This document shows positions 1-64,000 of a stretch of DNA of 64,000 bases, in pieces. Position numbers and translations under genes: made by a program. The number at the start of each line of letters is the position of its first letter. Within the stretch, counting starts at the first letter, position 1. The stretch spans positions 209,282-273,281 of the forward strand of contig JAENZX010000003.1 in the NCBI GenBank assembly GCA_016841045.1. The letters run 5' to 3'. The notes under the pieces were generated by a model that saw only the letters and a list, made by a program, of their open reading frames with translations, had not been told where the DNA came from and made no database searches. The DNA comes from Thermincola carboxydiphila (lineage in GTDB: Bacteria > Bacillota > Thermincolia > Thermincolales > UBA2595).

Positions 1-1
1 T

Positions 2-1333
2 AACGGGCCTTTGGTTCGTGATCTTATGGAAGTACTTCCTTTTTCACTTACCTCCGCGCAACTCCGTGTATTGGAAGAGATCTTTTCAGATATGGAATTG
101 GACAAGCCGATGAACAGACTTGTTCAGGGTGATGTGGGTTCAGGGAAAACCGTTATTGCTGCTGCAGCTTTAGTTAAAACGGTAGAAAACGGTTATCAGG
201 GAGTAATGATGGCTCCAACGGAAATTCTGGCTGTTCAGCATTATGAAGGCCTTAATGAACTACTTGAACCTCTGGGAGTAAAAGTCACTCTTCTTACAGG
301 GAGTTTAAGTAAAACTGAAAAAATCAGAAGAATTAGCGACATAAGTAATGGAATGGTAGATATAGTAGTAGGTACTCATGCCATTATTCAGGATGAGGTA
401 AAGTTTCAAAAATTAGGGCTGGCTATTACTGATGAGCAGCATAGGTTTGGTGTCAGGCAGAGAGGTAAGTTGAAAGAAAAGGGTACTAATCCGGATATTC
501 TTGTTATGACCGCGACTCCTATTCCACGAACTTTGGCTCTTACTGTATATGGTGATCTTGACATATCTATAATTGACCAGCTCCCACCCGGCAGGCGGTC
601 TATAAAAACCTATTGGGTTAATCATAAAATGAAAGAACGAATTTACAATTTTGTCAGAGAGCAAGTCGGAGCTGGAAGACAGGTTTACTATGTATGTCCA
701 CTTGTTGAGGAATCAGACAAGATTGATGTTAGTGCAGCAGTTGATCTAGCTGAATATCTTCAGTCGGAAGTTTTTCAGGATCTGAAAATAGGGTTGCTGC
801 ACGGGCGTCTTAGTCAGGATGCTAAAGACGAGGTAATGAGGGAATACAAAAATGGAAAGATAGATATTCTTGTTGCAACAACTGTAATTGAAGTCGGAGT
901 AAATGTACCTAACTCAACAATCATGGTCATTGAAGACGCAGACAGGTTTGGTCTTGCACAGCTTCACCAGCTTAGAGGCAGGGTTGGACGTGGCTCGCAC
1001 CAATCTTACTGTATTTTGATAGCAAGTCCTTCAACAGAAGAAGGCAGGGCACGAATGAATATTATGCAGGCTACCTCTGACGGTTTCGTTATTGCCGAAG
1101 AAGACCTTAAGTTACGAGGTCCGGGAGAGTTCTTTGGGACTAGACAATCAGGCCTTCCTGACCTCAAAATAGCTGATATCATAAGAGACGTAAAAATACT
1201 TCAGATTGCAAGAGATGAAGCATTTAAACTGCTGTCAGAACATCCGGCCCTAGATGACTCAAGCTTAATCGGACTCAAGGAAAGGGTTATTCGAAAATTC
1301 AGCGGCACTACCAATTATATAGAAATTAGTTAA
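2..1333 (+). CDS. recG: ATP-dependent DNA helicase RecG, C-terminal part (5' end outside window)
   Basis: This is the C-terminal 443 residues of RecG, the branched-DNA helicase that remodels stalled replication forks and Holliday junctions. The reading frame is open to the first base of the window, so the N-terminal wedge domain (about a third of the roughly 680-residue family length) is missing here. Visible motifs are the LPF.LT.AQ entry to the helicase core, Walker A GDVGSGKT, the TDEQHRFG Walker B/DExH-like motif, the TATPIPRT motif III, and the second helicase domain with QLRGRVGRG. The C-terminal segment [16 protein letters not shown] is diagnostic for RecG. It lies upstream of recA in the same direction, but recA has its own promoter. 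The identification is very secure; only the start is unknown. Confidence 0.97.
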
Positions 1334-1391
1334 AATATAATAGAAAACAGTAAAACATTTAAAGTAACTTCCAAGTCATGGAAATTATTTG

Positions 1392-1420
1392 TTGACAGAT
1401 TGTATCTTAACATGTATAAT
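1392..1420 (+). promoter_or_regulatory. Sigma-A promoter of recA
   Basis: TTGACA at 1392-1397 and TATAAT at 1415-1420 are separated by exactly 17 bp, a perfect vegetative promoter. It sits between recG and recA and explains independent transcription of recA. Confidence 0.9.
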
Positions 1421-1435
1421 TAGTTTCAGTAGGAC

Positions 1436-1449
1436 CGAACATATGTTTG
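1436..1449 (+). promoter_or_regulatory. LexA (SOS) operator of recA
   Basis: The 14-mer CGAACATATGTTTG fits the Gram-positive LexA box CGAACRNRYGTTYG at every position. It begins 16 bp after the -10 element and ends just before the recA ribosome binding site, so LexA bound here should block early elongation. recA is therefore expected to be DNA-damage inducible. Confidence 0.92.
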
Positions 1450-1464
1450 AGGAGGATGTATTAC

Positions 1465-2484
1465 ATGTCAGACAAGTTAAAGGCGCTGGAAATGGCGTTA
1501 CACCAAATTGAAAAGCAATTTGGTAAGGGATCGATAATGAAGCTTGGTGAAGCATCAGCCAATATGCACATTAATGTTATTCCCACAGGTGCATTAACTC
1601 TGGACGTTGCCTTAGGTGTAGGGGGGGTCCCCAGGGGCAGGGTTATTGAAATATACGGTCCGGAATCATCCGGTAAGACTACAGTTGCCCTTCACATACT
1701 GGCCGAAGCTCAGAAAATGGGCGGTACAGCAGCTTTTATTGATGCCGAGCATGCTCTTGACCCTGTATATGCCAGGAAACTTGGAGTAGACATCGACAAT
1801 CTCCTTATATCCCAACCGGATACTGGTGAACAAGCCCTGGAAATTGCTGAGGCCCTAGTACGCAGTGGCGCTATAGATGTTATTGTCGTTGATTCTGTAG
1901 CGGCCCTTGTCCCAAGAGCGGAAATTGAAGGAGAAATGGGTGATGCTCATGTTGGCCTTCAGGCCCGGCTTATGTCCCAGGCACTTAGAAAGCTTACCGG
2001 AGCAATTGCCAAATCAAATACTATAGCCATTTTCATAAACCAGATCAGGGAGAAGGTAGGGGTTATGTTTGGCAATCCTGAGACTACTCCTGGTGGACGG
2101 GCCCTGAAGTTTTACTCTTCTGTACGTCTTGAGGTAAGGAAAACTGAAACAATCAAGCAGGGTTCAGACATGATTGGTTCCAGAACCAGGGTTAAGGTGG
2201 TCAAAAACAAAGTTGCTCCCCCATTCAAACAAGCCGATTTTGACATAATGTACGGGGAGGGTATCTCCAAAGAAGGGGCAATTATTGACATTGGAAGTGA
2301 AATGAACATTATCGAAAAAAGTGGAGCATGGTATTCCTATAAAGGTGACCGACTCGGACAGGGAAGGGAAAATGTTAAGGAATTTCTTAAAGAACATTCA
2401 GATATTGCCGGTGAGATAGAATTAAAGATAAGGGAGACTTTAGGTCTTGGGGCTGCCCAAGCCGGCGCTGCACAAGATGAGTAA
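1465..2484 (+). CDS. recA: Recombinase RecA
   Basis: RecA forms filaments on single-stranded DNA, carries out homologous strand exchange and stimulates LexA self-cleavage. The protein has 339 residues, close to the family norm. Walker A GPESSGKT lies near residue 65, and the segments [22 protein letters not shown] and [11 protein letters not shown] are typical. An in-frame TTG at 1447 would give six more residues, but it lies inside the LexA box and has no ribosome binding site; ATG 1465 follows GGAGG (1451-1455) with 9-nt spacing and gives the usual MSDKxKALEMAL start. A sigma-A promoter and LexA box precede the gene, and recX overlaps its 3' end, as in many Firmicutes. The C-terminal tail is short and rich in Ala and Gly. 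Confidence 0.98.
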
Positions 2485-2947
2485 ATCAAAATCCCGGGGT
2501 GAACTGTTTGATTCTGCTAAGAACCATGCTTTAAACTATCTTTCCTTCAGACCGCGAACTGTTAGAGAAATTACCACAAAACTAACTGACAAAGGATTTG
2601 ATACAGAGATTATATCTGATGTAATCCAGTTTTTGAAGGAATATAAATTTGTTGATGATGACGCCTTTGCCCGAATGTGGATTAGAAATAGGACAACCCT
2701 GAAGCCAACCGGAAGACAAAAAATAAAAAACGAACTGTTTCAGAAAGGTTTAGACAAGGAAACAATTGAACGCAACATTTGCCAACTGCAACCTGAAGAC
2801 GAGGAACAGATGGCTGCATTTTTAATAGAAAAAAAAATCAGAAGAGCAGAGTTCAGTTACAAAAAACTGGAAGGGTTTTTAGCAAGAAGGGGATTCAGTT
2901 CTGGAATTATTAGGCGTGTTTTAAACAATTATTCAAATGAAAATTAG
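2477..2947 (+). CDS. recX: Regulatory protein RecX
   Basis: RecX binds RecA filaments and modulates their activity. The 156-residue helical protein shows the RecX repeats: [18 protein letters not shown], then [21 protein letters not shown] and the C-terminal [19 protein letters not shown] 2477 overlaps the end of recA by 8 bp, so translation is probably coupled to recA. A longer in-frame start at 2447 exists but would lie deep in recA and lacks a ribosome site. The recA-recX order is the standard arrangement and supports the call. Confidence 0.92.
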
Positions 2948-2952
2948 ATAAT

Positions 2953-3019
2953 TTTCTCCCGTATACTGGCGCGTCTTGACAGACAAGCCAAAAAATCTTA
3001 CAATTATACATGGGAGAAA
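2953..3019 (+). other. Long inverted repeat, candidate structured RNA
   Basis: TTTCTCCC (2953-2960) pairs with GGGAGAAA (3012-3019), and the adjacent GTATA (2961-2965) pairs with TATAC (3005-3009), leaving a 2-nt bulge. The enclosed sequence has a small inner hairpin (CTTG/CAAG and GGC/GCC near 2968-2989) and an A-rich strand. No T-run follows, so it is not a simple terminator. It starts 5 nt after the recX stop codon. I cannot match it to a known RNA class. Confidence 0.5.
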
Positions 3020-3205
3020 CTAGAATTAGATTTTATTACCATATATTTATGGGTTACTTATATATATAAACCTTCCTCATTTGTTTTAAAGAGACAACGA
3101 AATATTTTTTTAATTGTGAGGATAAAGTTTTAATATAAGAGAGAGCATTCTGTCTTTTTTAGGTGCTATAACCTAATAATTATTTTGGTAGGAAAATCTT
3201 TTTCG

Positions 3206-3235
3206 AACCGAGTTTCTACTCGGTTTTTTATTTTT
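3206..3235 (+). terminator. Intrinsic terminator upstream of rny
   Basis: AACCGAG/CTCGGTT forms a 7-bp stem with a 6-nt loop and is followed by a T-rich run (TTTTTTATTTTT). Confidence 0.8.
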
Positions 3236-3287
3236 ATTGTAAACTAAGATATCTGATTAATTTTTAACGGGAGGTGAAATAGAAATT

Positions 3288-4826
3288 ATGGATGGACAAA
3301 CAATACTAATTGCTTTAATCGCTGCTATCGTGGCTTTTGTAATCGGTTATCTGGTCAGACGTTCCCTAGCTGAAGCCAAAATTGGTTCTGCTGAGGAAGC
3401 TGCCAGAAAGATTAAAGAAGAAGCTGAAAAGACCGCCGAAGCAAAGAAACGTGAAGCAATTCTCGAAGCTAAGGAAGAAGTTCTTAAATTTCGTAACGAA
3501 GTAGAAAAAGAACAACGTGAACGTAGAAGCGAACTTCAAAGAATGGAAAGAAGACTAACTCAGAAGGAAGAGTCGTTAGATAAGAAAATAGACTCTATTG
3601 AACGTAAGGAAGAAGGCCTGAATCGAAAAGAAAGCGAAATTGATAAGGTAAAAGAACAAATTCAGGAACTATATTCTAAGCAGCTGGCTGAGTTGGAAAG
3701 ACTTTCTGGACTCACATCTGAAGAAGCAAGACAGATTCTTTTGGCCAATATTGAGGAAGAAATCAAACATGAGACTGCAATGCTCATTAAAGAGATTGAA
3801 ACACAGGCCAAAGAAGAAGGTGAAAAAAGGGCCAAGGATATCATCGCACAATCAATTCAAAGGTGTGCAGCTGACCATGTGGCTGAAACAACTGTATCAG
3901 TTGTGGCTCTCCCTAATGACGAAATGAAGGGGCGTATAATAGGACGAGAAGGTAGGAATATCAGGACACTGGAGACTCTTACCGGAATAGACCTAATTAT
4001 AGATGATACTCCGGAAGCTGTTATTCTCTCTGGATTTGACCCTATACGTCGCGAAGTAGCAAGAATCGCTCTTGAGAAACTAATTGTTGACGGACGCATT
4101 CATCCTGCACGGATCGAGGAAATGGTTGAAAAAGCACAGAAAGAAGTTGATAATCAAATTCGGGAAGCCGGTGAACAGTCAACATTTGAGACAGGAGTAC
4201 ATGGCCTCCATCCTGAGTTGGTAAGACTTCTAGGAAGACTTAGATTCCGCACAAGTTACGGACAAAATGTTTTAAATCACTCAATAGAAGTATCCCACCT
4301 TGCAGGTTTAATGGCTGCAGAACTAGGCGTTGACATTACCCTGGCAAAACGGGCAGGTTTGCTGCATGATATAGGTAAAGCTATAGACCATGAAGTTGAA
4401 GGCCCACATGTCACTATCGGAGCTGATTTGGCAAAGAAATATAAAGAATCACCCATGATTATAAACGCTGTCGGAGCTCATCATGGCGATGAAGAACCGA
4501 AAACTATTGAAGCCGTTTTAGTTCAGGCGGCTGATGCGATTTCTGCCGCAAGGCCTGGTGCCAGAAGGGAGACCCTCGAATCCTATATTAAGCGTTTGGA
4601 AAAACTTGAAGAAATTACAAACTCATTTGAAGGAGTAGAAAAATCTTTTGCAATTCAAGCCGGACGCGAAGTCAGGGTTATGGTTAAACCTGATAAGATT
4701 GATGACCTGACTACAGTGCGACTGGTTAGGGACATTGCAAAGAAAATAGAAGAAGAACTGGAATACCCTGGTCAAATCAAAGTTACAGTTATTCGTGAGA
4801 CCAGAGCAGTGGAATATGCAAAATAA
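3288..4826 (+). CDS. rny: Ribonuclease Y
   Basis: RNase Y is the membrane-anchored endoribonuclease that starts bulk mRNA decay in many Firmicutes. The 512-residue protein has the family order: N-terminal membrane segment (about residues 4-24), a long charged coiled coil (about 28-190), a KH domain ([15 protein letters not shown], about 205-270) and an HD domain with the catalytic [10 protein letters not shown] near residue 360. ATG 3288 follows GGGAGGTGA. A terminator precedes it and another follows it, so it may be partly monocistronic, but rny-ymdB-spoVS is the conserved order and is kept here. Confidence 0.97.
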
Positions 4827-4832
4827 GAAAGC

Positions 4833-4863
4833 AACGACCTCTTAATAAAGAGGTCGTTTTTAA
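4833..4863 (+). terminator. Intrinsic terminator after rny
   Basis: AACGACCTCTT pairs with AAGAGGTCGTT (11 bp, 4-nt loop) and runs into TTTTT. Confidence 0.92.
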
Positions 4864-4980
4864 ATTGGTATTCAATATATTGGCAGGTATTTTTTCGTTT
4901 TTTTAATTGTTCATATAGAAGGAAATACACGAATTGTAAAGAACATTAGAGAGATGAATACTTTTGAGAGGATGAACATA

Positions 4981-5505
4981 ATGAATTTACAGTACAAATC
5001 AAAATCCCAGGAAGAAGTCTCTGATAGTATTGGTCTCTTGATTTCTATACTTGTACGTTATCCCGAAGTTGGTACTATAAATTATGATCCTATTGATCAG
5101 GACCTAAAATTTACTTTTATGTTTTCCTGTGTATTAGATGAATCGGAACTGGTTAATTTTAAAAAGAAGGTAATTGATAGTATTCAAACATATACAGAGC
5201 TGGAAGGCACAAGGCCGACAATAGTAGAAGCTGGTTATACTATCTGTGAGGGTTTTAGCATGTTCGAGATAAAAAGGGACGTGGGAACCCTTACTCAGGA
5301 AGAAATTTCTTTAGTTATTGAACTTGTTTACACTGATTTTAGGAACTACCTGGTTACTGAAGCCAGCGAAAGCATAATGGAAGAAGACCTTCTGATGCAG
5401 GAAGAACTTATTGAGCATATGCTGGAAAACCTTAAAACCAGTACACCTGAAAAAAACCTTATTGCTTTCAGAGAAGAAGGCAGAGTACTTGTTTTTAATA
5501 AATAG
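4981..5505 (+). CDS. Conserved-looking hypothetical protein between rny and ymdB
   Basis: I do not recognise this 174-residue acidic protein. It has no signal peptide or membrane segment and looks like a small mixed alpha/beta cytosolic protein, with beta-rich stretches (DPIDQDLKFTFMFSCVL, TRPTIVEAGYTI) followed by an acidic helix and a final strand. Three in-frame ATGs exist (4954, 4972, 4981); 4981 is best placed behind GAGAGG with 9-nt spacing. It ends 18 bp before ymdB in the same direction, which suggests co-transcription. Its place in the rny-ymdB neighbourhood hints at a link to RNA decay or sporulation, but that is only context. Confidence 0.75.
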   Translation: MNLQYKSKSQEEVSDSIGLLISILVRYPEVGTINYDPIDQDLKFTFMFSCVLDESELVNFKKKVIDSIQTYTELEGTRPTIVEAGYTICEGFSMFEIKRDVGTLTQEEISLVIELVYTDFRNYLVTEASESIMEEDLLMQEELIEHMLENLKTSTPEKNLIAFREEGRVLVFNK

Positions 5506-5523
5506 ATTTGGAGGACAGAATCT

Positions 5524-6300
5524 TTGCGTATCTTAATGATTGGTGATATTGTCGGGCGTCCCGGCCGCAGGGCGGTGAAAGAACAACTCCAGACAATACG
5601 TCAGGAACTCAATTTGGACATGATTATAGCTAATGCGGAGAACGCAGCCGGGGGCAACGGTATAACCCCTGATATAGCCAAAGATTTATTTAACTACGGT
5701 GTTGACGTAATGACTATGGGTAACCATGTATGGGATAAAAAGGACATTATTCCATACATAGATAAAGAAAGTCGTATTGTGAGACCAGCAAATTATCCCC
5801 CCGGCACCCCAGGTTCCGGATTGGGTATTTATAATATAAATGGGATTGAGGTTGCTGTCATCAATCTTTCAGGCAGGGTTTACCTTTCTACTTTGGATTG
5901 CCCATTTACGATGGCTGATAACTTACTCGAAAAGATAGGTGATCGCACCAAAATTATTCTTGTGGATTTTCACGCTGAGGCAACATCAGAAAAAGTTGCT
6001 TTAGGCTGGTATCTTGATGGTAAAGTATCACTTGTTGCCGGAACTCATACTCACATCCAGACTGCGGATGAACGTATTCTTCCTGAAGGAACTGCTTATA
6101 TAACGGACATAGGTATGACGGGCCCGGCAGATTCTGTGCTTGGTGTCAAAACAGATCTAGTTCTTCAGAAGTTTTTAACCCAAATGCCAGTAAGATTTGA
6201 GGTAGCCGATGGAGCATATCAGTTTAATGCAGTGGTAGTGGAGGTCAATGAGAATACAGGTAGATCGTTATCCATCGAAAGGGTGTCAAACATCGAATAA
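5524..6300 (+). CDS. ymdB: YmdB-family metallophosphoesterase
   Basis: This belongs to the TIGR00282/YmdB family of calcineurin-like phosphoesterases; the B. subtilis member hydrolyses 2',3'-cyclic nucleotides and affects biofilm formation and motility. The 258-residue length is typical. Metal-binding motifs are visible in order: GDIVGRPGR, ANAENAAGG, TMGNHVWD, VDFHAEATSEK and AGTHTHIQTAD. The start is TTG 5524 behind TTGGAGG. It sits just upstream of spoVS, the conserved order in spore formers. Confidence 0.93.
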   Translation: MRILMIGDIVGRPGRRAVKEQLQTIRQELNLDMIIANAENAAGGNGITPDIAKDLFNYGVDVMTMGNHVWDKKDIIPYIDKESRIVRPANYPPGTPGSGLGIYNINGIEVAVINLSGRVYLSTLDCPFTMADNLLEKIGDRTKIILVDFHAEATSEKVALGWYLDGKVSLVAGTHTHIQTADERILPEGTAYITDIGMTGPADSVLGVKTDLVLQKFLTQMPVRFEVADGAYQFNAVVVEVNENTGRSLSIERVSNIE

Positions 6301-6364
6301 ATAAAAGACTAAGTCTGGAAAATGTGAAATATTTTCACAATCTAGGATTTTTTAATTTTGAAAA

Positions 6365-6394
6365 AGAGGAATTTCCTGCCTAATCATCGAATAT
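6365..6394 (+). promoter_or_regulatory. Sigma-H-type promoter of spoVS
   Basis: AGAGGAATTT (6365-6374) matches the sigma-H -35 consensus RnAGGAWWW, and ATCGAATAT (6386-6394) matches the -10 RnnGAATWW, with an 11-bp spacer. The B. subtilis spoVS gene is known to be sigma-H dependent, so element and gene agree. Confidence 0.72.
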
Positions 6395-6452
6395 ATTCGT
6401 TCATAAGAAAACGGCTATAATAGCATTTCTTTCAACTAAAGGAGGTTTGAAC

Positions 6453-6716
6453 ATGGCGGAGGTATTGAAAGTTTCAGCAAAGTCCAATCCAAATTCAGTC
6501 GCAGGTGCTTTGGCAGGTGTTCTTAGAGAACGCGGTGGAGCCGAAATTCAAGCTATTGGAGCTGGTGCACTAAACCAAGCAGTTAAAGCAGTAGCAATTG
6601 CCAGAGGATTTGTAGCACCCAGTGGAGTTGACCTTATCTGTATTCCGGCATTTACAGATATTATCATCGACGGTGAAGAAAGAACTGCTATAAAGCTTAT
6701 AGTAGAACCGAGATAA
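6453..6716 (+). CDS. spoVS: Stage V sporulation protein S
   Basis: SpoVS is a small Alba-like protein needed for late sporulation and affecting septation. The 87-residue product is almost wholly diagnostic: VLKVSAKSNPNSVAGALAG, GAGALNQAVKAVAIARGF and the C-terminal DGEERTAIKLIVEPR. ATG 6453 follows AAAGGAGG at a good distance; an in-frame TTG six bases upstream falls in the spacer. A sigma-H-like promoter precedes it and a strong terminator follows, so it appears to be transcribed on its own early in sporulation. Confidence 0.97.
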   Translation: MAEVLKVSAKSNPNSVAGALAGVLRERGGAEIQAIGAGALNQAVKAVAIARGFVAPSGVDLICIPAFTDIIIDGEERTAIKLIVEPR

Positions 6717-6789
6717 CCTTTTAAGTCCTATGATTATTTTTAACTTTAACTTTTATTCAGTCATAATTTGTATAGCTATAACTATTTAG

Positions 6790-6823
6790 CCTGTTTATTC
6801 TTTTTGAATAAACAGGTTTTTCC
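6790..6823 (+). terminator. Intrinsic terminator after spoVS
   Basis: CCTGTTTATTC pairs with GAATAAACAGG (11 bp) with a 5-nt loop, followed by TTTTT. Confidence 0.93.
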
Positions 6824-6883
6824 GTCATATAATGTCATTAACTATTCAATGGTAATTGCTTATTATCGTTTGGGAGGCATGAT

Positions 6884-7876
6884 ATGATGGGACACAGGAC
6901 TCTCTCCAGGGAAGTGATGGAACTTCATAATCAGCTTTTAATTGCTGACGGTCACTGTGATACAATTCTGGAACTTATCAAAACCAAAAGGCGCTTAGCA
7001 TCTCCCTCGATTAAGGGACATGTTGATCTGGAACGTTTAAAAAAAGGAAATGTTAGAATCCAGTTTTTTGCCGCTTTCATCGAAACTATTTATAAGCCAT
7101 ACAACAGCCTAGGCAGGGTATTGGAACTTATTGACCGGTTTTTCCAGGAAGTTGATTTATGTCGGGAGCATATCAGTCCTGGCCTTACTATAAGAAAGAT
7201 AAAAAAAGACCTTGATATGGGCAAAATAATAGCTGTTCTTGGCATTGAAGGAGGAGAAGCCCTAAATGGCAGCACAGCAGTACTTCGAATGCTATACAGA
7301 CTGGGAGTAAGGTTTATTGGCTTAACCTGGAATCAAAGGAATCAACTGGCTGACGGTGTTGGCGAAAGATTCACAGGCGGCGGCCTGACGAGTTTCGGTA
7401 TTGAAGTTATAAAAGAAATGAACGAACTCGGCATGATAATCGACCTTGCTCATATTTCAGAACAGGGATTCTGGGATGTTCTGAAACGGTCTAATGCACC
7501 GGTTATGGTATCACATACAAACTGTTATAAACTCTGCAACCATCCGAGGAATTTAACAGATAAACAAATAAAGGCCTTGGCCATGCATGATGGAATAATG
7601 GGCCTTAGCTTTGTTCCTGAATTTCTGGGAAGTGGTAATCCAGGTCTGGAAGAGTTTATGAATCACTTGGATCATGTAGCCGGACTCGTGGGAACTGAGG
7701 TGATAGCCATAGGTTCAGACTTTGACGGTATTGACAAAACAGCAAGACAACTTACGGATTGTCGATGCTATCCGCTGATCACTGAAAAACTTATGGATAG
7801 AGGTTACACAAAACGGGAGATTCAGGGTATAATGGGAGAAAATATGCTTAGATTCATGAAAAAAATACTGAAATAG
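6884..7876 (+). CDS. Membrane dipeptidase family (peptidase M19)
   Basis: This is a 330-residue zinc dipeptidase of the renal dipeptidase/M19 family, which cleaves dipeptides, often with relaxed side-chain and stereo preference. Visible metal and active-site segments are DGHCDT near residue 23, GIEGGEAL, LTWNQRNQLADG, DLAHISEQGFWDVL, SHTNC and GSDFDGI. No signal peptide is seen, so it is probably cytoplasmic, as in most bacterial members. ATG 6884 follows GGGAGGC. It lies 33 bp upstream of an aminotransferase gene in the same direction, suggesting a two-gene amino-acid or peptide unit. Confidence 0.92.
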   Translation: MMGHRTLSREVMELHNQLLIADGHCDTILELIKTKRRLASPSIKGHVDLERLKKGNVRIQFFAAFIETIYKPYNSLGRVLELIDRFFQEVDLCREHISPGLTIRKIKKDLDMGKIIAVLGIEGGEALNGSTAVLRMLYRLGVRFIGLTWNQRNQLADGVGERFTGGGLTSFGIEVIKEMNELGMIIDLAHISEQGFWDVLKRSNAPVMVSHTNCYKLCNHPRNLTDKQIKALAMHDGIMGLSFVPEFLGSGNPGLEEFMNHLDHVAGLVGTEVIAIGSDFDGIDKTARQLTDCRCYPLITEKLMDRGYTKREIQGIMGENMLRFMKKILK

Positions 7877-7909
7877 CATTTTCACCTAATCAACAGGAGG
7901 AGCTCAAAC

Positions 7910-9079
7910 TTGAAAAAGTCAAACAGACTGGATCAACTTAAATCAGCTGTTTTTGCCGAACTGGAAAGAATAAAAGAAGAGGTTGCAGCAGAGGGAATTA
8001 CTATTATAGACTTGGGGATCGGCAGTCCTGACCAACCTCCCGCTCCGCATGTTTACAAAGCACTACGTGATGCAGTCGACAATCTTGCCAATTATGGGTA
8101 TCCCTCGTCACGTGGAAGTAAGGAACTAAGGGATACTATCGCCTGGTGGTATAGAGAGAGATTTAACGTAGAACTTGACCCTGAATCAGAGGTGCTTGTA
8201 CTAATGGGTTCTCAGGATGGATTGGGCCATCTGCCTCTAGGTTATCTGGACCCCGGTGACATTACCCTTATTCCTGATCCAGGCTATCCCGTTTATGCAG
8301 CAGGAGCAATTTTAGCAGGAGCAGAGATTTATCCGATGCCTTTAAAAGAAGAAAATGGGTTCCTGCCTGATTTGACCGCAATTCCTCAAGAAGTCGCTCA
8401 AAAAGCCAGAATGATGATTTTGAACTACCCCAATAACCCGGTTGCTGCTGTGGCAGACTTAGATTTTTTTCGGAAGGTTGTTGACTTCGCTAAGAAATAT
8501 GATGTACTCGTCTGCCATGATTTTGCTTACTCAGAATTGGCGTATGACAATTACCGCCCGCCCAGTTTCTTAGAGATTCCTGAAGCCAGGGATGTATCTA
8601 TTGAGTTTCACTCGGTATCTAAGACATACAATATGGCAGGCTGCAGATTAGGGTTTGTTGTTGGGTGCTCAGAGGCTATAGAAGCTCTCATGCGCATCAA
8701 GTCAAACATTGATTATGGTGTTTTCCTTCCTGTTCAAAAGGCGGGAATTGCGGCTTTACGGGGTCCACAGGACATTGTTAATAAGAATGTGGAAAGTTAC
8801 AAGGTGAGATGTAACATTCTTCTCGACGGTCTTTCTAAAATAGGATGGCATGTAGATAGACCGAAAGGAACAATGTTTGTGTGGGCCAAACTGCCAAAAG
8901 GATATCATTCATCGGAGACCTTTGCTGAAGACATTCTTAGGAAAACAGGAGTAGTCGTTGTCCCTGGAACAGCCTTTGGCAGACAGGGAGAAGGATATGT
9001 TAGAATAGCCTTGGTTCAGGATGAACAGACCATCGCCGAGGCAGTAAGACGCATAAGTGAAAAATTTGATTTTAGTTAA
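7910..9079 (+). CDS. Class I/II aminotransferase, LL-diaminopimelate aminotransferase-like
   Basis: This is a 389-residue PLP-dependent fold-type I aminotransferase. The N-terminal IDLGIGSPDQPPAPHV, the NYPNNPVAAVAD segment, the Schiff-base lysine in SVSKTYNMAGCRLGF and the C-terminal VVVPGTAFGRQGEGYVRIAL all fit. The closest subfamily by eye is DapL, which makes LL-diaminopimelate from tetrahydrodipicolinate for lysine and cell wall synthesis, but an aspartate or alanine aminotransferase cannot be excluded. The start is TTG 7910 behind AGGAGGAGC. It is the last gene before a terminator and the accessory island. Confidence 0.85.
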   Translation: MKKSNRLDQLKSAVFAELERIKEEVAAEGITIIDLGIGSPDQPPAPHVYKALRDAVDNLANYGYPSSRGSKELRDTIAWWYRERFNVELDPESEVLVLMGSQDGLGHLPLGYLDPGDITLIPDPGYPVYAAGAILAGAEIYPMPLKEENGFLPDLTAIPQEVAQKARMMILNYPNNPVAAVADLDFFRKVVDFAKKYDVLVCHDFAYSELAYDNYRPPSFLEIPEARDVSIEFHSVSKTYNMAGCRLGFVVGCSEAIEALMRIKSNIDYGVFLPVQKAGIAALRGPQDIVNKNVESYKVRCNILLDGLSKIGWHVDRPKGTMFVWAKLPKGYHSSETFAEDILRKTGVVVVPGTAFGRQGEGYVRIALVQDEQTIAEAVRRISEKFDFS

Positions 9080-9087
9080 AAGAGTTT

Positions 9088-9124
9088 GAGGTTTAGACCA
9101 ATTAGGGTTTAAACCTCTTTTCTT
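9088..9124 (+). terminator. Intrinsic terminator after the aminotransferase
   Basis: GAGGTTTAGACC pairs imperfectly with GGGTTTAAACCTC and is followed by TTTTCTTTT. It also marks the left edge of the accessory region. Confidence 0.8.
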
Positions 9125-9157
9125 TTATCAATTCTATTCATGGAAAAAGGAGGAACT

Positions 9158-9217
9158 ATGTCACTATATACCGAATTTGAAATAATAAAAAGTAATTATA
9201 ATATATATAAATTTTAG
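9158..9217 (+). CDS. Possible 19-residue ORF just upstream of the reverse transcriptase
   Basis: ATG 9158 stands 6 nt behind a strong AAAGGAGG site and opens a short frame (MSLYTEFEIIKSNYNIYKF) that ends 15 bp before the reverse transcriptase start. The ribosome site is better than that of the downstream gene. It could be a leader peptide, the stub of a gene lost at the insertion point, or chance. No family is recognisable. Confidence 0.3.
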   Translation: MSLYTEFEIIKSNYNIYKF

Positions 9218-9232
9218 TTAGGGGCATTACAA

Positions 9233-10825
9233 ATGTTGAAACTTCGAGATAATTCTTTAGATTGGGCAATACAAAATATTATAAAATTTAAAGATTCGTA
9301 TGTTTTTCCGAGACCTTTTGAATTTGAAGCTATAATAGAAAACTGGGATGAGGTCAAAGGTTACCTTAGAAATTTAGATGTGTTTTCTGAGGGTATAAGA
9401 CAATATAGGACTACTGTTACTCCAAAGAGCAAATTAGGATTCAGAATATCTACTCAGCTCGATCCTTTAGATTCAGTAATATATAATGGAATAATTTTTG
9501 AAATTCATAACGAAATAGAAAAGGCACGATTACCAAAGGAAAAAGAAGTTGTATTTTCATACAGATTGAAACCACTCAAAGACGGAACCCTTTATGATAA
9601 GGATTATGATTGGGATAGATTTAAGGAAAAGGCAAAAGAATATGTTGATACCGAGGAGTATAGTCATATTATTGTTACTGACATAGCGGACTTTTATCCA
9701 AGTATATACCTTCACAACGTTGAGACTGCTCTTCGTGAGTGCGTTAAAACTAGTGGAAAGGCCACTCACGCTGAGTGTTTGATAAATATTGTTAAAGCAA
9801 TGCATCTAAATCAAACACATAAGGGTTTACCTGTAGGGCCTCAATTTTCTCGTCCAATCGCCGAACTTATTTTGGATGCGGTTGACAGAGTACTATTGGA
9901 CAAAGGTTTTACTTTTATTAGGTATGTAGACGATTATCGAATTTTTTGCAAATCAGAGTCGGAAGCATATGAAAAATTAGCTTTCTTGGCTCAAACATTA
10001 TATGATTTACTAAATTTAAAATTAAATGAACAGAAGACAAAGATTGTAACAGTAGAAACGTTTATAGAAGCTTACTTAAGAGGTCATAAAGAGAAGGTTG
10101 AAGATGGTATTCTAGAAAATTTTTATGAACTTATAGAAGAACTGGGAATAAGTGTTGATCCGTATGAAGACGTTGATCTAGATTCACTAGATGAAGAGGA
10201 TTTAAAAAAACTGAAAGAATTTAATATTGTTGATTTGCTTGAAAAGGAGTTAAAAGAAGAAACTATAGATTATGGTTTTGTTAGCACTCTACTTAGCAAC
10301 CTAGCACGCTTTGACAATACTGAAGTAGCCGATCTAATACTATCAGAGGAAAATATACGTAATCTATTTCCTATTTTAAAATCATTAGTACATTATCTTG
10401 AAAGGGTTCGGTCTTTTGACCCTGAACAAAAACACACTATTGGGGAAAAAATCTTATATATTCTTCGTAAAAGTTTTATTGGTCAACTACCGTTCAATAG
10501 AGCTTGGATACTCAGCTTATTTACAAAAGACGAAGAATGGGACAATCAGGAAGCTTTTATTGAACTGCTAAAAGAATTTAATGATAATGCGATTACTACA
10601 AGAAAGTTATATTTAGCATTAGGAAGATCTAAAAATATACGTTATTTCCGTGAAAATAAACAATTAAACATGGCCTTAGACCCTTGGGCTAAGCGGGCAT
10701 TTATAGCTGCTATAAGTTGTTTACCTGAAGACGAACGGAAGCCATGGTATAAGGCAAGAAACCTAACTAACCGAGATTTTTTAGAGAAGATAGTTGAAAA
10801 GTGGGCATTAAAAAATCACTTTTAA
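9233..10825 (+). CDS. Stand-alone reverse transcriptase, defence (DRT/Abi-like) type
   Basis: This 530-residue protein has a reverse transcriptase palm. Motif A is DIADFYPSIY (first Asp near residue 150), motif B is GLPVGPQFSRPIAELIL, motif C is RYVDDYRIF (YVDD at about 231-234) and motif D is LKLNEQKTKIV. The N-terminus has FPRPFEFEAI and QLDPLDSVIYN. Residues from about 290 to 530 form a long helical extension with no maturase X domain, HNH nuclease or retron signature, which resembles the unknown-group/abortive-infection RTs (DRT, AbiK, AbiA types). Such RTs protect against phage; that role is inferred here. The gene is AT-rich compared with flanking housekeeping genes and is isolated between the aminotransferase terminator and a non-coding gap. 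The exact DRT class cannot be fixed by eye. Confidence 0.85.
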   Translation: MLKLRDNSLDWAIQNIIKFKDSYVFPRPFEFEAIIENWDEVKGYLRNLDVFSEGIRQYRTTVTPKSKLGFRISTQLDPLDSVIYNGIIFEIHNEIEKARLPKEKEVVFSYRLKPLKDGTLYDKDYDWDRFKEKAKEYVDTEEYSHIIVTDIADFYPSIYLHNVETALRECVKTSGKATHAECLINIVKAMHLNQTHKGLPVGPQFSRPIAELILDAVDRVLLDKGFTFIRYVDDYRIFCKSESEAYEKLAFLAQTLYDLLNLKLNEQKTKIVTVETFIEAYLRGHKEKVEDGILENFYELIEELGISVDPYEDVDLDSLDEEDLKKLKEFNIVDLLEKELKEETIDYGFVSTLLSNLARFDNTEVADLILSEENIRNLFPILKSLVHYLERVRSFDPEQKHTIGEKILYILRKSFIGQLPFNRAWILSLFTKDEEWDNQEAFIELLKEFNDNAITTRKLYLALGRSKNIRYFRENKQLNMALDPWAKRAFIAAISCLPEDERKPWYKARNLTNRDFLEKIVEKWALKNHF

Positions 10826-11168
10826 AAAGATATTAACTTGTCATCATCAATTTTTTCAACACATGAGAGCATTTAATCCATTTTAGTTGGTAAATGTACA
10901 TAATCAAAGGATATTTCCGTATAGGGGTTACCAGGAAGATAATGCCCCTTAGAGAATCAGTAAGGCGAATATTCTAAGAAATTTTACTTTAGATAAAGTT
11001 AATTATGATTTTCATTTTACACTTAAAGCCCTAATTTAGCTTTTGTATTAATATGGTAATCTTTTCTCGAGGTGTATAATGATTCCCGGCTATTTACATA
11101 AGTTAACAGTTAAAAAAGAGGTTGATGGAAAACATTTGCAGAATAAAACAGGGAGAGGAATTTAAAGA
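10826..11168. other. Non-coding stretch after the reverse transcriptase
   Basis: These 343 bp are very AT-rich. Two small hairpins lie side by side: AGGGG/CCCCT (10923-10949), then a TTAGAGAAT/ATTCTAA pair (10949-10977). TAATGCCCCT at 10940-10949 is the exact reverse complement of AGGGGCATTA at 9220-9229, which carries the ribosome site of the reverse transcriptase. A 28-codon frame from ATG 11079 to TAA 11165 lacks a clear ribosome site and is not called. No terminator with a good T-run is seen. Confidence 0.5.
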
Positions 11169-11759
11169 ATGCCCCATAAAGATGGTATAAGAAATAGTCT
11201 TAAGATTGGAATGCCTCATAATCTGATTGCCAGAAAAATATTTTTAACATATCCTACTAAAATATTTACTGGAAGTGAGGATTTAGGTTTTGAAATCTGT
11301 AATGTGGTAAGTTGCTTTTTTAAGATTCCAATTAACCATATACAATTTTCAGGTTCAGGAAAAGTTGGATATAGTTATTTTAAAAACAGAGAATTTATTC
11401 CCGGAAAGTCCGATTTAGATATCGCAATTGTTGACCTACAACTTTTTAACAAATATTCGGAAATTGTTTATGGTATTACCAAAGGATTTACGGATTTAAC
11501 TAAATTTCCGACTAAAGATGACACAAGTGTTTACCATCAATACCTTAGAACTTTAGTAAGAGGTTTCTTTAGGCCTGATTTGATGCCTTATTGCCCTCAA
11601 AAAAACGAATGGTTCAAGTTTTTCAATAATCTTTCCTCGAAATACTATAAATTATTTAAAAATATTAATGCAGGAATTTATGCTTCTCAATATTTTTTTG
11701 AACAAAAGCAGATTGATGTTGTAGAAAAAGTTTTGGAAGCCGAAGGAGGTTCATTATGA
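11169..11759 (+). CDS. Nucleotidyltransferase-fold protein paired with DUF262
   Basis: This 196-residue protein carries the minimal nucleotidyltransferase signature: a glycine/serine turn SGSGKVG near residues 61-66, followed by SDLDIAIVD (Asp82, Asp84), the usual hG[GS]...DxD pattern of the Pol-beta-like superfamily. A third catalytic Asp is not obvious. No other domain is seen; the C-terminus is helical with many aromatic residues. ATG 11169 is behind GGGAGAGG. The stop codon overlaps the start of the DUF262 gene (ATGA), implying coupled translation and a joint function. Comparable small NTases occur in toxin and defence modules, but substrate and function here are unknown. Confidence 0.72.
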   Translation: MPHKDGIRNSLKIGMPHNLIARKIFLTYPTKIFTGSEDLGFEICNVVSCFFKIPINHIQFSGSGKVGYSYFKNREFIPGKSDLDIAIVDLQLFNKYSEIVYGITKGFTDLTKFPTKDDTSVYHQYLRTLVRGFFRPDLMPYCPQKNEWFKFFNNLSSKYYKLFKNINAGIYASQYFFEQKQIDVVEKVLEAEGGSL

Positions 11760-12826
11760 TTAAGTATAATATTAGGTCAAGGCAGCTCTTAGATGTTGTA
11801 AATGAAATGAGAATTAAAAAACTTATTATTTCCCCATATTTTCAGCGAAATTTGGTATGGAGGACTATTCATAAAATTGACTTCATAAAAACAATACTTA
11901 TGGGATTACCCTTTCCAGAAATATTTATTGCAAAAGGAGATTTAGATATTGAAGAAATGACGGCTACCTCCTGCGTAGTTGATGGGCAGCAACGTTTGAA
12001 TAGTATTTTAGAGTTTATTAGTAACGAGTTTGCGGTTGATGGGCAATTTTATTCCAAGCTTACGGCAAAAGAAAAAGAAGGCTTTCTCAAGTATGAAATT
12101 GCAGTAATAGAGTTAGATATAAAACATGACGATCCCTTAATTCAAGAAATGTTTAAAAGACTAAATAGAACCTATTATTCATTATCAAACATTGAAAGGC
12201 TTTCAACCGAATATGCACCATCAGAATTTATGTTAGTTGCGAAATTAATTTCAAAGGAAATAAATTTTGAACAGGATGAAGATGAAAATCCGATGGGATT
12301 TGACCCCAATATAACTCAGGATTTTATAGAATGGGCAAAGACTAAAAAACTAACTAATATTAACCGACTTATTTTGGATTCCCACGTTTTTTCTACTTAT
12401 GAAATATCAAGAAAAATTCATTTGAATTTTGTTTTAAATATTTTAGGCACTATTACAGTAGGATTTTTTAATAGGAATTTAAGGAAAGAAGTATTGGACC
12501 AATTTGCTGAGAACTTTCCTGACAAAAACGAGATTGTTTATAATTTAGAAATGGTTGCTTCAAAAATCAACAAGTTAAAATTAAAAAAAGATTCATACTG
12601 GTATAATAAAGCAAATATGTTCTCACTAATTATAGTTTTTTATAATTATCTTGAAGAGTTATCAGAAGTTAAAGAATCTTTAATTAAAGAAAAACTTCAA
12701 GAATTTGAAGATGATATTCCAGAAGCTTATCAAATAGCAGCTAAAGAAGGTGTTAATAATAAAAAAGAACGACTCATTAGAAATGAACATTTAGAGGAAT
12801 TAATTGACGAAATCTTAAGTGAATAG
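11756..12826 (+). CDS. DUF262 domain protein
   Basis: The 356-residue protein has a DUF262 (ParB/GmrS-like) N-terminal domain: SPYFQRNLVWR near residue 26 and the hallmark VDGQQRLNSILEF with VDGQQR at 75-80, then FKRLNRTYYSLSNIE. In the family this fold binds and hydrolyses NTPs and occurs in modification-dependent nucleases such as GmrSD and BrxU. No DUF1524/HNH nuclease domain follows; the remainder is helical, so the nuclease half is absent or replaced. It overlaps the upstream NTase-fold gene by 4 bp. The AGGAGG site lies in the end of that gene. The pair probably forms one anti-phage or stress module; this is inference. Confidence 0.85.
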   Translation: MIKYNIRSRQLLDVVNEMRIKKLIISPYFQRNLVWRTIHKIDFIKTILMGLPFPEIFIAKGDLDIEEMTATSCVVDGQQRLNSILEFISNEFAVDGQFYSKLTAKEKEGFLKYEIAVIELDIKHDDPLIQEMFKRLNRTYYSLSNIERLSTEYAPSEFMLVAKLISKEINFEQDEDENPMGFDPNITQDFIEWAKTKKLTNINRLILDSHVFSTYEISRKIHLNFVLNILGTITVGFFNRNLRKEVLDQFAENFPDKNEIVYNLEMVASKINKLKLKKDSYWYNKANMFSLIIVFYNYLEELSEVKESLIKEKLQEFEDDIPEAYQIAAKEGVNNKKERLIRNEHLEELIDEILSE

Positions 12827-13220
12827 ACTAATTTTATGGTTATGTGACTTAAGTTATAATAAACCTTTATTTTTATAAAGGACAAGTGTGAAAAAGAATA
12901 GCACTGGTTAGGATGACGAGTAAAATTAAGGGGAAGCAGTCATACATATAAGTTAAAAATTTAGTATTTCATAAGGTCATAGTACCAGGCTGAACCATTT
13001 TTAAATTTTCCCTCTTTTTTACTTATATCTACTAAATATAAGTCTTCATATCCGTGTACATTAGTGTTTATCCGTGGCAAATTCTATTAATTTTTGATTA
13101 AAAGAAAAATCTTTTACTATTAGGACAGCAGACGGATACCTGCCTGGAAACTTCCGAGCATCCAGAAAGTGTCTAAAATGGGCATTCCCTGCATATACTA
13201 TATCAGGGAGGGATAGTCTG
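12827..13220. other. Non-coding right edge of the accessory region
   Basis: No gene is seen in these 394 bp. A CCTTTAT/ATAAAGG hairpin near 12866-12883 follows the DUF262 gene but lacks a T-run. The segment near 13048-13079 contains TATCCGTG- and ATCCGTGG-like words that recall dispersed intergenic repeats. TCCCTG/CAGGGA (13186-13191 with 13204-13209) forms a small hairpin touching the ribosome site of the next gene. Confidence 0.45.
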
Positions 13221-13487
13221 ATGAATGAAGACCGTACATCTATTCTTGAGCAGAGAGTTAAAGATTTAGAAGAAAGAATAGAGCACTTGCGGTTTAGCAG
13301 AAGAGTACTTATGAACCTGATAGAAAAAATTGAAAGGGATAAATGGGATATTTTATCAAAGCTTGAGAAAGAAAACAAAAAACTGCAGGTAAATAATAGC
13401 CGTTACGCAAGAACTCTGCTGCGCAAAAACAGACAGATTATTGAAATGGAAACAAAATTGCAGAAGGATGATATCCTCTTAACCTAA
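13221..13487 (+). CDS. Small coiled-coil protein of unknown function
   Basis: The 88-residue product is highly charged and almost entirely helical, with heptad-like spacing (LEQRVKDLEERIEHLRFSRR, then LSKLEKENKKLQVNNSR). It has no membrane segment and no recognisable family. ATG 13221 follows GGGAGGGA at good spacing, so expression is plausible. It stands alone between the accessory island and a DnaA-box region. It could be a DNA- or divisome-associated coiled coil, but nothing in the sequence decides this. Confidence 0.65.
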   Translation: MNEDRTSILEQRVKDLEERIEHLRFSRRVLMNLIEKIERDKWDILSKLEKENKKLQVNNSRYARTLLRKNRQIIEMETKLQKDDILLT

Positions 13488-13920
13488 ATAAAACAAAAAC
13501 TTATCCACATATTTATCCACATCGTAACACTATCTGTGAATAGGGTAAGAAAACGACTTGCGAATCATATTTTCGACATATTACGGGCCTTTTGGGCCTT
13601 TTTTTGTTAAGCAATTTGTTAAATTTCTACTTTTTTTAACAATAATGAATATTAATAAAACATATGACGAACAATTACTTAACTTGGGTCATCATGTTTA
13701 CTGGATTGTAGATTAATTGCTGTAATGCCCTGCGATAATTTGTATAAAAATGCTTATACTTACTATAGACTATTATTTGGTATTTGTCATAACTGCTAAG
13801 AATAGCTTGATGCATTAGTGATCAAAAGAGGAAATACTATGATGGTGTCGAATACAGGAAAATAAAACATTATGAAGCTCTTAATAAGCTCTTAATTTCT
13901 TTTTGTCAAGGAGTTCAACT
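13488..13920. other. AT-rich intergenic stretch with DnaA boxes
   Basis: These 433 bp contain two perfect DnaA boxes at the left end, a weak GGGCC/T-rich terminator-like element around 13584-13606, and a long AT-rich tract to the DUF3842 ribosome site. No gene is seen. Confidence 0.6.
13501..13521 (+). promoter_or_regulatory. Pair of perfect DnaA boxes
   Basis: TTATCCACA occurs at 13501-13509 and again at 13513-13521, in the same orientation with starts 12 bp apart. A weaker inverted match, TGTGAATAG (two mismatches), follows near 13535. No dnaA, dnaN or other origin gene is near, so this is more likely a DnaA-titration or DnaA-regulated site than oriC. Confidence 0.75.
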
Positions 13921-14340
13921 ATGCGTATAGCTGTTATAGATGGGCAGGGTGGAGGAATAGGCAAGTATATAATTGAGCGATTGCGAAAGGAACTTCCCGA
14001 GGAAACGGAAATATTGGCCTTAGGAACAAATGCCCTGGCTGCATCGGCTATGCTTAAGGCTGGTGCAAACGAAGGTGCCTCAGGAGAAAATGCTATTTGT
14101 TTTAATTCTGACAGGGTTAACCTTATTGTCGGTCCATTGGGCATTGTGATGCCCAATGCAATGCTGGGTGAAGTTACAGCTAAAATGGCAGAGGCTATCT
14201 CTACCAGCAGGTCTGCAAAAGTGCTTCTGCCAATAACCCGGGATGATGTTATTCTGGCAGGCTATTCATCAGAACCGCTACCTCATCTGATAGCTGATGC
14301 AGTGGTCAAAATAAAAGAAATGCAAATGCAAAAAAAATAA
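13921..14340 (+). CDS. DUF3842 family protein
   Basis: The 139-residue protein matches the DUF3842 family found in clostridia: a glycine-rich N-terminal MRIAVIDGQGGGIGKYII (Rossmann-like), then ILALGTNALAASAMLKAGA and VGPLGIVMPNAMLGEVT. Function is unknown; the fold suggests nucleotide or cofactor binding. ATG 13921 is preceded by AAGGAG; the open frame extends 18 bp upstream to a TTG without a ribosome site. The gene lies alone downstream of the DnaA-box region and converges on the HD-domain gene, with a shared palindromic terminator between them. Confidence 0.85.
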   Translation: MRIAVIDGQGGGIGKYIIERLRKELPEETEILALGTNALAASAMLKAGANEGASGENAICFNSDRVNLIVGPLGIVMPNAMLGEVTAKMAEAISTSRSAKVLLPITRDDVILAGYSSEPLPHLIADAVVKIKEMQMQKK

Positions 14341-14343
14341 GCC

Positions 14344-14386
14344 GTACAAAAAGGTGGCGTCTCATAATGGGACGCTACCTTTGTAC
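14344..14386. terminator. Long palindromic terminator between convergent genes
   Basis: GTACAAA...GGCGTC pairs with GACGC...TTTGTAC over about 16 bp with small mismatches. It lies between the convergent DUF3842 and HD-domain genes and can serve both strands; T-runs are poor on the plus side and better on the minus side. Confidence 0.65.
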
Positions 14387-14404
14387 AAAATTATTTCATT
14401 TAAA

Positions 14405-14956
14405 TCAGTTCATTTCGTCAGCTTTATACAATATTGCCAATTCTCTTGATTGGGCAGCCATCGATAGGTTATGATGATTTTGAATATAAAAAATGACATC
14501 TTGGTTTAGACCTGCCATCCTGGCGAGCTCTGCACCAAGCCTTTCATGGTTTAAATGTACATAAAACGCGTATTGCAGACGGTTAAACCATCCATATTTT
14601 AATGGTTGAGAGTCTTTTATCTCACCTATATGGCTAACAAATTTAGGAATAAATCTATAACAAATAACATATAACACACGATGGGTTAAACTAAAACTTC
14701 CACGGGTCTTTCCTATATCATGGAGCAGCGCGGCTTTTATAAGCCGTCCGGTACCCAAATCCTGTCCTCGGCAAATATTCTGAACTGTTCTGGCAACATT
14801 TACACAGTGTTTCTGTACAGAAACATCCATATTATAAAATAATTTTTTTTCAATAGGGTCTAGATATTCCTCAATAAAAACAATGTCAGTTGAGTCCAGG
14901 TTACAAAGCAAGGCTCGAAAAAGCTGTCTGCTTCTTTTTATCATACTTCCCATCAT
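14405..14956 (-). CDS. HD-domain phosphohydrolase-like protein
   Basis: The 183-residue product has a single HD domain: metal-binding His in KHCVNVARTV, the HDIGKTRG motif, and later His residues in HLNHERLGAELARMAG and IQNHHN. HDIG proteins of this size are putative phosphohydrolases acting on nucleotides or second messengers; the substrate is unknown. ATG 14956 is behind AGGAG. A longer frame to 15040 would add an AT-rich hydrophobic leader without a ribosome site and is rejected. The gene is divergent from the riboswitch-controlled cob operon. Confidence 0.82.
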   Translation of the reverse strand: MMGSMIKRSRQLFRALLCNLDSTDIVFIEEYLDPIEKKLFYNMDVSVQKHCVNVARTVQNICRGQDLGTGRLIKAALLHDIGKTRGSFSLTHRVLYVICYRFIPKFVSHIGEIKDSQPLKYGWFNRLQYAFYVHLNHERLGAELARMAGLNQDVIFYIQNHHNLSMAAQSRELAILYKADEMN

Positions 14957-15160
14957 TACGGCACTCCTAATAAAATTCACTATATTTAGTATAACATACA
15001 GGGTAATTTGTGTGAAATTTTGCAAATGGTCAAAAACCAAATAAAGTTCCTGGAGTTTTGACAGAAACTTTGTTATTTCAGAAGGGATTTATGAGCATGT
15101 TGTAGAAGTTGACAAATAAAATATTTAAATTATTTAAATAAAGTTAAATTATTTAAATGT

Positions 15161-15189
15161 TTGACAGTTAACATTTTATTTATTTAATT
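15161..15189 (+). promoter_or_regulatory. Likely promoter of the cob operon
   Basis: TTGACA (15161-15166) and TTAATT (15184-15189) are separated by 17 bp, directly upstream of the riboswitch. The -10 is weak. A second TTGACA at about 15109 is an alternative. Confidence 0.45.
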
Positions 15190-15202
15190 AACAACAAAAA
15201 AT

Positions 15203-15348
15203 TTAGACTTGCGGGTGATTTAAAAAGGGAATCAGGTTAAGCCTGAGCGGTCTCCGCCACTGTAGCCAGGGAATGCCCTTACATTATGCCACTTATAGGG
15301 AAGGCGTAAGGTGTGTTGTGATCTGGAAGCCAGGATACCTGCCCGGAG
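15203..15348 (+). ncRNA. Cobalamin riboswitch
   Basis: The leader has the conserved cobalamin aptamer parts in order: GGGAATCAGGT near 15227, GCCTGAGCGGTC.CCGCCACTGTA, and the B12 box AGCCAGGATACCTGCC at 15328-15343. It sits directly upstream of the B12 operon starting with cobU, so adenosylcobalamin is expected to repress the operon. Confidence 0.95.
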
Positions 15349-15415
15349 TTTGCCATTCAGTCCTTCGAGAGAAAGGATTATGGTGCGGGGTTTCCAAACT
15401 ACCCTAGTTTACCAT

Positions 15416-15450
15416 GTCCTCAGTTAGCAGACTGAGGACTTATTAATTTT
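15416..15450 (+). terminator. Terminator of the riboswitch expression platform
   Basis: GTCCTCAGT pairs with ACTGAGGAC (9 bp, 6-nt loop), followed by TTATTAATTTT. Its place between aptamer and cobU makes it the probable transcriptional switch. Confidence 0.8.
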
Positions 15451-15467
15451 GTAATGGAGAGATGTGC

Positions 15468-16028
15468 ATGCAGGGAAAACTTATTTTTGTTACCGGCGGG
15501 ATTAAAAGTGGCAAGAGCGCTTTTGCTGAAGACCTTGTATCCCAACTGGGGCAATCTGTTACATATATTGCCACAGCCCAGGCTTTAGACGATGAAATGG
15601 AGAACCGTATTTACCTGCACCGCCAAAGAAGACCCAAAACATGGAGAACAATCGAAGAACCTTTGAATGTCTCATCCGTCATAAGTGAATATGGTGCAAA
15701 GTCGGATGTAATTATGCTGGACTGCCTCACTATGCTGGTCAGCAATCTTATGTTTAAAATCTGTGGACCGGATGATGTTTATCAAAGCAAAGGTCATGAT
15801 GACATAATAAATGAAATCGGGTTTCTGGCCAAAACAGCTAAGGAAGCAAAGGCAAATGTAGTTATTGTCTCTAACGAAGTGGGAATGACACTGGTTTCGG
15901 ATAACTATCTTGGACGACAGTATCAGGAACTTGTAGGCAGGGCTAATCAGGTCCTTGCAAGAATGGCCGATGAGGCTTATCTCGTTGTATGTGGCTATGG
16001 TATAGATATCAAAAGTGGAAGGGGCTAA
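15468..16028 (+). CDS. cobU: Adenosylcobinamide kinase / adenosylcobinamide-phosphate guanylyltransferase
   Basis: CobU phosphorylates adenosylcobinamide and adds GMP to give AdoCbi-GDP during nucleotide-loop assembly. The N-terminal Walker A GGIKSGKS, ATAQALDDEMENRI, HRQRRPKTWRTIEEP and the segment VSNEVGMTLV...YQELVGRANQ are typical; 186 residues is normal. ATG 15468 has GGAGA at 7-nt spacing, whereas ATG 15462 is too close. It is the first gene of the riboswitch-controlled operon. The usual partner cobS is not present in this cluster. Confidence 0.95.
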   Translation: MQGKLIFVTGGIKSGKSAFAEDLVSQLGQSVTYIATAQALDDEMENRIYLHRQRRPKTWRTIEEPLNVSSVISEYGAKSDVIMLDCLTMLVSNLMFKICGPDDVYQSKGHDDIINEIGFLAKTAKEAKANVVIVSNEVGMTLVSDNYLGRQYQELVGRANQVLARMADEAYLVVCGYGIDIKSGRG

Positions 16029-16033
16029 AGTTC

Positions 16034-17605
16034 ATGACAAGTTGTATTATGTTTCAGGGAACAGGTTCTCACGTTGGAAAGAGCGTCCTTGTAGCTGCTT
16101 TATGCCGGATATTTTTACAGGATGGCTATAAAGTAGCTCCTTTTAAATCTCAAAATATGGCACTTAATTCTTATGTCACAGCGGACGGGGGAGAGATGGG
16201 ACGGGCACAGGTTGTACAGGCAGAGGCAGCAGGGCTGGCTCCCAGTGTTCTTATGAATCCCGTACTCCTGAAACCCACAGGCCAGGCCACATCACAGGTA
16301 ATAGTCCTTGGCAAGCCAATAGGCAACCTTTCTGCTAGGGAATATCATGAAAAATACAATATGCAGGCCCTTGGAGTTGTTGAAGAGGCCCTAAACAAAC
16401 TAAAATCTGAATTTGAGGTTATCGTCATTGAAGGGGCTGGAAGCCCCGCGGAAGTTAATTTACAGGCAACTGAAATAGTCAACATGAGAATAGCCAGAAT
16501 GGCTGACTGCCCGGTATTTCTGATAGCAGACATAGACAAGGGGGGAGCCCTGGCCTCTGTTGTTGGAACTCTTGAACTTCTGGATCCGTCGGACCGGGCA
16601 AGAGTTAAAGGGATTGTTATCAATAAATTTAGAGGCGACCTAAAACTATTTCAACCTGCGGTTGATTTTCTGGAGCAAAAGACCGGGATTCCTGTGCTGG
16701 GTGTCATACCCTATTTTCAGGGCTTTAGAGTACAAGAGGAAGACACTATCCCTGAAGAAATGCTAAAAGCGGGACGCCAGACAGTTGAAAATAAAATTGA
16801 TGTTGTGGTAATAAACCTGCCCCATATCTCAAATTTCACTGATTTTGATCCACTGGAGGACGAGCCTGATGTACAGCTGAGGTATGTAGGAAAAGCGAAC
16901 AAAATTGGCAACCCTGACATAATCATAATCCCTGGCAGCAAAAATACCATCCACGACCTGGTCTTCCTTGAAAAATCCGGCATGGCAGAGGCGATTCTGA
17001 AGCAAGACAAGAGGGGGATACCAATTATCGGGATATGCGGTGGATTCCAGATATTAGGCCGGGAACTACATGACCCTCAACATACCGAATCCGATATTGA
17101 TAGCATAAAAGGACTTGGACTTTTAAATATGACTACTACATTTGAACCTGACAAGATAACTACCCAGGTTCAGGCGGAAATAATCGGTTCAGGTCAACTG
17201 TTGTCAGGTACATCAGGGCAGTTGGTAAAGGGATATGAAATACATATGGGCCGTTCTGAACTTCGTGATGGTGTCCAACCGGCTTTTAGGATAATTGAGC
17301 GTTCCACGAAACAGACAGACCTTCTTGATGGAGCTGTACGAGAAGATGGACGCGTTTTTGGAACTTATATACATGGTATATTTGATAATGACTCCTTTAG
17401 AAGAAATATCATTGACCTTATCAGAGAACAAAAGGGGTGGGGACCTTTAAAGGCAGATGACATCCTGACTGTTCATGAACAAAGAGACAAGGACTTTAAC
17501 AAGCTGGCTGATGTGGTTCGAAACAGCCTCGACATGGAGAAAGTTTACGAAATTATGGGAATAAATCCTGAAGAAAAGCAACCCCTCGTATCAGGAGACA
17601 GCTAA
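16034..17605 (+). CDS. cobQ: Cobyric acid synthase
   Basis: CobQ (CbiP) amidates side chains b, d, e and g of adenosylcobyrinic a,c-diamide using glutamine and ATP. The 523-residue protein has the ATP-grasp-like N-terminal domain starting MFQGTGSHVGKS and SQNMALNSYVT, the segment EGAGSPAEVNLQ, and the C-terminal triad glutaminase domain with IGICGGFQILG (Cys near 334) and TYIHGIFDN. ATG 16034 begins 5 bp after cobU, indicating tight coupling. An upstream open extension to 15989 overlaps cobU and is not needed. Confidence 0.96.
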   Translation: MTSCIMFQGTGSHVGKSVLVAALCRIFLQDGYKVAPFKSQNMALNSYVTADGGEMGRAQVVQAEAAGLAPSVLMNPVLLKPTGQATSQVIVLGKPIGNLSAREYHEKYNMQALGVVEEALNKLKSEFEVIVIEGAGSPAEVNLQATEIVNMRIARMADCPVFLIADIDKGGALASVVGTLELLDPSDRARVKGIVINKFRGDLKLFQPAVDFLEQKTGIPVLGVIPYFQGFRVQEEDTIPEEMLKAGRQTVENKIDVVVINLPHISNFTDFDPLEDEPDVQLRYVGKANKIGNPDIIIIPGSKNTIHDLVFLEKSGMAEAILKQDKRGIPIIGICGGFQILGRELHDPQHTESDIDSIKGLGLLNMTTTFEPDKITTQVQAEIIGSGQLLSGTSGQLVKGYEIHMGRSELRDGVQPAFRIIERSTKQTDLLDGAVREDGRVFGTYIHGIFDNDSFRRNIIDLIREQKGWGPLKADDILTVHEQRDKDFNKLADVVRNSLDMEKVYEIMGINPEEKQPLVSGDS

Positions 17606-17607
17606 TC

Positions 17608-18561
17608 ATGCATATAGTACTATTGGGATTTTTGCTGGATTTGATAATAGGAGATCCCAAATTTATAACCCATCCAGTTGTACTGATTGGAAAGGCCATT
17701 GAATTCCTGGAAAAGCATCTGCGTAAAATAACCGGTCCGCTCATAGGGCTGAGAGCTTCAGGTGTACTTCTTACCCTGATTGTGGTCGGTGGGACATATA
17801 CACTAATGTATTCAATCCAAACAGGAGCAGAACGATTGAATCAATGGTTAGGTTTGGCAGTCAGCATTTGGTTTATGAGCTCTACTCTGGCTGTTAAAGG
17901 TTTAGCGGGAGCAGCAGGGGAAATCTACAGATTGCTTGACGCAAACAACCTGCCAGAAGCCCGGAAAAAGGTCGGTTGGATAGTTGGAAGGGATACGTCT
18001 CATCTGGATGAAAGTGAAATAACACGTGCAACTGTAGAAACTGTTGCAGAAAACATTGTTGACGGCATAATTGCACCATTAATTTATGGTTTTATTGGCG
18101 GGGTCCCTCTTGCAATGGCTTACAAAGCTGTGAATACTCTGGACTCCATGGTTGGATACCGTAATGAGAAATATAGGGAGTTGGGGTGGGCATCTGCTCG
18201 TTTTGATGATATATGCAACTATATTCCCGCCCGGCTTACAGGAATTTTACTTTTGCTGACCTTTGTCTTACTTGGCAAGCCTGTTAGAAATTCGTTCCGG
18301 GTCATAAGGCGTGATTCGGGGCAGCATCCCAGTCCTAACAGTGGCATACCAGAAGCAGCCGTGGCCGGTGCCCTGGGAATTCGATTGGGTGGAATAAATT
18401 ATTACGGTGGGGTAAAATCCTTCAGGGCCTTCATGGGTGATGCAAGCGTTCCTCTGTCGAAGGAGCATATTACAGAAACCGTAAAAATAATGTATACAGC
18501 ATCTTTTTTAGCAGCCCTTATAGGGAGCCTGCTAAGTTATATACCTTCTGCCATTGGTTAA
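17608..18561 (+). CDS. cbiB: Adenosylcobinamide-phosphate synthase
   Basis: CbiB/CobD is a membrane protein that joins aminopropanol phosphate (or aminopropanol) to adenosylcobyric acid. Diagnostic segments are GFLLDLIIGDPKFITHPVVLIGK at the N-terminus, VGRDTSHLDESEITRATVET, ENIVDGIIAPLIY, and the C-terminal HPSPNSGIPEAAVAGALGIRLGG. Several hydrophobic segments mark an inner-membrane protein; 317 residues is normal. It starts 3 bp after cobQ. Confidence 0.96.
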   Translation: MHIVLLGFLLDLIIGDPKFITHPVVLIGKAIEFLEKHLRKITGPLIGLRASGVLLTLIVVGGTYTLMYSIQTGAERLNQWLGLAVSIWFMSSTLAVKGLAGAAGEIYRLLDANNLPEARKKVGWIVGRDTSHLDESEITRATVETVAENIVDGIIAPLIYGFIGGVPLAMAYKAVNTLDSMVGYRNEKYRELGWASARFDDICNYIPARLTGILLLLTFVLLGKPVRNSFRVIRRDSGQHPSPNSGIPEAAVAGALGIRLGGINYYGGVKSFRAFMGDASVPLSKEHITETVKIMYTASFLAALIGSLLSYIPSAIG

Positions 18562-18587
18562 AGTAGATTTGAATAAGGACGGAGAAT

Positions 18588-19988
18588 ATGAAAATACCCA
18601 GAATTATGATCGCCGGCACTCACAGCGGTGTCGGAAAAACAACCATTACCACAGCTATTCTGTCACTCTTTACAAAAGCTGGTTTAAATGTTCAGCCCTA
18701 CAAGGTGGGACCTGACTACATTGACCCAACATATCATAGTACAGCCACTGGAAACAAATGCCGCAACCTGGATTCATGGATACTGGGCGAGCAGGCTGTC
18801 AGGCAGTTTTTCATAAATTCTGCCACAAAAGCAGATTTAGCGGTCATTGAGGGAGTAATGGGAGTATTTGACGGTTCTTCGGGAAATAGCGATACCGGCA
18901 GTTCTGCCCATATAGCAAAGCTTCTCGGGTGCCCTGTAGTCCTCATTGTTGATGTAAAATCCATGGCCAGAAGTGCTGCAGCTATAGTTCTTGGCTTCAA
19001 AAACTTTGACCCCAGACTCAAAATTGCCGGAGTTATTCTTAACAGGGTTGGCAGCCAGCGTCATCTGGGACTCGTGACGGAAGCCATTGAAACATATTGC
19101 AATGTACCGGTATTGGGGTATATCAAAAAAAATGCCAAGCTTGAACTTCCCTCAAGGCATTTAGGTCTTGTGCCTACGGTTGAGGGCGGCAGTCTTTTAG
19201 AAAAAATCTCCGGTCTATCAGAAGAAATTCGCGAGGGAATTAATACTGACGGGTTGTTAAAAGCTGCCCAATCTGCTGGAGAGCTTAGTCACGGGGATTG
19301 GGATGAGTTTACTCCCGCTGCCAATAATCAGCAAAAGGCTAGAATTGGTATTGCCATGGACGAAGCATTCTCCTTTTATTATGAAGACGGCTTGGAAATA
19401 CTCAAAAAGAAGGGGGCTGAACTCATTCCTTTTAGCCCCCTTCATGACAATGCTCTTCCGCCGGACTTACATGGAATCTATATTGGAGGCGGCTTCCCTG
19501 AGATCTTTTTAAAAGAACTATCTGTAAACGGTAAACTAAAGAAAGAAATTTATGATGCCGGTAGCGCAGGTCTGCCCATTTTCGGCGAATGCGGGGGGTT
19601 TATGTATCTCAATGAATCTATTATTGATTTTGAGGGAAAAGATCACCCCATGATAGGACTCATCCCTGGAAAATGTATAATGGAAAGAAAGTTGGTAGGA
19701 ATGGGATATGTTACGGCAAGATGCATGACTGATAACATTATTGCTCCTGCAGAAACACAAATTAGAGGTCACGAGTTTCATTATTCCAGATTTGAACCTA
19801 ATGATAACAAGCAGGAATTTTCATATGCTTTTGAATTAACTAGGAATAGGGTTGGAGGAAAAGCATTTGACGGATACGCCTGTAACAATATTCTTGCATC
19901 ATACCTGCACACACACTTTGGCTCAGATACAGGATTAGCTGACTGTTTTGTAGAAAAATGCAGACAGTTTAAGTTGACCCAGATTTAA
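18588..19988 (+). CDS. cbiA: Cobyrinic acid a,c-diamide synthase
   Basis: CbiA/CobB amidates the a and c carboxylates of cobyrinic acid with glutamine and ATP. The 466-residue product begins with IAGTHSGVGKTTITTAIL, continues with QPYKVGPDYIDPTYH and EGVMGVFDGSSG, and has a class I-type glutaminase domain with FGECGGFMYL (Cys near residue 334) and a C-terminal SYLHTHFG. It is the fourth gene of the cob operon. Its presence shows that the operon covers late corrin-ring amidation as well as nucleotide-loop assembly. Confidence 0.96.
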   Translation: MKIPRIMIAGTHSGVGKTTITTAILSLFTKAGLNVQPYKVGPDYIDPTYHSTATGNKCRNLDSWILGEQAVRQFFINSATKADLAVIEGVMGVFDGSSGNSDTGSSAHIAKLLGCPVVLIVDVKSMARSAAAIVLGFKNFDPRLKIAGVILNRVGSQRHLGLVTEAIETYCNVPVLGYIKKNAKLELPSRHLGLVPTVEGGSLLEKISGLSEEIREGINTDGLLKAAQSAGELSHGDWDEFTPAANNQQKARIGIAMDEAFSFYYEDGLEILKKKGAELIPFSPLHDNALPPDLHGIYIGGGFPEIFLKELSVNGKLKKEIYDAGSAGLPIFGECGGFMYLNESIIDFEGKDHPMIGLIPGKCIMERKLVGMGYVTARCMTDNIIAPAETQIRGHEFHYSRFEPNDNKQEFSYAFELTRNRVGGKAFDGYACNNILASYLHTHFGSDTGLADCFVEKCRQFKLTQI

Positions 19989-20039
19989 AATGAACATTTG
20001 TTTGGGTAGCTAAACATATGACAATAACAGCACCGGGAT

Positions 20040-20642
20040 GTGATTTTTGTGCAAATCATAAGAGAACTTGGATTGGTTCAGGTATACACGGGAAATGGTA
20101 AAGGAAAAACAACTGCTGCTCTTGGACTTGCCTTTAGAGCAGTTGGTCATGGCTTCAGGGTGCATATTATACAGTTTATGAAGGGTAGAGGATATGCCGG
20201 TGAACTTATTTCGGCAGATAGACTTGCACCCGAATTGACGATTTCACAGTTTGGCCGGAATTGCAGTATCAGCACTGAAATCCAACGGGGTTACAAAAAG
20301 TGTACTGGATGCGGAGATTGTTTTATTAAGGACCGAGGCATCAATGCGGAGGATATTAGGATGTCAGAAAATGCCCTTGACGAGGCTCGAGACTTTCTCA
20401 AAAACAAAAAATGCGATATACTCATCTTGGATGAAATAGGTAATGCCTTTAGATATGACCTTGTTAAAACTGATACTATTATGGACTTAATAAAAATTAA
20501 ACCAAAGGATATTGAACTTATTCTTACAGGAAGAGGAATGCCGCCTGAAATATGTGATGCTGCAGACCTGGTTACCGAAATGAGAGAAATAAAACATCCT
20601 TACAAGTCGGGTATATCAAGCCGCCGTGGCATAGAGTACTAA
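20040..20642 (+). CDS. cobO: Corrinoid adenosyltransferase (CobO/CobA/BtuR type)
   Basis: This enzyme transfers the adenosyl group of ATP to reduced corrinoid. The 200-residue protein has the P-loop GNGKGKTTAALGLAFRAVGHG, the IQFMKGR segment and the C-terminal ILTGRGMPPEICDAADLVTEM typical of BtuR. Unusual is a cysteine-rich patch around residues 75-100 (NCSI... KKCTGCGDCF, four Cys in total), where many homologues have one Cys or none; it might bind a metal or Fe-S centre. Two GTG starts (20040, 20049) are possible and neither has a clear ribosome site. Confidence 0.92.
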   Translation: MIFVQIIRELGLVQVYTGNGKGKTTAALGLAFRAVGHGFRVHIIQFMKGRGYAGELISADRLAPELTISQFGRNCSISTEIQRGYKKCTGCGDCFIKDRGINAEDIRMSENALDEARDFLKNKKCDILILDEIGNAFRYDLVKTDTIMDLIKIKPKDIELILTGRGMPPEICDAADLVTEMREIKHPYKSGISSRRGIEY

Positions 20643-20676
20643 ATCTAACTACAATAATTATCCAGGAGAGAATTAA

Positions 20677-21639
20677 ATGATAGGAATAGCGAGAGCGCCG
20701 GGCACTTGTGGAGAACTGGTACAGGGAAAAGTCAATGAAGTGGACTTTCTTATTACCTGTCCTATAGATATGTACTCAACCGCAGAAGTCCAGTTGACTA
20801 AATCCGGAACTATTGTAGCAGGACGGGGCTTAGCGAAAGTCAAGAAGGCTGTTACCCGGGTTTTTGAGTATTTAGAACAGACAGGTACTGGAGCCGTTAT
20901 TAAAGTCCAGCCGCAAATTCCGCGTGGAAAAGGCATGGCCAGTAGTACAGCTGATATAGCAGCCGCTTGCGCTGCAACTTGTGTTGCGTTGAATAGGTTT
21001 TTAAGCCCGGCCCAAATTGCTGAAATTGCTCTAAGTATTGAACCTACTGACGGCATTATGTTTAACGGCATTACAATGTTCGACCATATTAGAGGCAGTA
21101 TCTGCCGTGAAATATGCACTGCCCCTGCAATCGATGTTGTTATAGTTGACCTGGGGGGAACTGTAAACACCATCAAGTTCAATGCCAACACAGAATTGGA
21201 TTTACTAAACTGTCATAAAGAACATGAGGTAAAACTGGCTCTGAAGAAAATTGAACAAGCTAGAACAACAGGCCTTGAAACAGTGGATGCTGCTTTAATA
21301 GGTGAGGCAGCAACCATCAGTGCTTTTGCCAATCAAAAAATATTGTTTAAGCCTGAACTTGAGCAGCTTTACGAGGTTTGTAAGGCATTTGGCGGTATTG
21401 GTGTTAATGTGGCTCACAGCGGCACTGTTGTTGGACTTCTTTTTCAAAGAGGCTGCTTTTCATCCTACAATGAAATTATCAATAATCTTTCTCAAAACAA
21501 TTTTCAGGTCCTGGGTACAAATCGGATTATCAATGGTGGTATAGAGGTACTAAAGGAAGGCGTTGGTGAAAAGGAGTGGCATCAATTCGACACATTCACG
21601 GGGGAAATATTTGGGAGGCTGAAGAAAAATACGGGCTGA
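20677..21639 (+). CDS. pduX: GHMP kinase, L-threonine kinase PduX-like
   Basis: The 320-residue protein starts RAPGTCGELVQGKVNEVDFLITCPIDMY, the signature of PduX-type kinases, and carries the GHMP motif PRGKGMASSTADIAAA and a C-terminal GIGVNVAHSGTVVGLLF. PduX makes L-threonine O-3-phosphate, the precursor of the aminopropanol linker of cobalamin. The neighbouring gene encodes threonine-phosphate decarboxylase, the next step, which strongly supports the assignment. Its 3' end overlaps that gene by 64 bp. The ribosome site is AGGAGAG. Confidence 0.9.
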   Translation: MIGIARAPGTCGELVQGKVNEVDFLITCPIDMYSTAEVQLTKSGTIVAGRGLAKVKKAVTRVFEYLEQTGTGAVIKVQPQIPRGKGMASSTADIAAACAATCVALNRFLSPAQIAEIALSIEPTDGIMFNGITMFDHIRGSICREICTAPAIDVVIVDLGGTVNTIKFNANTELDLLNCHKEHEVKLALKKIEQARTTGLETVDAALIGEAATISAFANQKILFKPELEQLYEVCKAFGGIGVNVAHSGTVVGLLFQRGCFSSYNEIINNLSQNNFQVLGTNRIINGGIEVLKEGVGEKEWHQFDTFTGEIFGRLKKNTG

Positions 21640-22673
21640 CAGGGAGAGAACTCGTTGATTTCAGCGCAAATATTAATCCTCTAGGCCCATCTCCAAAAGT
21701 TTTAGAGGCAATCAAATCAAATATGGATACTATAACAGTCTATCCTGACCCGGAGGCAAAGATTCTTAAGAAAGCTGTTTCGGAGTGGACCGGACTGCCT
21801 ATGAATACAATCATTGCCGGAAATGGCGCCATAGAAATAATTTATCTTCTTATGAAACATCACAATCCCAGGGAAGCTCTGATTCCTGCCCCGACTTTCA
21901 ACGAGTATGAAATATCAGTTCAAATAGCGGGTGGTAATGTAAAAGACCTATTACTCAGCGAAGAAAAGGAATTTGTGTTGGAGATAGAGCCAATCCTGGA
22001 AAACTGGCATAATTCAGACGTTATCTTCATCTGCAATCCGAACAATCCCACCGGAACACTTACACCCCGGGAAACCATTGTTGAAATCGTTAAACAGGCT
22101 TATAAGGCGGGAAAAGTGGTTGTAGTAGATGAGGCGTTCATAGATTTTGTTAAAGAACGCCAGGATTACTCAGTTGCCGATCTTGTCACCAAATTTCCTA
22201 ATTTGTTTGTGTTATATTCCCTGACAAAATTTTTTGCCATACCTGGTCTTAGATTAGGGCTTGGCTTCGGTAACCCTGAAATTATCAGTAAGCTGAATGA
22301 GATCAGAGACCCGTGGAATGTTAATTGTTTTGCTCAACTGGCAGGAATTCATTCTATTGGGGATAAGCAGTATATCAATAAAACTGTTAATTACATCTCG
22401 GAACAAAAGGATTATCTTTATAGAAGACTGAAGTCCATAAAAGGCCTGAAGCCTTTTTATCCCAGTGCTAACTATATTTTTATAAATACCGAAAAAACCG
22501 GTTTTACATCAGCAGAAATCACGGAAAGTCTTGGTAGAGAGGGTGTTTTAGTTCGTGACTGTAGTTCGTATAAAAACCTTAGACCTGTTTTTATCAGAAC
22601 TGCAGTAAAAAAACATGATGATAATAATAGACTTTTAGATACACTAATAAGATTGGGAGGAAAACAGGTATGA
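21576..22673 (+). CDS. cobD: Threonine-phosphate decarboxylase
   Basis: This PLP enzyme converts L-threonine O-3-phosphate to (R)-1-amino-2-propanol O-2-phosphate for the cobalamin linker. The N-terminal IHGGNIWEAEEKYG...DFSANINPLGPSPKV is diagnostic of the CobD branch of HisC-like aminotransferases; FICNPNNPTGT and the lysine in SLTKFFAIPGLRLG complete the active site. The GTG start at 21576 lies inside the preceding kinase gene (64-bp overlap) and matches the family N-terminus, but its ribosome site is poorly placed, so translation is probably coupled. 365 residues is normal. Confidence 0.93.
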   Translation: MASIRHIHGGNIWEAEEKYGLTGRELVDFSANINPLGPSPKVLEAIKSNMDTITVYPDPEAKILKKAVSEWTGLPMNTIIAGNGAIEIIYLLMKHHNPREALIPAPTFNEYEISVQIAGGNVKDLLLSEEKEFVLEIEPILENWHNSDVIFICNPNNPTGTLTPRETIVEIVKQAYKAGKVVVVDEAFIDFVKERQDYSVADLVTKFPNLFVLYSLTKFFAIPGLRLGLGFGNPEIISKLNEIRDPWNVNCFAQLAGIHSIGDKQYINKTVNYISEQKDYLYRRLKSIKGLKPFYPSANYIFINTEKTGFTSAEITESLGREGVLVRDCSSYKNLRPVFIRTAVKKHDDNNRLLDTLIRLGGKQV

Positions 22674-23293
22674 GGAGTAGTATGACCAGACTTTTTTTAG
22701 TCAGGCATGGTGAAACCGAGTGGAATAAGAGCTTAAGATATCAGGGACATATGGATATTCCGTTGAGTGAAGTGGGTCTTGCTCAGGCAGAAAAGCTAGC
22801 TTTAAGACTTTCTAAGGAAAAGTTGGATGCAGTTTATTCCAGTGATCTTTCAAGAGCTATGGAAACCGCAAAGGCTGCTGCGCGATTTCATGACCTTCCC
22901 GTAGAAGTAATCCCTGAACTTAGAGAAACTAATTTTGGCCGGTGGGAAGGCCTTACTTACAAAGAAATTCAACAGCAATATCCTGAAATAGCAGATGGAT
23001 GGCGTAAAAATCCAAGGGACATCAAAGCACCTGACGGAGAGTCGCTTAGTGAGGTAGCCAAGCGATGTTTCATTGGTCTCGATAAAATACTGGACAATAA
23101 TCCGGATAGAAATGTACTGCTAGTAGCCCACGGCGGTATTATAAGAATTATTGTGGCCAAAGTACTTGGAATTGATATTAATGAATACTGGAGAATAAAA
23201 CAAACTAATGTGGCTCTGAATATCATTGAATTTCATGGTAAAGACAAGGCTATTTTGTGTCTATTAAATGATACCTGTCATGTAACAGACTAA
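22670..23293 (+). CDS. cobC: Histidine phosphatase family, alpha-ribazole phosphatase
   Basis: The 207-residue protein is a phosphoglycerate-mutase-like histidine phosphatase: FLVRHGETEWN with the catalytic His, the LDAVYSSDLSRAMETA segment, FGRWEGLTYKEI and VAHGGIIRII. At the end of a B12 operon this is best read as CobC, removing the 5'-phosphate from alpha-ribazole phosphate or adenosylcobalamin phosphate. ATG 22670 overlaps the cobD stop (ATGA) with GGGAGG behind it. A generic phosphatase function cannot be excluded from sequence alone. Confidence 0.87.
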   Translation: MRSSMTRLFLVRHGETEWNKSLRYQGHMDIPLSEVGLAQAEKLALRLSKEKLDAVYSSDLSRAMETAKAAARFHDLPVEVIPELRETNFGRWEGLTYKEIQQQYPEIADGWRKNPRDIKAPDGESLSEVAKRCFIGLDKILDNNPDRNVLLVAHGGIIRIIVAKVLGIDINEYWRIKQTNVALNIIEFHGKDKAILCLLNDTCHVTD

Positions 23294-23390
23294 CCTACTA
23301 AAAAAACATGTATAACTTTTGTATTTTGTAAGTAGAATTTAATAACGGTTAAGAATCTATATTGCCGTCATTGTCAAAGGGGGTTGGGAA

Positions 23391-23678
23391 ATGGCCTGGC
23401 TGGATAAGGAAGTGCAAAAACGATTGTTGTGGATGTTGAACCTTCCTAAGTCTGTTCCTTTGATTTGGAACCTCGCATGGGATAACAGAATTGCCTGGTC
23501 AAGAAAGTTTTTATATCTTGGCGGGTCTTTGGCTTATTTCCTCTTTCCCACCGATATTTTTCCCGATTGGATACCGGTTTTGGGACAGTTGGACGATCTT
23601 TCGGTTATGTTTCTGTTGATGGAGAGGTTCATTGCAGGAACTCCGGAATATATAGTAAAACAGTACATTGAAAAATAG
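23391..23678 (+). CDS. DUF1232 (YkvA-like) small membrane protein
   Basis: The 95-residue product contains the DUF1232 motif LGGSLAYFLFPTDIFPDWIPVLGQLDDLSVM, a hydrophobic hairpin with the characteristic P.D..PD..P..G..DD pattern. The family is a small membrane-associated group of unknown function. ATG 23391 follows AAAGGGGG. It sits between the cob operon and map, probably with its own transcription. Confidence 0.87.
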   Translation: MAWLDKEVQKRLLWMLNLPKSVPLIWNLAWDNRIAWSRKFLYLGGSLAYFLFPTDIFPDWIPVLGQLDDLSVMFLLMERFIAGTPEYIVKQYIEK

Positions 23679-23729
23679 GACTCCTATAGAACAAAACAAT
23701 GGATTCCTTCTTAAAAAGGAGAGGTATAC

Positions 23730-24476
23730 ATGATCCACCTCAAAACCGAAGAAGAAATTGAGTTAATGAGAAAGAGTAACAGAATGGTGGCCAGATTGCT
23801 GGAAAAACTGAAAAAAATGGTGAAGCCGGGAGTTACAACTGCAGAGCTTGATGCTGCCGCCGAAGAGTTTATCATAAAAAGCGGCGGAATCCCTACATTC
23901 AAGGGATATGCCGGCTATCCAGCCTGTATATGTACATCAGTGAACGAGGAAGTTGTTCATAGTATTCCTGGTAACAGAATACTCCGTGAGGGTGACATTA
24001 TAAGCATAGATGCGGGCATTAAATTAAATGGTTATTGCGGAGACTCCACTATTACCGTTCCTGTTGGAAATGTATCCAAAGATACCGAAAAACTTATCAG
24101 AGTTACTGCAAAAGCACTAGAAATTGGGATTGAAGCGGCTATTCCTGGCAACAGACTTGGAGACATCGGCCACGCCATACAGACATTTGTAGAAGGTCAG
24201 GGCTTTTCCATAGTGCGTGATTTTGTCGGACATGGTATCGGAAAGGAAATGCACGAGGAGCCGCAGGTACCTCATTTCGGGAGAGCCGGGACAGGTATGG
24301 TTCTGAAGGAAGGTATGATTTTAGCCATTGAACCAATGGTTAATGCAGGTACACATAAGCTTAAGATATTGAAAGACGGGTGGACTGCAGTAACAGTAGA
24401 CGGTAAGTGGTCAGCACAGTTTGAACATTCTGTTGCCATTACCGCCAATGGCCCGGATATTTTGAGTGAACTTTAA
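23730..24476 (+). CDS. map: Methionine aminopeptidase, type I
   Basis: This enzyme removes the initiator methionine from new proteins. The 248-residue protein has the five metal ligands in order: Asp in SIDAGIKLNGYCGDST (two Asp), His in GHGIGKEMHEEP, Glu in LAIEPMVN and Glu in FEHSVAI. There is no N-terminal extension and no zinc finger, so it is a basic type Ia enzyme. ATG 23730 follows AAAAGGAGAGG. It is outside the usual secY-map-infA cluster and may be a second copy. Confidence 0.95.
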   Translation: MIHLKTEEEIELMRKSNRMVARLLEKLKKMVKPGVTTAELDAAAEEFIIKSGGIPTFKGYAGYPACICTSVNEEVVHSIPGNRILREGDIISIDAGIKLNGYCGDSTITVPVGNVSKDTEKLIRVTAKALEIGIEAAIPGNRLGDIGHAIQTFVEGQGFSIVRDFVGHGIGKEMHEEPQVPHFGRAGTGMVLKEGMILAIEPMVNAGTHKLKILKDGWTAVTVDGKWSAQFEHSVAITANGPDILSEL

Positions 24477-24478
24477 TA

Positions 24479-24554
24479 AAATCCCCTTGCTTTTATGATT
24501 ATATTGAAACTGTTTGGGTTAATATAATCACTAAAGGCGTAATAGGGGGGATTT
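24479..24554 (+). promoter_or_regulatory. Structured leader that can sequester a ribosome binding site
   Basis: AAATCCCC (24479-24486) pairs with GGGGATTT (24547-24554), and inside it GATTATATT (24497-24505) pairs perfectly with AATATAATC (24521-24529). The outer stem includes four of the six G of the ribosome site of the gene starting at 24558, so folding should hinder its translation. It matches no riboswitch class that I recognise. Confidence 0.5.
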
Positions 24555-24557
24555 ATT

Positions 24558-24782
24558 TTGGAATCTTTTCTTCGGTCACGTGTGCCATGGGAGGCCGGAC
24601 CCAATCTTAAAGAAATGACCGACGAGGTAGGAATAGACCTGGATCGTTTCGTAGATTCGATTGGAGCTAACCGGTCTGATATGGAAATGGCTCAGGAATT
24701 TGGTGTAAGTGAAAAAACAATTAGCCAACTACGGAATCAGTTCTACACTAAAGGACTTGGAACCACGGTGGGCCAGGATTAA
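24558..24782 (+). CDS. Small protein with a helix-turn-helix-like C-terminus
   Basis: The 74-residue product has residues 40-65 (NRSDMEMAQEFGVSEKTISQLR) that read like a sigma-70 region 4 or MerR-type helix-turn-helix, with no other domain. It could be a small DNA-binding regulator; the target is unknown. The TTG start 24558 is behind GGGGGG at 7-nt spacing, within the hairpin described above. It is followed at once by a strong bidirectional terminator. I do not recognise a named family. Confidence 0.7.
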   Translation: MESFLRSRVPWEAGPNLKEMTDEVGIDLDRFVDSIGANRSDMEMAQEFGVSEKTISQLRNQFYTKGLGTTVGQD

Positions 24783-24818
24783 CAATAACGCGGATACTTA
24801 ATCCGCGTTATTGTTTAA
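24781..24818. terminator. Bidirectional terminator between convergent genes
   Basis: AACAATAACGCGGAT pairs with ATCCGCGTTATTGTT, a perfect 15-bp stem with a 5-nt loop. It overlaps the stop codon on each side (24780-24782 plus; 24815-24817 minus). Confidence 0.93.
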
Positions 24819-25048
24819 AATATCCTTTTATCAACATTGTTGATCCAACCCCAGCTTTCCACAGGTTCATCCAAAGCCTCAATGTCATCAATATCTGCGG
24901 CTTCCTGAATACTTTCATCAGGCATGTCATCATGGTCTTTCTCAAATCCGTAAAAACCATCTGAGGAGTAGACAGGATCTGTATAATAGTGTGAAGACAC
25001 GTTTGAAGGCGGATAACCATTTCTTTTCTTCTTATTATTGTCAGTCAA
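24815..25048 (-). CDS. Small acidic hypothetical protein
   Basis: The 77-residue product starts with a short basic stretch (DNNKKKRNGYPP) and becomes strongly acidic (DHDDMPDESIQEAADIDDIEALDEPVESWGW). It has no hydrophobic segment and is probably largely unstructured. TTG 25048 follows GGAGG with 9-nt spacing; a GTG at 25057 overlaps the ribosome site. Low complexity makes homology hard to judge. Similar short acidic proteins are common in spore formers, but no family is claimed. Confidence 0.6.
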   Translation of the reverse strand: MTDNNKKKRNGYPPSNVSSHYYTDPVYSSDGFYGFEKDHDDMPDESIQEAADIDDIEALDEPVESWGWINNVDKRIF

Positions 25049-25130
25049 ACTAAACACCTCCGTGATAATATTATATTCTACTAAAATAATATTATATTCA
25101 ACTTAAAAAGCATTATCCAAAGAAGTGGAA

Positions 25131-25170
25131 GGATTAACTGTTATAGATAAGGATTAACTGTTATAGATAA
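25131..25170. repeat. Perfect 20-bp tandem duplication
   Basis: GGATTAACTGTTATAGATAA occurs twice, back to back (25131-25150 and 25151-25170), just upstream of the fxsA leader. It may be a recent slippage duplication or a doubled regulatory site. Confidence 0.95.
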
Positions 25171-25207
25171 AGAAGTTTTTTCAAAAATTATACGAGGTGA
25201 GTTCTCT

Positions 25208-25603
25208 ATGAAAAAGTTTATGCTTTTATTTATGATAGTACCTTTACTGGAAATTATAATATATGTAAAATTAGGTCAGTACATAGGAGTATTGCCCACT
25301 CTCCTGGCGATAGTCTTAACCGGTGTATTGGGTGTTGCCCTTGCGAGGCAGCAGGGATTTATTACATTCTTAAGAGCCAGAGAAGAAATGATGCTAGGAA
25401 GAGTTCCGGGAAGTGAAATTTTAGACGGACTGATAATATTTGCAGGAGCACTGTTTCTCTTAACACCTGGATTGTTGACTGATATTACAGGCTTTACTTT
25501 TTTGATACCTTCTACCAGAAAACTAATCCGCAGGTTCCTAAAAAAGACCCTTAAAAGATGGGTGGAAGATGGTAGGGCTCAAGTTTTTTTTCGTTTCAGG
25601 TAA
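25208..25603 (+). CDS. fxsA: FxsA family membrane protein
   Basis: The 131-residue protein has the FxsA pattern: N-terminal LFMIVPLLEIIIYVKLGQYIGVLPTLLAIVLTG, then GVALARQQGF, IFAGALFLLTPGLLTDITGF and a basic C-terminal tail. It is a small inner-membrane protein; in E. coli, FxsA titrates PifA and eases phage T7 exclusion, but its general role is unclear. ATG 25208 follows GAGGTGAG. It precedes guaB, which has its own promoter. Confidence 0.9.
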   Translation: MKKFMLLFMIVPLLEIIIYVKLGQYIGVLPTLLAIVLTGVLGVALARQQGFITFLRAREEMMLGRVPGSEILDGLIIFAGALFLLTPGLLTDITGFTFLIPSTRKLIRRFLKKTLKRWVEDGRAQVFFRFR

Positions 25604-25609
25604 CTTTAG

Positions 25610-25639
25610 TTGGTACTTTTAGTTTTGTTATGTTATAAT
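25610..25639 (+). promoter_or_regulatory. Sigma-A promoter of guaB
   Basis: TTGGTA (25610-25615) and TATAAT (25634-25639) are separated by 18 bp. About 60 nt of leader follow before guaB; I see no purine or ppGpp aptamer in it. Confidence 0.7.
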
Positions 25640-25686
25640 ATTTTAATTAATAGCTAGGGTATAGTTACAACATAGATAATAGCTAA

Positions 25687-27159
<1,473 letters not shown>

Positions 27160-27240
27160 CATTTCAACGCCTTAAAAAGAGTAGCGGGCTTGACTATTAA
27201 ATGATATAATTAATATTACCGTGAATATTGGGGGTGCGAA

Positions 27241-27537
27241 ATGGTCGATAAAGATGTACTTCTATTAGTTCTCGAAATGTACATTAAAAACGAGATTACA
27301 CAGGAAGAACTATCAAAATGGGCTTATGACATGATAATTGAAGCCGACGGTAAAGGCGACCCTCTGATAACCGAGATTCTTTTCAGCCTTTTCAGCTTCC
27401 ATGAAGCAGGTTTTGTGTTTGACAAACATAGTGTCCTTCCTGAAAAACTGGAGTATTTCATTAACTGGCTTGAGGACGATGAAAACATGGACTGGCCAGA
27501 TTATACCACATTAATTAATCCTAATAAGCTGATGTGA
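27241..27537 (+). CDS. Small acidic hypothetical protein upstream of the MoxR/VWA pair
   Basis: The 98-residue product is acidic and mostly helical (VLEMYIKNEITQEELSKWAYDMI, ITEILFSLFSFHEAGFVFD). It has no membrane segment or metal motif and no family that I recognise; the helix pattern is a little like small contact-dependent immunity-type proteins, but this is not strong. ATG 27241 follows GGGGGTG. A structured inverted repeat separates it from the MoxR gene. Confidence 0.65.
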   Translation: MVDKDVLLLVLEMYIKNEITQEELSKWAYDMIIEADGKGDPLITEILFSLFSFHEAGFVFDKHSVLPEKLEYFINWLEDDENMDWPDYTTLINPNKLM

Positions 27538-27544
27538 ACCTATG

Positions 27545-27595
27545 CGCCACTTTTACCAGGAGTTCCTTGAAGGAACAAACCGAGTGAAAGTGGCG
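27545..27595 (+). other. Nested inverted repeat, candidate RNA element before the MoxR gene
   Basis: CGCCACTTT (27545-27553) pairs perfectly with AAAGTGGCG (27587-27595); inside, GTTCCT (27562-27567) pairs with AGGAAC (27571-27576). The flanks of the inner hairpin are unpaired and purine-rich. No T-run follows, so it is not a plain terminator. Confidence 0.5.
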
Positions 27596-27625
27596 TCGCT
27601 ATAATTATCCTTAGAGGTGTTTATA

Positions 27626-28492
27626 TTGTTTAAATCTATAGCTGAAGTGAAAGAAAAGCTTACTAACCAAAACTATCTTATTGATGAAAAGGCAGCTACA
27701 GCCATATTTCTGGCGGTAAAACTGCAAAAGCCCCTGCTAATAGAAGGACCGGCCGGAGTTGGTAAAACAGAACTGGCAAAAGTACTGGCACAATCGCTTC
27801 AGACTGAGCTTATCCGCCTGCAGTGCTACGAAGGGCTGGATGAGTCGAAAGCCCTTTTTGAATGGAATTACCAAAAACAGCTTCTTAGGATTCAGGCCAA
27901 TCACTTGGGAGAAAAGACCTGGGAAGATACCAAGTCAAATATATTTTCTGAAGAATTTTACCTGGCCAGACCTCTATTAAAAGCCCTTCAGTCGGACAAA
28001 CCAGTTGTTTTATTAATTGATGAATTGGATAAAAGTGATGAGGAATTTGAGAGTTTTCTCCTGGAAGCCTTGTCAGACTATCAGGTAACTATTCCCGAAA
28101 TCGGCACAGTAAAAGCAAATTCAATCCCGGTGACGATTTTGACCAGCAATAATTACCGTGATTTCAGTGATGCCCTTAAGAGGCGCTGCATTCACCTGTT
28201 CATTGACTACCCATCTTTTGAACGGGAACTGCAGATTGTCAGGATAAAAGTGCCTGGTATCAATGAGGTCCTTGCCGAAAAGACCGTATCCTTTGTCCAG
28301 TCTCTGCGTAAAATTGCCGTTAAAAAAGCCCCCAGCATATCAGAAACCCTTGATTGGGCCAGGACACTGGTCCTATTACAGGTTGACACCCTAGATGAAG
28401 CATTAGTGCATAATACAATAAATCTGCTACTTAAATACCAGCAGGACATTAAGAAAGTGGAAGACAGGATAGGAGGGCTGCTGCCGGATTAA
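27626..28492 (+). CDS. MoxR-family AAA+ ATPase
   Basis: The 288-residue protein is a MoxR/CoxD-like AAA+ ATPase: Walker A GPAGVGKTE near residue 41, an unusual insert following LQCYEGLDESKALFEWNY, Walker B VLLIDELDKSD, and sensor 1 TSNNYRDFSDALKRRC. Such ATPases work with a VWA partner in metal-cofactor insertion or complex remodelling. TTG 27626 is preceded by AGAGGTG. The VWA gene follows 13 bp later, the classic MoxR-VWA pair (CoxD-CoxE type). Confidence 0.92.
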   Translation: MFKSIAEVKEKLTNQNYLIDEKAATAIFLAVKLQKPLLIEGPAGVGKTELAKVLAQSLQTELIRLQCYEGLDESKALFEWNYQKQLLRIQANHLGEKTWEDTKSNIFSEEFYLARPLLKALQSDKPVVLLIDELDKSDEEFESFLLEALSDYQVTIPEIGTVKANSIPVTILTSNNYRDFSDALKRRCIHLFIDYPSFERELQIVRIKVPGINEVLAEKTVSFVQSLRKIAVKKAPSISETLDWARTLVLLQVDTLDEALVHNTINLLLKYQQDIKKVEDRIGGLLPD

Positions 28493-28505
28493 ACCGGCGA
28501 ACTTT

Positions 28506-29945
28506 ATGGATGGAAAAATTCTTGAATTTGCAATTCTCTTAAGAAAAGCAGGAATAAATGTTTCACATTCTGAAGTTGCCGACTGCCTTCAGGCCCTTAA
28601 AATGATTGAGCTTGAGAAAGAGTCGTTTTATAATACTCTGGCATGCTCAATGATTAAAGATTATTCAGATCTTCACATATTTGATAAGATTTTTTACTAT
28701 TTCTTTCATCCGGATTTTTTTGCACACAAAAAAGAATTCTATACAGACACTGAATTTTCTGTCCAACACGGATCTGATGAAGAAGGTGGAGAATGTTCTG
28801 GCAGTTGCACCGGTTCTGATACAATATCCAGTTCTGACAGTGATCGTTCCACCGGATTTGGCCAAGGTCAGGGTCTTGCAACCAGCGCTGTCGATACATT
28901 TGTACAGATTATAAAACTGGGTGATCCTCAGGAAATGGACCGGATGATTAAAAAGGGGATTGAAAGTCTTGGCAAAATAAGAGAAGACGACTTAAAAGAC
29001 ATGAAGGAAACAATACGTCAAGTAAAAGTCTTTCTCGAATGGAATATGAGTGTAAATCGTCTGGAGAAAGAGTCTGTTAACGAGGAGGAAACTGTAAAAA
29101 TTGAATGGCAGGAAAGACTGCAGGACCTTGAAGAACTGCTGTTAAGAGAATTGGAAAGAAAAACAATAAACGAACTTGGCACCAACGCCTTAGAAACAAT
29201 CTTAGTAAGGGAAAATTTGAAGGACTTGGATTTTTATCGTCTTTCTTCACATCAGGCAGCTGAAATGAAGAGAAAAATAAGCAAAATCGGGCACCGGCTG
29301 GCATCAAGACTATCTTTTAGGCAAAAAAGAGCCAAACGTGGTAATATCGATCTTAGGAGGACCATACGTAAGTCCATGAATACCGGCGGCGTTCCAGTCA
29401 GACCAGCATATAGAAATCGTTTTCCTAGCAGGCCCCAATTAGTTGTTCTATGTGACTTATCAGGCTCTGTCAAGGTTTTCAGTGAATTTATGCTCCAACT
29501 TGTTTACTCCATCCAGACTAGATTTATCCATGTCCGCTCCTTTGTATTTGTGGACACTCCTGACGAAATAACAGAATACTTCCGAAATAATGAAATAGAA
29601 GAAGCTATCAGGGATATCTACAACAAGGCAAAATTTGCAAAGGTACCTTTTTCACACTATGGAGAAACATTTCTTGACTTTTGTAACAAGTACTCCGATG
29701 TTCTCGATAAAAAAGCCACTCTAGTGATAATAGGGGACGCCCGCAATAATTATCATACTGACCACGCTGATTACTTTCAGCAGATGTCCAGCCTTGTAAA
29801 AAGGGTAATTTGGCTCAATCCCGAACCTCGTGAGAAGTGGGATAAGGAGGACAGTATAATGTCTGTATATGGTAGATTTTGCAGTGATGTATATGAATGC
29901 AGAAATTTGGTTCAATTGGACCGTTTGGCCCGTAAGCTGATTTGA
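28506..29945 (+). CDS. VWA domain protein, CoxE-like
   Basis: The 479-residue protein has a helical N-terminal region, a Ser/Gly-rich low-complexity linker (about residues 97-125), a charged middle part and a C-terminal von Willebrand A domain starting LVVLCDLSGSV (MIDAS DxSxS near residue 316). Segments DTPDEITEYF and LVIIGDARNNY fit the CoxE/DUF58-like group. It partners with the adjacent MoxR ATPase. No coxLMS genes are nearby, so the substrate complex is unknown; a role in metalloenzyme maturation is only a family-based guess. Confidence 0.9.
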   Translation: MDGKILEFAILLRKAGINVSHSEVADCLQALKMIELEKESFYNTLACSMIKDYSDLHIFDKIFYYFFHPDFFAHKKEFYTDTEFSVQHGSDEEGGECSGSCTGSDTISSSDSDRSTGFGQGQGLATSAVDTFVQIIKLGDPQEMDRMIKKGIESLGKIREDDLKDMKETIRQVKVFLEWNMSVNRLEKESVNEEETVKIEWQERLQDLEELLLRELERKTINELGTNALETILVRENLKDLDFYRLSSHQAAEMKRKISKIGHRLASRLSFRQKRAKRGNIDLRRTIRKSMNTGGVPVRPAYRNRFPSRPQLVVLCDLSGSVKVFSEFMLQLVYSIQTRFIHVRSFVFVDTPDEITEYFRNNEIEEAIRDIYNKAKFAKVPFSHYGETFLDFCNKYSDVLDKKATLVIIGDARNNYHTDHADYFQQMSSLVKRVIWLNPEPREKWDKEDSIMSVYGRFCSDVYECRNLVQLDRLARKLI

Positions 29946-30075
29946 CGGTTTAACTCCACTAAAAGTGCATTACTAAAAATTCATCACTCCCTTGATTTCA
30001 GTCATAATATTTTAATCCGGTTAGTAATAATATAAATATAAGACCGGGTAAAGCTCCTCGGGGGAGGGTGAGTTT

Positions 30076-30234
30076 ATGGACCTGTCCAAAGAAATAGAAA
30101 TGATGAAAAAGTCACTAACTGACCTTGCCAATACCAAAAAAGAACCACTGAAGGATCCTCAAATATATGAACTAAGCTGTGCTATAGATAAAAAAATCGT
30201 AGAATTTATAAAATCAGCTAAAAGAATTTCTTAG
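30076..30234 (+). CDS. Spo0E-like aspartyl-phosphate phosphatase
   Basis: This is a 52-residue two-helix protein. The segment IYELSCAIDKKIVEFI matches the Spo0E signature (S..[IL]D..I), and the N-terminal helix IEMMKKSLTDLA fits the family. Spo0E-like proteins dephosphorylate Spo0A~P and delay sporulation. The ATG 30076 lies behind GGGGAGGGTGAG. It stands alone between the VWA gene and the feo operon, about 130 bp from each neighbour, as is usual for these small genes. Confidence 0.8.
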   Translation: MDLSKEIEMMKKSLTDLANTKKEPLKDPQIYELSCAIDKKIVEFIKSAKRIS

Positions 30235-30312
30235 AAACTATTGACTGCCAAATGATAATTATTTATAATTGAAAATGAGATTGAATCTCACCTTTTTATT
30301 TTGACTTAGCGT

Positions 30313-30327
30313 TGAGAATGATTATCA
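30313..30327 (+). promoter_or_regulatory. Fur box upstream of feoA
   Basis: TGAGAATGATTATCA matches the 7-1-7 Fur operator TGATAATNATTATCA with one mismatch. It overlaps a likely promoter (TTGACT near 30300) and precedes feoA, so iron-loaded Fur should repress the operon. The fur gene lies just downstream of the operon. Confidence 0.88.
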
Positions 30328-30345
30328 ATCACAGGAGGGGTCACA

Positions 30346-30570
30346 ATGAACTTAGACAAATGTCGCCGCGGTCAGATTGTTAAAATAACCTCAATAAATA
30401 ACTCGGATATTCGAGCTCAGGCTATCAGGTTTGGTATTGCTGAAGGTGAAGTTGTACGTTGTGAACAGATTGTACCAGCGGGTCCGGTAGTAATAAGGAA
30501 AAACAATCAGGAAATTGCCATTGGCAGGGGCCTGGCCAGGCAAATAAATGTTGAACAGATAAGCGGATGA
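30346..30570 (+). CDS. feoA: Ferrous iron transport protein A
   Basis: FeoA is a small SH3-like cytoplasmic protein that supports FeoB. The 74-residue product has the pattern CRRGQIVKITSINNSDIRAQAIRFGIAEGEVV...GPVVIRKNNQEIAIGRGLARQI, typical of the family. It starts at ATG 30346 behind AGGAGGGG and forms an operon with feoB and a zinc-ribbon gene under Fur control. Confidence 0.95.
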   Translation: MNLDKCRRGQIVKITSINNSDIRAQAIRFGIAEGEVVRCEQIVPAGPVVIRKNNQEIAIGRGLARQINVEQISG

Positions 30571-30615
30571 TAATCAATTGACACAGTAATATACATAGCA
30601 AAGGAGATGAAAGAG

Positions 30616-32583
30616 ATGCATTGTCATGATACGGGACTCAAAATCGATATTCCGGACGGAGCAAAAAAGATTGTATTGGCAGGTAACCCCAACGTTGGTA
30701 AATCAGTTTTTTTCAATGCCCTTACAGGACTTTATGTTGATGTTTCAAACTATCCCGGCACCACACTGGAAATCTCTCATGGTAAATATGGTGATGATAT
30801 TGTAATTGATACACCGGGTGTTTACGGGATTTCATCCTTTAATGATGAGGAAAAAATTGCTCGGGATATTATTCTTGGCGCTGATATCGTTGTAAACATT
30901 GTAGATGCTGTACACATGGAAAGAGACCTCTTTTTAACCCAGCAGGTTATTGATACAGGTGTCCCAGTCATAGTCGCACTAAACATGATTGATGAGGCAG
31001 AACGCCAGGGACGTAAAGTAGATGTGGACCTCTTAAGTGACCTGCTTGGCGTACCGGTGATACCTGCAGTTGCTATTGAGAAGAAAGGGATTGAAGAACT
31101 CAAAGCAAACATGGGTAATGCCCGCCCCGGTCACATCGAACCCGAACTACACAAAAAACTGCATTTTCTTCATGACAGGGTAGCTGAGCAGGGTGAAGCT
31201 CTTCTTATTCTGGAAGGTGACCCAATAGTGGCAGAACGCCATGGAGTAGACCCAGGTAATGACCGTGAGGAAATATACCTCATGAGAAGGGCCAGGGTAA
31301 ATGATATAATTGGACATGTTGTCAGTCAGAGTAAAGAAGGTGTTGGCTTTGGGGCTCTTCTTGGCCAGCTCATGGTTCAGCCTCTGACAGGCATACCCAT
31401 ACTTGCTGTTTTCCTTTATGCAATGTATAAATTTATCGGTGTGTTTATTGCAGGTGATGTAGTTGGGTTTACAGAGGAAACAATTATGATTGGCAAATAC
31501 GAGCCTTTTATTAGAGGTCTTGTTGGTCAGTATATTTTAGAAGATTCCGCACTCGGTACTATTCTCATCGGTGAATTCGGCATCCTGACAATGACTGTTA
31601 CTTACATTCTGGGACTTTTGCTTCCACTGGTAGTTGGTTTCTATATCGCTCTTTCTGCTTTTGAAGATTCAGGCTATCTTCCACGTATTGCAACCCTTTC
31701 AGACCGAGCCATGTCTGCCATCGGTCTAAACGGCAGGGCTATAATTCCCATTATTCTTGGGTTTGGATGTGTTACCCTGGCAACTATTGTAACAAGGCTG
31801 CTCGGCTCCGAAAGAGAACGTAGGATTGCGGTATTCCTCCTGGGGCTGGCCATTCCCTGTTCCGCCCAGCTGGCAGTAATCGCCGGCCTTCTCAGCAAAG
31901 TTGCCGGAGCCTATATAGCTCTTTATGCCCTGGTTATATTTACTGTACTGGCAGTTGTCGGTACTCTATTAAATAAATTTCTTCCCGGTGAGTCAACCGA
32001 TCTTTTGATTGACCTGCCGCCCTTGAGACTTCCGAGAATTGATAATGTTCTCAAGAAAACCTTTACCAAATCATATCACTTCCTGCTGGAAGCTACACCG
32101 CTGTTTGCTCTTGGTGCACTGCTGATTGGTATCCTTCAGGTTACCCATCTGCTGGAGAAATTGCAGGGGGTTCTTCAACCACTTACAGTGGGTTGGTTAG
32201 GTCTCCCCAAAGAAGCAGCTACAGTTTTCATTATGGGTTTTGTTCGCAGGGATTTCGGTGCCGCAGGTCTTTCTTCAATGCCCCTTAATGATATTCAGAT
32301 CATTGTTGGTCTTATTACCATAACACTTTTTGTTCCCTGTATAGCTTCCACACTTATTATTTTCAAAGAACGCGGTCGCCGTGAAGCCTTTATCATGTGG
32401 CCTGCCATACTTGCAACTGCATTCCTTATCGGTGGTATTATTAACAAAGCTTACAACCTCACAGGCTCTGCTAATGGTGTAATAGGTGCAGTACTAGTGG
32501 TCCTAATTGCTGCAATAATTATAGGTAAAATCCCCAAAGGTAAAAGCAGGGTGATATCGGGAGGGAAGACCTATGTCAAATAA
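30616..32583 (+). CDS. feoB: Ferrous iron transporter FeoB
   Basis: FeoB is the GTPase-linked Fe(II) permease of anaerobes. The 655-residue protein has an N-terminal G domain (GNPNVGKSVFFNAL near residue 22, VSNYPGTT, DTPGVYG, LNMID), a GDI-type linker and two Gate/nucleoside-recognition transmembrane repeats, with the conserved GFGCVTLA and RRDFGAAGL segments. ATG 30616 has AAGGAG at 9-nt spacing; ATG 30607 abuts the ribosome site. Its end overlaps the following zinc-ribbon gene. Confidence 0.96.
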   Translation: MHCHDTGLKIDIPDGAKKIVLAGNPNVGKSVFFNALTGLYVDVSNYPGTTLEISHGKYGDDIVIDTPGVYGISSFNDEEKIARDIILGADIVVNIVDAVHMERDLFLTQQVIDTGVPVIVALNMIDEAERQGRKVDVDLLSDLLGVPVIPAVAIEKKGIEELKANMGNARPGHIEPELHKKLHFLHDRVAEQGEALLILEGDPIVAERHGVDPGNDREEIYLMRRARVNDIIGHVVSQSKEGVGFGALLGQLMVQPLTGIPILAVFLYAMYKFIGVFIAGDVVGFTEETIMIGKYEPFIRGLVGQYILEDSALGTILIGEFGILTMTVTYILGLLLPLVVGFYIALSAFEDSGYLPRIATLSDRAMSAIGLNGRAIIPIILGFGCVTLATIVTRLLGSERERRIAVFLLGLAIPCSAQLAVIAGLLSKVAGAYIALYALVIFTVLAVVGTLLNKFLPGESTDLLIDLPPLRLPRIDNVLKKTFTKSYHFLLEATPLFALGALLIGILQVTHLLEKLQGVLQPLTVGWLGLPKEAATVFIMGFVRRDFGAAGLSSMPLNDIQIIVGLITITLFVPCIASTLIIFKERGRREAFIMWPAILATAFLIGGIINKAYNLTGSANGVIGAVLVVLIAAIIIGKIPKGKSRVISGGKTYVK

Positions 32584-32797
32584 AGAACTGCGTTCCCTTT
32601 ATTCCGCAAGCAGTGATACCGCCAAGGGCAAGGACAATTCATGCTGTGGTATAACTGAAGCAGAAGAGCTGGTTTGCCCAACCTGCGGCAATAAAATAAC
32701 AGAATTGACTTCACTTAGATGCCCTCGCTGTTTTTCGTCCCTTATAAAATTTGGAGGATGTGGTGGGAATTGTGGCAAGTGCGGCAGCACTAAATGA
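32573..32797 (+). CDS. Cysteine-rich zinc-ribbon protein of the feo operon
   Basis: The 74-residue product has nine cysteines: CC near residue 24, a zinc ribbon of two CxxC knuckles (VCPTCGN and LRCPRCF), and a glycine-rich tail GGCGGNCGKCG. It overlaps feoB by 11 bp, with the GGGAGG ribosome site inside feoB, so it belongs to the iron-uptake operon. It occupies the place where FeoC is found in enterobacteria but has no winged helix. It might bind iron, zinc or an Fe-S cluster and regulate FeoB; this is inference. Confidence 0.8.
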   Translation: MSNKELRSLYSASSDTAKGKDNSCCGITEAEELVCPTCGNKITELTSLRCPRCFSSLIKFGGCGGNCGKCGSTK

Positions 32798-32871
32798 TAG
32801 TACTTATTATTTGCGTATTTCAGTTGATGACATTTGATAACGTATTTATCTAAACGTATTTTTTCTAAATG

Positions 32872-32900
32872 TTGACATTAATTCTCAATTACCATATAAT
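32872..32900 (+). promoter_or_regulatory. Sigma-A promoter of fur
   Basis: TTGACA (32872-32877) and TATAAT (32895-32900) with 17-bp spacing. The spacer contains TTAATTCTCAATTA, which includes a TTGAGAAT-like Fur half-site on the opposite strand, so autoregulation is possible. Confidence 0.82.
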
Positions 32901-32929
32901 TAATTGAAGAATTATTAGGGGTGAAACAG

Positions 32930-33361
32930 TTGGAGCATACCCTTGATGTTGTCAGAAGAAAACTGTATGATAAAGATTATAAGCTTACACCACAAAGAAA
33001 AATTATTCTTGAAATATTCACCAAAAATCCTGAGAAGCATTTGAGTGCAGAAGATGTTTACGGGATAGTCAAACAAACTCATCCCGAAATTGGAATGGCT
33101 ACCATTTACAGAACTCTAGACCTCTTTGCTGAACTAAAAGTACTTCAGAAAATGGACTTTGGTGACGGTCGGGCAAGGTATGAGTTTTATGAAGCCGATG
33201 TCCACCATCACCATCACTTGATATGTAAGAAATGTGGAACTGTAGCCGAGTTCGAAGACGACCTTCTGGAAACTCTTGAGACTGCTATTGAGAAAAAGAG
33301 TGGGTTTCAGATTGTAGACCATCAGTTAAAATTTTATGGATATTGCAAAAAATGTCGTTAA
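32930..33361 (+). CDS. fur: Fur family transcriptional regulator
   Basis: The 143-residue protein has the winged-helix segment LTPQRKIILEIFTKN...HLSAEDVYGIVKQTHPEIGMATIYRTLDLF and a metal-binding C-terminal half with DVHHHHHLICKKCGT and a second CKKC at the very end (structural zinc). The Fur-boxed feo operon next door makes Fur (iron) more likely than PerR or Zur, though the subtype cannot be proven from sequence. TTG 32930 has AGGGGTG at 6-nt spacing; GTG 32921 is an alternative. Confidence 0.92.
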   Translation: MEHTLDVVRRKLYDKDYKLTPQRKIILEIFTKNPEKHLSAEDVYGIVKQTHPEIGMATIYRTLDLFAELKVLQKMDFGDGRARYEFYEADVHHHHHLICKKCGTVAEFEDDLLETLETAIEKKSGFQIVDHQLKFYGYCKKCR

Positions 33362-33366
33362 ATCAA

Positions 33367-33399
33367 AACCCCGCCGAAAAATTGGCGGGGTTAAATTTC
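33367..33399 (+). terminator. Terminator after fur
   Basis: AACCCCGCC pairs with GGCGGGGTT (9 bp, 8-nt loop), followed by a short AAATTT tract. Confidence 0.75.
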
Positions 33400-33495
33400 A
33401 TCTCTATTTATAGACAAATTCAGGTAATTGACGCTTATTATGGAAATTAACCAATAGATATAGGCTCATTTGATTTGAAAGGAGGAGTATTACAG

Positions 33496-35937
33496 ATGAA
33501 CATACCTTCAGACAAATGCGATAACGAGACAAATCATTTTGGGAATAGCGTCTTCCATAAATTTACCCAAAATTGTATCGACGGTCTCATGATTATTGAT
33601 GAAAAGTGCCGAATCACTTATGTTAACCACGCTTACTGCACCTTGTCAGGGTATTCAGATGGCGAATTACCGGGAAAAACTATTAGTTATATTGAAGCAC
33701 GTCTCGATCAGGAACAGTTTTTAAAACATTTAGAGCTTGTTATAGAAAAGGGGACAAGCCGTTTCGAGACCTCCCACAAGAAAAAAGACGGCAGTGTTAT
33801 TGATGTTGAAGTAACGATTTCCGATATCCGTGATGAAAAAAATCATTTTTTTATAGTTGTAGTAAGAGATGTTACTGAATATAGAGAAACCATCGATAGT
33901 GTTAATGCCGTGGACGCCATCAAAGAAATTGCAGTTAAAGCCTCATCCAGAAAGGAATACTTCGATTCGGTTGTCAAGATGTTAAGAAACTGGAGCAACT
34001 GCAACTCTGTCGGCATACGGTTGGTTAATGAAGAGGGGATAGCTCCATATGAAGCATGTATTGGGTTTTCCAACGAATTCCGCAGTACCGAAAACTGGCT
34101 GCCGTTAGATGATAGATGTATCTGTACAAGGGTTATCAGAGAAGAATGCATAACTGATGAAAGCCCCTACAGGACACCAAAAGGCTCCTTCTATTCCAAT
34201 AATCTTTCAAATTTTTCACACTGCCTTACAGGCTGCCAAAGCAGTAATTACCGTGGAACTTGCATAAAGATTGGTTTCAAATCTATTGCGGTTATTCCAA
34301 TAAGATATTATAAAGATGTCATGGGAACAATTCATCTGGCAGATGAAAAAGAAGGTAAAATATCACAAAAATTAGTTAAATTTCTCGAAAAAGTTGCCGG
34401 ATATATCGGAGAAGTAGTTTATAGATATAAAATGGAGGAGAAACTGCGCCGAAACTATGATATACTCAAGACTTCCGACGCTATTAACCGGTTATCTTTA
34501 GAGGGAGCTTCCCTCACTGAAGTCTTGAATCACGCTCTCGAATTGATTTCTGATATCCCCTGGGTTCCCTTAAAATCATGGGGATGTATTTTCCTTGTTG
34601 ACGAAAGTGAAAGAGAGCTTGTCTTAAAGGCTCAAAGAAAAATTAAAGAGACAAACAAACTTTTATGTGAAAGGGTTGCTTTCGGGCAGTGCCTATGCGG
34701 AATGGCGGCTCAGTCCAAAGAGGTCGTATTCAGTACTTCGTCAAGCATTGAACACGAAATTATATATGACCAAATGGAACCACATTGTCAATATTCTGTT
34801 CCAATTGTTTACTCTAACAAAACTGTTGGAGTCATAAATGTTTACCTTGATGAGGGTTATCAACCCCAAAGAAAAGATGAAGAGTTTCTTAAACGCATTG
34901 CCGATAAACTAGCCCATATTATCGTCCGAAAGAAAGCGGAGAGAGACTTAAAAACCAGCGAGAAGCATCTTTCATTAATACATAATACTGTATCTGATTT
35001 GATATGCCTGATTAAGGTTGAATCTAAGGATATGTTTACCTGTGCTTTTGTTAACAAGTCGTTCCTTGACCGATTAGGCTTACAACAGGAGCAAGTTATG
35101 GGTAAACAGGTACATGAACTTTTACCAGAACCGGCTTGTTCATATGCTCTAGAAAAGTATAAACAAGCTATCTCACAGAGAAAACCACTTACATACGATG
35201 AGATAGTCGACCTGCCTAATGAACGTATTATGACCGTCACTACTCTTACACCGATTTTTAACAAAGCTGGTCAATGTACTCATCTGCTTAGCGCCGGTCA
35301 TGATATTACTGACCGTAAAAGTGCGGAATACAAGCTGAAGGAAAGTCTCAAATACCTTCGCAATACCCTTCAGGAAACTGTTAATGCCCTTACAATTATC
35401 GCTGAAAAGCGCGATCCGTATACAGTTGGTCACCAGCAGCGTGTGAGCCAGCTTGCAGTCGCCATTGCCAATGAAATGAACTGTTCTAAAGAAATGATTG
35501 AGGGTATAAAAATTTCAGGTCTCCTTCATGATATAGGCAAAGTGGGCGTTCCTATAGAGATTCTAAACAAACCGGGACGTTTAAGTAACCTTGAGATGTC
35601 GATTATAAAAAACCACCCTGAAGTAGGTTTTGAGATCGTTCAGAAAATACCCTTTGATTATCCAGTAGCCCAAACCGTCCTCCAACATCAGGAACGTTTC
35701 GATGGCACCGGCTATCCTTTAGGCCTGGCTGGAGAGGATATTATTCTGGAAGCAAGAATAATGGCCGTGGCAGACGTTGTAGAGGCCATGGCATCACACC
35801 GCCCGTATCGGGCTGGACTGGGATTAGAAGCAGCCCTTAAAGAAATTCGAAACAATAAAGGAATATTCTATGATCCACAGGTAGTTGATGCATGTCTGCG
35901 GTTATTTGATCGGGGATATATATGGGATGTAGGGTAA
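33496..35937 (+). CDS. PAS-GAF-GAF-PAS-HD-GYP signalling protein
   Basis: The 813-residue cytoplasmic protein has an N-terminal PAS domain (about 17-125, ending VVVRDVTEYRE), a GAF-type domain with several Cys (about 140-300), a second GAF domain (about 320-470, FLVDES...), another PAS (about 480-605, ending SAGHDITDRK) and a C-terminal HD-GYP domain (about 620-805) with LLHDIGKVGVP near 678 and HQERFDGTGYPLG. HD-GYP domains hydrolyse cyclic di-GMP or other cyclic dinucleotides. ATG 33496 follows AAGGAGGAG. It has no membrane segments, so it senses an intracellular signal, perhaps redox or a small ligand. Confidence 0.93.
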   Translation: MNIPSDKCDNETNHFGNSVFHKFTQNCIDGLMIIDEKCRITYVNHAYCTLSGYSDGELPGKTISYIEARLDQEQFLKHLELVIEKGTSRFETSHKKKDGSVIDVEVTISDIRDEKNHFFIVVVRDVTEYRETIDSVNAVDAIKEIAVKASSRKEYFDSVVKMLRNWSNCNSVGIRLVNEEGIAPYEACIGFSNEFRSTENWLPLDDRCICTRVIREECITDESPYRTPKGSFYSNNLSNFSHCLTGCQSSNYRGTCIKIGFKSIAVIPIRYYKDVMGTIHLADEKEGKISQKLVKFLEKVAGYIGEVVYRYKMEEKLRRNYDILKTSDAINRLSLEGASLTEVLNHALELISDIPWVPLKSWGCIFLVDESERELVLKAQRKIKETNKLLCERVAFGQCLCGMAAQSKEVVFSTSSSIEHEIIYDQMEPHCQYSVPIVYSNKTVGVINVYLDEGYQPQRKDEEFLKRIADKLAHIIVRKKAERDLKTSEKHLSLIHNTVSDLICLIKVESKDMFTCAFVNKSFLDRLGLQQEQVMGKQVHELLPEPACSYALEKYKQAISQRKPLTYDEIVDLPNERIMTVTTLTPIFNKAGQCTHLLSAGHDITDRKSAEYKLKESLKYLRNTLQETVNALTIIAEKRDPYTVGHQQRVSQLAVAIANEMNCSKEMIEGIKISGLLHDIGKVGVPIEILNKPGRLSNLEMSIIKNHPEVGFEIVQKIPFDYPVAQTVLQHQERFDGTGYPLGLAGEDIILEARIMAVADVVEAMASHRPYRAGLGLEAALKEIRNNKGIFYDPQVVDACLRLFDRGYIWDVG

Positions 35938-36034
35938 TACCAGAAAAAAACCACATCCATACCCTATAATACATGCGCTTCCTCCGAATACTATACTAAG
36001 ACTCACAACCAAAAACTGATGGAGGTTGAATCTT

Positions 36035-36847
36035 ATGAAAAAAATGTTATCAGTTATAATGATTTTTGCTTTTGTTCTTTCAGGCTGCTCCTTCTTTGGC
36101 AAAAATGATGATCCTAAGCTACCACCAGATACAGCAAAGGAAGAACCGCAGCAGAAACAGGATGGGAAAAAGGATTACGTCATAGGCCTTAATTCTCCAG
36201 TAGAAGGGGCGAAGGAGTGGGCCGACAGGTATAAGCCTTACCAAGGTGTTTTCATGCAAAAGAAGGGCGATTACAGGCTTTTACTAATAAGCCAGGGAGA
36301 GATGTTCTCAGAAGGATACAAGGTATCAGTGAATAAGGTTGAAAAACAGGATGATAAGTGGGTAGTTACAGCCGACATCATAAAGCCGGCCGAAGAAGAT
36401 TACGCCGGCAGCAGTGTTTATCCCTTTGAATTGATGAGTATTCTTGATAATGGAAAGCCTGTAGAAGTTGTCAAATCTGACGAATCCAACAGTGAAATGA
36501 AGCTTGATGTAATAGAAATCCCGGAAGGCAAGCAATTTGCCGTAAGCAAAAACTTCATAGTATTTTCACCTTTAGAAGGGGATAAGATAACTAGCCCTGT
36601 TAAAATACAGGGCAAGGCAAGGGTATTTGAGGCCAATTTCCGTATTGTTATTGAGGATGGACACAACGTTCTGGCAGAAAAGGTTATGATGTCAGATGCA
36701 GGTGCACCGGCTTGGGGAAATTTTGATGTAAATCTGCCCTTTGAGAAGGCCACCAACCCATCCGGCAGCGTAATTTTCTCCTATGAGAACATGGAAAACG
36801 GCAAAATGATAGAGGAACTCATGGTACCTGTCAAGTTTAATCAGTAA
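36035..36847 (+). CDS. Lipoprotein with a Gmad2-type immunoglobulin-like domain
   Basis: The 270-residue protein has a lipoprotein signal with lipobox LSGC near residue 18, a charged spacer, a middle domain of unknown type and a C-terminal Gmad2-like domain (about 170-270, FSPLEGDKITSPVKIQGKARVFEANFRIVIEDG). Gmad2 domains occur in spore- and envelope-associated proteins of Firmicutes. ATG 36035 follows GGAGGTTG. The protein should be attached to the outer face of the membrane; its ligand is unknown. Confidence 0.87.
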   Translation: MKKMLSVIMIFAFVLSGCSFFGKNDDPKLPPDTAKEEPQQKQDGKKDYVIGLNSPVEGAKEWADRYKPYQGVFMQKKGDYRLLLISQGEMFSEGYKVSVNKVEKQDDKWVVTADIIKPAEEDYAGSSVYPFELMSILDNGKPVEVVKSDESNSEMKLDVIEIPEGKQFAVSKNFIVFSPLEGDKITSPVKIQGKARVFEANFRIVIEDGHNVLAEKVMMSDAGAPAWGNFDVNLPFEKATNPSGSVIFSYENMENGKMIEELMVPVKFNQ

Positions 36848-37056
36848 AAAACAGTTAGCAGTTAGAAAACGGTAGAGACTGGCCCCGGCCAGTCTCATTC
36901 AATTTACACGTATCAACACGCATACATAGTAACCCCAGTATAGATAGTTGCATTATCTGTGTTCTAGTGGCTACTCATAAATCTTTTCAAGTACACAAGA
37001 AAATCAAAAAGAACGATTGAACCACAGAGTGAAGGATTCATGTGTGCGGTAAAAGA

Positions 37057-37158
37057 GAGGACACAGAGATGCAATGTATTTAACAAAAGTAACACTGCTG
37101 CCTGGATAGAAAATCTAAGTTGACGTTGGCAGTTTCTCTCTGTGATCTCTGTGTCCTC
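37057..37158. repeat. Imperfect palindromic intergenic repeat
   Basis: GAGGACACAGAGAT (37057-37070) is perfectly inverted as ATCTCTGTGTCCTC (37145-37158). Outside these arms lie CCACAGAGTGAA (37022) and TCTCTGTGTTAAACC (37187), so the pairing extends in blocks. Dispersed intergenic elements built from ACACAGAGA words are common in bacteria; this appears to be one copy. Confidence 0.75.
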
Positions 37159-37251
37159 AGGACCATTGAGTAGTGCCAGTGAGTATCTCTGTGTTAAACC
37201 GTTTCTTTTATTTTGTTCTGAAGGATCAAGAGGATTTTATCAATTTTTGAA

Positions 37252-37296
37252 GCAAATAAAAGCAGATGCTGCCCGAATATAATCAGGCAGCATCTG
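37252..37296 (-). terminator. Terminator of the rubrerythrin gene
   Basis: On the minus strand CAGATGCTGCC pairs with its inverted copy (11 bp) and is followed by TTTTATTT. A second hairpin, GACCGGT/ACCGGTC, lies between it and the stop codon. Confidence 0.85.
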
Positions 37297-37338
37297 TAAC
37301 AGGGAATATAGGGGGGACCGGTTTTTGACCGGTCTCTC

Positions 37339-37860
37339 TTATTTGTACATATTGGTTAAAATAAGGTGTTCAGTTTCAATCTCCGCCAACTGCCTGAAGA
37401 TGTAAGCTACTTCAGGTTCATTTGCTTTTGTGGCATCCTGAGCCGATTTTAGATAATGGTTTATGGCTTCATCCTCATGGTCGTGAGCTTCAATAAAATT
37501 GTCCGGGTCTGATCCTTTGCACGTACCTGTGGGTACTTCAGGCATTGGAATCCCCAATGCTTTAGAAATAAGTTCTGCATGTTCTTGTTCCTGTTTCATC
37601 AGCCTCTTGAAAATAGCCTGTGAGATTTGGTTTGAGGCCTGGTTATAGGCACATTTGTAAAATGCCGCATTATTTATTTCCAGTTCCAAAGCCCTGGTTA
37701 AATTATCTCTGCTTTGCTGGCTCATCTGTAAAGCGCCTCTGTCATACCACAGAGAAGCTTTCTTTAGTTCTGATCCCGCCGCGCCACAGAATGGACAGCG
37801 GTCGGGAGTGCTAGAACCAAGATATGTTTCGCCGCAAACCTGACATCTGTATGGATGCAT
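37339..37860 (-). CDS. Rubrerythrin-like protein with N-terminal rubredoxin domain
   Basis: The 173-residue protein starts with a rubredoxin-like iron site (YRCQVCGETY and DRCPFCGAAG, residues 4-30), followed by a ferritin-like diiron four-helix domain with ExxH motifs (EQEHAELI, HEDEAINHYL, EIETEHLIL). Having the rubredoxin part first is the 'reverse rubrerythrin' order. Such proteins reduce hydrogen peroxide in anaerobes. ATG 37860 is behind AGGAGG on the minus strand, and the gene has its own terminator. Confidence 0.88.
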   Translation of the reverse strand: MHPYRCQVCGETYLGSSTPDRCPFCGAAGSELKKASLWYDRGALQMSQQSRDNLTRALELEINNAAFYKCAYNQASNQISQAIFKRLMKQEQEHAELISKALGIPMPEVPTGTCKGSDPDNFIEAHDHEDEAINHYLKSAQDATKANEPEVAYIFRQLAEIETEHLILTNMYK

Positions 37861-37966
37861 TTGGGTACCTCCTTTAGTTCTCTAACAATAATTCTACTTC
37901 AGTCGTTACAGACCTTCCGGAAAATAATTAACAATTTATTAATTATTATTATTATTATCATTTGCA

Positions 37967-38347
37967 TTAATTCTTTGCCTTATCGCGTTTAGATAATTTT
38001 GCCTTACAACAAAATTCGTAAATCCCCATTCCCATAAGAAAAAGGCCAAATATTTTTTTCAACAAACCTGCAGGTATTCTTACCGCTATAAGAGACCCTA
38101 TGACTGCACCACCAATAGTGCCAAATGCCAGCAGCAGCGCAAGGTGGGGTCTTACATTACCCTGCCTGTAATGAGTAATAACAGCAACAGCAGCAGTTGG
38201 AATAAAAGATAAAAGGGTGACACCCTGAGCTGTATGTTGTGGGATTCCTTTTAAGAAAACGAGAGCAGGTACCAGGAGAGTGCCTCCGCCTACTGCCAAG
38301 CCGCTTAAAATTCCCGCAAAAAAACCTATTATAGTTACCAGCATCAA
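37967..38347 (-). CDS. TauE/SafE (DUF81) half-size permease, second gene
   Basis: This 126-residue membrane protein is one half of a TauE/SafE permease: LSGLAVGGGTLLVPALVFLKGIPQHTAQGVTLLSFIPTA and GAVIGSLIAVRIPAG. Full-length family members are about 250 residues with two such repeats; here each repeat is a separate gene. The start overlaps the stop of the upstream half (ATGA), so both are made together and probably assemble as a heterodimer. The family exports sulfite, sulfoacetate or other organic anions; the substrate here is unknown. Confidence 0.87.
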   Translation of the reverse strand: MMLVTIIGFFAGILSGLAVGGGTLLVPALVFLKGIPQHTAQGVTLLSFIPTAAVAVITHYRQGNVRPHLALLLAFGTIGGAVIGSLIAVRIPAGLLKKIFGLFLMGMGIYEFCCKAKLSKRDKAKN

Positions 38348-38703
38348 AACATCATCCTTAGCCCGGCCAGAAACATAAATACACCAAAGAACTGGCGCAG
38401 CCTCTCACCCGAGAATTTATTCATCAACTTAGCACCAAGATATCCACCTGCCATCCCGCCGGCCGCCACCTGAACAGCCATCATAAAATCAATGTCCTTA
38501 TTCAGCCAATAAATAAAGCAGCTGGCAAGAGTAGTGGGAAGGATAATTGCCAACGATGTTCCGTGAGCCTGGTGCTGGGTAACCCCAAGCAAAAAAACCA
38601 TTGCTGGAATTAGAATTGTCCCGCCGCCGATTCCCAAAAGCCCATTGACAATACCTGTGATTATTCCTATACCTATCAGATAAATAGTGCTTATATGTTT
38701 CAT
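38344..38703 (-). CDS. TauE/SafE (DUF81) half-size permease, first gene
   Basis: The 119-residue protein carries the other TauE repeat: VNGLLGIGGGTILIPAMVFLLGVTQHQAHGTSLAIILPTTL and GGMAGGYLGAKLMNKFSGERLRQFFGVFMFLAG. About four membrane segments are expected. It overlaps the second half-gene by 4 bp. The two halves share the G.GGGT..[VI]PA.VFL pattern and presumably arose from one duplicated unit, or are the unfused ancestor of full-length TauE. No frameshift explains the split, because each half has its own start. Confidence 0.87.
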   Translation of the reverse strand: MKHISTIYLIGIGIITGIVNGLLGIGGGTILIPAMVFLLGVTQHQAHGTSLAIILPTTLASCFIYWLNKDIDFMMAVQVAAGGMAGGYLGAKLMNKFSGERLRQFFGVFMFLAGLRMMF

Positions 38704-38863
38704 TTTTCCCCCGATCGTAAATGTATAGGTTCAATAGATATTATTTTACATCTCCCGCCTTTTGACTCAGGTTAAATTGTGGTATATTATAACAAGAAGA
38801 TTAAAAAGCTTGATTTAGCGCATTAATAGTTAGCGCCTTGCTGACTAAAGTTGGGGAGATGTT

Positions 38864-39970
38864 ATGGAAAGGGTCTTATTTTGTTCGGTTTCCATTGGGG
38901 CAGGGCATGATTTAGCAGCCAGGGCCGTTATGCAGGAGATAGAACATCGCTATCCTTATTGCCAGACAAGACTTGTCGATACATTTAAATATATCAACCC
39001 TATGCTTAATAAAGTCATCGTCGGCAGTTACATGGAAAGCCTCAGGTTCAGCCCCAAAATATGGGGTTACCTATACTCTCAAGCTGAAGATGAAGATAAG
39101 TTTGTAGATCTCGGGCATATTTTGTCAAAACTGTTGTCAGTCAAGATGGAAAAACTGATTACAGAATTTAACCCTCAGGCAATTGTGTGTACCCATGCTT
39201 TTCCTGCCGGTATTCTATCCATCCTAAAAGGGCAGGGGAAAATAAATGTACCACTTATAGCTGTTTTGACTGATTTTACAATACACCCGTTTTGGGTACA
39301 TGAACATATAGACAAGTACATTCTCCCCAGCGAACTGTTAAAATATGAAGTACAGGAATACGGTGTGAAAGAAGAACAGATAATGTGTTCAGGAATACCC
39401 CTGCGCAGGCAGTTTATGGTTAGGGGAGACAAAAAAGAAACACGCAGAAAACTTGGGCTTGAAGAAAAGGTTACTATACTGGTCATGGGTGGCGGTCTAG
39501 GTCTTGGCGAAATTGAAGAAGTGATAAGAAGCCTGGGAAATGCCGACCTCGATTTACAGATAGTTACCATCGCAGGCAGGAATGATAAGTTATGGACCAA
39601 ACTACAAACAATGTTTGTCAATAATAAAGTTAAGATTTTCGGATTTATTGAAAACGTAGCCGAAGTAATGGCTGCCTGTGACTTTATCGTCTCTAAACCT
39701 GGAGGGCTTACAACAGCAGAAGTCCTATCACAGGGACTTCCTATGATAATAGTAAACCCACTTCCCGGTCAGGAGTTTAGGAATACTGATTTTTTATTAA
39801 ACACCGGCGTAGCTGTAAAGGTTCGAAAAACCCAGTATCTTGTTCCTCAGCTAAAGCTACTCCTGTCATGCCAAATCAAACTTAAACAAATGAGGGAAAT
39901 GACAGCTAATATGGGAAAACCCAATTCAGCGGCACGAATGGTAGACTATCTGGAATCGATAACATTATAG
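38864..39970 (+). CDS. MGDG synthase / UgtP-like glycosyltransferase (GT28 family)
   Basis: The 368-residue protein resembles monogalactosyldiacylglycerol synthase and processive diacylglycerol glucosyltransferases: N-terminal SVSIGAGHDLAARAV, middle VLTDFTIHPFWVHEHIDKYILPS, then GIPLRRQF, GGGLGLGEIEEVI and the donor site SKPGGLTTAEVLSQGLPMIIVNPLPGQE. Such enzymes make glycolipids on the inner face of the membrane from UDP-sugars and diacylglycerol. GGGGAG precedes ATG 38864. It may be co-transcribed with the DUF3786 gene 13 bp downstream. Confidence 0.9.
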   Translation: MERVLFCSVSIGAGHDLAARAVMQEIEHRYPYCQTRLVDTFKYINPMLNKVIVGSYMESLRFSPKIWGYLYSQAEDEDKFVDLGHILSKLLSVKMEKLITEFNPQAIVCTHAFPAGILSILKGQGKINVPLIAVLTDFTIHPFWVHEHIDKYILPSELLKYEVQEYGVKEEQIMCSGIPLRRQFMVRGDKKETRRKLGLEEKVTILVMGGGLGLGEIEEVIRSLGNADLDLQIVTIAGRNDKLWTKLQTMFVNNKVKIFGFIENVAEVMAACDFIVSKPGGLTTAEVLSQGLPMIIVNPLPGQEFRNTDFLLNTGVAVKVRKTQYLVPQLKLLLSCQIKLKQMREMTANMGKPNSAARMVDYLESITL

Positions 39971-39983
39971 GGAGGTAATCTTT

Positions 39984-40610
39984 TTGAATAAAACTTACTT
40001 GAATTTGGATGTCGCTTACGATCACGCTAAAAATAAACTTTCCATGAAAGACCCTGCCGAAATAGCAAGAAATTCCGGCGTAACCTATGAAGAACAGGCT
40101 AAAATTTTTACAGTTAATTACCTTGGAGAACAGTATCTTGTTTCTTATCCTGATGGGATTGTAAGCCGTAAAGATAAACCTGACGAAGTTCAGATAAACG
40201 TCAAAATATTAATTCTACATTACCTGATTACGGCCAATGGTGCCCCGCTGCAAAATAAGTGGATTTCTTTTAAGGAACTTCCCGACGGTGCTATATATAT
40301 TGATCCTTTTACCAGACGGACAATCAATCCTATGGTTAAGATTTTCGGCGAAAAACAGGAACAGTTTTTCCAACTGGCTCAGACTATGGGTGCTAAAAAA
40401 GAGACACTGGGAGATACAAGTCTGACTATTTACGCTTTCCCACGGGTACCTATAACCTACGTTCTGTACAGTGCTGACGAAGAGTTTCCAGCATCGGGCA
40501 ATGTCCTTTTTGACGGGTCGGCTGCCAATTACCTTCCAACAGAGGATTTCGCTGTTGTTTCCAGTCTCATCATTTACCAACTTAGCGCTCTTGTTGGAGA
40601 TAAAAAATAA
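39984..40610 (+). CDS. DUF3786 domain protein
   Basis: The 208-residue protein matches the DUF3786 type found in anaerobes: YLVSYPDGIV, ILILHYLITANGAPLQNKWISFKELPDGAIY and the C-terminal VLYSADEEFPASGNVLFDGSAANYLPTEDFAVVSSLI. In other organisms this domain is often linked to corrinoid methyltransferase or Fe-S proteins, which suggests a corrinoid/redox connection, but the function is unknown. TTG 39984 follows GGGAGG. No cysteine motif is seen here. Confidence 0.82.
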   Translation: MNKTYLNLDVAYDHAKNKLSMKDPAEIARNSGVTYEEQAKIFTVNYLGEQYLVSYPDGIVSRKDKPDEVQINVKILILHYLITANGAPLQNKWISFKELPDGAIYIDPFTRRTINPMVKIFGEKQEQFFQLAQTMGAKKETLGDTSLTIYAFPRVPITYVLYSADEEFPASGNVLFDGSAANYLPTEDFAVVSSLIIYQLSALVGDKK

Positions 40611-40734
40611 ACTTTTTGACATCCGGTCGTTTTCTGATGTTATTTGTTGATGGACAAGCGTGCGTTTTCAACATATTATTTATCACCCCCGTTGTACAAT
40701 AGAACTGAATTCAACTGGGGGAGGCACGCTAATT

Positions 40735-41340
40735 ATGAATTCAGCAAAGATTAATTTCCTTAACTTAAGGGCATCGTTTTTGATAATTCTAACGGCAATG
40801 CTAGTTTCTTTTCTGCTGCAGATCAATTTCCCAACATTACAAGAAATGAGGAATAACTTAACATCTGTATGGGTAGAACGACAGATGGACCTTACAGGCG
40901 GAAAAGGCAGCACTCTGGTCCAAGATGGATGGACTTATTTTCAACTTGGCCAACTTGCCAAAGCTAAAGCTCTGATGGAAAAAGCATTTGCAGAAGATAA
41001 CAGTATTTCCGCATTATATTGTCTTGGGCTTATTGACCTTAAATATCGCAGGTTTGATGACAGTATTGTTAAGCTGGAGAAAGTTTCTGCATTTTCTCCA
41101 AACCATGTCCCTACAATGATGGCATTAGGGGAGTCGTATTTCCAACTAGGTTACTTCGGGCGGTCAAAAGAACTTTTCGAAAAAGCGGTCAAGCATGAAC
41201 CTACAAGTACTAAGGCCCGTTTGTGGCTTGGTAGGACATACATTAACCTTAATGAAACTATTAAAGCACGTCAAGTTCTGAATACTGTCAACTCAGGCCC
41301 GGAAGCACAGGAAGCGGCGGCTCTTATTAAAAACATCTAA
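40735..41340 (+). CDS. TPR-repeat protein with N-terminal membrane anchor
   Basis: The 201-residue product has one N-terminal hydrophobic segment (about residues 11-32) followed by tetratricopeptide repeats (GWTYFQLGQLAKAKALMEKAF, ALYCLGLIDLKYRRFDDSIVKLEKV, MALGESYFQLGYFGRSKELFEKAV, LWLGRTYINLNETIKARQVL). It is probably anchored in the membrane with TPRs facing outward and acts as a scaffold. ATG 40735 has GGGAGG behind it; the longer frame from 40660 is not supported. It precedes a RodA/FtsW gene, hinting at a cell-envelope role. Confidence 0.85.
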   Translation: MNSAKINFLNLRASFLIILTAMLVSFLLQINFPTLQEMRNNLTSVWVERQMDLTGGKGSTLVQDGWTYFQLGQLAKAKALMEKAFAEDNSISALYCLGLIDLKYRRFDDSIVKLEKVSAFSPNHVPTMMALGESYFQLGYFGRSKELFEKAVKHEPTSTKARLWLGRTYINLNETIKARQVLNTVNSGPEAQEAAALIKNI

Positions 41341-41434
41341 TATATTACAGGTATATTACAGGAATTTTTACTACTCTTGTAGAATTCAACTTTAGAATTT
41401 CAATTGTATAAACAATCCAGAGGAGTAATATATT

Positions 41435-42589
41435 GTGCGAAAGCGTTTATTAGATTGGTATACTTTAATTCCGGTGCTTCTTTTATTATGCATCGGTATT
41501 ATTATGGTCTTAAGCGCCAGCTCTGCCAAAACTGCTGCGGCAGTACTTAAGAGTAACAATGGAGCTGCAGACCCATTCTATTATTTTAACAAACAATTTA
41601 TATCAGTCTTAATTGGTCTTGCAGGCATGTTTTTTGTATCGACTATCGATTATCGTAAGTGGAAACAGTGTGTTAAACCGGCACTGTACCTTTCTATTTT
41701 TCTTTTAACAGCAGTATTTTTCTTTGAAAAGAGAAATGGTGCTCACGGTTGGATTTCAATCGGAGACCGTGGATTTCAACCCTCAGAATTTGTTAAATTG
41801 TGCCTAGTCCTGATACTGGCTTACATTATCAGTGTCAAAAAAGAGAAGATCAAATCCTTTGAACAGGGTGTACTTCCTGCTCTGCTGGTAATTGGCCTTC
41901 TTGTTGGACTGGTAATCCTTGAGCCCGATTTTGGTACCGGTCTGGTTATGTTATCTACATCATTTCTAATGCTTTTTGCCGGCGGGGTTTCAAAACGACA
42001 TCTAACAGTGCTTATGTCTGCAGGTATTGTATTAGTTACTCTTGCAATTATAAACGACATGGTCTCTAAATCATATCGTTTTTTAAGGTATCTTGCTTTC
42101 ATTGATCCCTTTAAAGATCCGGCAGGTTTTGGGTATCAGATTATCCAGTCCTTATATGCAATAGGGTCAGGTGGGATGTTTGGCGTTGGCCTTGGCCGTT
42201 CAATGCAAAAGTTCGGACATATTCCCGAACAGCACACAGACTTCATTTTTAGCATTTTGGCGGAAGAATTGGGTTTTATTGGCGCTTTATTTATCATTAT
42301 ACTGTTTTTGCTTTTTGCAGCCAGGGGATATATGGTAGCTTACAATTCTAAAGATACCTTTGGTAGTCTCCTTGCCAGCGGAATTACAACCATGATCCTT
42401 GTAGAAGCTGCAATAAACATTGCAGTTGTTACATCATCAATGCCGGTAACCGGCATAACACTCCCGTTTATCAGTTTTGGAGGTTCGTCAGTTATCTTTA
42501 AGCTAACTGCTGTAGGAGTTCTTTTAAATATTTCCAAACAAACAGAGCCCCAAACTCTTTTCATTTCATCAAAAAAGGCTGCCTCATAA
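41435..42589 (+). CDS. FtsW/RodA/SpoVE family peptidoglycan polymerase
   Basis: The 384-residue SEDS protein has about ten membrane segments and the family signatures GAHGWISIGDRGFQPSEFVKL, LILEPDFGTGLVM, FRFLRYLAFIDPFKDPAGFGYQIIQSLYAIGSGGMFG, HTDFIFSILAEELGF and the C-terminal GITLPFISFGGSS. SEDS proteins polymerise lipid II with a partner transpeptidase. No dcw genes or PBP2 gene are adjacent, so the subtype (RodA, FtsW or SpoVE) is open. GTG 41435 follows AGAGGAG. Confidence 0.93.
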   Translation: MRKRLLDWYTLIPVLLLLCIGIIMVLSASSAKTAAAVLKSNNGAADPFYYFNKQFISVLIGLAGMFFVSTIDYRKWKQCVKPALYLSIFLLTAVFFFEKRNGAHGWISIGDRGFQPSEFVKLCLVLILAYIISVKKEKIKSFEQGVLPALLVIGLLVGLVILEPDFGTGLVMLSTSFLMLFAGGVSKRHLTVLMSAGIVLVTLAIINDMVSKSYRFLRYLAFIDPFKDPAGFGYQIIQSLYAIGSGGMFGVGLGRSMQKFGHIPEQHTDFIFSILAEELGFIGALFIIILFLLFAARGYMVAYNSKDTFGSLLASGITTMILVEAAINIAVVTSSMPVTGITLPFISFGGSSVIFKLTAVGVLLNISKQTEPQTLFISSKKAAS

Positions 42590-42663
42590 GGCTGGCCTTT
42601 TATTATAGATTGTCTTTATATTTTTTAAAAACTTATAAAAGCCTAATAGCTGGGGGAAATAAA

Positions 42664-44673
42664 GTGGGGCTGCATAGTATTTTAAATAGCAATGATAATT
42701 CGGTGATTGTTAGGGAAAATATCCAAAAGTTAATTTACCTGTTATTGGCAGACCGGATTTTAAATTCTAGGAAGATTTTTAACGACCTCCATTGTGAAGT
42801 AAATCTTACCGAGGTGATAAACAGAAATTCCGAATTAATTTCAGTGTTCCCAGAATTCTTTGAAGATTTACAGGTTGAGAACTTAACAAATCAAATGTTA
42901 TTATCTGAAATAAATAGTTTTTTAACCGAGGCATCTTCAGAACTTCTTCATATTCCAGGACGGGTACATGAAATGATGCTTTCAAAAAGTGTTTCCGCTG
43001 AAAGAAAAAAGCAGGGTTCCTATTATACCCCACCATATATAATTAAATATATGTTTGATATGTCTCTAGACTATTTAATGCCTAATAACAAGTTTCAGTT
43101 TCATAACCTCAAGATACTTGACCCAGCTTGCGGCGGAGCATCCTTTTTAATCGAATTTCTACATAAGCTTATAGACAGCGGTGTTCCAGCTCAAGCCGCT
43201 ATTGAATCCATATATGGGATTGATATTGACCATCAGGCTGTATTAACATCTATCTTTGCCCTAACCCTTGCAGTCAAAGCTAAAGCACCATGTGTTGAAA
43301 GCCTTCAATATATTAAACAGTTGTGGATGTCGCAAATCAAAAAGGGCAATGCCCTCTGTAAAATAGGAGGAAACATCAGTGAGGGTATTGACTGGCCAAA
43401 GTGTTATCCCTCTGTCTTTAAGAATAATGGAAGAGAACCTGGTTTTGATATAATTATCGGTAATCCTCCATATGTCTCCAATAAACTTATTCCAACCATG
43501 CTCAAAAAATATTACAGGGATAATTACCGGACGGCATCAGGTCAGTACGACCTATCCGTCCTCTTCATTGAGCAGGGTATGGACTTGCTCAAAAAAGATG
43601 GTGTATTAAGCTATATTACTTCAAATAAGTTCATGGCGGCTGACTATGGTTTGAACCTACGCCAACAACTGGTCAACTCTTGCGAAATATGCGAAATTGT
43701 TGACGTTTCTACTCTCAAAAGCTTTAAAAACACCTCAGTTTATCCAGTAATTATATGCGCCAAAAAGTCTACCCCATGTCAAGAAAGCATTACGAGGATC
43801 TTCAGTATATCTTCATGGGAAGAACTAAAAAACGCTAATCCTGTTCTGGCAGGACGTAACTTGTTTAAGGGAAACAGCAGTTTTATTATAACAACCCGAC
43901 TAAATAGCGATGTTTTACCAATAATCAGAAAGATTGAGGACGCCGGTCACAGAATCCCGTCTGATAGTATACACTGTGGGATTGCTCGTTCCGGTTTTAG
44001 CCGATGGGTGAAAAAAGAAGATCAAATTCCCATCAACGAAAAGAGCAATTATCACCCTTTTATTCAGGCAGGCCATATCAACAGATATAGTATTGACTCA
44101 GATGTTTTTATAGATTTAACCTGTTTTAGCTCCCAAAAATGGTTATCTATCAAGGGACCTAAACTAGTATTCCCAGGAATAGCCAAATACTTGACTGCGG
44201 CAATCGACTTTGAAGAACGGCTTGTTGGCAGGGTGTATTTTATTTGTCAGGGTGACACAGACTATGACCTGTATTATCTGGCAGTTCTTTTTAATTCTTA
44301 CGTCCTAAATCTCTATTACAGCATTCTTTACTGGTCAGTTCACCTTCAGGGGGGATATCTGCGGTTTAACAGCACTTATCTGGCCAATCTGCCAATTATA
44401 CCAATTTCGACTATCCTTAATGCAGAATTAATAAATTCTATAAAAGATATTGGCACCGAACTAGCTTCAGGTCATCTTACAGATAATATGTTTTGTGAAA
44501 AACAGTGTCTAGCCAATGCCCTGACATTTGAACTATACGGAATTTCTGCTGATCAGGCACAGTTAGTAATGAATTTTCTTTGCGTACCTGAAAATATTAG
44601 GGACAAAGTTTTATCAATTTTAATAAATCGTTATATAGAAAGCCCAAAATTAAATTTAGAGGGGGTATTGTGA
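42664..44673 (+). CDS. Adenine-N6 DNA methyltransferase, Eco57I/TaqI-like, orphan
   Basis: The 669-residue protein has an N-terminal helical part, an AdoMet-binding motif I LDPACGGASFLIEFL, the FYGID-like acidic motif, the catalytic motif IV IIGNPPYVS and a C-terminal specificity-like region with QAGHINRYSID and LVFPGIAKYLTAA resembling TaqI_C. Type IIG enzymes carry a PD-ExK nuclease N-terminal to this core; I see no such motif in the roughly 110 N-terminal residues, and no nuclease gene lies nearby. It may be a regulatory or solitary methylase. GTG 42664 follows GGGGGAAA; its stop overlaps the Nudix start. Confidence 0.88.
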   Translation: MGLHSILNSNDNSVIVRENIQKLIYLLLADRILNSRKIFNDLHCEVNLTEVINRNSELISVFPEFFEDLQVENLTNQMLLSEINSFLTEASSELLHIPGRVHEMMLSKSVSAERKKQGSYYTPPYIIKYMFDMSLDYLMPNNKFQFHNLKILDPACGGASFLIEFLHKLIDSGVPAQAAIESIYGIDIDHQAVLTSIFALTLAVKAKAPCVESLQYIKQLWMSQIKKGNALCKIGGNISEGIDWPKCYPSVFKNNGREPGFDIIIGNPPYVSNKLIPTMLKKYYRDNYRTASGQYDLSVLFIEQGMDLLKKDGVLSYITSNKFMAADYGLNLRQQLVNSCEICEIVDVSTLKSFKNTSVYPVIICAKKSTPCQESITRIFSISSWEELKNANPVLAGRNLFKGNSSFIITTRLNSDVLPIIRKIEDAGHRIPSDSIHCGIARSGFSRWVKKEDQIPINEKSNYHPFIQAGHINRYSIDSDVFIDLTCFSSQKWLSIKGPKLVFPGIAKYLTAAIDFEERLVGRVYFICQGDTDYDLYYLAVLFNSYVLNLYYSILYWSVHLQGGYLRFNSTYLANLPIIPISTILNAELINSIKDIGTELASGHLTDNMFCEKQCLANALTFELYGISADQAQLVMNFLCVPENIRDKVLSILINRYIESPKLNLEGVL

Positions 44674-45212
44674 TGAAGGAAAAGACCATTGACAGCACAG
44701 GGGTTTTTAATGGAAAGTTTATTAACCTAAAGGTAGATAGAGTAGAATTACCGGATGGAAAAGAATCCAGCAGGGAAGTGGTCTTTCATCCAGGAGCCGC
44801 AGTAGTTGCTGCTCTCACAGAACAAAATGAAATTGTGTTAATTAGGCAGTTTAGGTATGCTGTCGGCGAAGTTCTTTGGGAATTACCCGCAGGTAAACTG
44901 GAAAAAGATGAAGACCCTCTGGAATGTGCTAAACGCGAACTGGCAGAAGAAACAGGCTTCGGTGCCAGAGAATGGCAGTGTCTATCGGTATTTTTTACAA
45001 CTCCCGGTTTTAGTAATGAGGTATTGTATTTATACCTAGCTTCAGACCTTTACCAGGATCAACGTGAAGCTGATAGTGAGGAATTTATCGAACTTCATAA
45101 AATTCCTTATTCTAAAGCCCTATCCATGGTAATGTCAGGAGAGATAAAAGATGCCAAGACAATTATCGGAATACTATTAACCAGACAAGCAAATCAAATT
45201 ATCGTGTCTTAA
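44673..45212 (+). CDS. Nudix hydrolase, ADP-ribose pyrophosphatase type
   Basis: The 179-residue protein has a complete Nudix box: GKLEKDEDPLECAKRELAEETGF (G..5E..7REUxEExGU), preceded by EIVLIRQFRYAVGEVLWELPAG, the pattern of ADP-ribose pyrophosphatase (NudF). It clears free ADP-ribose or related nucleoside diphosphate sugars. ATG 44673 overlaps the methylase stop codon, so the two are co-translated; this link is likely operonic convenience. A bidirectional terminator follows. Confidence 0.92.
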   Translation: MKEKTIDSTGVFNGKFINLKVDRVELPDGKESSREVVFHPGAAVVAALTEQNEIVLIRQFRYAVGEVLWELPAGKLEKDEDPLECAKRELAEETGFGAREWQCLSVFFTTPGFSNEVLYLYLASDLYQDQREADSEEFIELHKIPYSKALSMVMSGEIKDAKTIIGILLTRQANQIIVS

Positions 45213-45216
45213 TAAA

Positions 45217-45243
45217 AAAAGGGGCTCAAGCTGAGCTCCTTTT
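45217..45243. terminator. Bidirectional terminator between Nudix gene and DUF1858 gene
   Basis: AAAAGGGGCTCA pairs with TGAGCTCCTTTT (one mismatch, 3-nt loop). It separates two convergent genes and has T-runs on both strands. Confidence 0.82.
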
Positions 45244-45256
45244 GAGTTTATGATCC

Positions 45257-45451
45257 TTATTGGTTTTCGAGTTCTTTTAAATCTTTTAATAACGCGTCAA
45301 GGTTAATTCCGTGAACTTGAGCAGCCTGCCCAAGACTTTCGTATGCAACCCCGCCTCAACCAAGGCACTTGAGACCATATTTGGCGAAGACGCTTAATGA
45401 CTTGGGATACTTAGTGAGCACCTCTAAAATTACAGTGCTTTCTGTTATCAT
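45257..45451 (-). CDS. DUF1858 protein with in-frame UGA, candidate selenoprotein
   Basis: The minus strand encodes a 64-residue DUF1858 protein if the UGA at 45356-45358 is read through. The sequence reads VILEVLTKYPKSLSVFAKYG, then LKCLG-UGA-GG, then YESLGQAAQVHGINLDALLKDL. Family members have the redox motif CLGC at this place; here the second Cys is UGA, giving CLGU, a classic CxxU arrangement. ATG 45451 is behind GGAGGAG, and the frame stays open with clear family similarity on both sides. A SECIS-like hairpin follows the UGA. The ORF is missed by standard gene calling because of the stop. Against it: a single TGC-to-TGA mutation would look the same, but the intact ribosome site, frame, hairpin and conservation speak for selenocysteine. 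Confidence 0.78.
45316..45334 (-). promoter_or_regulatory. Candidate bacterial SECIS hairpin
   Basis: On the minus-strand transcript CUUGGGC (45334-45328) pairs with GCUCAAG (45322-45316), 7 bp with one G-U pair and loop AGGCU. The loop G lies about 30 nt after the UGA and within the first two loop bases, as I recall the bacterial SECIS rules, and the sequence around the loop (GCAGG..UGC) resembles the E. coli fdhF element. Confidence 0.62.
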
Positions 45452-45556
45452 GTTCTCTCCTCCAATCCTGATGAAAATGTTTTATGGATATTTTGTTTTG
45501 ATTAATATTACTTATACCAGGAGGGGGTAAATTCCTCCTGGCAGGTGCAAATTTTT

Positions 45557-45748
45557 TTAGGAATTTTGCTGGTTAGTGGACTGGGCCATCATTCGTTCCG
45601 CTTTTTCGATTGCTAGCCGAACAAGGTTACCGCAGTTTCTAGAGGAAACCTCACCCCATCCTTCCTGTTGTACGGTATCTAAGACGCCAAGCTCCTTCGC
45701 AAGTTCATACTTGAGAGAATCAGACATAATTCCACGTCTTCTTGACAT
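45557..45748 (-). CDS. Alpha/beta-type small acid-soluble spore protein
   Basis: The 63-residue product has the alpha/beta SASP core: LKYELAKELGVLDTVQQEGWGEVSSRNCGNLVRLAIEKAE, close to the family consensus (E.A.ELGV...G.WG..SR..G..V..L...AE), including a GPR-type cleavage region near ELAKELGV. These proteins coat spore DNA, protect it from UV and are made in the forespore under sigma-G. ATG 45748 follows GGAGG. A Cys in the helix is unusual. The gene stands alone. Confidence 0.92.
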   Translation of the reverse strand: MSRRRGIMSDSLKYELAKELGVLDTVQQEGWGEVSSRNCGNLVRLAIEKAERMMAQSTNQQNS

Positions 45749-45881
45749 CTATAACCTCCTATTTATTTATTGCACCAGTTTTATTTTCTGTGAAAATAAT
45801 AATATTTATACGAAGTAATAATTATAAGTTTCCCCAGCTATGGTTATAATATTTTCGATAATACTTAAAGGAGGATTTTAT

Positions 45882-46013
45882 GTGAATAAACTAAATGAGA
45901 TGGATATTGCCAATCTTGATAAAAAAGAAATTAGTCAACTCGAACAGTATGAGAAAGATTTCAACCAACTGCACGAGGGTGAGGAAATTTATCTCTTGGC
46001 ATTAAAAAAATAG
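45882..46013 (+). CDS. 43-residue protein of unknown function
   Basis: A short charged ORF begins at GTG 45882, 7 nt behind AAGGAGG, and ends just before its own strong terminator. The product is helical and acidic (LNEMDIANLDKKEISQLEQYEKDFNQL). The ribosome site and terminator make a real gene likely, although no family is recognised. It lies between the SASP and ferredoxin genes, in a spore-and-redox neighbourhood. Confidence 0.6.
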   Translation: MNKLNEMDIANLDKKEISQLEQYEKDFNQLHEGEEIYLLALKK

Positions 46014-46025
46014 GCATACACTGAA

Positions 46026-46050
46026 ACTGGACCACAGGGTCCAGTTTTTT
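46026..46050 (+). terminator. Terminator after the 43-residue gene
   Basis: ACTGGACC pairs with GGTCCAGT (8 bp), followed by TTTTTT. Confidence 0.9.
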
Positions 46051-46059
46051 AATGTAATT

Positions 46060-46104
46060 GAATACTTTCCTTAAGAATACTTTCCTTAAGAATATTTTCC
46101 TTTA
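46060..46104. repeat. Three tandem 15-bp units upstream of ferredoxin
   Basis: GAATACTTTCCTTAA occurs at 46060-46074 and 46075-46089, and a variant at 46090-46104. The units precede the ferredoxin gene by about 45 bp and may include its promoter region. Confidence 0.85.
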
Positions 46105-46148
46105 TATAGAATAGATTTATCTTAAGTTTATAAGTTGGAGGTGCACAT

Positions 46149-46328
46149 ATGCCACCGAAAATTGATGAAGAAAAGTGTGAAGGATGTGGTAATTGTGTAG
46201 ATTACTGCCCAGGAGACGTATTTGAACTTAAAGATGACAAGGCTAAAGTTGTTAGGGAAAATGATTGTCTGGATTGTGGTTCGTGTGCAGAAGAATGTCC
46301 CACTCAGGCGATAACATTTGATGAGTAA
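46149..46328 (+). CDS. 2[4Fe-4S] ferredoxin
   Basis: The 59-residue protein has two complete cluster motifs: CEGCGNCVDYCPGDVF and CLDCGSCAEECPTQAI (each CxxCxxCxxxCP). This is the small clostridial-type electron carrier. ATG 46149 follows TTGGAGGTG and is not part of a larger ORF. Its own terminator follows. It probably shuttles electrons for anaerobic enzymes; partners cannot be told from this locus. Confidence 0.96.
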   Translation: MPPKIDEEKCEGCGNCVDYCPGDVFELKDDKAKVVRENDCLDCGSCAEECPTQAITFDE

Positions 46329-46330
46329 AA

Positions 46331-46358
46331 AAAAGCAGGTCATGCCTGCTTTTTTTCT
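46331..46358 (+). terminator. Terminator after ferredoxin
   Basis: AGCAGG/CCTGCT stem with 5-nt loop followed by TTTTTTT; an A-run on the other side lets it also end minus-strand minC transcripts. Confidence 0.88.
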
Positions 46359-46395
46359 TGTTCATTTTCTTTTTTAAGAATTATTTTATTTAAAT

Positions 46396-47121
46396 TTATT
46401 TTAGTCCATGAGTTAGATAGGGATCAATTAACATTTGACCTTCCCGTATCCGGGCAATTTCCGGATATCTACTGGCACTGTTGTTTTCAGGTGGGCGACT
46501 AATGACTGAACCTATTCTAAGCTGTATGGGATTAAGCTTGTATGCCATAATTATAGCATCATTATTTCCGTTTGCCCCAGCATGAACAACACCGCGAAGA
46601 CTGCCCATTACAACGATATCACCATTGGCAGTGACTTCTGAACCTGGGTTAATATCTCCAAACACAAAAACATTTCCGTCAAATTTTATTCTTTGGCCGG
46701 ACCGGAGGCTTTTGTTTACAAAAAGACATGGTTTTTTATCACTTTCCAAAACACCAACCGTTGGAATTGACGGGGACGCTTCCCTCATCAGTGGCCTTAC
46801 TTTATCAGACATGGCTTTTTCACGGAGAATTTCAGGTGTTTTGGATATGTGTTCTTTCGCCGGTACTTGACTCGGCCAAGCAATTCCGTTATCGACGATC
46901 AATCCGTGTTGACAGCAAATTGCCTCCAATTCTTTTGTGTTTTCATCAGTTAAATTATGCTTACCGAGATGAAAAGTAAATTTAGCACCTTTAAAAAAAC
47001 CTCTGGACGACTCTATTTTTGTTTTGAGTGTGTTCTTTAACTCCTCAAAATCCTTATTAGGGTCAATCATTATTACAAGGCCATTTTTAGTACCCTTAAT
47101 GTTGATTACGTCTGCGCTCAT
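46396..47121 (-). CDS. minC: Septum site-determining protein MinC
   Basis: MinC inhibits FtsZ polymerisation away from midcell. The 241-residue protein has an N-terminal FtsZ-binding domain (IKGTKNGLVIMIDP...FTFHLGKHNL) and the C-terminal beta-helix domain (SGQRIKFDGNVFVFGDINPGSEVTANGDIVVMGSLRGVVHAGA). ATG 47121 follows GGGAGGAAAA. minD is not adjacent in the window, which differs from the usual minCD operon. Confidence 0.95.
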   Translation of the reverse strand: MSADVINIKGTKNGLVIMIDPNKDFEELKNTLKTKIESSRGFFKGAKFTFHLGKHNLTDENTKELEAICCQHGLIVDNGIAWPSQVPAKEHISKTPEILREKAMSDKVRPLMREASPSIPTVGVLESDKKPCLFVNKSLRSGQRIKFDGNVFVFGDINPGSEVTANGDIVVMGSLRGVVHAGANGNNDAIIMAYKLNPIQLRIGSVISRPPENNSASRYPEIARIREGQMLIDPYLTHGLK

Positions 47122-47303
47122 TTTTTCCTCCCAAACCCAAAAGTATTATATTTCTTCGACTAATCGACATAATTTTCCTCTATCCAACATCATTTTTTTA
47201 GATTTTTGATTCTGAAAAATTGATTGTGACTAAAAAAAAGTTCAATGTTTAAAATAAGTGTGATATTATTTTATTTAAAAGAAAATTATTGCAGAGGAAT
47301 ATT

Positions 47304-47591
47304 ATGTCAAAAAAAAGCCTGTTAAAAGCTGACAAGTATTTTACAATAACGTTTCCCACAACACATAATGCCCTTCACGCAGAAAAAGTGCTGGATGAAT
47401 GCGGTGTATCATTTTTAGTTGTTCCTACTCCTAGAGAAATCTCAGCCGGATGCGGTCTTTCAATTCGTTTTTTTGAGGATTCGCTATTTCTCATTCTGGA
47501 AAAGTTTCATTCTGGTGGTATTGTTTTCTCAAATTTATACAATGTAGAGAACGGACAATTTAAAAAAGTCCCGCCAAATCTTAAGGGATGA
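47304..47591 (+). CDS. DUF3343 (Se/S carrier-like) protein
   Basis: The 95-residue protein matches DUF3343, a family annotated as putative selenium/sulfur carrier-like and tied to selenium metabolism by genome context. Visible are YFTITFPTTHNALHAEKVLDECGVSFLVVPTPREISAGCGLSIRF, with the conserved Cys after PREIS. ATG 47304 follows AGAGG; the frame extends 15 bp upstream to a TTG. It lies 1.9 kb from the UGA-containing DUF1858 gene, which strengthens a selenium theme. Confidence 0.85.
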   Translation: MSKKSLLKADKYFTITFPTTHNALHAEKVLDECGVSFLVVPTPREISAGCGLSIRFFEDSLFLILEKFHSGGIVFSNLYNVENGQFKKVPPNLKG

Positions 47592-47635
47592 ATGTGCACT
47601 TAGATTTTATACGGAAATAAACGGTGGTGATAAAA

Positions 47636-48313
47636 ATGAAACAACCGGTTCTTGTTGTGGATGATGATCCGCATATTTGCGAACTGGTAAAAATGTATCT
47701 GGAAGACGAATTTGAGGTAGACGTGGAGCATAATGGTGGTCAGGTCATTAACCGGATAAAGGATACAAATCCGGTTATTGTCATTCTTGATGTAATGCTT
47801 CCAGGCAAAAACGGCTTGGACTTATGTAAGGAGATACGTGGTATTAGCAGTATCCCTATCATTATGCTGACTGCTAAGGGTGAAGAAACAGATAAGCTTC
47901 TCGGACTTGAACTCGGAGCAGATGATTACATAACAAAACCCTTTAGTCCAAAGGAAGTTGCGGCCAGAGTAAAGGCTGTTCTCAGAAGGACCCAATCCGT
48001 TGATAACAACGAAAATATTATTAGGTTTCCCGGAATCATTCTGGACGGCAGCACTTACCAAGTCAGGATAAACAACGAAATAGCTGCACTTACCTCGAAA
48101 GAATTTGAACTCTTATGGCTGCTGGCCTCAAATGCCGGTAGAGTTTTTTCCAGAGACAAATTGCTTGATGCTATTTGGGGTTTTGACTTTATAGGTGACA
48201 CCAGGGCAGTAGATTCTTCAATAAAGAGAATCCGAAAAAAGTTGGAAGCGGCAGATGGACCTGATAATTTTATTCACACAGTATGGGGAGTAGGCTATAA
48301 ATTTGAGGTCTAA
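47636..48313 (+). CDS. OmpR-family response regulator
   Basis: The 225-residue protein has a receiver domain (VDDDPHICELV, phospho-acceptor Asp near 52 in VILDVMLPG, MLTAKGEE, ADDYITKPF) and a winged-helix DNA-binding domain (LTSKEFELLWLLASNAGRVFSRDKLLDAIWG, RAVDSSIKRIRKKL). It forms an operon with the sensor kinase gene 23 bp downstream. ATG 47636 is behind GGTGGTG. Targets are unknown. Confidence 0.95.
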   Translation: MKQPVLVVDDDPHICELVKMYLEDEFEVDVEHNGGQVINRIKDTNPVIVILDVMLPGKNGLDLCKEIRGISSIPIIMLTAKGEETDKLLGLELGADDYITKPFSPKEVAARVKAVLRRTQSVDNNENIIRFPGIILDGSTYQVRINNEIAALTSKEFELLWLLASNAGRVFSRDKLLDAIWGFDFIGDTRAVDSSIKRIRKKLEAADGPDNFIHTVWGVGYKFEV

Positions 48314-48336
48314 ACCAACTGAGAGGGATGAGTGTC

Positions 48337-49755
48337 ATGAGGGTTAGACTCTTCATAAAAATGATAGTCCTGTACTTTTGCATCGTTATTTCTACTTTAA
48401 CTATGCTCGGGGTATTGCTTTCGTTTTTAATAAATAACTATTTTTTATTTAACAAACAGATGGAGATGATTACCAAGGCCTCCAACATTTCTAACCTTGT
48501 TAAACCTTATTTGATTGATAACAGATATCCAGGAACCGTCGTTTCATTGTTAAACGGTGCAGAAAAAAACCTTGGAACTGAGATCTGGATCATTGACCCA
48601 ACAGGAAGAACTGTTGCTGCTGCATCCAAAGCTAGAGAGCATGAAGGGGATTTTATCGACGCACGGGATATCAAAGCGATGAATAGTGGTAAGACAAGCG
48701 TTAGAAAAGGGAAATCGAAATTATTTGATGAAACAGCTCTTTGGGTGGTTACACCAATAGAGCACAACAACAAAATAATTGGCGGTACAATCATGTTTTC
48801 GCCTATTATCGGTATTACTCAAACCACAGAAAAGGTAAGAAATCTGTTTATCTACTCAGCGCTGGTTTCTACAATTTTTGCCACCATTGTGGTACATTTT
48901 ATGGCCAAATATGTCACCAGCCCGTTGAGGGAAATTAACAAGTTATCCAAGCACCTGGCAAAAGGAGACTTTTCAAAAAGGGTTAGAGTTCCCCAAAACG
49001 ATGAAATTGGTGACCTTGCAGAGGCATTTAACCATATGGCGTCACAGATCGAAAAACAGGAAAAACTACGCAGAGATTTTGTGGCAGACGTATCGCATGA
49101 ACTCAGAAGCCCGCTGTCTAATATACAAGGTTTTATCGAAGCAATGATAGATAGAAAAGATAAAACACCAGAGGACCGTGCCAGGTATTTGAACATAATT
49201 CACAAGGAAACCATCAGGCTGTCAAGACTGGTTAATGAACTGCTTTATTTATCGAGGATTGAATCTGGCCCCCCCGAAACAGGGACTGCGCCCGTTAACC
49301 TTATTAATGTAATTGAACACTCAATCCAAAAATTCAAACCATCTGCTGAAGAAAAAAATCAAAATATACAATTAGCAAATCTTCCTGATGACGAGATATT
49401 CGTAAACGGCAACTATGACAGACTGGAACAGGTGATCACAAACCTATTGGATAATGCCAATCGTTATTCACCGATAAACAGTGACATCACGATCACTGTT
49501 GAAAAATCAGACGACACTGTTGTAGTGTTGGTTAAAGACATGGGAGAAGGTATACCAGCAGAAGAGCTGCCCCTGATTTGGGAGAGATTTTATAAGGTAG
49601 ATAAAGCACGAAACCGCCAACATGGAGGCACAGGTCTTGGGCTTGCTATTGTTCGACAAATAATAGAATCCCATTGTGGTACAGTTAAAGTGGACAGCAA
49701 AATTGGAAACGGAACACAAATCGGTTTCGTTCTGCCCCTTTATAACCCGGCATAA
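48337..49755 (+). CDS. Membrane sensor histidine kinase
   Basis: The 472-residue kinase has two membrane segments (about 5-30 and 168-190) flanking an extracellular sensor, a HAMP linker, a HisKA domain with FVADVSHELRSPLSNIQGF (phospho-His near 254), and a HATPase domain (LLDNANRYSP, VKDMGEGIPAEELPLIWERF, GGTGLGLAIVRQI). It is the partner of the preceding OmpR-type regulator. ATG 48337 has GAGAGGG at 9-nt spacing. Confidence 0.95.
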   Translation: MRVRLFIKMIVLYFCIVISTLTMLGVLLSFLINNYFLFNKQMEMITKASNISNLVKPYLIDNRYPGTVVSLLNGAEKNLGTEIWIIDPTGRTVAAASKAREHEGDFIDARDIKAMNSGKTSVRKGKSKLFDETALWVVTPIEHNNKIIGGTIMFSPIIGITQTTEKVRNLFIYSALVSTIFATIVVHFMAKYVTSPLREINKLSKHLAKGDFSKRVRVPQNDEIGDLAEAFNHMASQIEKQEKLRRDFVADVSHELRSPLSNIQGFIEAMIDRKDKTPEDRARYLNIIHKETIRLSRLVNELLYLSRIESGPPETGTAPVNLINVIEHSIQKFKPSAEEKNQNIQLANLPDDEIFVNGNYDRLEQVITNLLDNANRYSPINSDITITVEKSDDTVVVLVKDMGEGIPAEELPLIWERFYKVDKARNRQHGGTGLGLAIVRQIIESHCGTVKVDSKIGNGTQIGFVLPLYNPA

Positions 49756-49818
49756 GAATAAAACTCCTTATTTAGCGGAAATCTAAATATATTCTGTTAG
49801 GAAGGAGTAAAAGGACTA

Positions 49819-50349
49819 ATGCCAAAATTTATCAATTCAGCAATTTGTTTGATATTGACTGTTCTTTTATTGAATTTTTCTGGCTGCTCTTTTCAGGTTG
49901 GCGGTGGTGGGTCTCCTCAGAAAAAACCGGAGGTTAGTAACGAAGAGGTAAAAAAACAAGTCGAGGAACAAATGAAAAAGCCTGAGGTCCAAATGACCAT
50001 TGAAGATGCAGCAAAGACCCAAAGACTGGAGGATTTGCTGTTAACTCCAGAAGCGGACAAACTTATACAAGAAAAGTTAGCTGAAAACCTTAGTACACCA
50101 AAAGTCAGCACCCAGTTAAATAAGGAACTGACAAAAGCGTTGGCCACTCCTGAAATTCAAAAAGAGCTTCAGGAACACATTAAGAAGGCCATGGAAACTC
50201 CAGGGATGTCACAAGCCATTAGTTCTTCTGTTCAACAGGCGCTTATGAAAATTATCCAGGGCGGTAGTCAAGGGGGAGAAGGCGGTGGACAGAGCGGCGA
50301 GAGTGGTGGTCAAGGCGCTAGTGCGGAAGGATCTGCAGGCGGGCAATAG
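49819..50349 (+). CDS. gerD: GerD-like spore germination lipoprotein
   Basis: The 176-residue product has a lipoprotein signal with lipobox FSGC near residue 23, then helical repeats in which the word TPE/TPK recurs (LLLTPEADKLIQEKL, LSTPKVSTQL, LATPEIQKEL, METPGMSQAI), and a Gly/Ser-rich tail. This repeated-helix lipoprotein layout fits GerD, which clusters germinant receptors in the spore inner membrane. ATG 49819 follows GGAAGGAG. A terminator formed by GGCGGG/CCCGCC ends the gene and also serves iadA from the other side. Confidence 0.78.
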   Translation: MPKFINSAICLILTVLLLNFSGCSFQVGGGGSPQKKPEVSNEEVKKQVEEQMKKPEVQMTIEDAAKTQRLEDLLLTPEADKLIQEKLAENLSTPKVSTQLNKELTKALATPEIQKELQEHIKKAMETPGMSQAISSSVQQALMKIIQGGSQGGEGGGQSGESGGQGASAEGSAGGQ

Positions 50350-50367
50350 TCACCCGCCTCTTTTTAT
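50338..50367. terminator. Terminator between gerD-like and iadA
   Basis: GGCGGG (50338-50343) pairs with CCCGCC (50353-50358), followed by TCTTTTTATT on the plus strand. Confidence 0.8.
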
Positions 50368-51545
50368 TGCTTTTCGAATGTTCCCCAGGCCAAAGGTTGT
50401 TCATTATCTACCATCAGTCTTCCTTTTGCCAAAACCTTTTCAATTTTAAGAGATTCTTTATTAACGATAACAAGATCAGCATCACTGCCAACAGATACGA
50501 TACCTTTTTTAGGATAGAGCTTCAAAATCTTAGCAGGGTTTTTTGTTATTAAAGCAACTCCTGTGGAAATCGAAACCACTTCTTCGTGAATAGCTTTACA
50601 TATATCATTCCAAAGAGGCTTGACTGAGCCTTTCGCTAATTTTTCCAGTTCTCCCGAATCATTAAAAACAGGCATACTTCCATTGGCATCTGAACTAACC
50701 GTAACTCTTTCCAGGGAAAGTCCACTTCTAATTATTTTTTCTAACCCCATATATACCTCTACTGCTTCAGGCGAATCGTGTTTGGAAGAAAATCCAGATG
50801 TCAGATCAATAACCCCGCCATCCCTCAGAAAGGTCATAGCTTCATCAAATAATCCTGACAATCTATTAACGTGAGTTGGAACAAACTGCGTTATTGGTAT
50901 ATCAGACCTGCTTACACTGTCAAATATTAGTGACATTCCGTTTTTTCCTTCACCTAAGTGGACATGAACTACCCCGGCTTTATTCCCAATCATTCCGCCT
51001 ATTCTTGCTTCAGCAGCAAGCCTAATCATTTCTTCAACAGTAGGTTGAGCTGAGCGGTGATCAGAAATTGCTATTTCTCCTATGCCCAGAACTTTATCAA
51101 TAAGAACCAAGTCTGACTTTACTGCCCCAGTAATAGTCCTTGTAGGCAATTCGTAAGTTCCACTATAGATATATGAAGTTATACCTTCCTCTTCCAAGCC
51201 TTTCGCTTTAGCTAACAAATCACTAATACTTCTGGTCATTCCATCAAAACCCAGTAATCCTACAACAGTGGTAATACCGCCAGTAGTTAGCTCACTTAAA
51301 CCTATTTCGGGGGTCCGTGTTCTAGGACCTCCTTCACCTCCAGCGCCTGCTATATGGACATGCTGGTCAATAAACCCAGGTAATATTAAGCATTCACCTG
51401 CATCTATTTCATCATAATCAAAAATGCTGTTGTGTATATCAATATCTGGGCTAATCATGAGAATTTTACCGGCACCAATAAGTATATCCTTCCGACCTAT
51501 GTTTTCCGGTGCATGAACAATTCCGTTCTTTACAACAGTGAACAA
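50364..51545 (-). CDS. iadA: Isoaspartyl dipeptidase
   Basis: IadA is an amidohydrolase that cleaves beta-aspartyl dipeptides arising from damaged proteins. The 393-residue protein has the metal site HVHIAGAGGEGG, further ligands in VHVHLGEG, FVPTHVNR and VSSDANGSMP, and a carboxylated-lysine region. TTG 51545 follows AGGGGG with 8-nt spacing. It is a monocistronic gene opposite to the GerD-like gene, sharing its terminator. Confidence 0.94.
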   Translation of the reverse strand: MFTVVKNGIVHAPENIGRKDILIGAGKILMISPDIDIHNSIFDYDEIDAGECLILPGFIDQHVHIAGAGGEGGPRTRTPEIGLSELTTGGITTVVGLLGFDGMTRSISDLLAKAKGLEEEGITSYIYSGTYELPTRTITGAVKSDLVLIDKVLGIGEIAISDHRSAQPTVEEMIRLAAEARIGGMIGNKAGVVHVHLGEGKNGMSLIFDSVSRSDIPITQFVPTHVNRLSGLFDEAMTFLRDGGVIDLTSGFSSKHDSPEAVEVYMGLEKIIRSGLSLERVTVSSDANGSMPVFNDSGELEKLAKGSVKPLWNDICKAIHEEVVSISTGVALITKNPAKILKLYPKKGIVSVGSDADLVIVNKESLKIEKVLAKGRLMVDNEQPLAWGTFEKQ

Positions 51546-51714
51546 TATGTTAACCCCCTAAAAGGTTAGTAAAACTTCGTATGAAGAATTAAGTCGAATA
51601 AAATAGATGTATGTGACTGTTTAGTATTTCTTGGCAAATGTATGTAAAAATGTAGATTCGCTATTGGCTCTCCTGTAAAATATGAACACAACTCTTTTTC
51701 CGGGGGTGTTTAAA

Positions 51715-52104
51715 ATGGGAAAGAAAAATTCCTTTTTTCAGAGGCGATATTTCAGGGTTCCCTTTAATACACCGGTTAAGTTCAATATTCTAAAATACCG
51801 TCAACAAAAACTAGCCCATCTTAGCACTAAAACAGGCACTGGTCTTAGCCGTGATTTGGGGGAAGATGGTATTAGTTTTATTTCAGGTTACCGCCTGCCA
51901 GTTGACATGATTATCAGAATAATTTTTCATCTGCCACAGGGCGAAAGGAGTTTTTTAGCAAGAGTTGTCAGGACTCAACCATTAGGGAAAGTTAATCTTA
52001 CCGCTGTACAATTCGTTAACCTTAACGGAACCCGGCGGGAAGACCTGCGTTCCTTTATTATCAGTGAAACCAAAAAACAATATAAATTTCTAAAATACAT
52101 CTGA
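51715..52104 (+). CDS. PilZ domain protein
   Basis: The 129-residue protein is a stand-alone PilZ-like domain: RRYFRVPFNTPVKFNIL (R-x-x-x-R-like switch), TGLSRDLGEDGISFISGYRLPVDMII and the C-terminal AVQFVNLNGTRREDLRSFI. PilZ domains bind cyclic di-GMP; the RxxxR here is only partly canonical (RRYFR), so binding is uncertain. ATG 51715 follows GGGGGTG. A hairpin follows the stop codon. Confidence 0.83.
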   Translation: MGKKNSFFQRRYFRVPFNTPVKFNILKYRQQKLAHLSTKTGTGLSRDLGEDGISFISGYRLPVDMIIRIIFHLPQGERSFLARVVRTQPLGKVNLTAVQFVNLNGTRREDLRSFIISETKKQYKFLKYI

Positions 52105-52130
52105 CAGGGAAGAGTTAAACTCTTCCCTGA
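52104..52130 (+). terminator. Hairpin after PilZ gene
   Basis: CAGGGAAGAGTT pairs with AACTCTTCCCTG (12 bp), but the tail (ATTAGTTTGTT) has only a modest T-content. Confidence 0.65.
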
Positions 52131-52229
52131 TTAGTTTGTTCTTTGCCGAGATAAAAAAACCAAGTATAATTAGGTAAGAGTTTTTTAATGGGGTGCTTCC
52201 TTCATTTGCGCCAGAAGTCTCGGGAGACT

Positions 52230-52257
52230 AAAAAAAAAAGCCCCATGTACTTATGGG
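52230..52257 (-). terminator. Terminator of the DUF441 gene
   Basis: On the minus strand CCCAT pairs with ATGGG, followed by GGGC and ten T. Confidence 0.72.
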
Positions 52258-52267
52258 ACAATTCCAT

Positions 52268-52720
52268 TTATTTAAATATATTAATCATCTTTAAAAAAAA
52301 CGCTGTAAGGCCGGCTGCCATGAGGGGACCTACAGGTATGCCCTTAAAAAAAACGATACCTATAATTCCTCCAATAACCAAACCAACCATTAGCTCAGGA
52401 TCTAATTTAAGAAGTTCCAAACCTTCACCGTTCATGTATGTTGCTATCGTACCCCCGAGTATTGCCATCAATCCAGTTAGGGAAACAAAACTGGCGGTTA
52501 TTTCTCTTGGTGGTATTTTTCCGGTGGCAAAGGGTACAAGTACCGACACCATTAAAAAAAGCAGTCCTAACTCAAGACCCCGCCGTTCTAGAAGGGGGAA
52601 TAATGAATATAACCTGGTTAACTTCACAACTAACAGAATGCACGCAGCAGTTGCAAGGATGTTTGATTTGCCAATGAGTCCTATAAGTATAAGAGCCACC
52701 AAAATTACTTCTCCCCACAT
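52268..52720 (-). CDS. DUF441 (YeaL-like) membrane protein
   Basis: The 150-residue protein belongs to the DUF441/YeaL family: an N-terminal hydrophobic segment, [30 protein letters not shown] and [30 protein letters not shown]. Four membrane segments are likely. Function is unknown. ATG 52720 has GGAGG behind it on the minus strand. A + strand frame over the same region is only a shadow. Confidence 0.92.
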
Positions 52721-52848
52721 TTAAGGATCCTCCTCAACATTACATAATACGTTTAATATAAACTTATGCTTAATAATTAAGTTATGCTATTAATTTTGTT
52801 ATATTACTGTTGAGAATAGGGGAGATTTTAGTCTGCGAAACTATATTA

Positions 52849-53586
52849 TTAGATAATTATTAGAGACTGAGAAGGTTTAATTGAGTTATTTCTCAAAATA
52901 GGAACTATTTTATATATGCTTTTTTGCAGGCAAAAATCAATATCTGCTCCATAACCAAGCCTTTGAAGAGTGGAGCCGCTTTTGGTATGAGCTAATAGCT
53001 GGTTCAAATCGTCTTTGAAGTAATTGTAAAGATAGTAAAAAGTTTTGGCCATTTCGCTCTGCCTGATATCCTCAGTATTCTCTTTTAATAAAGTTACAAG
53101 ATATCCTGCTCCCAGTACATCTTCAAGAGCAAGCTTACCTTTTGACCCTGCGCACACAATCATTATGTCCCTGGAATAACCAACGGCACAGGAGATAACT
53201 GCGCCAGCATTTATAAAACTTCCTATCAATAGGTTTTTTGCAGGCTTACAAGACTTAATGGCCCTGGTACCGTTAGTAGTTGTAAGCACTATCTTTTTTC
53301 CGAAAACCTTTTCCTTGGTAAATTCATGTGGAGAATTGCCCAATTCAAAAGTGCTAATTTTTTTACCGCTAAGTTCACCGGCAACAATAAAAGAACCTTC
53401 TTCAAGTCTGGAACTTACTTCCAATGCCTCTTCAGGGTTCAAAACAGGTATTACTTCACTGCATCCATTAGCCGAAGCAGTCACAATTGTGCTGGTACAC
53501 CTGAAAATGTCAAGAACAATAGCTGTCTTACCGTAAATTTTCTGAGGGGTAATTTCTTTTAACGATGGAATTATATCAACAATCAT
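52849..53586 (-). CDS. comB: 2-phosphosulfolactate phosphatase
   Basis: ComB removes phosphate from 2-phosphosulfolactate to give sulfolactate. The 245-residue protein has the family segments KTAIVLDIFRCTSTIV, FELGNSPHEFTKE, LTTTNGTRAI and ALEDVLGAGYLV. ATG 53586 lies inside comA, and the genes overlap by 11 bp, so translation is coupled. In Bacillus the ComA/ComB homologues make the 3-sulfolactate that accumulates in spores; this role is more likely here than coenzyme M synthesis. Confidence 0.93.
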   Translation of the reverse strand: MIVDIIPSLKEITPQKIYGKTAIVLDIFRCTSTIVTASANGCSEVIPVLNPEEALEVSSRLEEGSFIVAGELSGKKISTFELGNSPHEFTKEKVFGKKIVLTTTNGTRAIKSCKPAKNLLIGSFINAGAVISCAVGYSRDIMIVCAGSKGKLALEDVLGAGYLVTLLKENTEDIRQSEMAKTFYYLYNYFKDDLNQLLAHTKSGSTLQRLGYGADIDFCLQKSIYKIVPILRNNSIKPSQSLIII

Positions 53587-54403
53587 ACATCCCACTCTTA
53601 TCTGGATCAGCTGATAAAGCCTTTAAGGTATCACTGCGCAAACCAACTCTTAAGGCTTCTAGAGCAAGAATTTCTGAAGGCGAAATATTTCCCACATTAA
53701 CATTAGGGCCAAATTGCAAAATCAGCTCCTGCTGTTGGCTCTTTAGAGGTGCTTCCCAGATAATTTTACTTTGGTCATCAATACCAGCTACAATTTCATC
53801 AAATCTATCTTTTAAAATAGCGCCTTTATTATCAAACACCCCAATGTTCTTGCCAGATTCTCTTGCTTCTACGATGACTTTATTGACTCCTGCTTCCAGG
53901 TCGGCGTTAACCTGATTAATCATATCCTTGGTTTTGACATTATTTTCAGGATCTTTCTTACCCACTTCTGATAACACATGAAAACCCAGCGAACCTGCTT
54001 TACCAATTATGTTTCGACGCAAATAAGGAGACATAGTTATTGTGCCGTCTGATACCTCAATTGCTGAAAAGCCCAATTCTTTGGCCCGACTAAGAAAATC
54101 ATCAACTTTATTCTGAATTACGGCAACCTCCAGGAATGTTCCACCAGGATAGATATGGATTCCATGAGACCTAACAGCTGCTATCTTTCTTTTTAGCAAA
54201 TCAATTTTGTACAGTGCAGGAGTTCCGAATGCAAGTTTTACATAATCTATGAACTCAGAGGCCACTGACAGCATTTCCAGAGTTTCCTGTAAACCAAGAC
54301 CTTTATCCATCACCATTGTCAACCCGTTACTACGCGGTTTTTTAATCCTGGAGGAAAGGGGCATGCGGATTATATCACTCCATGCACCGTTATTTTTGTC
54401 CAA
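53576..54403 (-). CDS. comA: Phosphosulfolactate synthase
   Basis: ComA adds sulfite to phosphoenolpyruvate to give phosphosulfolactate. The 275-residue TIM-barrel protein has PRSNGLTMVMDKGLG, the segments DYVKLAFGTPALY and IHIYPGGTFLEVA, and the C-terminal VIVEARESGKNIGVFD and QQELILQFGPNVNVGNISPSEILALEALRVGLRSDTL. TTG 54403 has AAGGAG at 9-nt spacing, whereas ATG 54412 abuts the ribosome site. It is the first gene of a comA-comB operon. Confidence 0.93.
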   Translation of the reverse strand: MDKNNGAWSDIIRMPLSSRIKKPRSNGLTMVMDKGLGLQETLEMLSVASEFIDYVKLAFGTPALYKIDLLKRKIAAVRSHGIHIYPGGTFLEVAVIQNKVDDFLSRAKELGFSAIEVSDGTITMSPYLRRNIIGKAGSLGFHVLSEVGKKDPENNVKTKDMINQVNADLEAGVNKVIVEARESGKNIGVFDNKGAILKDRFDEIVAGIDDQSKIIWEAPLKSQQQELILQFGPNVNVGNISPSEILALEALRVGLRSDTLKALSADPDKSGMYDC

Positions 54404-54494
54404 GGTTGTCATCTCCTTTCAGATACTTTCCATTTACCTTATCTATTTTATTGCAGCAGAGCTTTTGAGGTTACAACTTACGTTATAAATAACT

Positions 54495-54521
54495 AAAAGC
54501 CTGGGCTTATCCCAGGCTTTT
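54495..54521. terminator. Bidirectional terminator near comA and the MFS gene
   Basis: AAAAGCCTGGG pairs with CCCAGGCTTTT (11 bp, 5-nt loop); it ends the minus-strand MFS transcript and works on both strands. Confidence 0.88.
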
Positions 54522-54580
54522 ACATTCGTGTTTTTTAATTTGTTTTTACTTACGTACTGATATTCCCAGAAATGTGGTTG

Positions 54581-55972
54581 TCATGGCTGTTCTTTGTTTG
54601 ATTCTTTGTCTAATTCTTTGTCAGATTCTTTACCGGAAGTATCTTCTTCGTTTTTCTTTAACGGTTTCCGTGTAACCAATTTTCCAATTGAATTTCTAAA
54701 GGTTACAGTCTCAAGAAAAACAACTCCCCAGCTCTTTTTACCGCCTTTTTTGTTATCTTGGGTATCTTCCTGCTGTTGTGCTGGTGCTTTAGAAGGAAGT
54801 GCTAACAGACAAATAATTCCTACAACTAACGCTGCACCAGCGCTTGACCAAAACATTACGTATCTTCCAAAACCGTTTAAGAATCCAAAAAGGGGAGGAC
54901 CTGCTGCAACTCCAAAAAATCTGACTCCACCATATAAAGATGTCACCATTCCTCTTTCTTGTATTGAAACAGCGCTGGTAATTAGGGTGTTTAGACAGGG
55001 CAATATTAATCCAACACCTATACCAGTGGCTGACATAACCCCTACAAAATACCAAGGATTTTTTAAAAACGGAAGAATCCCTAATGTAATAGTCATTAGG
55101 CCAAACCCGATAATAACTAACTTTTTCATCAATGAAACCTGTTTTTTAATAAATGTACCGGTGGTGAAGGATGTAACACTCATGGCCAACACTGGAATAG
55201 CAAGTACAAAACCTTTTTTAACTCCGAAAAGTTTCATACTGGTTTCAAGGTAATCAGAAAGAAAAAATAATATCCCGAATAGAAGTAAAAGTGCCAACGA
55301 ACCTGCAGCAAATGCCGAAATAAGACAGGCTGCCTTATTTTTAAATATCGTTTTTATAGATTTTAAGTATTGGCTAATACTTTGTTTTGACCGCTCTGAC
55401 TGTGGTTCATTAATGAAAAACCATACCAGAAGTGCAATTGGAACTGTAAGTATGGGGAAAAGAAAAAATGTACCAAACCAGGCCAACAATGCTATCAAAG
55501 AGCCCAAAATCGGGCTTACTACTTTACCTAAACCATTGGATGCTTCAAAATAACCAAGAGCTTTACTTCTTTCCTTGGAAGTAAATATATCACCAACCAG
55601 AGCCATTGTAACAGGTGCAGTTCCCGCTGCCCCAATTCCCTGAATTATTCTTCCGGCAATTATTAACCAATAGGCAGCTTTGTCTAGTAAAACCGCTGCG
55701 CCGCCTGCAACAAGTCCGCCTATACCGTAAATAATCAGTGCAGGTGCTATAATTTTTTTTCGGCCAATCCTGTCAGACAAAAAGCCCGCTAATGGTATGG
55801 TAAGGCCAGCCGGTATTGAGAATAAAGATATTACAAGACTTGTTTGAAACTGTGTGATCCCAAGCTTCTGCTGCATCTGGGGCAGAACAGGTATTAACAT
55901 TGAATTTCCTAAGACCATGATGAAAGGGACTGCTCCCAAAATGGCTAAAAGCAACTTGGTTTTACCCTTCAA
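54581..55972 (-). CDS. MFS transporter
   Basis: The 463-residue protein is a major facilitator superfamily drug- or metabolite-exporter type with about twelve membrane segments. Motifs are GNSMLIPVLPQM in helix 1, GFLSDRIGRKKI (loop 2-3) and GRIIQGIGAAGTAPVTMALVGDIF in the helix 4-5 region, pointing to the DHA1 branch. A charged Lys/Glu-rich tail ends it. The start is TTG 55972 behind AAAGGAGG; the ORF could extend to 56026 without a ribosome site. The substrate is unknown. Confidence 0.9.
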   Translation of the reverse strand: MKGKTKLLLAILGAVPFIMVLGNSMLIPVLPQMQQKLGITQFQTSLVISLFSIPAGLTIPLAGFLSDRIGRKKIIAPALIIYGIGGLVAGGAAVLLDKAAYWLIIAGRIIQGIGAAGTAPVTMALVGDIFTSKERSKALGYFEASNGLGKVVSPILGSLIALLAWFGTFFLFPILTVPIALLVWFFINEPQSERSKQSISQYLKSIKTIFKNKAACLISAFAAGSLALLLLFGILFFLSDYLETSMKLFGVKKGFVLAIPVLAMSVTSFTTGTFIKKQVSLMKKLVIIGFGLMTITLGILPFLKNPWYFVGVMSATGIGVGLILPCLNTLITSAVSIQERGMVTSLYGGVRFFGVAAGPPLFGFLNGFGRYVMFWSSAGAALVVGIICLLALPSKAPAQQQEDTQDNKKGGKKSWGVVFLETVTFRNSIGKLVTRKPLKKNEEDTSGKESDKELDKESNKEQP

Positions 55973-56101
55973 ATCAATTTCCTCCTTTGTTCTGGTAGAT
56001 ATTAATGTCCCCACTGAATTACCCATGTATTCAGTTCTCGCTATTCTATTTATTTACAGTTCAGAATAAATTAAAGAAAAACAAGTTGGGGGATTGTTAA
56101 A

Positions 56102-56380
56102 TTGTTTTTAGTAAACGATAAGACCGTTTTTCTTATGGCGACGCTTAGATTTATTTCATGCGTAATCGAGTTCACTGCTGCTATGCTTTTTCTTAAATTC
56201 GACAGTATAGAAAAGGCTCTTAAAATCAATGCTGTTCTTGCTTTAATTGGGCCAACTATTATGACGATAGTGATGATTCTTGGATTAGCAGGAATCAGCG
56301 GCCGCGTGCCTACCAGTAAATTTATTATTATCTTATCCGGCGTACTGCTTATCTTTTGGGGGGTTAGTAAGGGTAGGTAA
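56102..56380 (+). CDS. DUF2619 (YqhV-like) membrane protein
   Basis: The 92-residue protein has three hydrophobic segments and the DUF2619 pattern: MATLRFISCVIEFTAAMLFLKFDSIEKALKINAVLALIGPTIM and KFIIILSGVLLIFWGVSK. YqhV-like proteins occur in spore formers near spoIIIA genes and have no known function. TTG 56102 is behind GGGGG. It diverges from the MFS gene. Confidence 0.85.
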   Translation: MFLVNDKTVFLMATLRFISCVIEFTAAMLFLKFDSIEKALKINAVLALIGPTIMTIVMILGLAGISGRVPTSKFIIILSGVLLIFWGVSKGR

Positions 56381-56502
56381 ATTTAAAAGCAATTAAAATT
56401 GACAGCATAAAGTAAATTGAGCCGTTAATTGGATTAATATTAAATAGAAATTCTACAAAAACTTATAATGCAACAAATTAACTAGTAAAGGAAGGTCTTA
56501 AA

Positions 56503-56733
56503 TTGAGCGGTAAAAAATCCAATACAAACAAAAAAACCAAAAAAAGAAAAGAAAACTATACAGACATAAGTAATGTTAACGGTGAGATTACAAATGAAGA
56601 GTTCGCCAACGAATTCTTTGACTATCCTGTTGGAAGGGATGTAGGTGATGCCGGGTTTCTATACAGTTTTTCAGGTGCAGAGCTTGAAGATATAAATTCA
56701 GCTAAAAATGTTAAAGATGAAGTAAAAAGGTAG
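56503..56733 (+). CDS. Small charged hypothetical protein
   Basis: The 76-residue protein has a strongly basic N-terminus (NTNKKTKKRKENY) and an acidic C-terminal half. It has no hydrophobic segment and no family is recognised. TTG 56503 is behind AAGGAAGG, and a terminator follows the stop, which supports a true gene. It may be a small spore or DNA-associated protein; this is a guess. Confidence 0.6.
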   Translation: MSGKKSNTNKKTKKRKENYTDISNVNGEITNEEFANEFFDYPVGRDVGDAGFLYSFSGAELEDINSAKNVKDEVKR

Positions 56734-56754
56734 CCTAACGGCTGCCTTTTTTTA
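56725..56754 (+). terminator. Terminator after the small charged gene
   Basis: AAAAAGGTAGCC pairs with GGCTGCCTTTTTTT across a 4-nt loop. Confidence 0.9.
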
Positions 56755-56830
56755 CTTCATAAGTAGAGAGGAATCTTTGTAAATTTATAGAATAACAAGA
56801 AACATTATCAATATAGAGGAGATATGTAAT

Positions 56831-58366
56831 TTGAACAAAAAACAGATTTACGCAAAACTAGCTCTCTTTGTTTTTATGCTGTCATTTTTTAACTGGCTCC
56901 AACCAAATGCGGCTGCTGCATCAAATATTTACGGTAGTTATACTGCTCCAGATGGGTTCCAGGTTGTAAGTTATGCACAGGAATGGGCAGATGTTTCAAA
57001 ACTGAAAGGTGTATATGAGGAGCTTCTAAAAAACACTCACGGTGAAGAATTTAAACTGCTCCGGCGTATTGATATTCACCCCGGTTCTGACCCTCAGGGT
57101 ATGTCCGCCGCAGGTCGCTGGTTTGGCAGGTGGGAGATAAAAAACGGCATACCCATTCTCCTTGGGAACAGTCATATTGATATTTACAACGGGTCCAGCT
57201 ATACAAGTGTACCAGAGATTGCCAGAACCCTGTCCCATGAATATGGACATCATTTTACTTATTATTACTATTTCAAAACAGAAAAACGACCATGGGAGCA
57301 GTGGAGGAATACAGGGTTGGCATCGGCCAGAAACCTAAAGTATAACATGAATGTAAGCACCGAATTAGTCCCTCATAAATGGATTATCCAGGAGATAGCA
57401 GCAGAAGACTATGTACAATTGTTAGGTTCACCTACAGCTAAAGAAAGCTATGATTTTCAAGATATTGGGGAACGCATCGGTAATGGCGAAATACATTATG
57501 ATACTAATATATTTAACTTTCATCCTCAGGAGAACTATGAGATTCCGCTGGCTTCCAATTTGCCGGGGTTGAAGCAATATTGGCTTAAGGCGTCGGGATT
57601 GCAGAACCAAAGTGGGGAGGCTCCATCTCAAACCTCTCTTAAACTCGAACAGATTAAGACATTTAGGCATATTGATACTCCTCAGTACCGGTTCACCTGG
57701 GACAGCAGTACGGATGACAAAACAGCAAATTTAGAATATACCTTGGTATGGTTTCAACGGGACAGTTCCAGCTTCAACCTTTATCCCATAAAAACTGTTA
57801 ACTCTGAAGAACCATTGCAAGCAGTGTTTGGTGCTGCTTCAAATGAATCTCAATATATTTGGGAAGAGCTTCCCAGCGGTGTCGCTTACTTTGTAGTATA
57901 TATAAAAGATTTTGATGGTAACATCACTTCTTCCCGCATTTTAGCCATTGATTTTTCCAGCCCTTATGACCCTGACACAGTCCTAATCGATGATAACTCA
58001 ATATCCCGTAACTTATGGTTAACACCACGTGTATCTGTGAATAAAAACCAATTACTATTTGATGTTAATCCATTTATCAAAGACGGCAGGACCCTGGTTC
58101 CTCTCAGGGGTATTTTTGAAGAGCTTGGCGCTGTTGTATCCTGGGAACCTGACAGCAAAATAGTAAAGGCTGAGAGGGAAGGGACAACTGTCGACCTTAA
58201 GATAGGAAGCTCCACTGCTTATGTTAATAATTCTCCTGTATCACTTGATGTACCGGCACTGATTGTCAATGGACGTACAATGGTCCCACTAAGGTTTATC
58301 GGTGAATCTTTCGGGGCTAAGGTGGACTGGAACCCAAACCTAAAGTTAGCCAAAATTACAATTTAA
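56831..58366 (+). CDS. Secreted HExxH metalloprotease-like protein with copper amine oxidase-like domain
   Basis: The 511-residue protein has a signal peptide (residues 1-30, ending NAAAAS). The middle domain contains LSHEYGHHFTYYYYF, an HExxH zinc motif near residue 137, with a later IQEIAAEDYVQLLG glutamate that may be the third ligand. The region of about 270-380 looks like a fibronectin-type fold. Residues about 400-511 are a copper amine oxidase N-terminal-like domain (NPFIKDGRTLVPLRGIFEELGAVVSWEPD, VNGRTMVPLRFIGESFGAKVDW), which anchors proteins to the surface in clostridia. TTG 56831 follows GAGGAGA. A secreted protease is likely, substrate unknown. Confidence 0.82.
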   Translation: MNKKQIYAKLALFVFMLSFFNWLQPNAAAASNIYGSYTAPDGFQVVSYAQEWADVSKLKGVYEELLKNTHGEEFKLLRRIDIHPGSDPQGMSAAGRWFGRWEIKNGIPILLGNSHIDIYNGSSYTSVPEIARTLSHEYGHHFTYYYYFKTEKRPWEQWRNTGLASARNLKYNMNVSTELVPHKWIIQEIAAEDYVQLLGSPTAKESYDFQDIGERIGNGEIHYDTNIFNFHPQENYEIPLASNLPGLKQYWLKASGLQNQSGEAPSQTSLKLEQIKTFRHIDTPQYRFTWDSSTDDKTANLEYTLVWFQRDSSSFNLYPIKTVNSEEPLQAVFGAASNESQYIWEELPSGVAYFVVYIKDFDGNITSSRILAIDFSSPYDPDTVLIDDNSISRNLWLTPRVSVNKNQLLFDVNPFIKDGRTLVPLRGIFEELGAVVSWEPDSKIVKAEREGTTVDLKIGSSTAYVNNSPVSLDVPALIVNGRTMVPLRFIGESFGAKVDWNPNLKLAKITI

Positions 58367-58489
58367 TATTTATCTTTTAAATTATTGTAAACAAACGGTA
58401 CAAAAACAATTTCTAATATCGTAATAAATAATCGAAACCAGATGAAAAAAATTGGCAGCTAGTTCTCAGGAGGTGAATAATAGTAGATT

Positions 58490-58530
58490 TTTTATAATTT
58501 AAAATCTAATTTTTATAATTTGAAATCTAA
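58490..58530. repeat. Two 20-bp direct repeats upstream of the SLH gene
   Basis: TTTTATAATTTAAAATCTAA (58490-58509) recurs as TTTTATAATTTGAAATCTAA (58511-58530) with one mismatch. It lies just before the ribosome site of the SLH gene. Confidence 0.9.
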
Positions 58531-58547
58531 TAGGGGGTTAACTAAAA

Positions 58548-59558
58548 ATGAAACTTAAAAAGATTTATGCATTGTTAGTACTTAGTGTTTTTCTCTTAGG
58601 CACTTTAACATCCGGAGCCTTTGCATTTAAGGACATGAATAACGCTAAGTGGGCAGAAAAACATGTATCAAAAATGATTGCCGAAGATGTAGTCAAAGGT
58701 TATAAAGACGGGACCTTCAGGCCTAATAAACCCGTAACACAAGGTGAAGCAGTGGTTATGACAATGAGAATGTTAGGTGATGTCACAATTTCAGATTCAG
58801 TCTACAGCGCTGTTTATTTCAAAAATAGTATTCCTGATTGGGTCTATGCCCCGGCAGTCTTGGCTGCTTCTAAAGGATTCATCGATGAATCAAAATCGGG
58901 AGAATTCCAGTATAACAAACCAGCTACCAGAGAGTGGGTAGCAAAACTGATAGTTAAAGCTTTTGCTTTAGAGGACAAAGAAGGAACATTGAATTTTAAA
59001 GATCTCAATAAAATCTCTGAAGCCGCTGTTCCCTTTATCAAAACAGCATATTCCAATGGTGTAATCAAAGGTTTCCCAGATAACAGCTTTAAACCCCAAA
59101 AACCTGTAACCAGAGCTGAAATAGTTGTTATGCTGCAGTTAGCTGATGATTTGGTAGAACAAGATCTTACCAATCCTGACTTTTTGATATTAGCAAATAA
59201 ATTCCGTGGCGTAATCACAGAAACCTATAACACCGTTGCAGATGAAGCTTATCTGAAACTAAATATTACCAAATCTAACGAGATCAAATTGCCTGTAAGC
59301 CCATCCGTAAAAGTATATATTAACGGTGAAGCAAAAACTTTTGATGATATCCAAGTAAATTCGAAAGCACAAGTAATCCTGGATAAAAATGAAAAGGTCG
59401 TTAACTTTATAGACGTAACTGCTAAACCTGAAGTTAAGCCTGAGCTTAAAAAACCTGAAAACTCAAACAAACCTGAACTCTCCAATAAACCTGAGCTTTC
59501 AAATAAACCTGAACTTGTTGAAAAAACAAAAGAGCAGCAAAACAACAAAAAGAAATAA
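58548..59558 (+). CDS. S-layer homology (SLH) domain protein
   Basis: The 336-residue secreted protein has a signal peptide (about 1-27) and three SLH repeats (KWAEKHVSKMIAEDVVKGYKDGTFRPNKPVTQGEAVVM, a second with IPDWVYAPAVLAASKGFID, and a third with VIKGFPDNSFKPQKPVTRAEIVVML), followed by a beta-type domain (about 230-300) and a C-terminal tail of three SNKPEL-type repeats. SLH domains attach proteins to secondary cell-wall polysaccharide. ATG 58548 is behind AGGGGG. It forms a surface-protein pair with the preceding gene. Confidence 0.93.
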   Translation: MKLKKIYALLVLSVFLLGTLTSGAFAFKDMNNAKWAEKHVSKMIAEDVVKGYKDGTFRPNKPVTQGEAVVMTMRMLGDVTISDSVYSAVYFKNSIPDWVYAPAVLAASKGFIDESKSGEFQYNKPATREWVAKLIVKAFALEDKEGTLNFKDLNKISEAAVPFIKTAYSNGVIKGFPDNSFKPQKPVTRAEIVVMLQLADDLVEQDLTNPDFLILANKFRGVITETYNTVADEAYLKLNITKSNEIKLPVSPSVKVYINGEAKTFDDIQVNSKAQVILDKNEKVVNFIDVTAKPEVKPELKKPENSNKPELSNKPELSNKPELVEKTKEQQNNKKK

Positions 59559-59579
59559 ACCGCATCACACTTTATAAAG

Positions 59580-59610
59580 CCATGTAGGATTTTACTACAT
59601 GGTTTTTTTT
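59580..59610 (+). terminator. Terminator after the SLH gene
   Basis: CCATGTAG pairs with CTACATGG (8 bp, 7-nt loop), followed by TTTTTTTT. Confidence 0.9.
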
Positions 59611-59657
59611 TATGCTGCAGCAAATATTTGTTTCTAAAAATGAAAAAGAGCGTAATG

Positions 59658-59684
59658 AAAAAAAGGAGCGGTAACGCTCCTTTT
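59658..59684 (-). terminator. Terminator of the CotJC-like gene
   Basis: AAAGGAGCG pairs with CGCTCCTTT (4-nt loop); on the minus strand a T-run follows. Confidence 0.85.
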
Positions 59685-60372
59685 AGTGCTGGGCAGGGTT
59701 TTGTGGGTTAGTAAACTGCGGCGGATTCGGGTTGTGTAATTGTGTTCCGACGTAATTCCCAGGTGTAGATAAGTTAAAGTACAACCTTGCGTCTTTGTCA
59801 ATTCCCCAATCCCTGTTAGACCCTGTATCCTGGATTTTTTGGAAACATTCTCTGAACATCGTATTATGAGCTTCTTCTCTGTTTAATAAGAAATCAATCA
59901 TCTGGCGAACGTGTCTGTCATTGATTTGCCTATGAAGGTTTTGGTAAACAACTTTGGCTCTTTGTTCTGCCGCTATATTTGACAACAAATCAGCCGCAAG
60001 ATCTCCGGTTACATTAACATAAGCAGCAGTCCAAAGTTGTCCCGAGGCATTGGTAAGCATTGGACTTAAACCAGTCAGAACATGGGCCTCTATATTTCCA
60101 ACAGTTGCCATTGGTGCATTGGGATCATGTCCATTTAGGAGATTTATGGCTGTTGCGACCATCTCCATGTGACTTAATTCTTCGGCAGCAATATCCAAGA
60201 ATACATCCTTAATGGCTGGGTCCTTAATTCTAAAACTCTGCGAAATGTATTGCATTGCGGCTTTAAGTTCTCCCTGAGGTCCGCCTAATTGTTCCTGCAG
60301 CATTGCAGCATAGTTAGGATTAGGTTTTTCCACTCTAACCATTTCCAAGAGTTGCTTATCGTGTTTAAACAA
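59683..60372 (-). CDS. cotJC: CotJC-like manganese catalase family spore protein
   Basis: The 229-residue protein is of the manganese catalase/CotJC type: QLGGPQGELKAAMQYISQSFRI, AAEELSHMEMVATAINLLNG, AAEQRAKVVYQNLHRQI and LLNREEAHNTMFRECF supply the Glu/His ligands of the diiron/dimanganese site. CotJC is a spore-coat protein and probably a Mn-catalase. The C-terminal tail NPNPPQFTNPQNPAQ is low complexity. The start is TTG 60372 behind AAAGGAGTG. cotJA and cotJB are not adjacent. Confidence 0.9.
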   Translation of the reverse strand: MFKHDKQLLEMVRVEKPNPNYAAMLQEQLGGPQGELKAAMQYISQSFRIKDPAIKDVFLDIAAEELSHMEMVATAINLLNGHDPNAPMATVGNIEAHVLTGLSPMLTNASGQLWTAAYVNVTGDLAADLLSNIAAEQRAKVVYQNLHRQINDRHVRQMIDFLLNREEAHNTMFRECFQKIQDTGSNRDWGIDKDARLYFNLSTPGNYVGTQLHNPNPPQFTNPQNPAQH

Positions 60373-60507
60373 AAGTGTTCACTCCTTTTTTTATTTCTTT
60401 GCTTATTATTTACCGTGCAAAAAATTGTATAACATGTCTGCAAGAAGGAAATTTTCTTATTATGTCGAATTAAAGGTAAATCATGGAAGATATCGGAGGA
60501 GATTGTT

Positions 60508-62388
60508 ATGAAGCTAAAAATTAGCACTAAACTCATTTTAAGTTTTTTAGTTGTTTTATTTATGACCGTAATAATAGGCGTTCAAGGAATTATTCAACTT
60601 AAAAACGTTAATGCTAATGCCGAAGAAATCGGTAATAACTGGATGAAAAAAGCAGAGATTGTTGGAGAAATGAGCACTGATAACTCTGACTACAGGCAGA
60701 ATCTTGTGCAGTATGTTTTTGCAATGTCCCGGGGGGATAAGGCTGCCGCTTCCTTATATAAGCAAAGAATTAACACTTTAATTCAAAATTTTGATAAGCA
60801 CTTACCTCAGGTAGATGAGCTAATCAAAACAGAAGAGGGAAAAGGTTTTTTGCGTGATATCCTGACTACCTGGGAAGCCGTGAAAGAAGTTGACGGCAGG
60901 GTAATGAATCTGGCTGAAAGTGGAAACACTGCCGCTGCGGTAAGTTTATTGCAGGATGAGTCAAGTAAAAAATTTGATAATAACAAAGCAACTATTGATG
61001 TGTTTATGACTGGTAACAGAGAACATGCTCAAAAGCTGGTATTGGCCAATAAAGAAGCATATAACTCCGGCCTTATAATCTCGATAGTCCTTTTGTTCCT
61101 TACCTTTTTATTAAGTTTAGGTTTTAGTATTTATATGGCAAGGGGGATTGCATGGCGAACGGCAGCAGTAGCTCAATTTGCTCAGAGTTTAGCAAATGGG
61201 GAGTTAACTATTGAAGAATTGCCTGTAAAGTCATACGATGAAATTGGCGATATGGCTCGAAGCGTTAATAAAATGTTTGTCAACTTAAAGGAAATAATCA
61301 ACAAAATCAACGCTACCAGTAACTCTGTAGCCGCAACCAGTCAGCAACTGGCCTCTAATGCTGAAGAAGCCAAAAAGTCAACTCAGCATGTTGCCATCGC
61401 TATCGGTGAAGTGGCCAAAGGTACAAACGAACAGAGTCTGAGCATAACAGATATCGTAAAAACTGTCGAACAAGTTGGTCAAGCCATTGAACAAATGACA
61501 ATAGGTGCCGAAGAACAAAGCAAGAATGTCACGGAAATTACAAACATGTCTTCTCAAATTGCCAGGAAAATGAAAGTAATGGTGCAAGGCATGAAAACAG
61601 TTCAACAGGTTTCAGAGCAAAATGGGGTAGTCGCAACAAAGGGTGGTCAGGCTGTTGAAAAAACCGTAACAGGTATGCTGCAGGTAAAAGAAGCGGTGTT
61701 TGAAACGGCACGCAAAATTGAGGAGTTAGGTAAACATTCACTTAAAATAGGAGAGATCGTCCAAGTCATTGATGATATCGCTGAACAAACTAATCTCTTA
61801 GCTCTTAATGCAGCCATCGAAGCAGCCAGGGCAGGTGAACACGGTAAAGGTTTTGCCGTTGTTGCTGATGAAGTACGAAAACTTGCTGAACGTTCAGGAA
61901 AAGCAACAAAGGAAATTGCCGACCTGATTACCGATGTTCAACGGGTTACCCAGACCGCAGTGGAATCTATGCAGTTAGGCACCAGAGATGTTGAGCAGGG
62001 GGTTGTGCTCGCCAAAGAAGCAGGATCATCACTAAATGAAATCGTATGTGGAGTCAACACTGCTGATGAACAAGTTAACAAGGTCATGGATGTTATTAAA
62101 CAAATCATAGCAGACAGTAATGAAATTGGTTCAGCCATCAACAATGTTGCCGCAATAACTGAAGAAAATACTGCTGCCACTGAAGAAATGTCGGCATCTG
62201 CCGAAGAAGTGAATGCAACCATGCAAAACATGGCGACGATTTCCGAAGAAAATTCTGCATCTGCCGAAGAAGTATCCTCATCTACTGAAGAACTTACCAC
62301 TTCAATTCATGATATTTCGGCTTCAAGTGAACATTTATCACAAATGGCATACGAATTGAAAAGTTTGGTTGACCGATTTAAAATATGA
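60508..62388 (+). CDS. Methyl-accepting chemotaxis protein
   Basis: The 626-residue chemoreceptor has two membrane segments (about 9-30 and 188-212), a periplasmic-type four-helix-bundle sensor, a HAMP domain (about 213-265) and a long cytoplasmic signalling domain with the hairpin tip [41 protein letters not shown]. No C-terminal CheR-tether pentapeptide is seen. ATG 60508 follows GGAGGAG. The ligand is unknown. A terminator follows. Confidence 0.95.
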
Positions 62389-62428
62389 ATAATATAGCCA
62401 GGTAGTAAAAAAGCCGTAAATGGACAAA

Positions 62429-62460
62429 AAAAGCCCTGTAGGTGTTCTATAGGGCTTTCT
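62429..62460 (+). terminator. Terminator after the chemoreceptor gene
   Basis: AAAGCCCT pairs with AGGGCTTT across a 12-nt loop, followed by a short T-rich tail. Confidence 0.75.
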
Positions 62461-62597
62461 GACATTTTTCTGCCGTAAGTTTTAACTATGTTTACTTGCC
62501 GATAATTAGAACTACATATAAAATAGAACATGAGTTGTTTTCTAATATTATGAATCGTGAGCTGTTTTCTGAAATTATAAATTAGGATGTGTATTTG

Positions 62598-64000
62598 TTG
62601 AAAGAAAGTAATACATCAAAAATACTAAACCACTGGTGGGATTTTCGTTTAAAATTATTTGCGGAAGGGATTTTAAGTGGAGTAATAGTAGGCCTTCTAG
62701 TTGTACTTTTTCGTTTATTGATTGAAAAAGCAGATAATTTACGAAACGATATATATCCTTATCTACAGTTAAATGGCATTACTGCAATAATTAGCTGGTT
62801 CTTGCTTTTGATTCTATTTGGTTTTATATTAGGAAAAATAGTGGAAAAGGACCCCATGACTTCGGGGAGTGGCATTCCACAAGTCAAAGGAACTTTATCT
62901 GGTCATCTAAAAATGAATTGGCTTAGAGTTTTAATTTTGAAGTTTTTGGGTGGAATTCTGTCTATCGGTGCTGGGTTATCACTAGGGCGGGAAGGTCCTT
63001 CAATTCAGATAGGTGCAACTGCTGCCCAAGGTATAAGTAGAATGTTAGGGAGATTAAGAATTGAAGAAAAGTACTTAATTACAGCAGGTGCCAGCGCAGG
63101 TTTGGCGGCTGCATTTAATGCTCCGCTCGCAGGTGTAATTTTTGCATTGGAAGAAGTACATAAAAACTTTTCAACAGTTGTTTTGACTTCTGCAATGGCT
63201 GCTTCTCTTACGGCTGATTTTGTTTCCCAAAATGTTTTCGGACAGAAACCGGTTTTTGAATTTCACAATCTACCGGTTCTTCCTTTAAATTATTATTTTT
63301 TATTAATTATCTTAGGCTTAGTCATCGGGATATTCGGAGTATTATTTAACCGCTCTTTAGTTAAAGCATTAAATATCTATAGTAATATCACGTGGCTGCC
63401 AAAAACTTTTATCCCAGCGATACCTTTAGTGATCAGCGGGTTTCTCGGCTTTTATTTGCCGCAAACACTGGGTGGAGGACATCAATTAATAGAATCTATA
63501 GGGCAGGGGAATATTGGGGTAAAATTAATAGTTATTATTTTGGTAGTAAAATTCCTGTTTACAATGATTAGTTACGGTTCGGGTGTACCGGGAGGGATAT
63601 TTCTGCCGTTACTGGTTATCGGTGCATTAGCAGGAAACCTTTTTGGCATTCTGTCAGTACAGTATCTTCATATTGATGCACGTTATGTTAATGAATTTAT
63701 TATCCTGGCCATGGCAGCCTTTTTTACCGCAATTGTGAAGGCTCCTGTCACAGGAAGTGTATTAATAACTGAAATGACTGGTTCATTTACACATTTGCTG
63801 CCTCTAATGACTGTTTCAATGACTGCATATTTAGTTACTGACCTCTTAAAATCTGATCCAGTCTACGAAACTTTATTGGGTAGAATACTTAAAGCAAATA
63901 ACCATCCTGCTTACATAGAAAACCAAAACAAGACAATTATTGAAATACCCGTTTGTGTCGGGTCACTGGTTGACCGTAAAAAAATCAAAGATGTAGAATG
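62598..64000 (+). CDS. ClC-type chloride channel/antiporter, 3' end outside window
   Basis: The first 467 codons are present; the frame is open to the window end. The protein has the ClC signatures SGSGIPQVKG, SLGREGPSIQIGA with the gating Glu, and GSGVPGGIFLPLLVIG, over about ten membrane helices. Near the window end IIEIPVCVGSLVDRKKIKDVE resembles the start of a TrkA-C/RCK-type domain, which in bacterial ClC proteins binds a nucleotide or ion. The start is ambiguous: TTG 62598 has a weak ribosome site, and GTG 62589 and TTG 62595 are in frame. Channel versus H+/Cl- antiporter cannot be decided. Confidence 0.93.
   Translation, partial: MKESNTSKILNHWWDFRLKLFAEGILSGVIVGLLVVLFRLLIEKADNLRNDIYPYLQLNGITAIISWFLLLILFGFILGKIVEKDPMTSGSGIPQVKGTLSGHLKMNWLRVLILKFLGGILSIGAGLSLGREGPSIQIGATAAQGISRMLGRLRIEEKYLITAGASAGLAAAFNAPLAGVIFALEEVHKNFSTVVLTSAMAASLTADFVSQNVFGQKPVFEFHNLPVLPLNYYFLLIILGLVIGIFGVLFNRSLVKALNIYSNITWLPKTFIPAIPLVISGFLGFYLPQTLGGGHQLIESIGQGNIGVKLIVIILVVKFLFTMISYGSGVPGGIFLPLLVIGALAGNLFGILSVQYLHIDARYVNEFIILAMAAFFTAIVKAPVTGSVLITEMTGSFTHLLPLMTVSMTAYLVTDLLKSDPVYETLLGRILKANNHPAYIENQNKTIIEIPVCVGSLVDRKKIKDVE

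Follow-up and report, generated by a model that had tools for sequence, protein, structure and literature searches.

Probable selenocysteine in place of the second cysteine of a small DUF1858 protein encoded downstream of a spore-protein gene in Thermincola carboxydiphila

A short gene with a single in-frame UGA may be broken, may belong to a genome in which that codon has another meaning, or may encode a selenoprotein. This question is raised by a minus-strand gene at 45257–45451 of the window, the 64,000-nt stretch of Thermincola carboxydiphila DNA that was analysed here (host genome 4.16 Mb, 75 contigs). Read from 45451 to 45257, the frame is MITESTVILEVLTKYPKSLSVFAKYGLKCLG-UGA-GGVAYESLGQAAQVHGINLDALLKDLKELENQ*, which comprises 64 codons and a TAA stop; direct reading confirmed that its only TGA is codon 32 (45356–45358, minus strand), as the preliminary description of the locus had stated. 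The good ribosome site mentioned there is also present, as a Shine-Dalgarno-like GGAGGAG (45457–45463, minus strand) 5 nt before the ATG start codon. Directly past the stop codon, a hairpin followed by a T run (45214–45243, minus strand) can be read from the sequence as a probable intrinsic terminator.

The 64-residue protein exceeds the curated cut-offs, across the domain, of both DUF1858 (PF08984; 64.8 bits, cut-off 32.2) and TIGR03980 (70.5 bits, cut-off 44.95), and the UGA was confirmed to occupy the position of the second Cys in the DUF1858 CxxC motif. The AlphaFold model (mean pLDDT 89.9) matches the solved structures of this family, 2k53, 2k5e and 2fi0, with TM-scores of 0.73–0.88 by query length. 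TIGR03980 denotes the Cys form, the hybrid cluster protein-associated redox disulfide domain; the match is full-length, and the Cys form differs in having Cys as the second residue of CxxC and in lacking a SECIS hairpin in the homologues tested. The fold is also matched by the N-terminal domain of YtfE (5fnn, 5fny; TM-score 0.65–0.79 by query length), and a profile match was found to ScdA chains (PF04405 N-terminal domain). However, the window protein has no di-iron domain and scores below the cut-offs of the iron-sulfur cluster repair (ScdA/YtfE) families (best 30 bits against 259, over the N-terminal part only), and is a relative of these proteins rather than a member.

If a Cys codon had simply mutated to TGA in a dead gene, or if the base were wrong, a lone TGA among relatives that mostly carry Cys would be explained, but the same TGA would not be expected to recur. 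The DUF1858 gene was found in nine of the ten genomes of the order, that of the window included, and all nine holders have the TGA; the tenth genome (G007), in which the gene was not found, is 63% complete. Further TGA-bearing members were found across the phylum in families f16, f25, f36, f39, f61, f69, f134 and f137, while a peptide-pattern scan of genome contigs gave eight loci, mostly from genomes already found. The UGA is kept across species by the relatives, at a position aligned to Cys in the Cys homologues; TGC in all relatives had been part of a refuting outcome named in the preliminary description. In pairs of 19 sequences, mean pN/pS was 0.28/0.82 before the UGA and 0.26/0.70 after it; selection on the protein is similar on both sides, so the part past the UGA is evidently translated. 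Identical TGAs in many independent genomes and purifying selection beyond them, together with the conserved and covarying hairpin described below, make a pseudogene or sequencing error extremely improbable, and we rejected this explanation.

A second alternative is that UGA is read as some other amino acid, through an altered genetic code or a suppressor tRNA. The frame would indeed be open if TGA were a sense codon, but eight open frames of at least 200 codons in the window end in TGA, which is therefore an ordinary stop, and neither the Cys found at this position in homologues nor the presence of a full Sec machinery is what a code change would lead one to expect. The genome encodes SelA, SelB and SelD, and a tRNA-Sec gene (selC) was detected at 73.9 bits (cut-off 47). 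All four components for which a search had been proposed are therefore present, and the SelD frame itself carries one in-frame TGA. Reassignment of the code was accordingly rejected; we give it hardly any credence.

Decoding of UGA as Sec in bacteria calls for a SECIS hairpin, for which a published model specifies a loop of 3–9 nt, a stem of 4–16 bp, a G at loop position 1 or 2, a distance of 16–37 nt from the UGA and an MFE of at most -7.5 kcal/mol (PMC13188914). A candidate lies at 45316–45334 (minus strand), CUUGGGCA-GGC-UGCUCAAG, and its values fall within every term of the model as given in that source: a 3-nt GGC loop beginning with G, an 8-bp stem, 29 nt from UGA to loop and -9.0 kcal/mol. 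The hairpin and its loop G had been noticed in the preliminary description, where the stem was put at 7 bp and the distance at about 30 nt. Folding energy was dropped as evidence, since the 57-nt region is not more stable than its shuffled versions (z 0.15); the 28-nt hairpin core is modestly better than its shuffles (z -1.75). With folding energy so unremarkable, the case against chance is a comparative one, resting on the conserved UGA, the covarying stem and the frozen synonymous codons.

This comparison was made on 23 CxxU sequences, in which the six pairs between columns 27–32 and 36–41 are formed in 138 of 138 cells, while slid controls were paired in no more than 44% of cells. The covariation score was 0.334, against 0.165 in shuffles, with none of 500 shuffles as high. 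Four of the six pairs are invariant, so the covariation rests on the other two: at pair 29–39 the window's order has G-C or G-U where the other CxxU sequences have A-U, and pair 27–41, which occurs as C-G, U-A, U-G and A-U, couples the third position of one codon to the second position of another. Synonymous identity is 1.00 at codons +9, +10 and +11 after the UGA, compared with 0.16–0.82 at other tested codons. The 26 Cys homologues form at most four of the six pairs. The hairpin is thus conserved among the relatives, with compensatory changes; a lack of such conservation had been part of the refuting outcome named in the preliminary description.

Taken together, we consider it very probable, on sequence evidence, that the gene is that of a small selenoprotein of the DUF1858 family in which UGA 32 is read as Sec by means of the SECIS at 45316–45334. 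The substitution of Sec for the second Cys, as first suggested for this locus, was backed by every test that was run; the accompanying suggestion that the selenoprotein might be new was not. An entry for "DUF1858 domain-containing protein, PF08984, CxxU" is tabulated in two accounts of prokaryotic selenoproteomes (PMC9312934, 2022; PMC13188914, 2026), with WP_012065717.1 as the example, and shares its Pfam family and its CxxU motif, as tabulated, with the window protein. On the strength of these tables the window gene does not define a new selenoprotein family. Main-text passages of the two primary papers that PMC9312934 cites showed no DUF1858 entry, and the question of first discovery is left to that review.

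In the mechanism that we propose, the hairpin would recruit SelB carrying Sec-tRNA-Sec, and this complex would decode UGA 32 as selenocysteine. The product would be a helical protein of 64 residues whose Cys29-x-x-Sec32 pair most likely cycles between the thiol/selenol and selenenylsulfide states, and this small protein could function in redox reactions as a carrier or a reductase. Cys-type DUF1858 domains, with CxxC, presumably have the same redox role. Such Cys-type proteins are also encoded in the window's genome, one of them as a 295-residue fusion of DUF1858 to a nitrite/sulfite reductase domain (NIR_SIR; locus L126, 3577–4464, minus strand). Comparative sequence evidence supports the recoding, the SECIS, the machinery and the fold; the likeliest function is that of a small redox protein with a Cys-Sec pair, a role that, with its presumed chemistry and partner, is suggested by the motif and the relatives.

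How often Sec has arisen in this family was considered with a tree built on 56 rows and 58 columns, in which many forks are unresolved. The 23 CxxU rows form a group that includes just two Cys rows, both of genome G152, and it looks as if these Cys copies represent a return to Cys. In G152 (loci L149 and L150), a copy of this DUF1858 subfamily with UGA occurs together with two that have Cys. In L098, the Cys copy examined for G152, the hairpin is partly decayed and retains four of the six pairs. Placed among the Cys sequences are the CxxU protein L039 and a pair of proteins, L132 and L135, with the reversed motif UxxC. L039 (G001:C13) shows that the window's order has another CxxU DUF1858, separate from the first, and the stem of its SECIS-like hairpin is unrelated (GCCGC-AGGU-GCGGC); it was omitted from the 23-sequence pair count because this hairpin is shifted by one base. 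The CxxU of L039 is apparently an independent gain of Sec.

In the UxxC proteins, TGA takes the place of the first Cys (1585–1587 in both L132 and L135) and the second Cys is TGC. The carriers are two species of one genus (G371 and G405), a third species of which has TGT, and both UxxC genomes hold SelB. The candidate hairpin lacks a G at loop positions 1 and 2 and so lies outside the SECIS model; we have moderate confidence, from these two sequences, that the UGA at the first Cys is read as Sec. Three gains of Sec in DUF1858 are the simplest reading, although fewer are forced by the well-supported branches.

Directly upstream of the window gene, on the same strand, is a 63-codon gene for an alpha/beta-type small acid-soluble spore protein (SASP) at 45557–45748 (minus strand; PF00269, 27.7 bits, cut-off 22), here called SspF-like after the Bacillus proteins. 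A same-strand SASP gene within 700 nt upstream was found at 17 of the 25 UGA loci with context, namely the window, its eight orthologues in the order, L101, L105, L119, L122, L123, L145, L180 and L181, compared with none of 42 Cys loci; Fisher's p of 3e-10 is not a true probability, because the loci are related by descent. Of eight SASP relatives, four pass the PF00269 cut-off, three are just below it and one has no Pfam hit but matches the window SASP by phmmer. The other neighbours vary by family: those in the window are minC and a NUDIX gene, and elsewhere the genes are different. Elsewhere in the window, a cobalamin riboswitch was detected at 15196–15360 (plus strand; 85.6 bits).

The SASP mRNA appears closed through a long-range pairing of GGUGCAA (45770–45776), upstream of the SASP start, with UUGCACC (45544–45550), just past its stop and followed by a hairpin, CCAGGAGG/CCUCCUGG (45517–45541; all minus strand). 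The arms co-vary by locus, for example as GGTGTAA/TTACACC, GGTGCGAAA/TTTCGCACC, GGGTGCAGA/TCTGCACCC and GAGTACGAG/CTCGTACTC. Across 18 loci the mean own-pair score was 22.9, against 17.8 for cross-pairs, and none of 5000 permutations was as high; a search of Rfam gave no match at the arms. In the spore, the pairing possibly helps to stabilise the mRNA or to control its translation.

The linkage hints at a possible connection of the Sec form with spores, which is compatible with the selenoprotein reading and additional to it. The Sec form might work in sporulation, for instance with a redox function in the forespore or during germination, and be transcribed with or after the upstream SspF-like SASP, but we hold this only tentatively. 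It would account for the SASP gene beside UGA and not Cys loci, and for its retention in families whose other neighbours differ; on the other side, the SASP is absent from seven UGA loci and divergent at one, the related loci do not give independent counts, and a stable hairpin between the two genes may end the SASP transcript. The broader proposal, that Sec DUF1858 forms a distinct sporulation-tied subfamily marked by the SspF-like SASP, with about three gains of Sec of which one is UxxC (G371, G405), is likewise possible rather than probable. Neither the SASP linkage nor the UxxC form is mentioned in the DUF1858 table entries of PMC9312934 and PMC13188914. Literature searches that combined DUF1858 with spores, or selenoproteins with SASPs, turned up nothing about the SASP linkage, which is weak evidence as subscription papers lay mostly outside the search; the repeated position of Sec DUF1858 beside a SASP gene appears not to have been described before.

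The DUF1858 gene of the window illustrates UGA recoding cleanly, within a selenoprotein family already known though still uncharacterised; it is a gene that a gene caller treating UGA as a stop would cut to 31 residues. Part of what it adds is that, in another lineage, Sec has apparently moved to the first Cys. That a SASP gene is linked to the Sec form and not to the Cys form offers a testable hint as to where the selenoprotein may be used.
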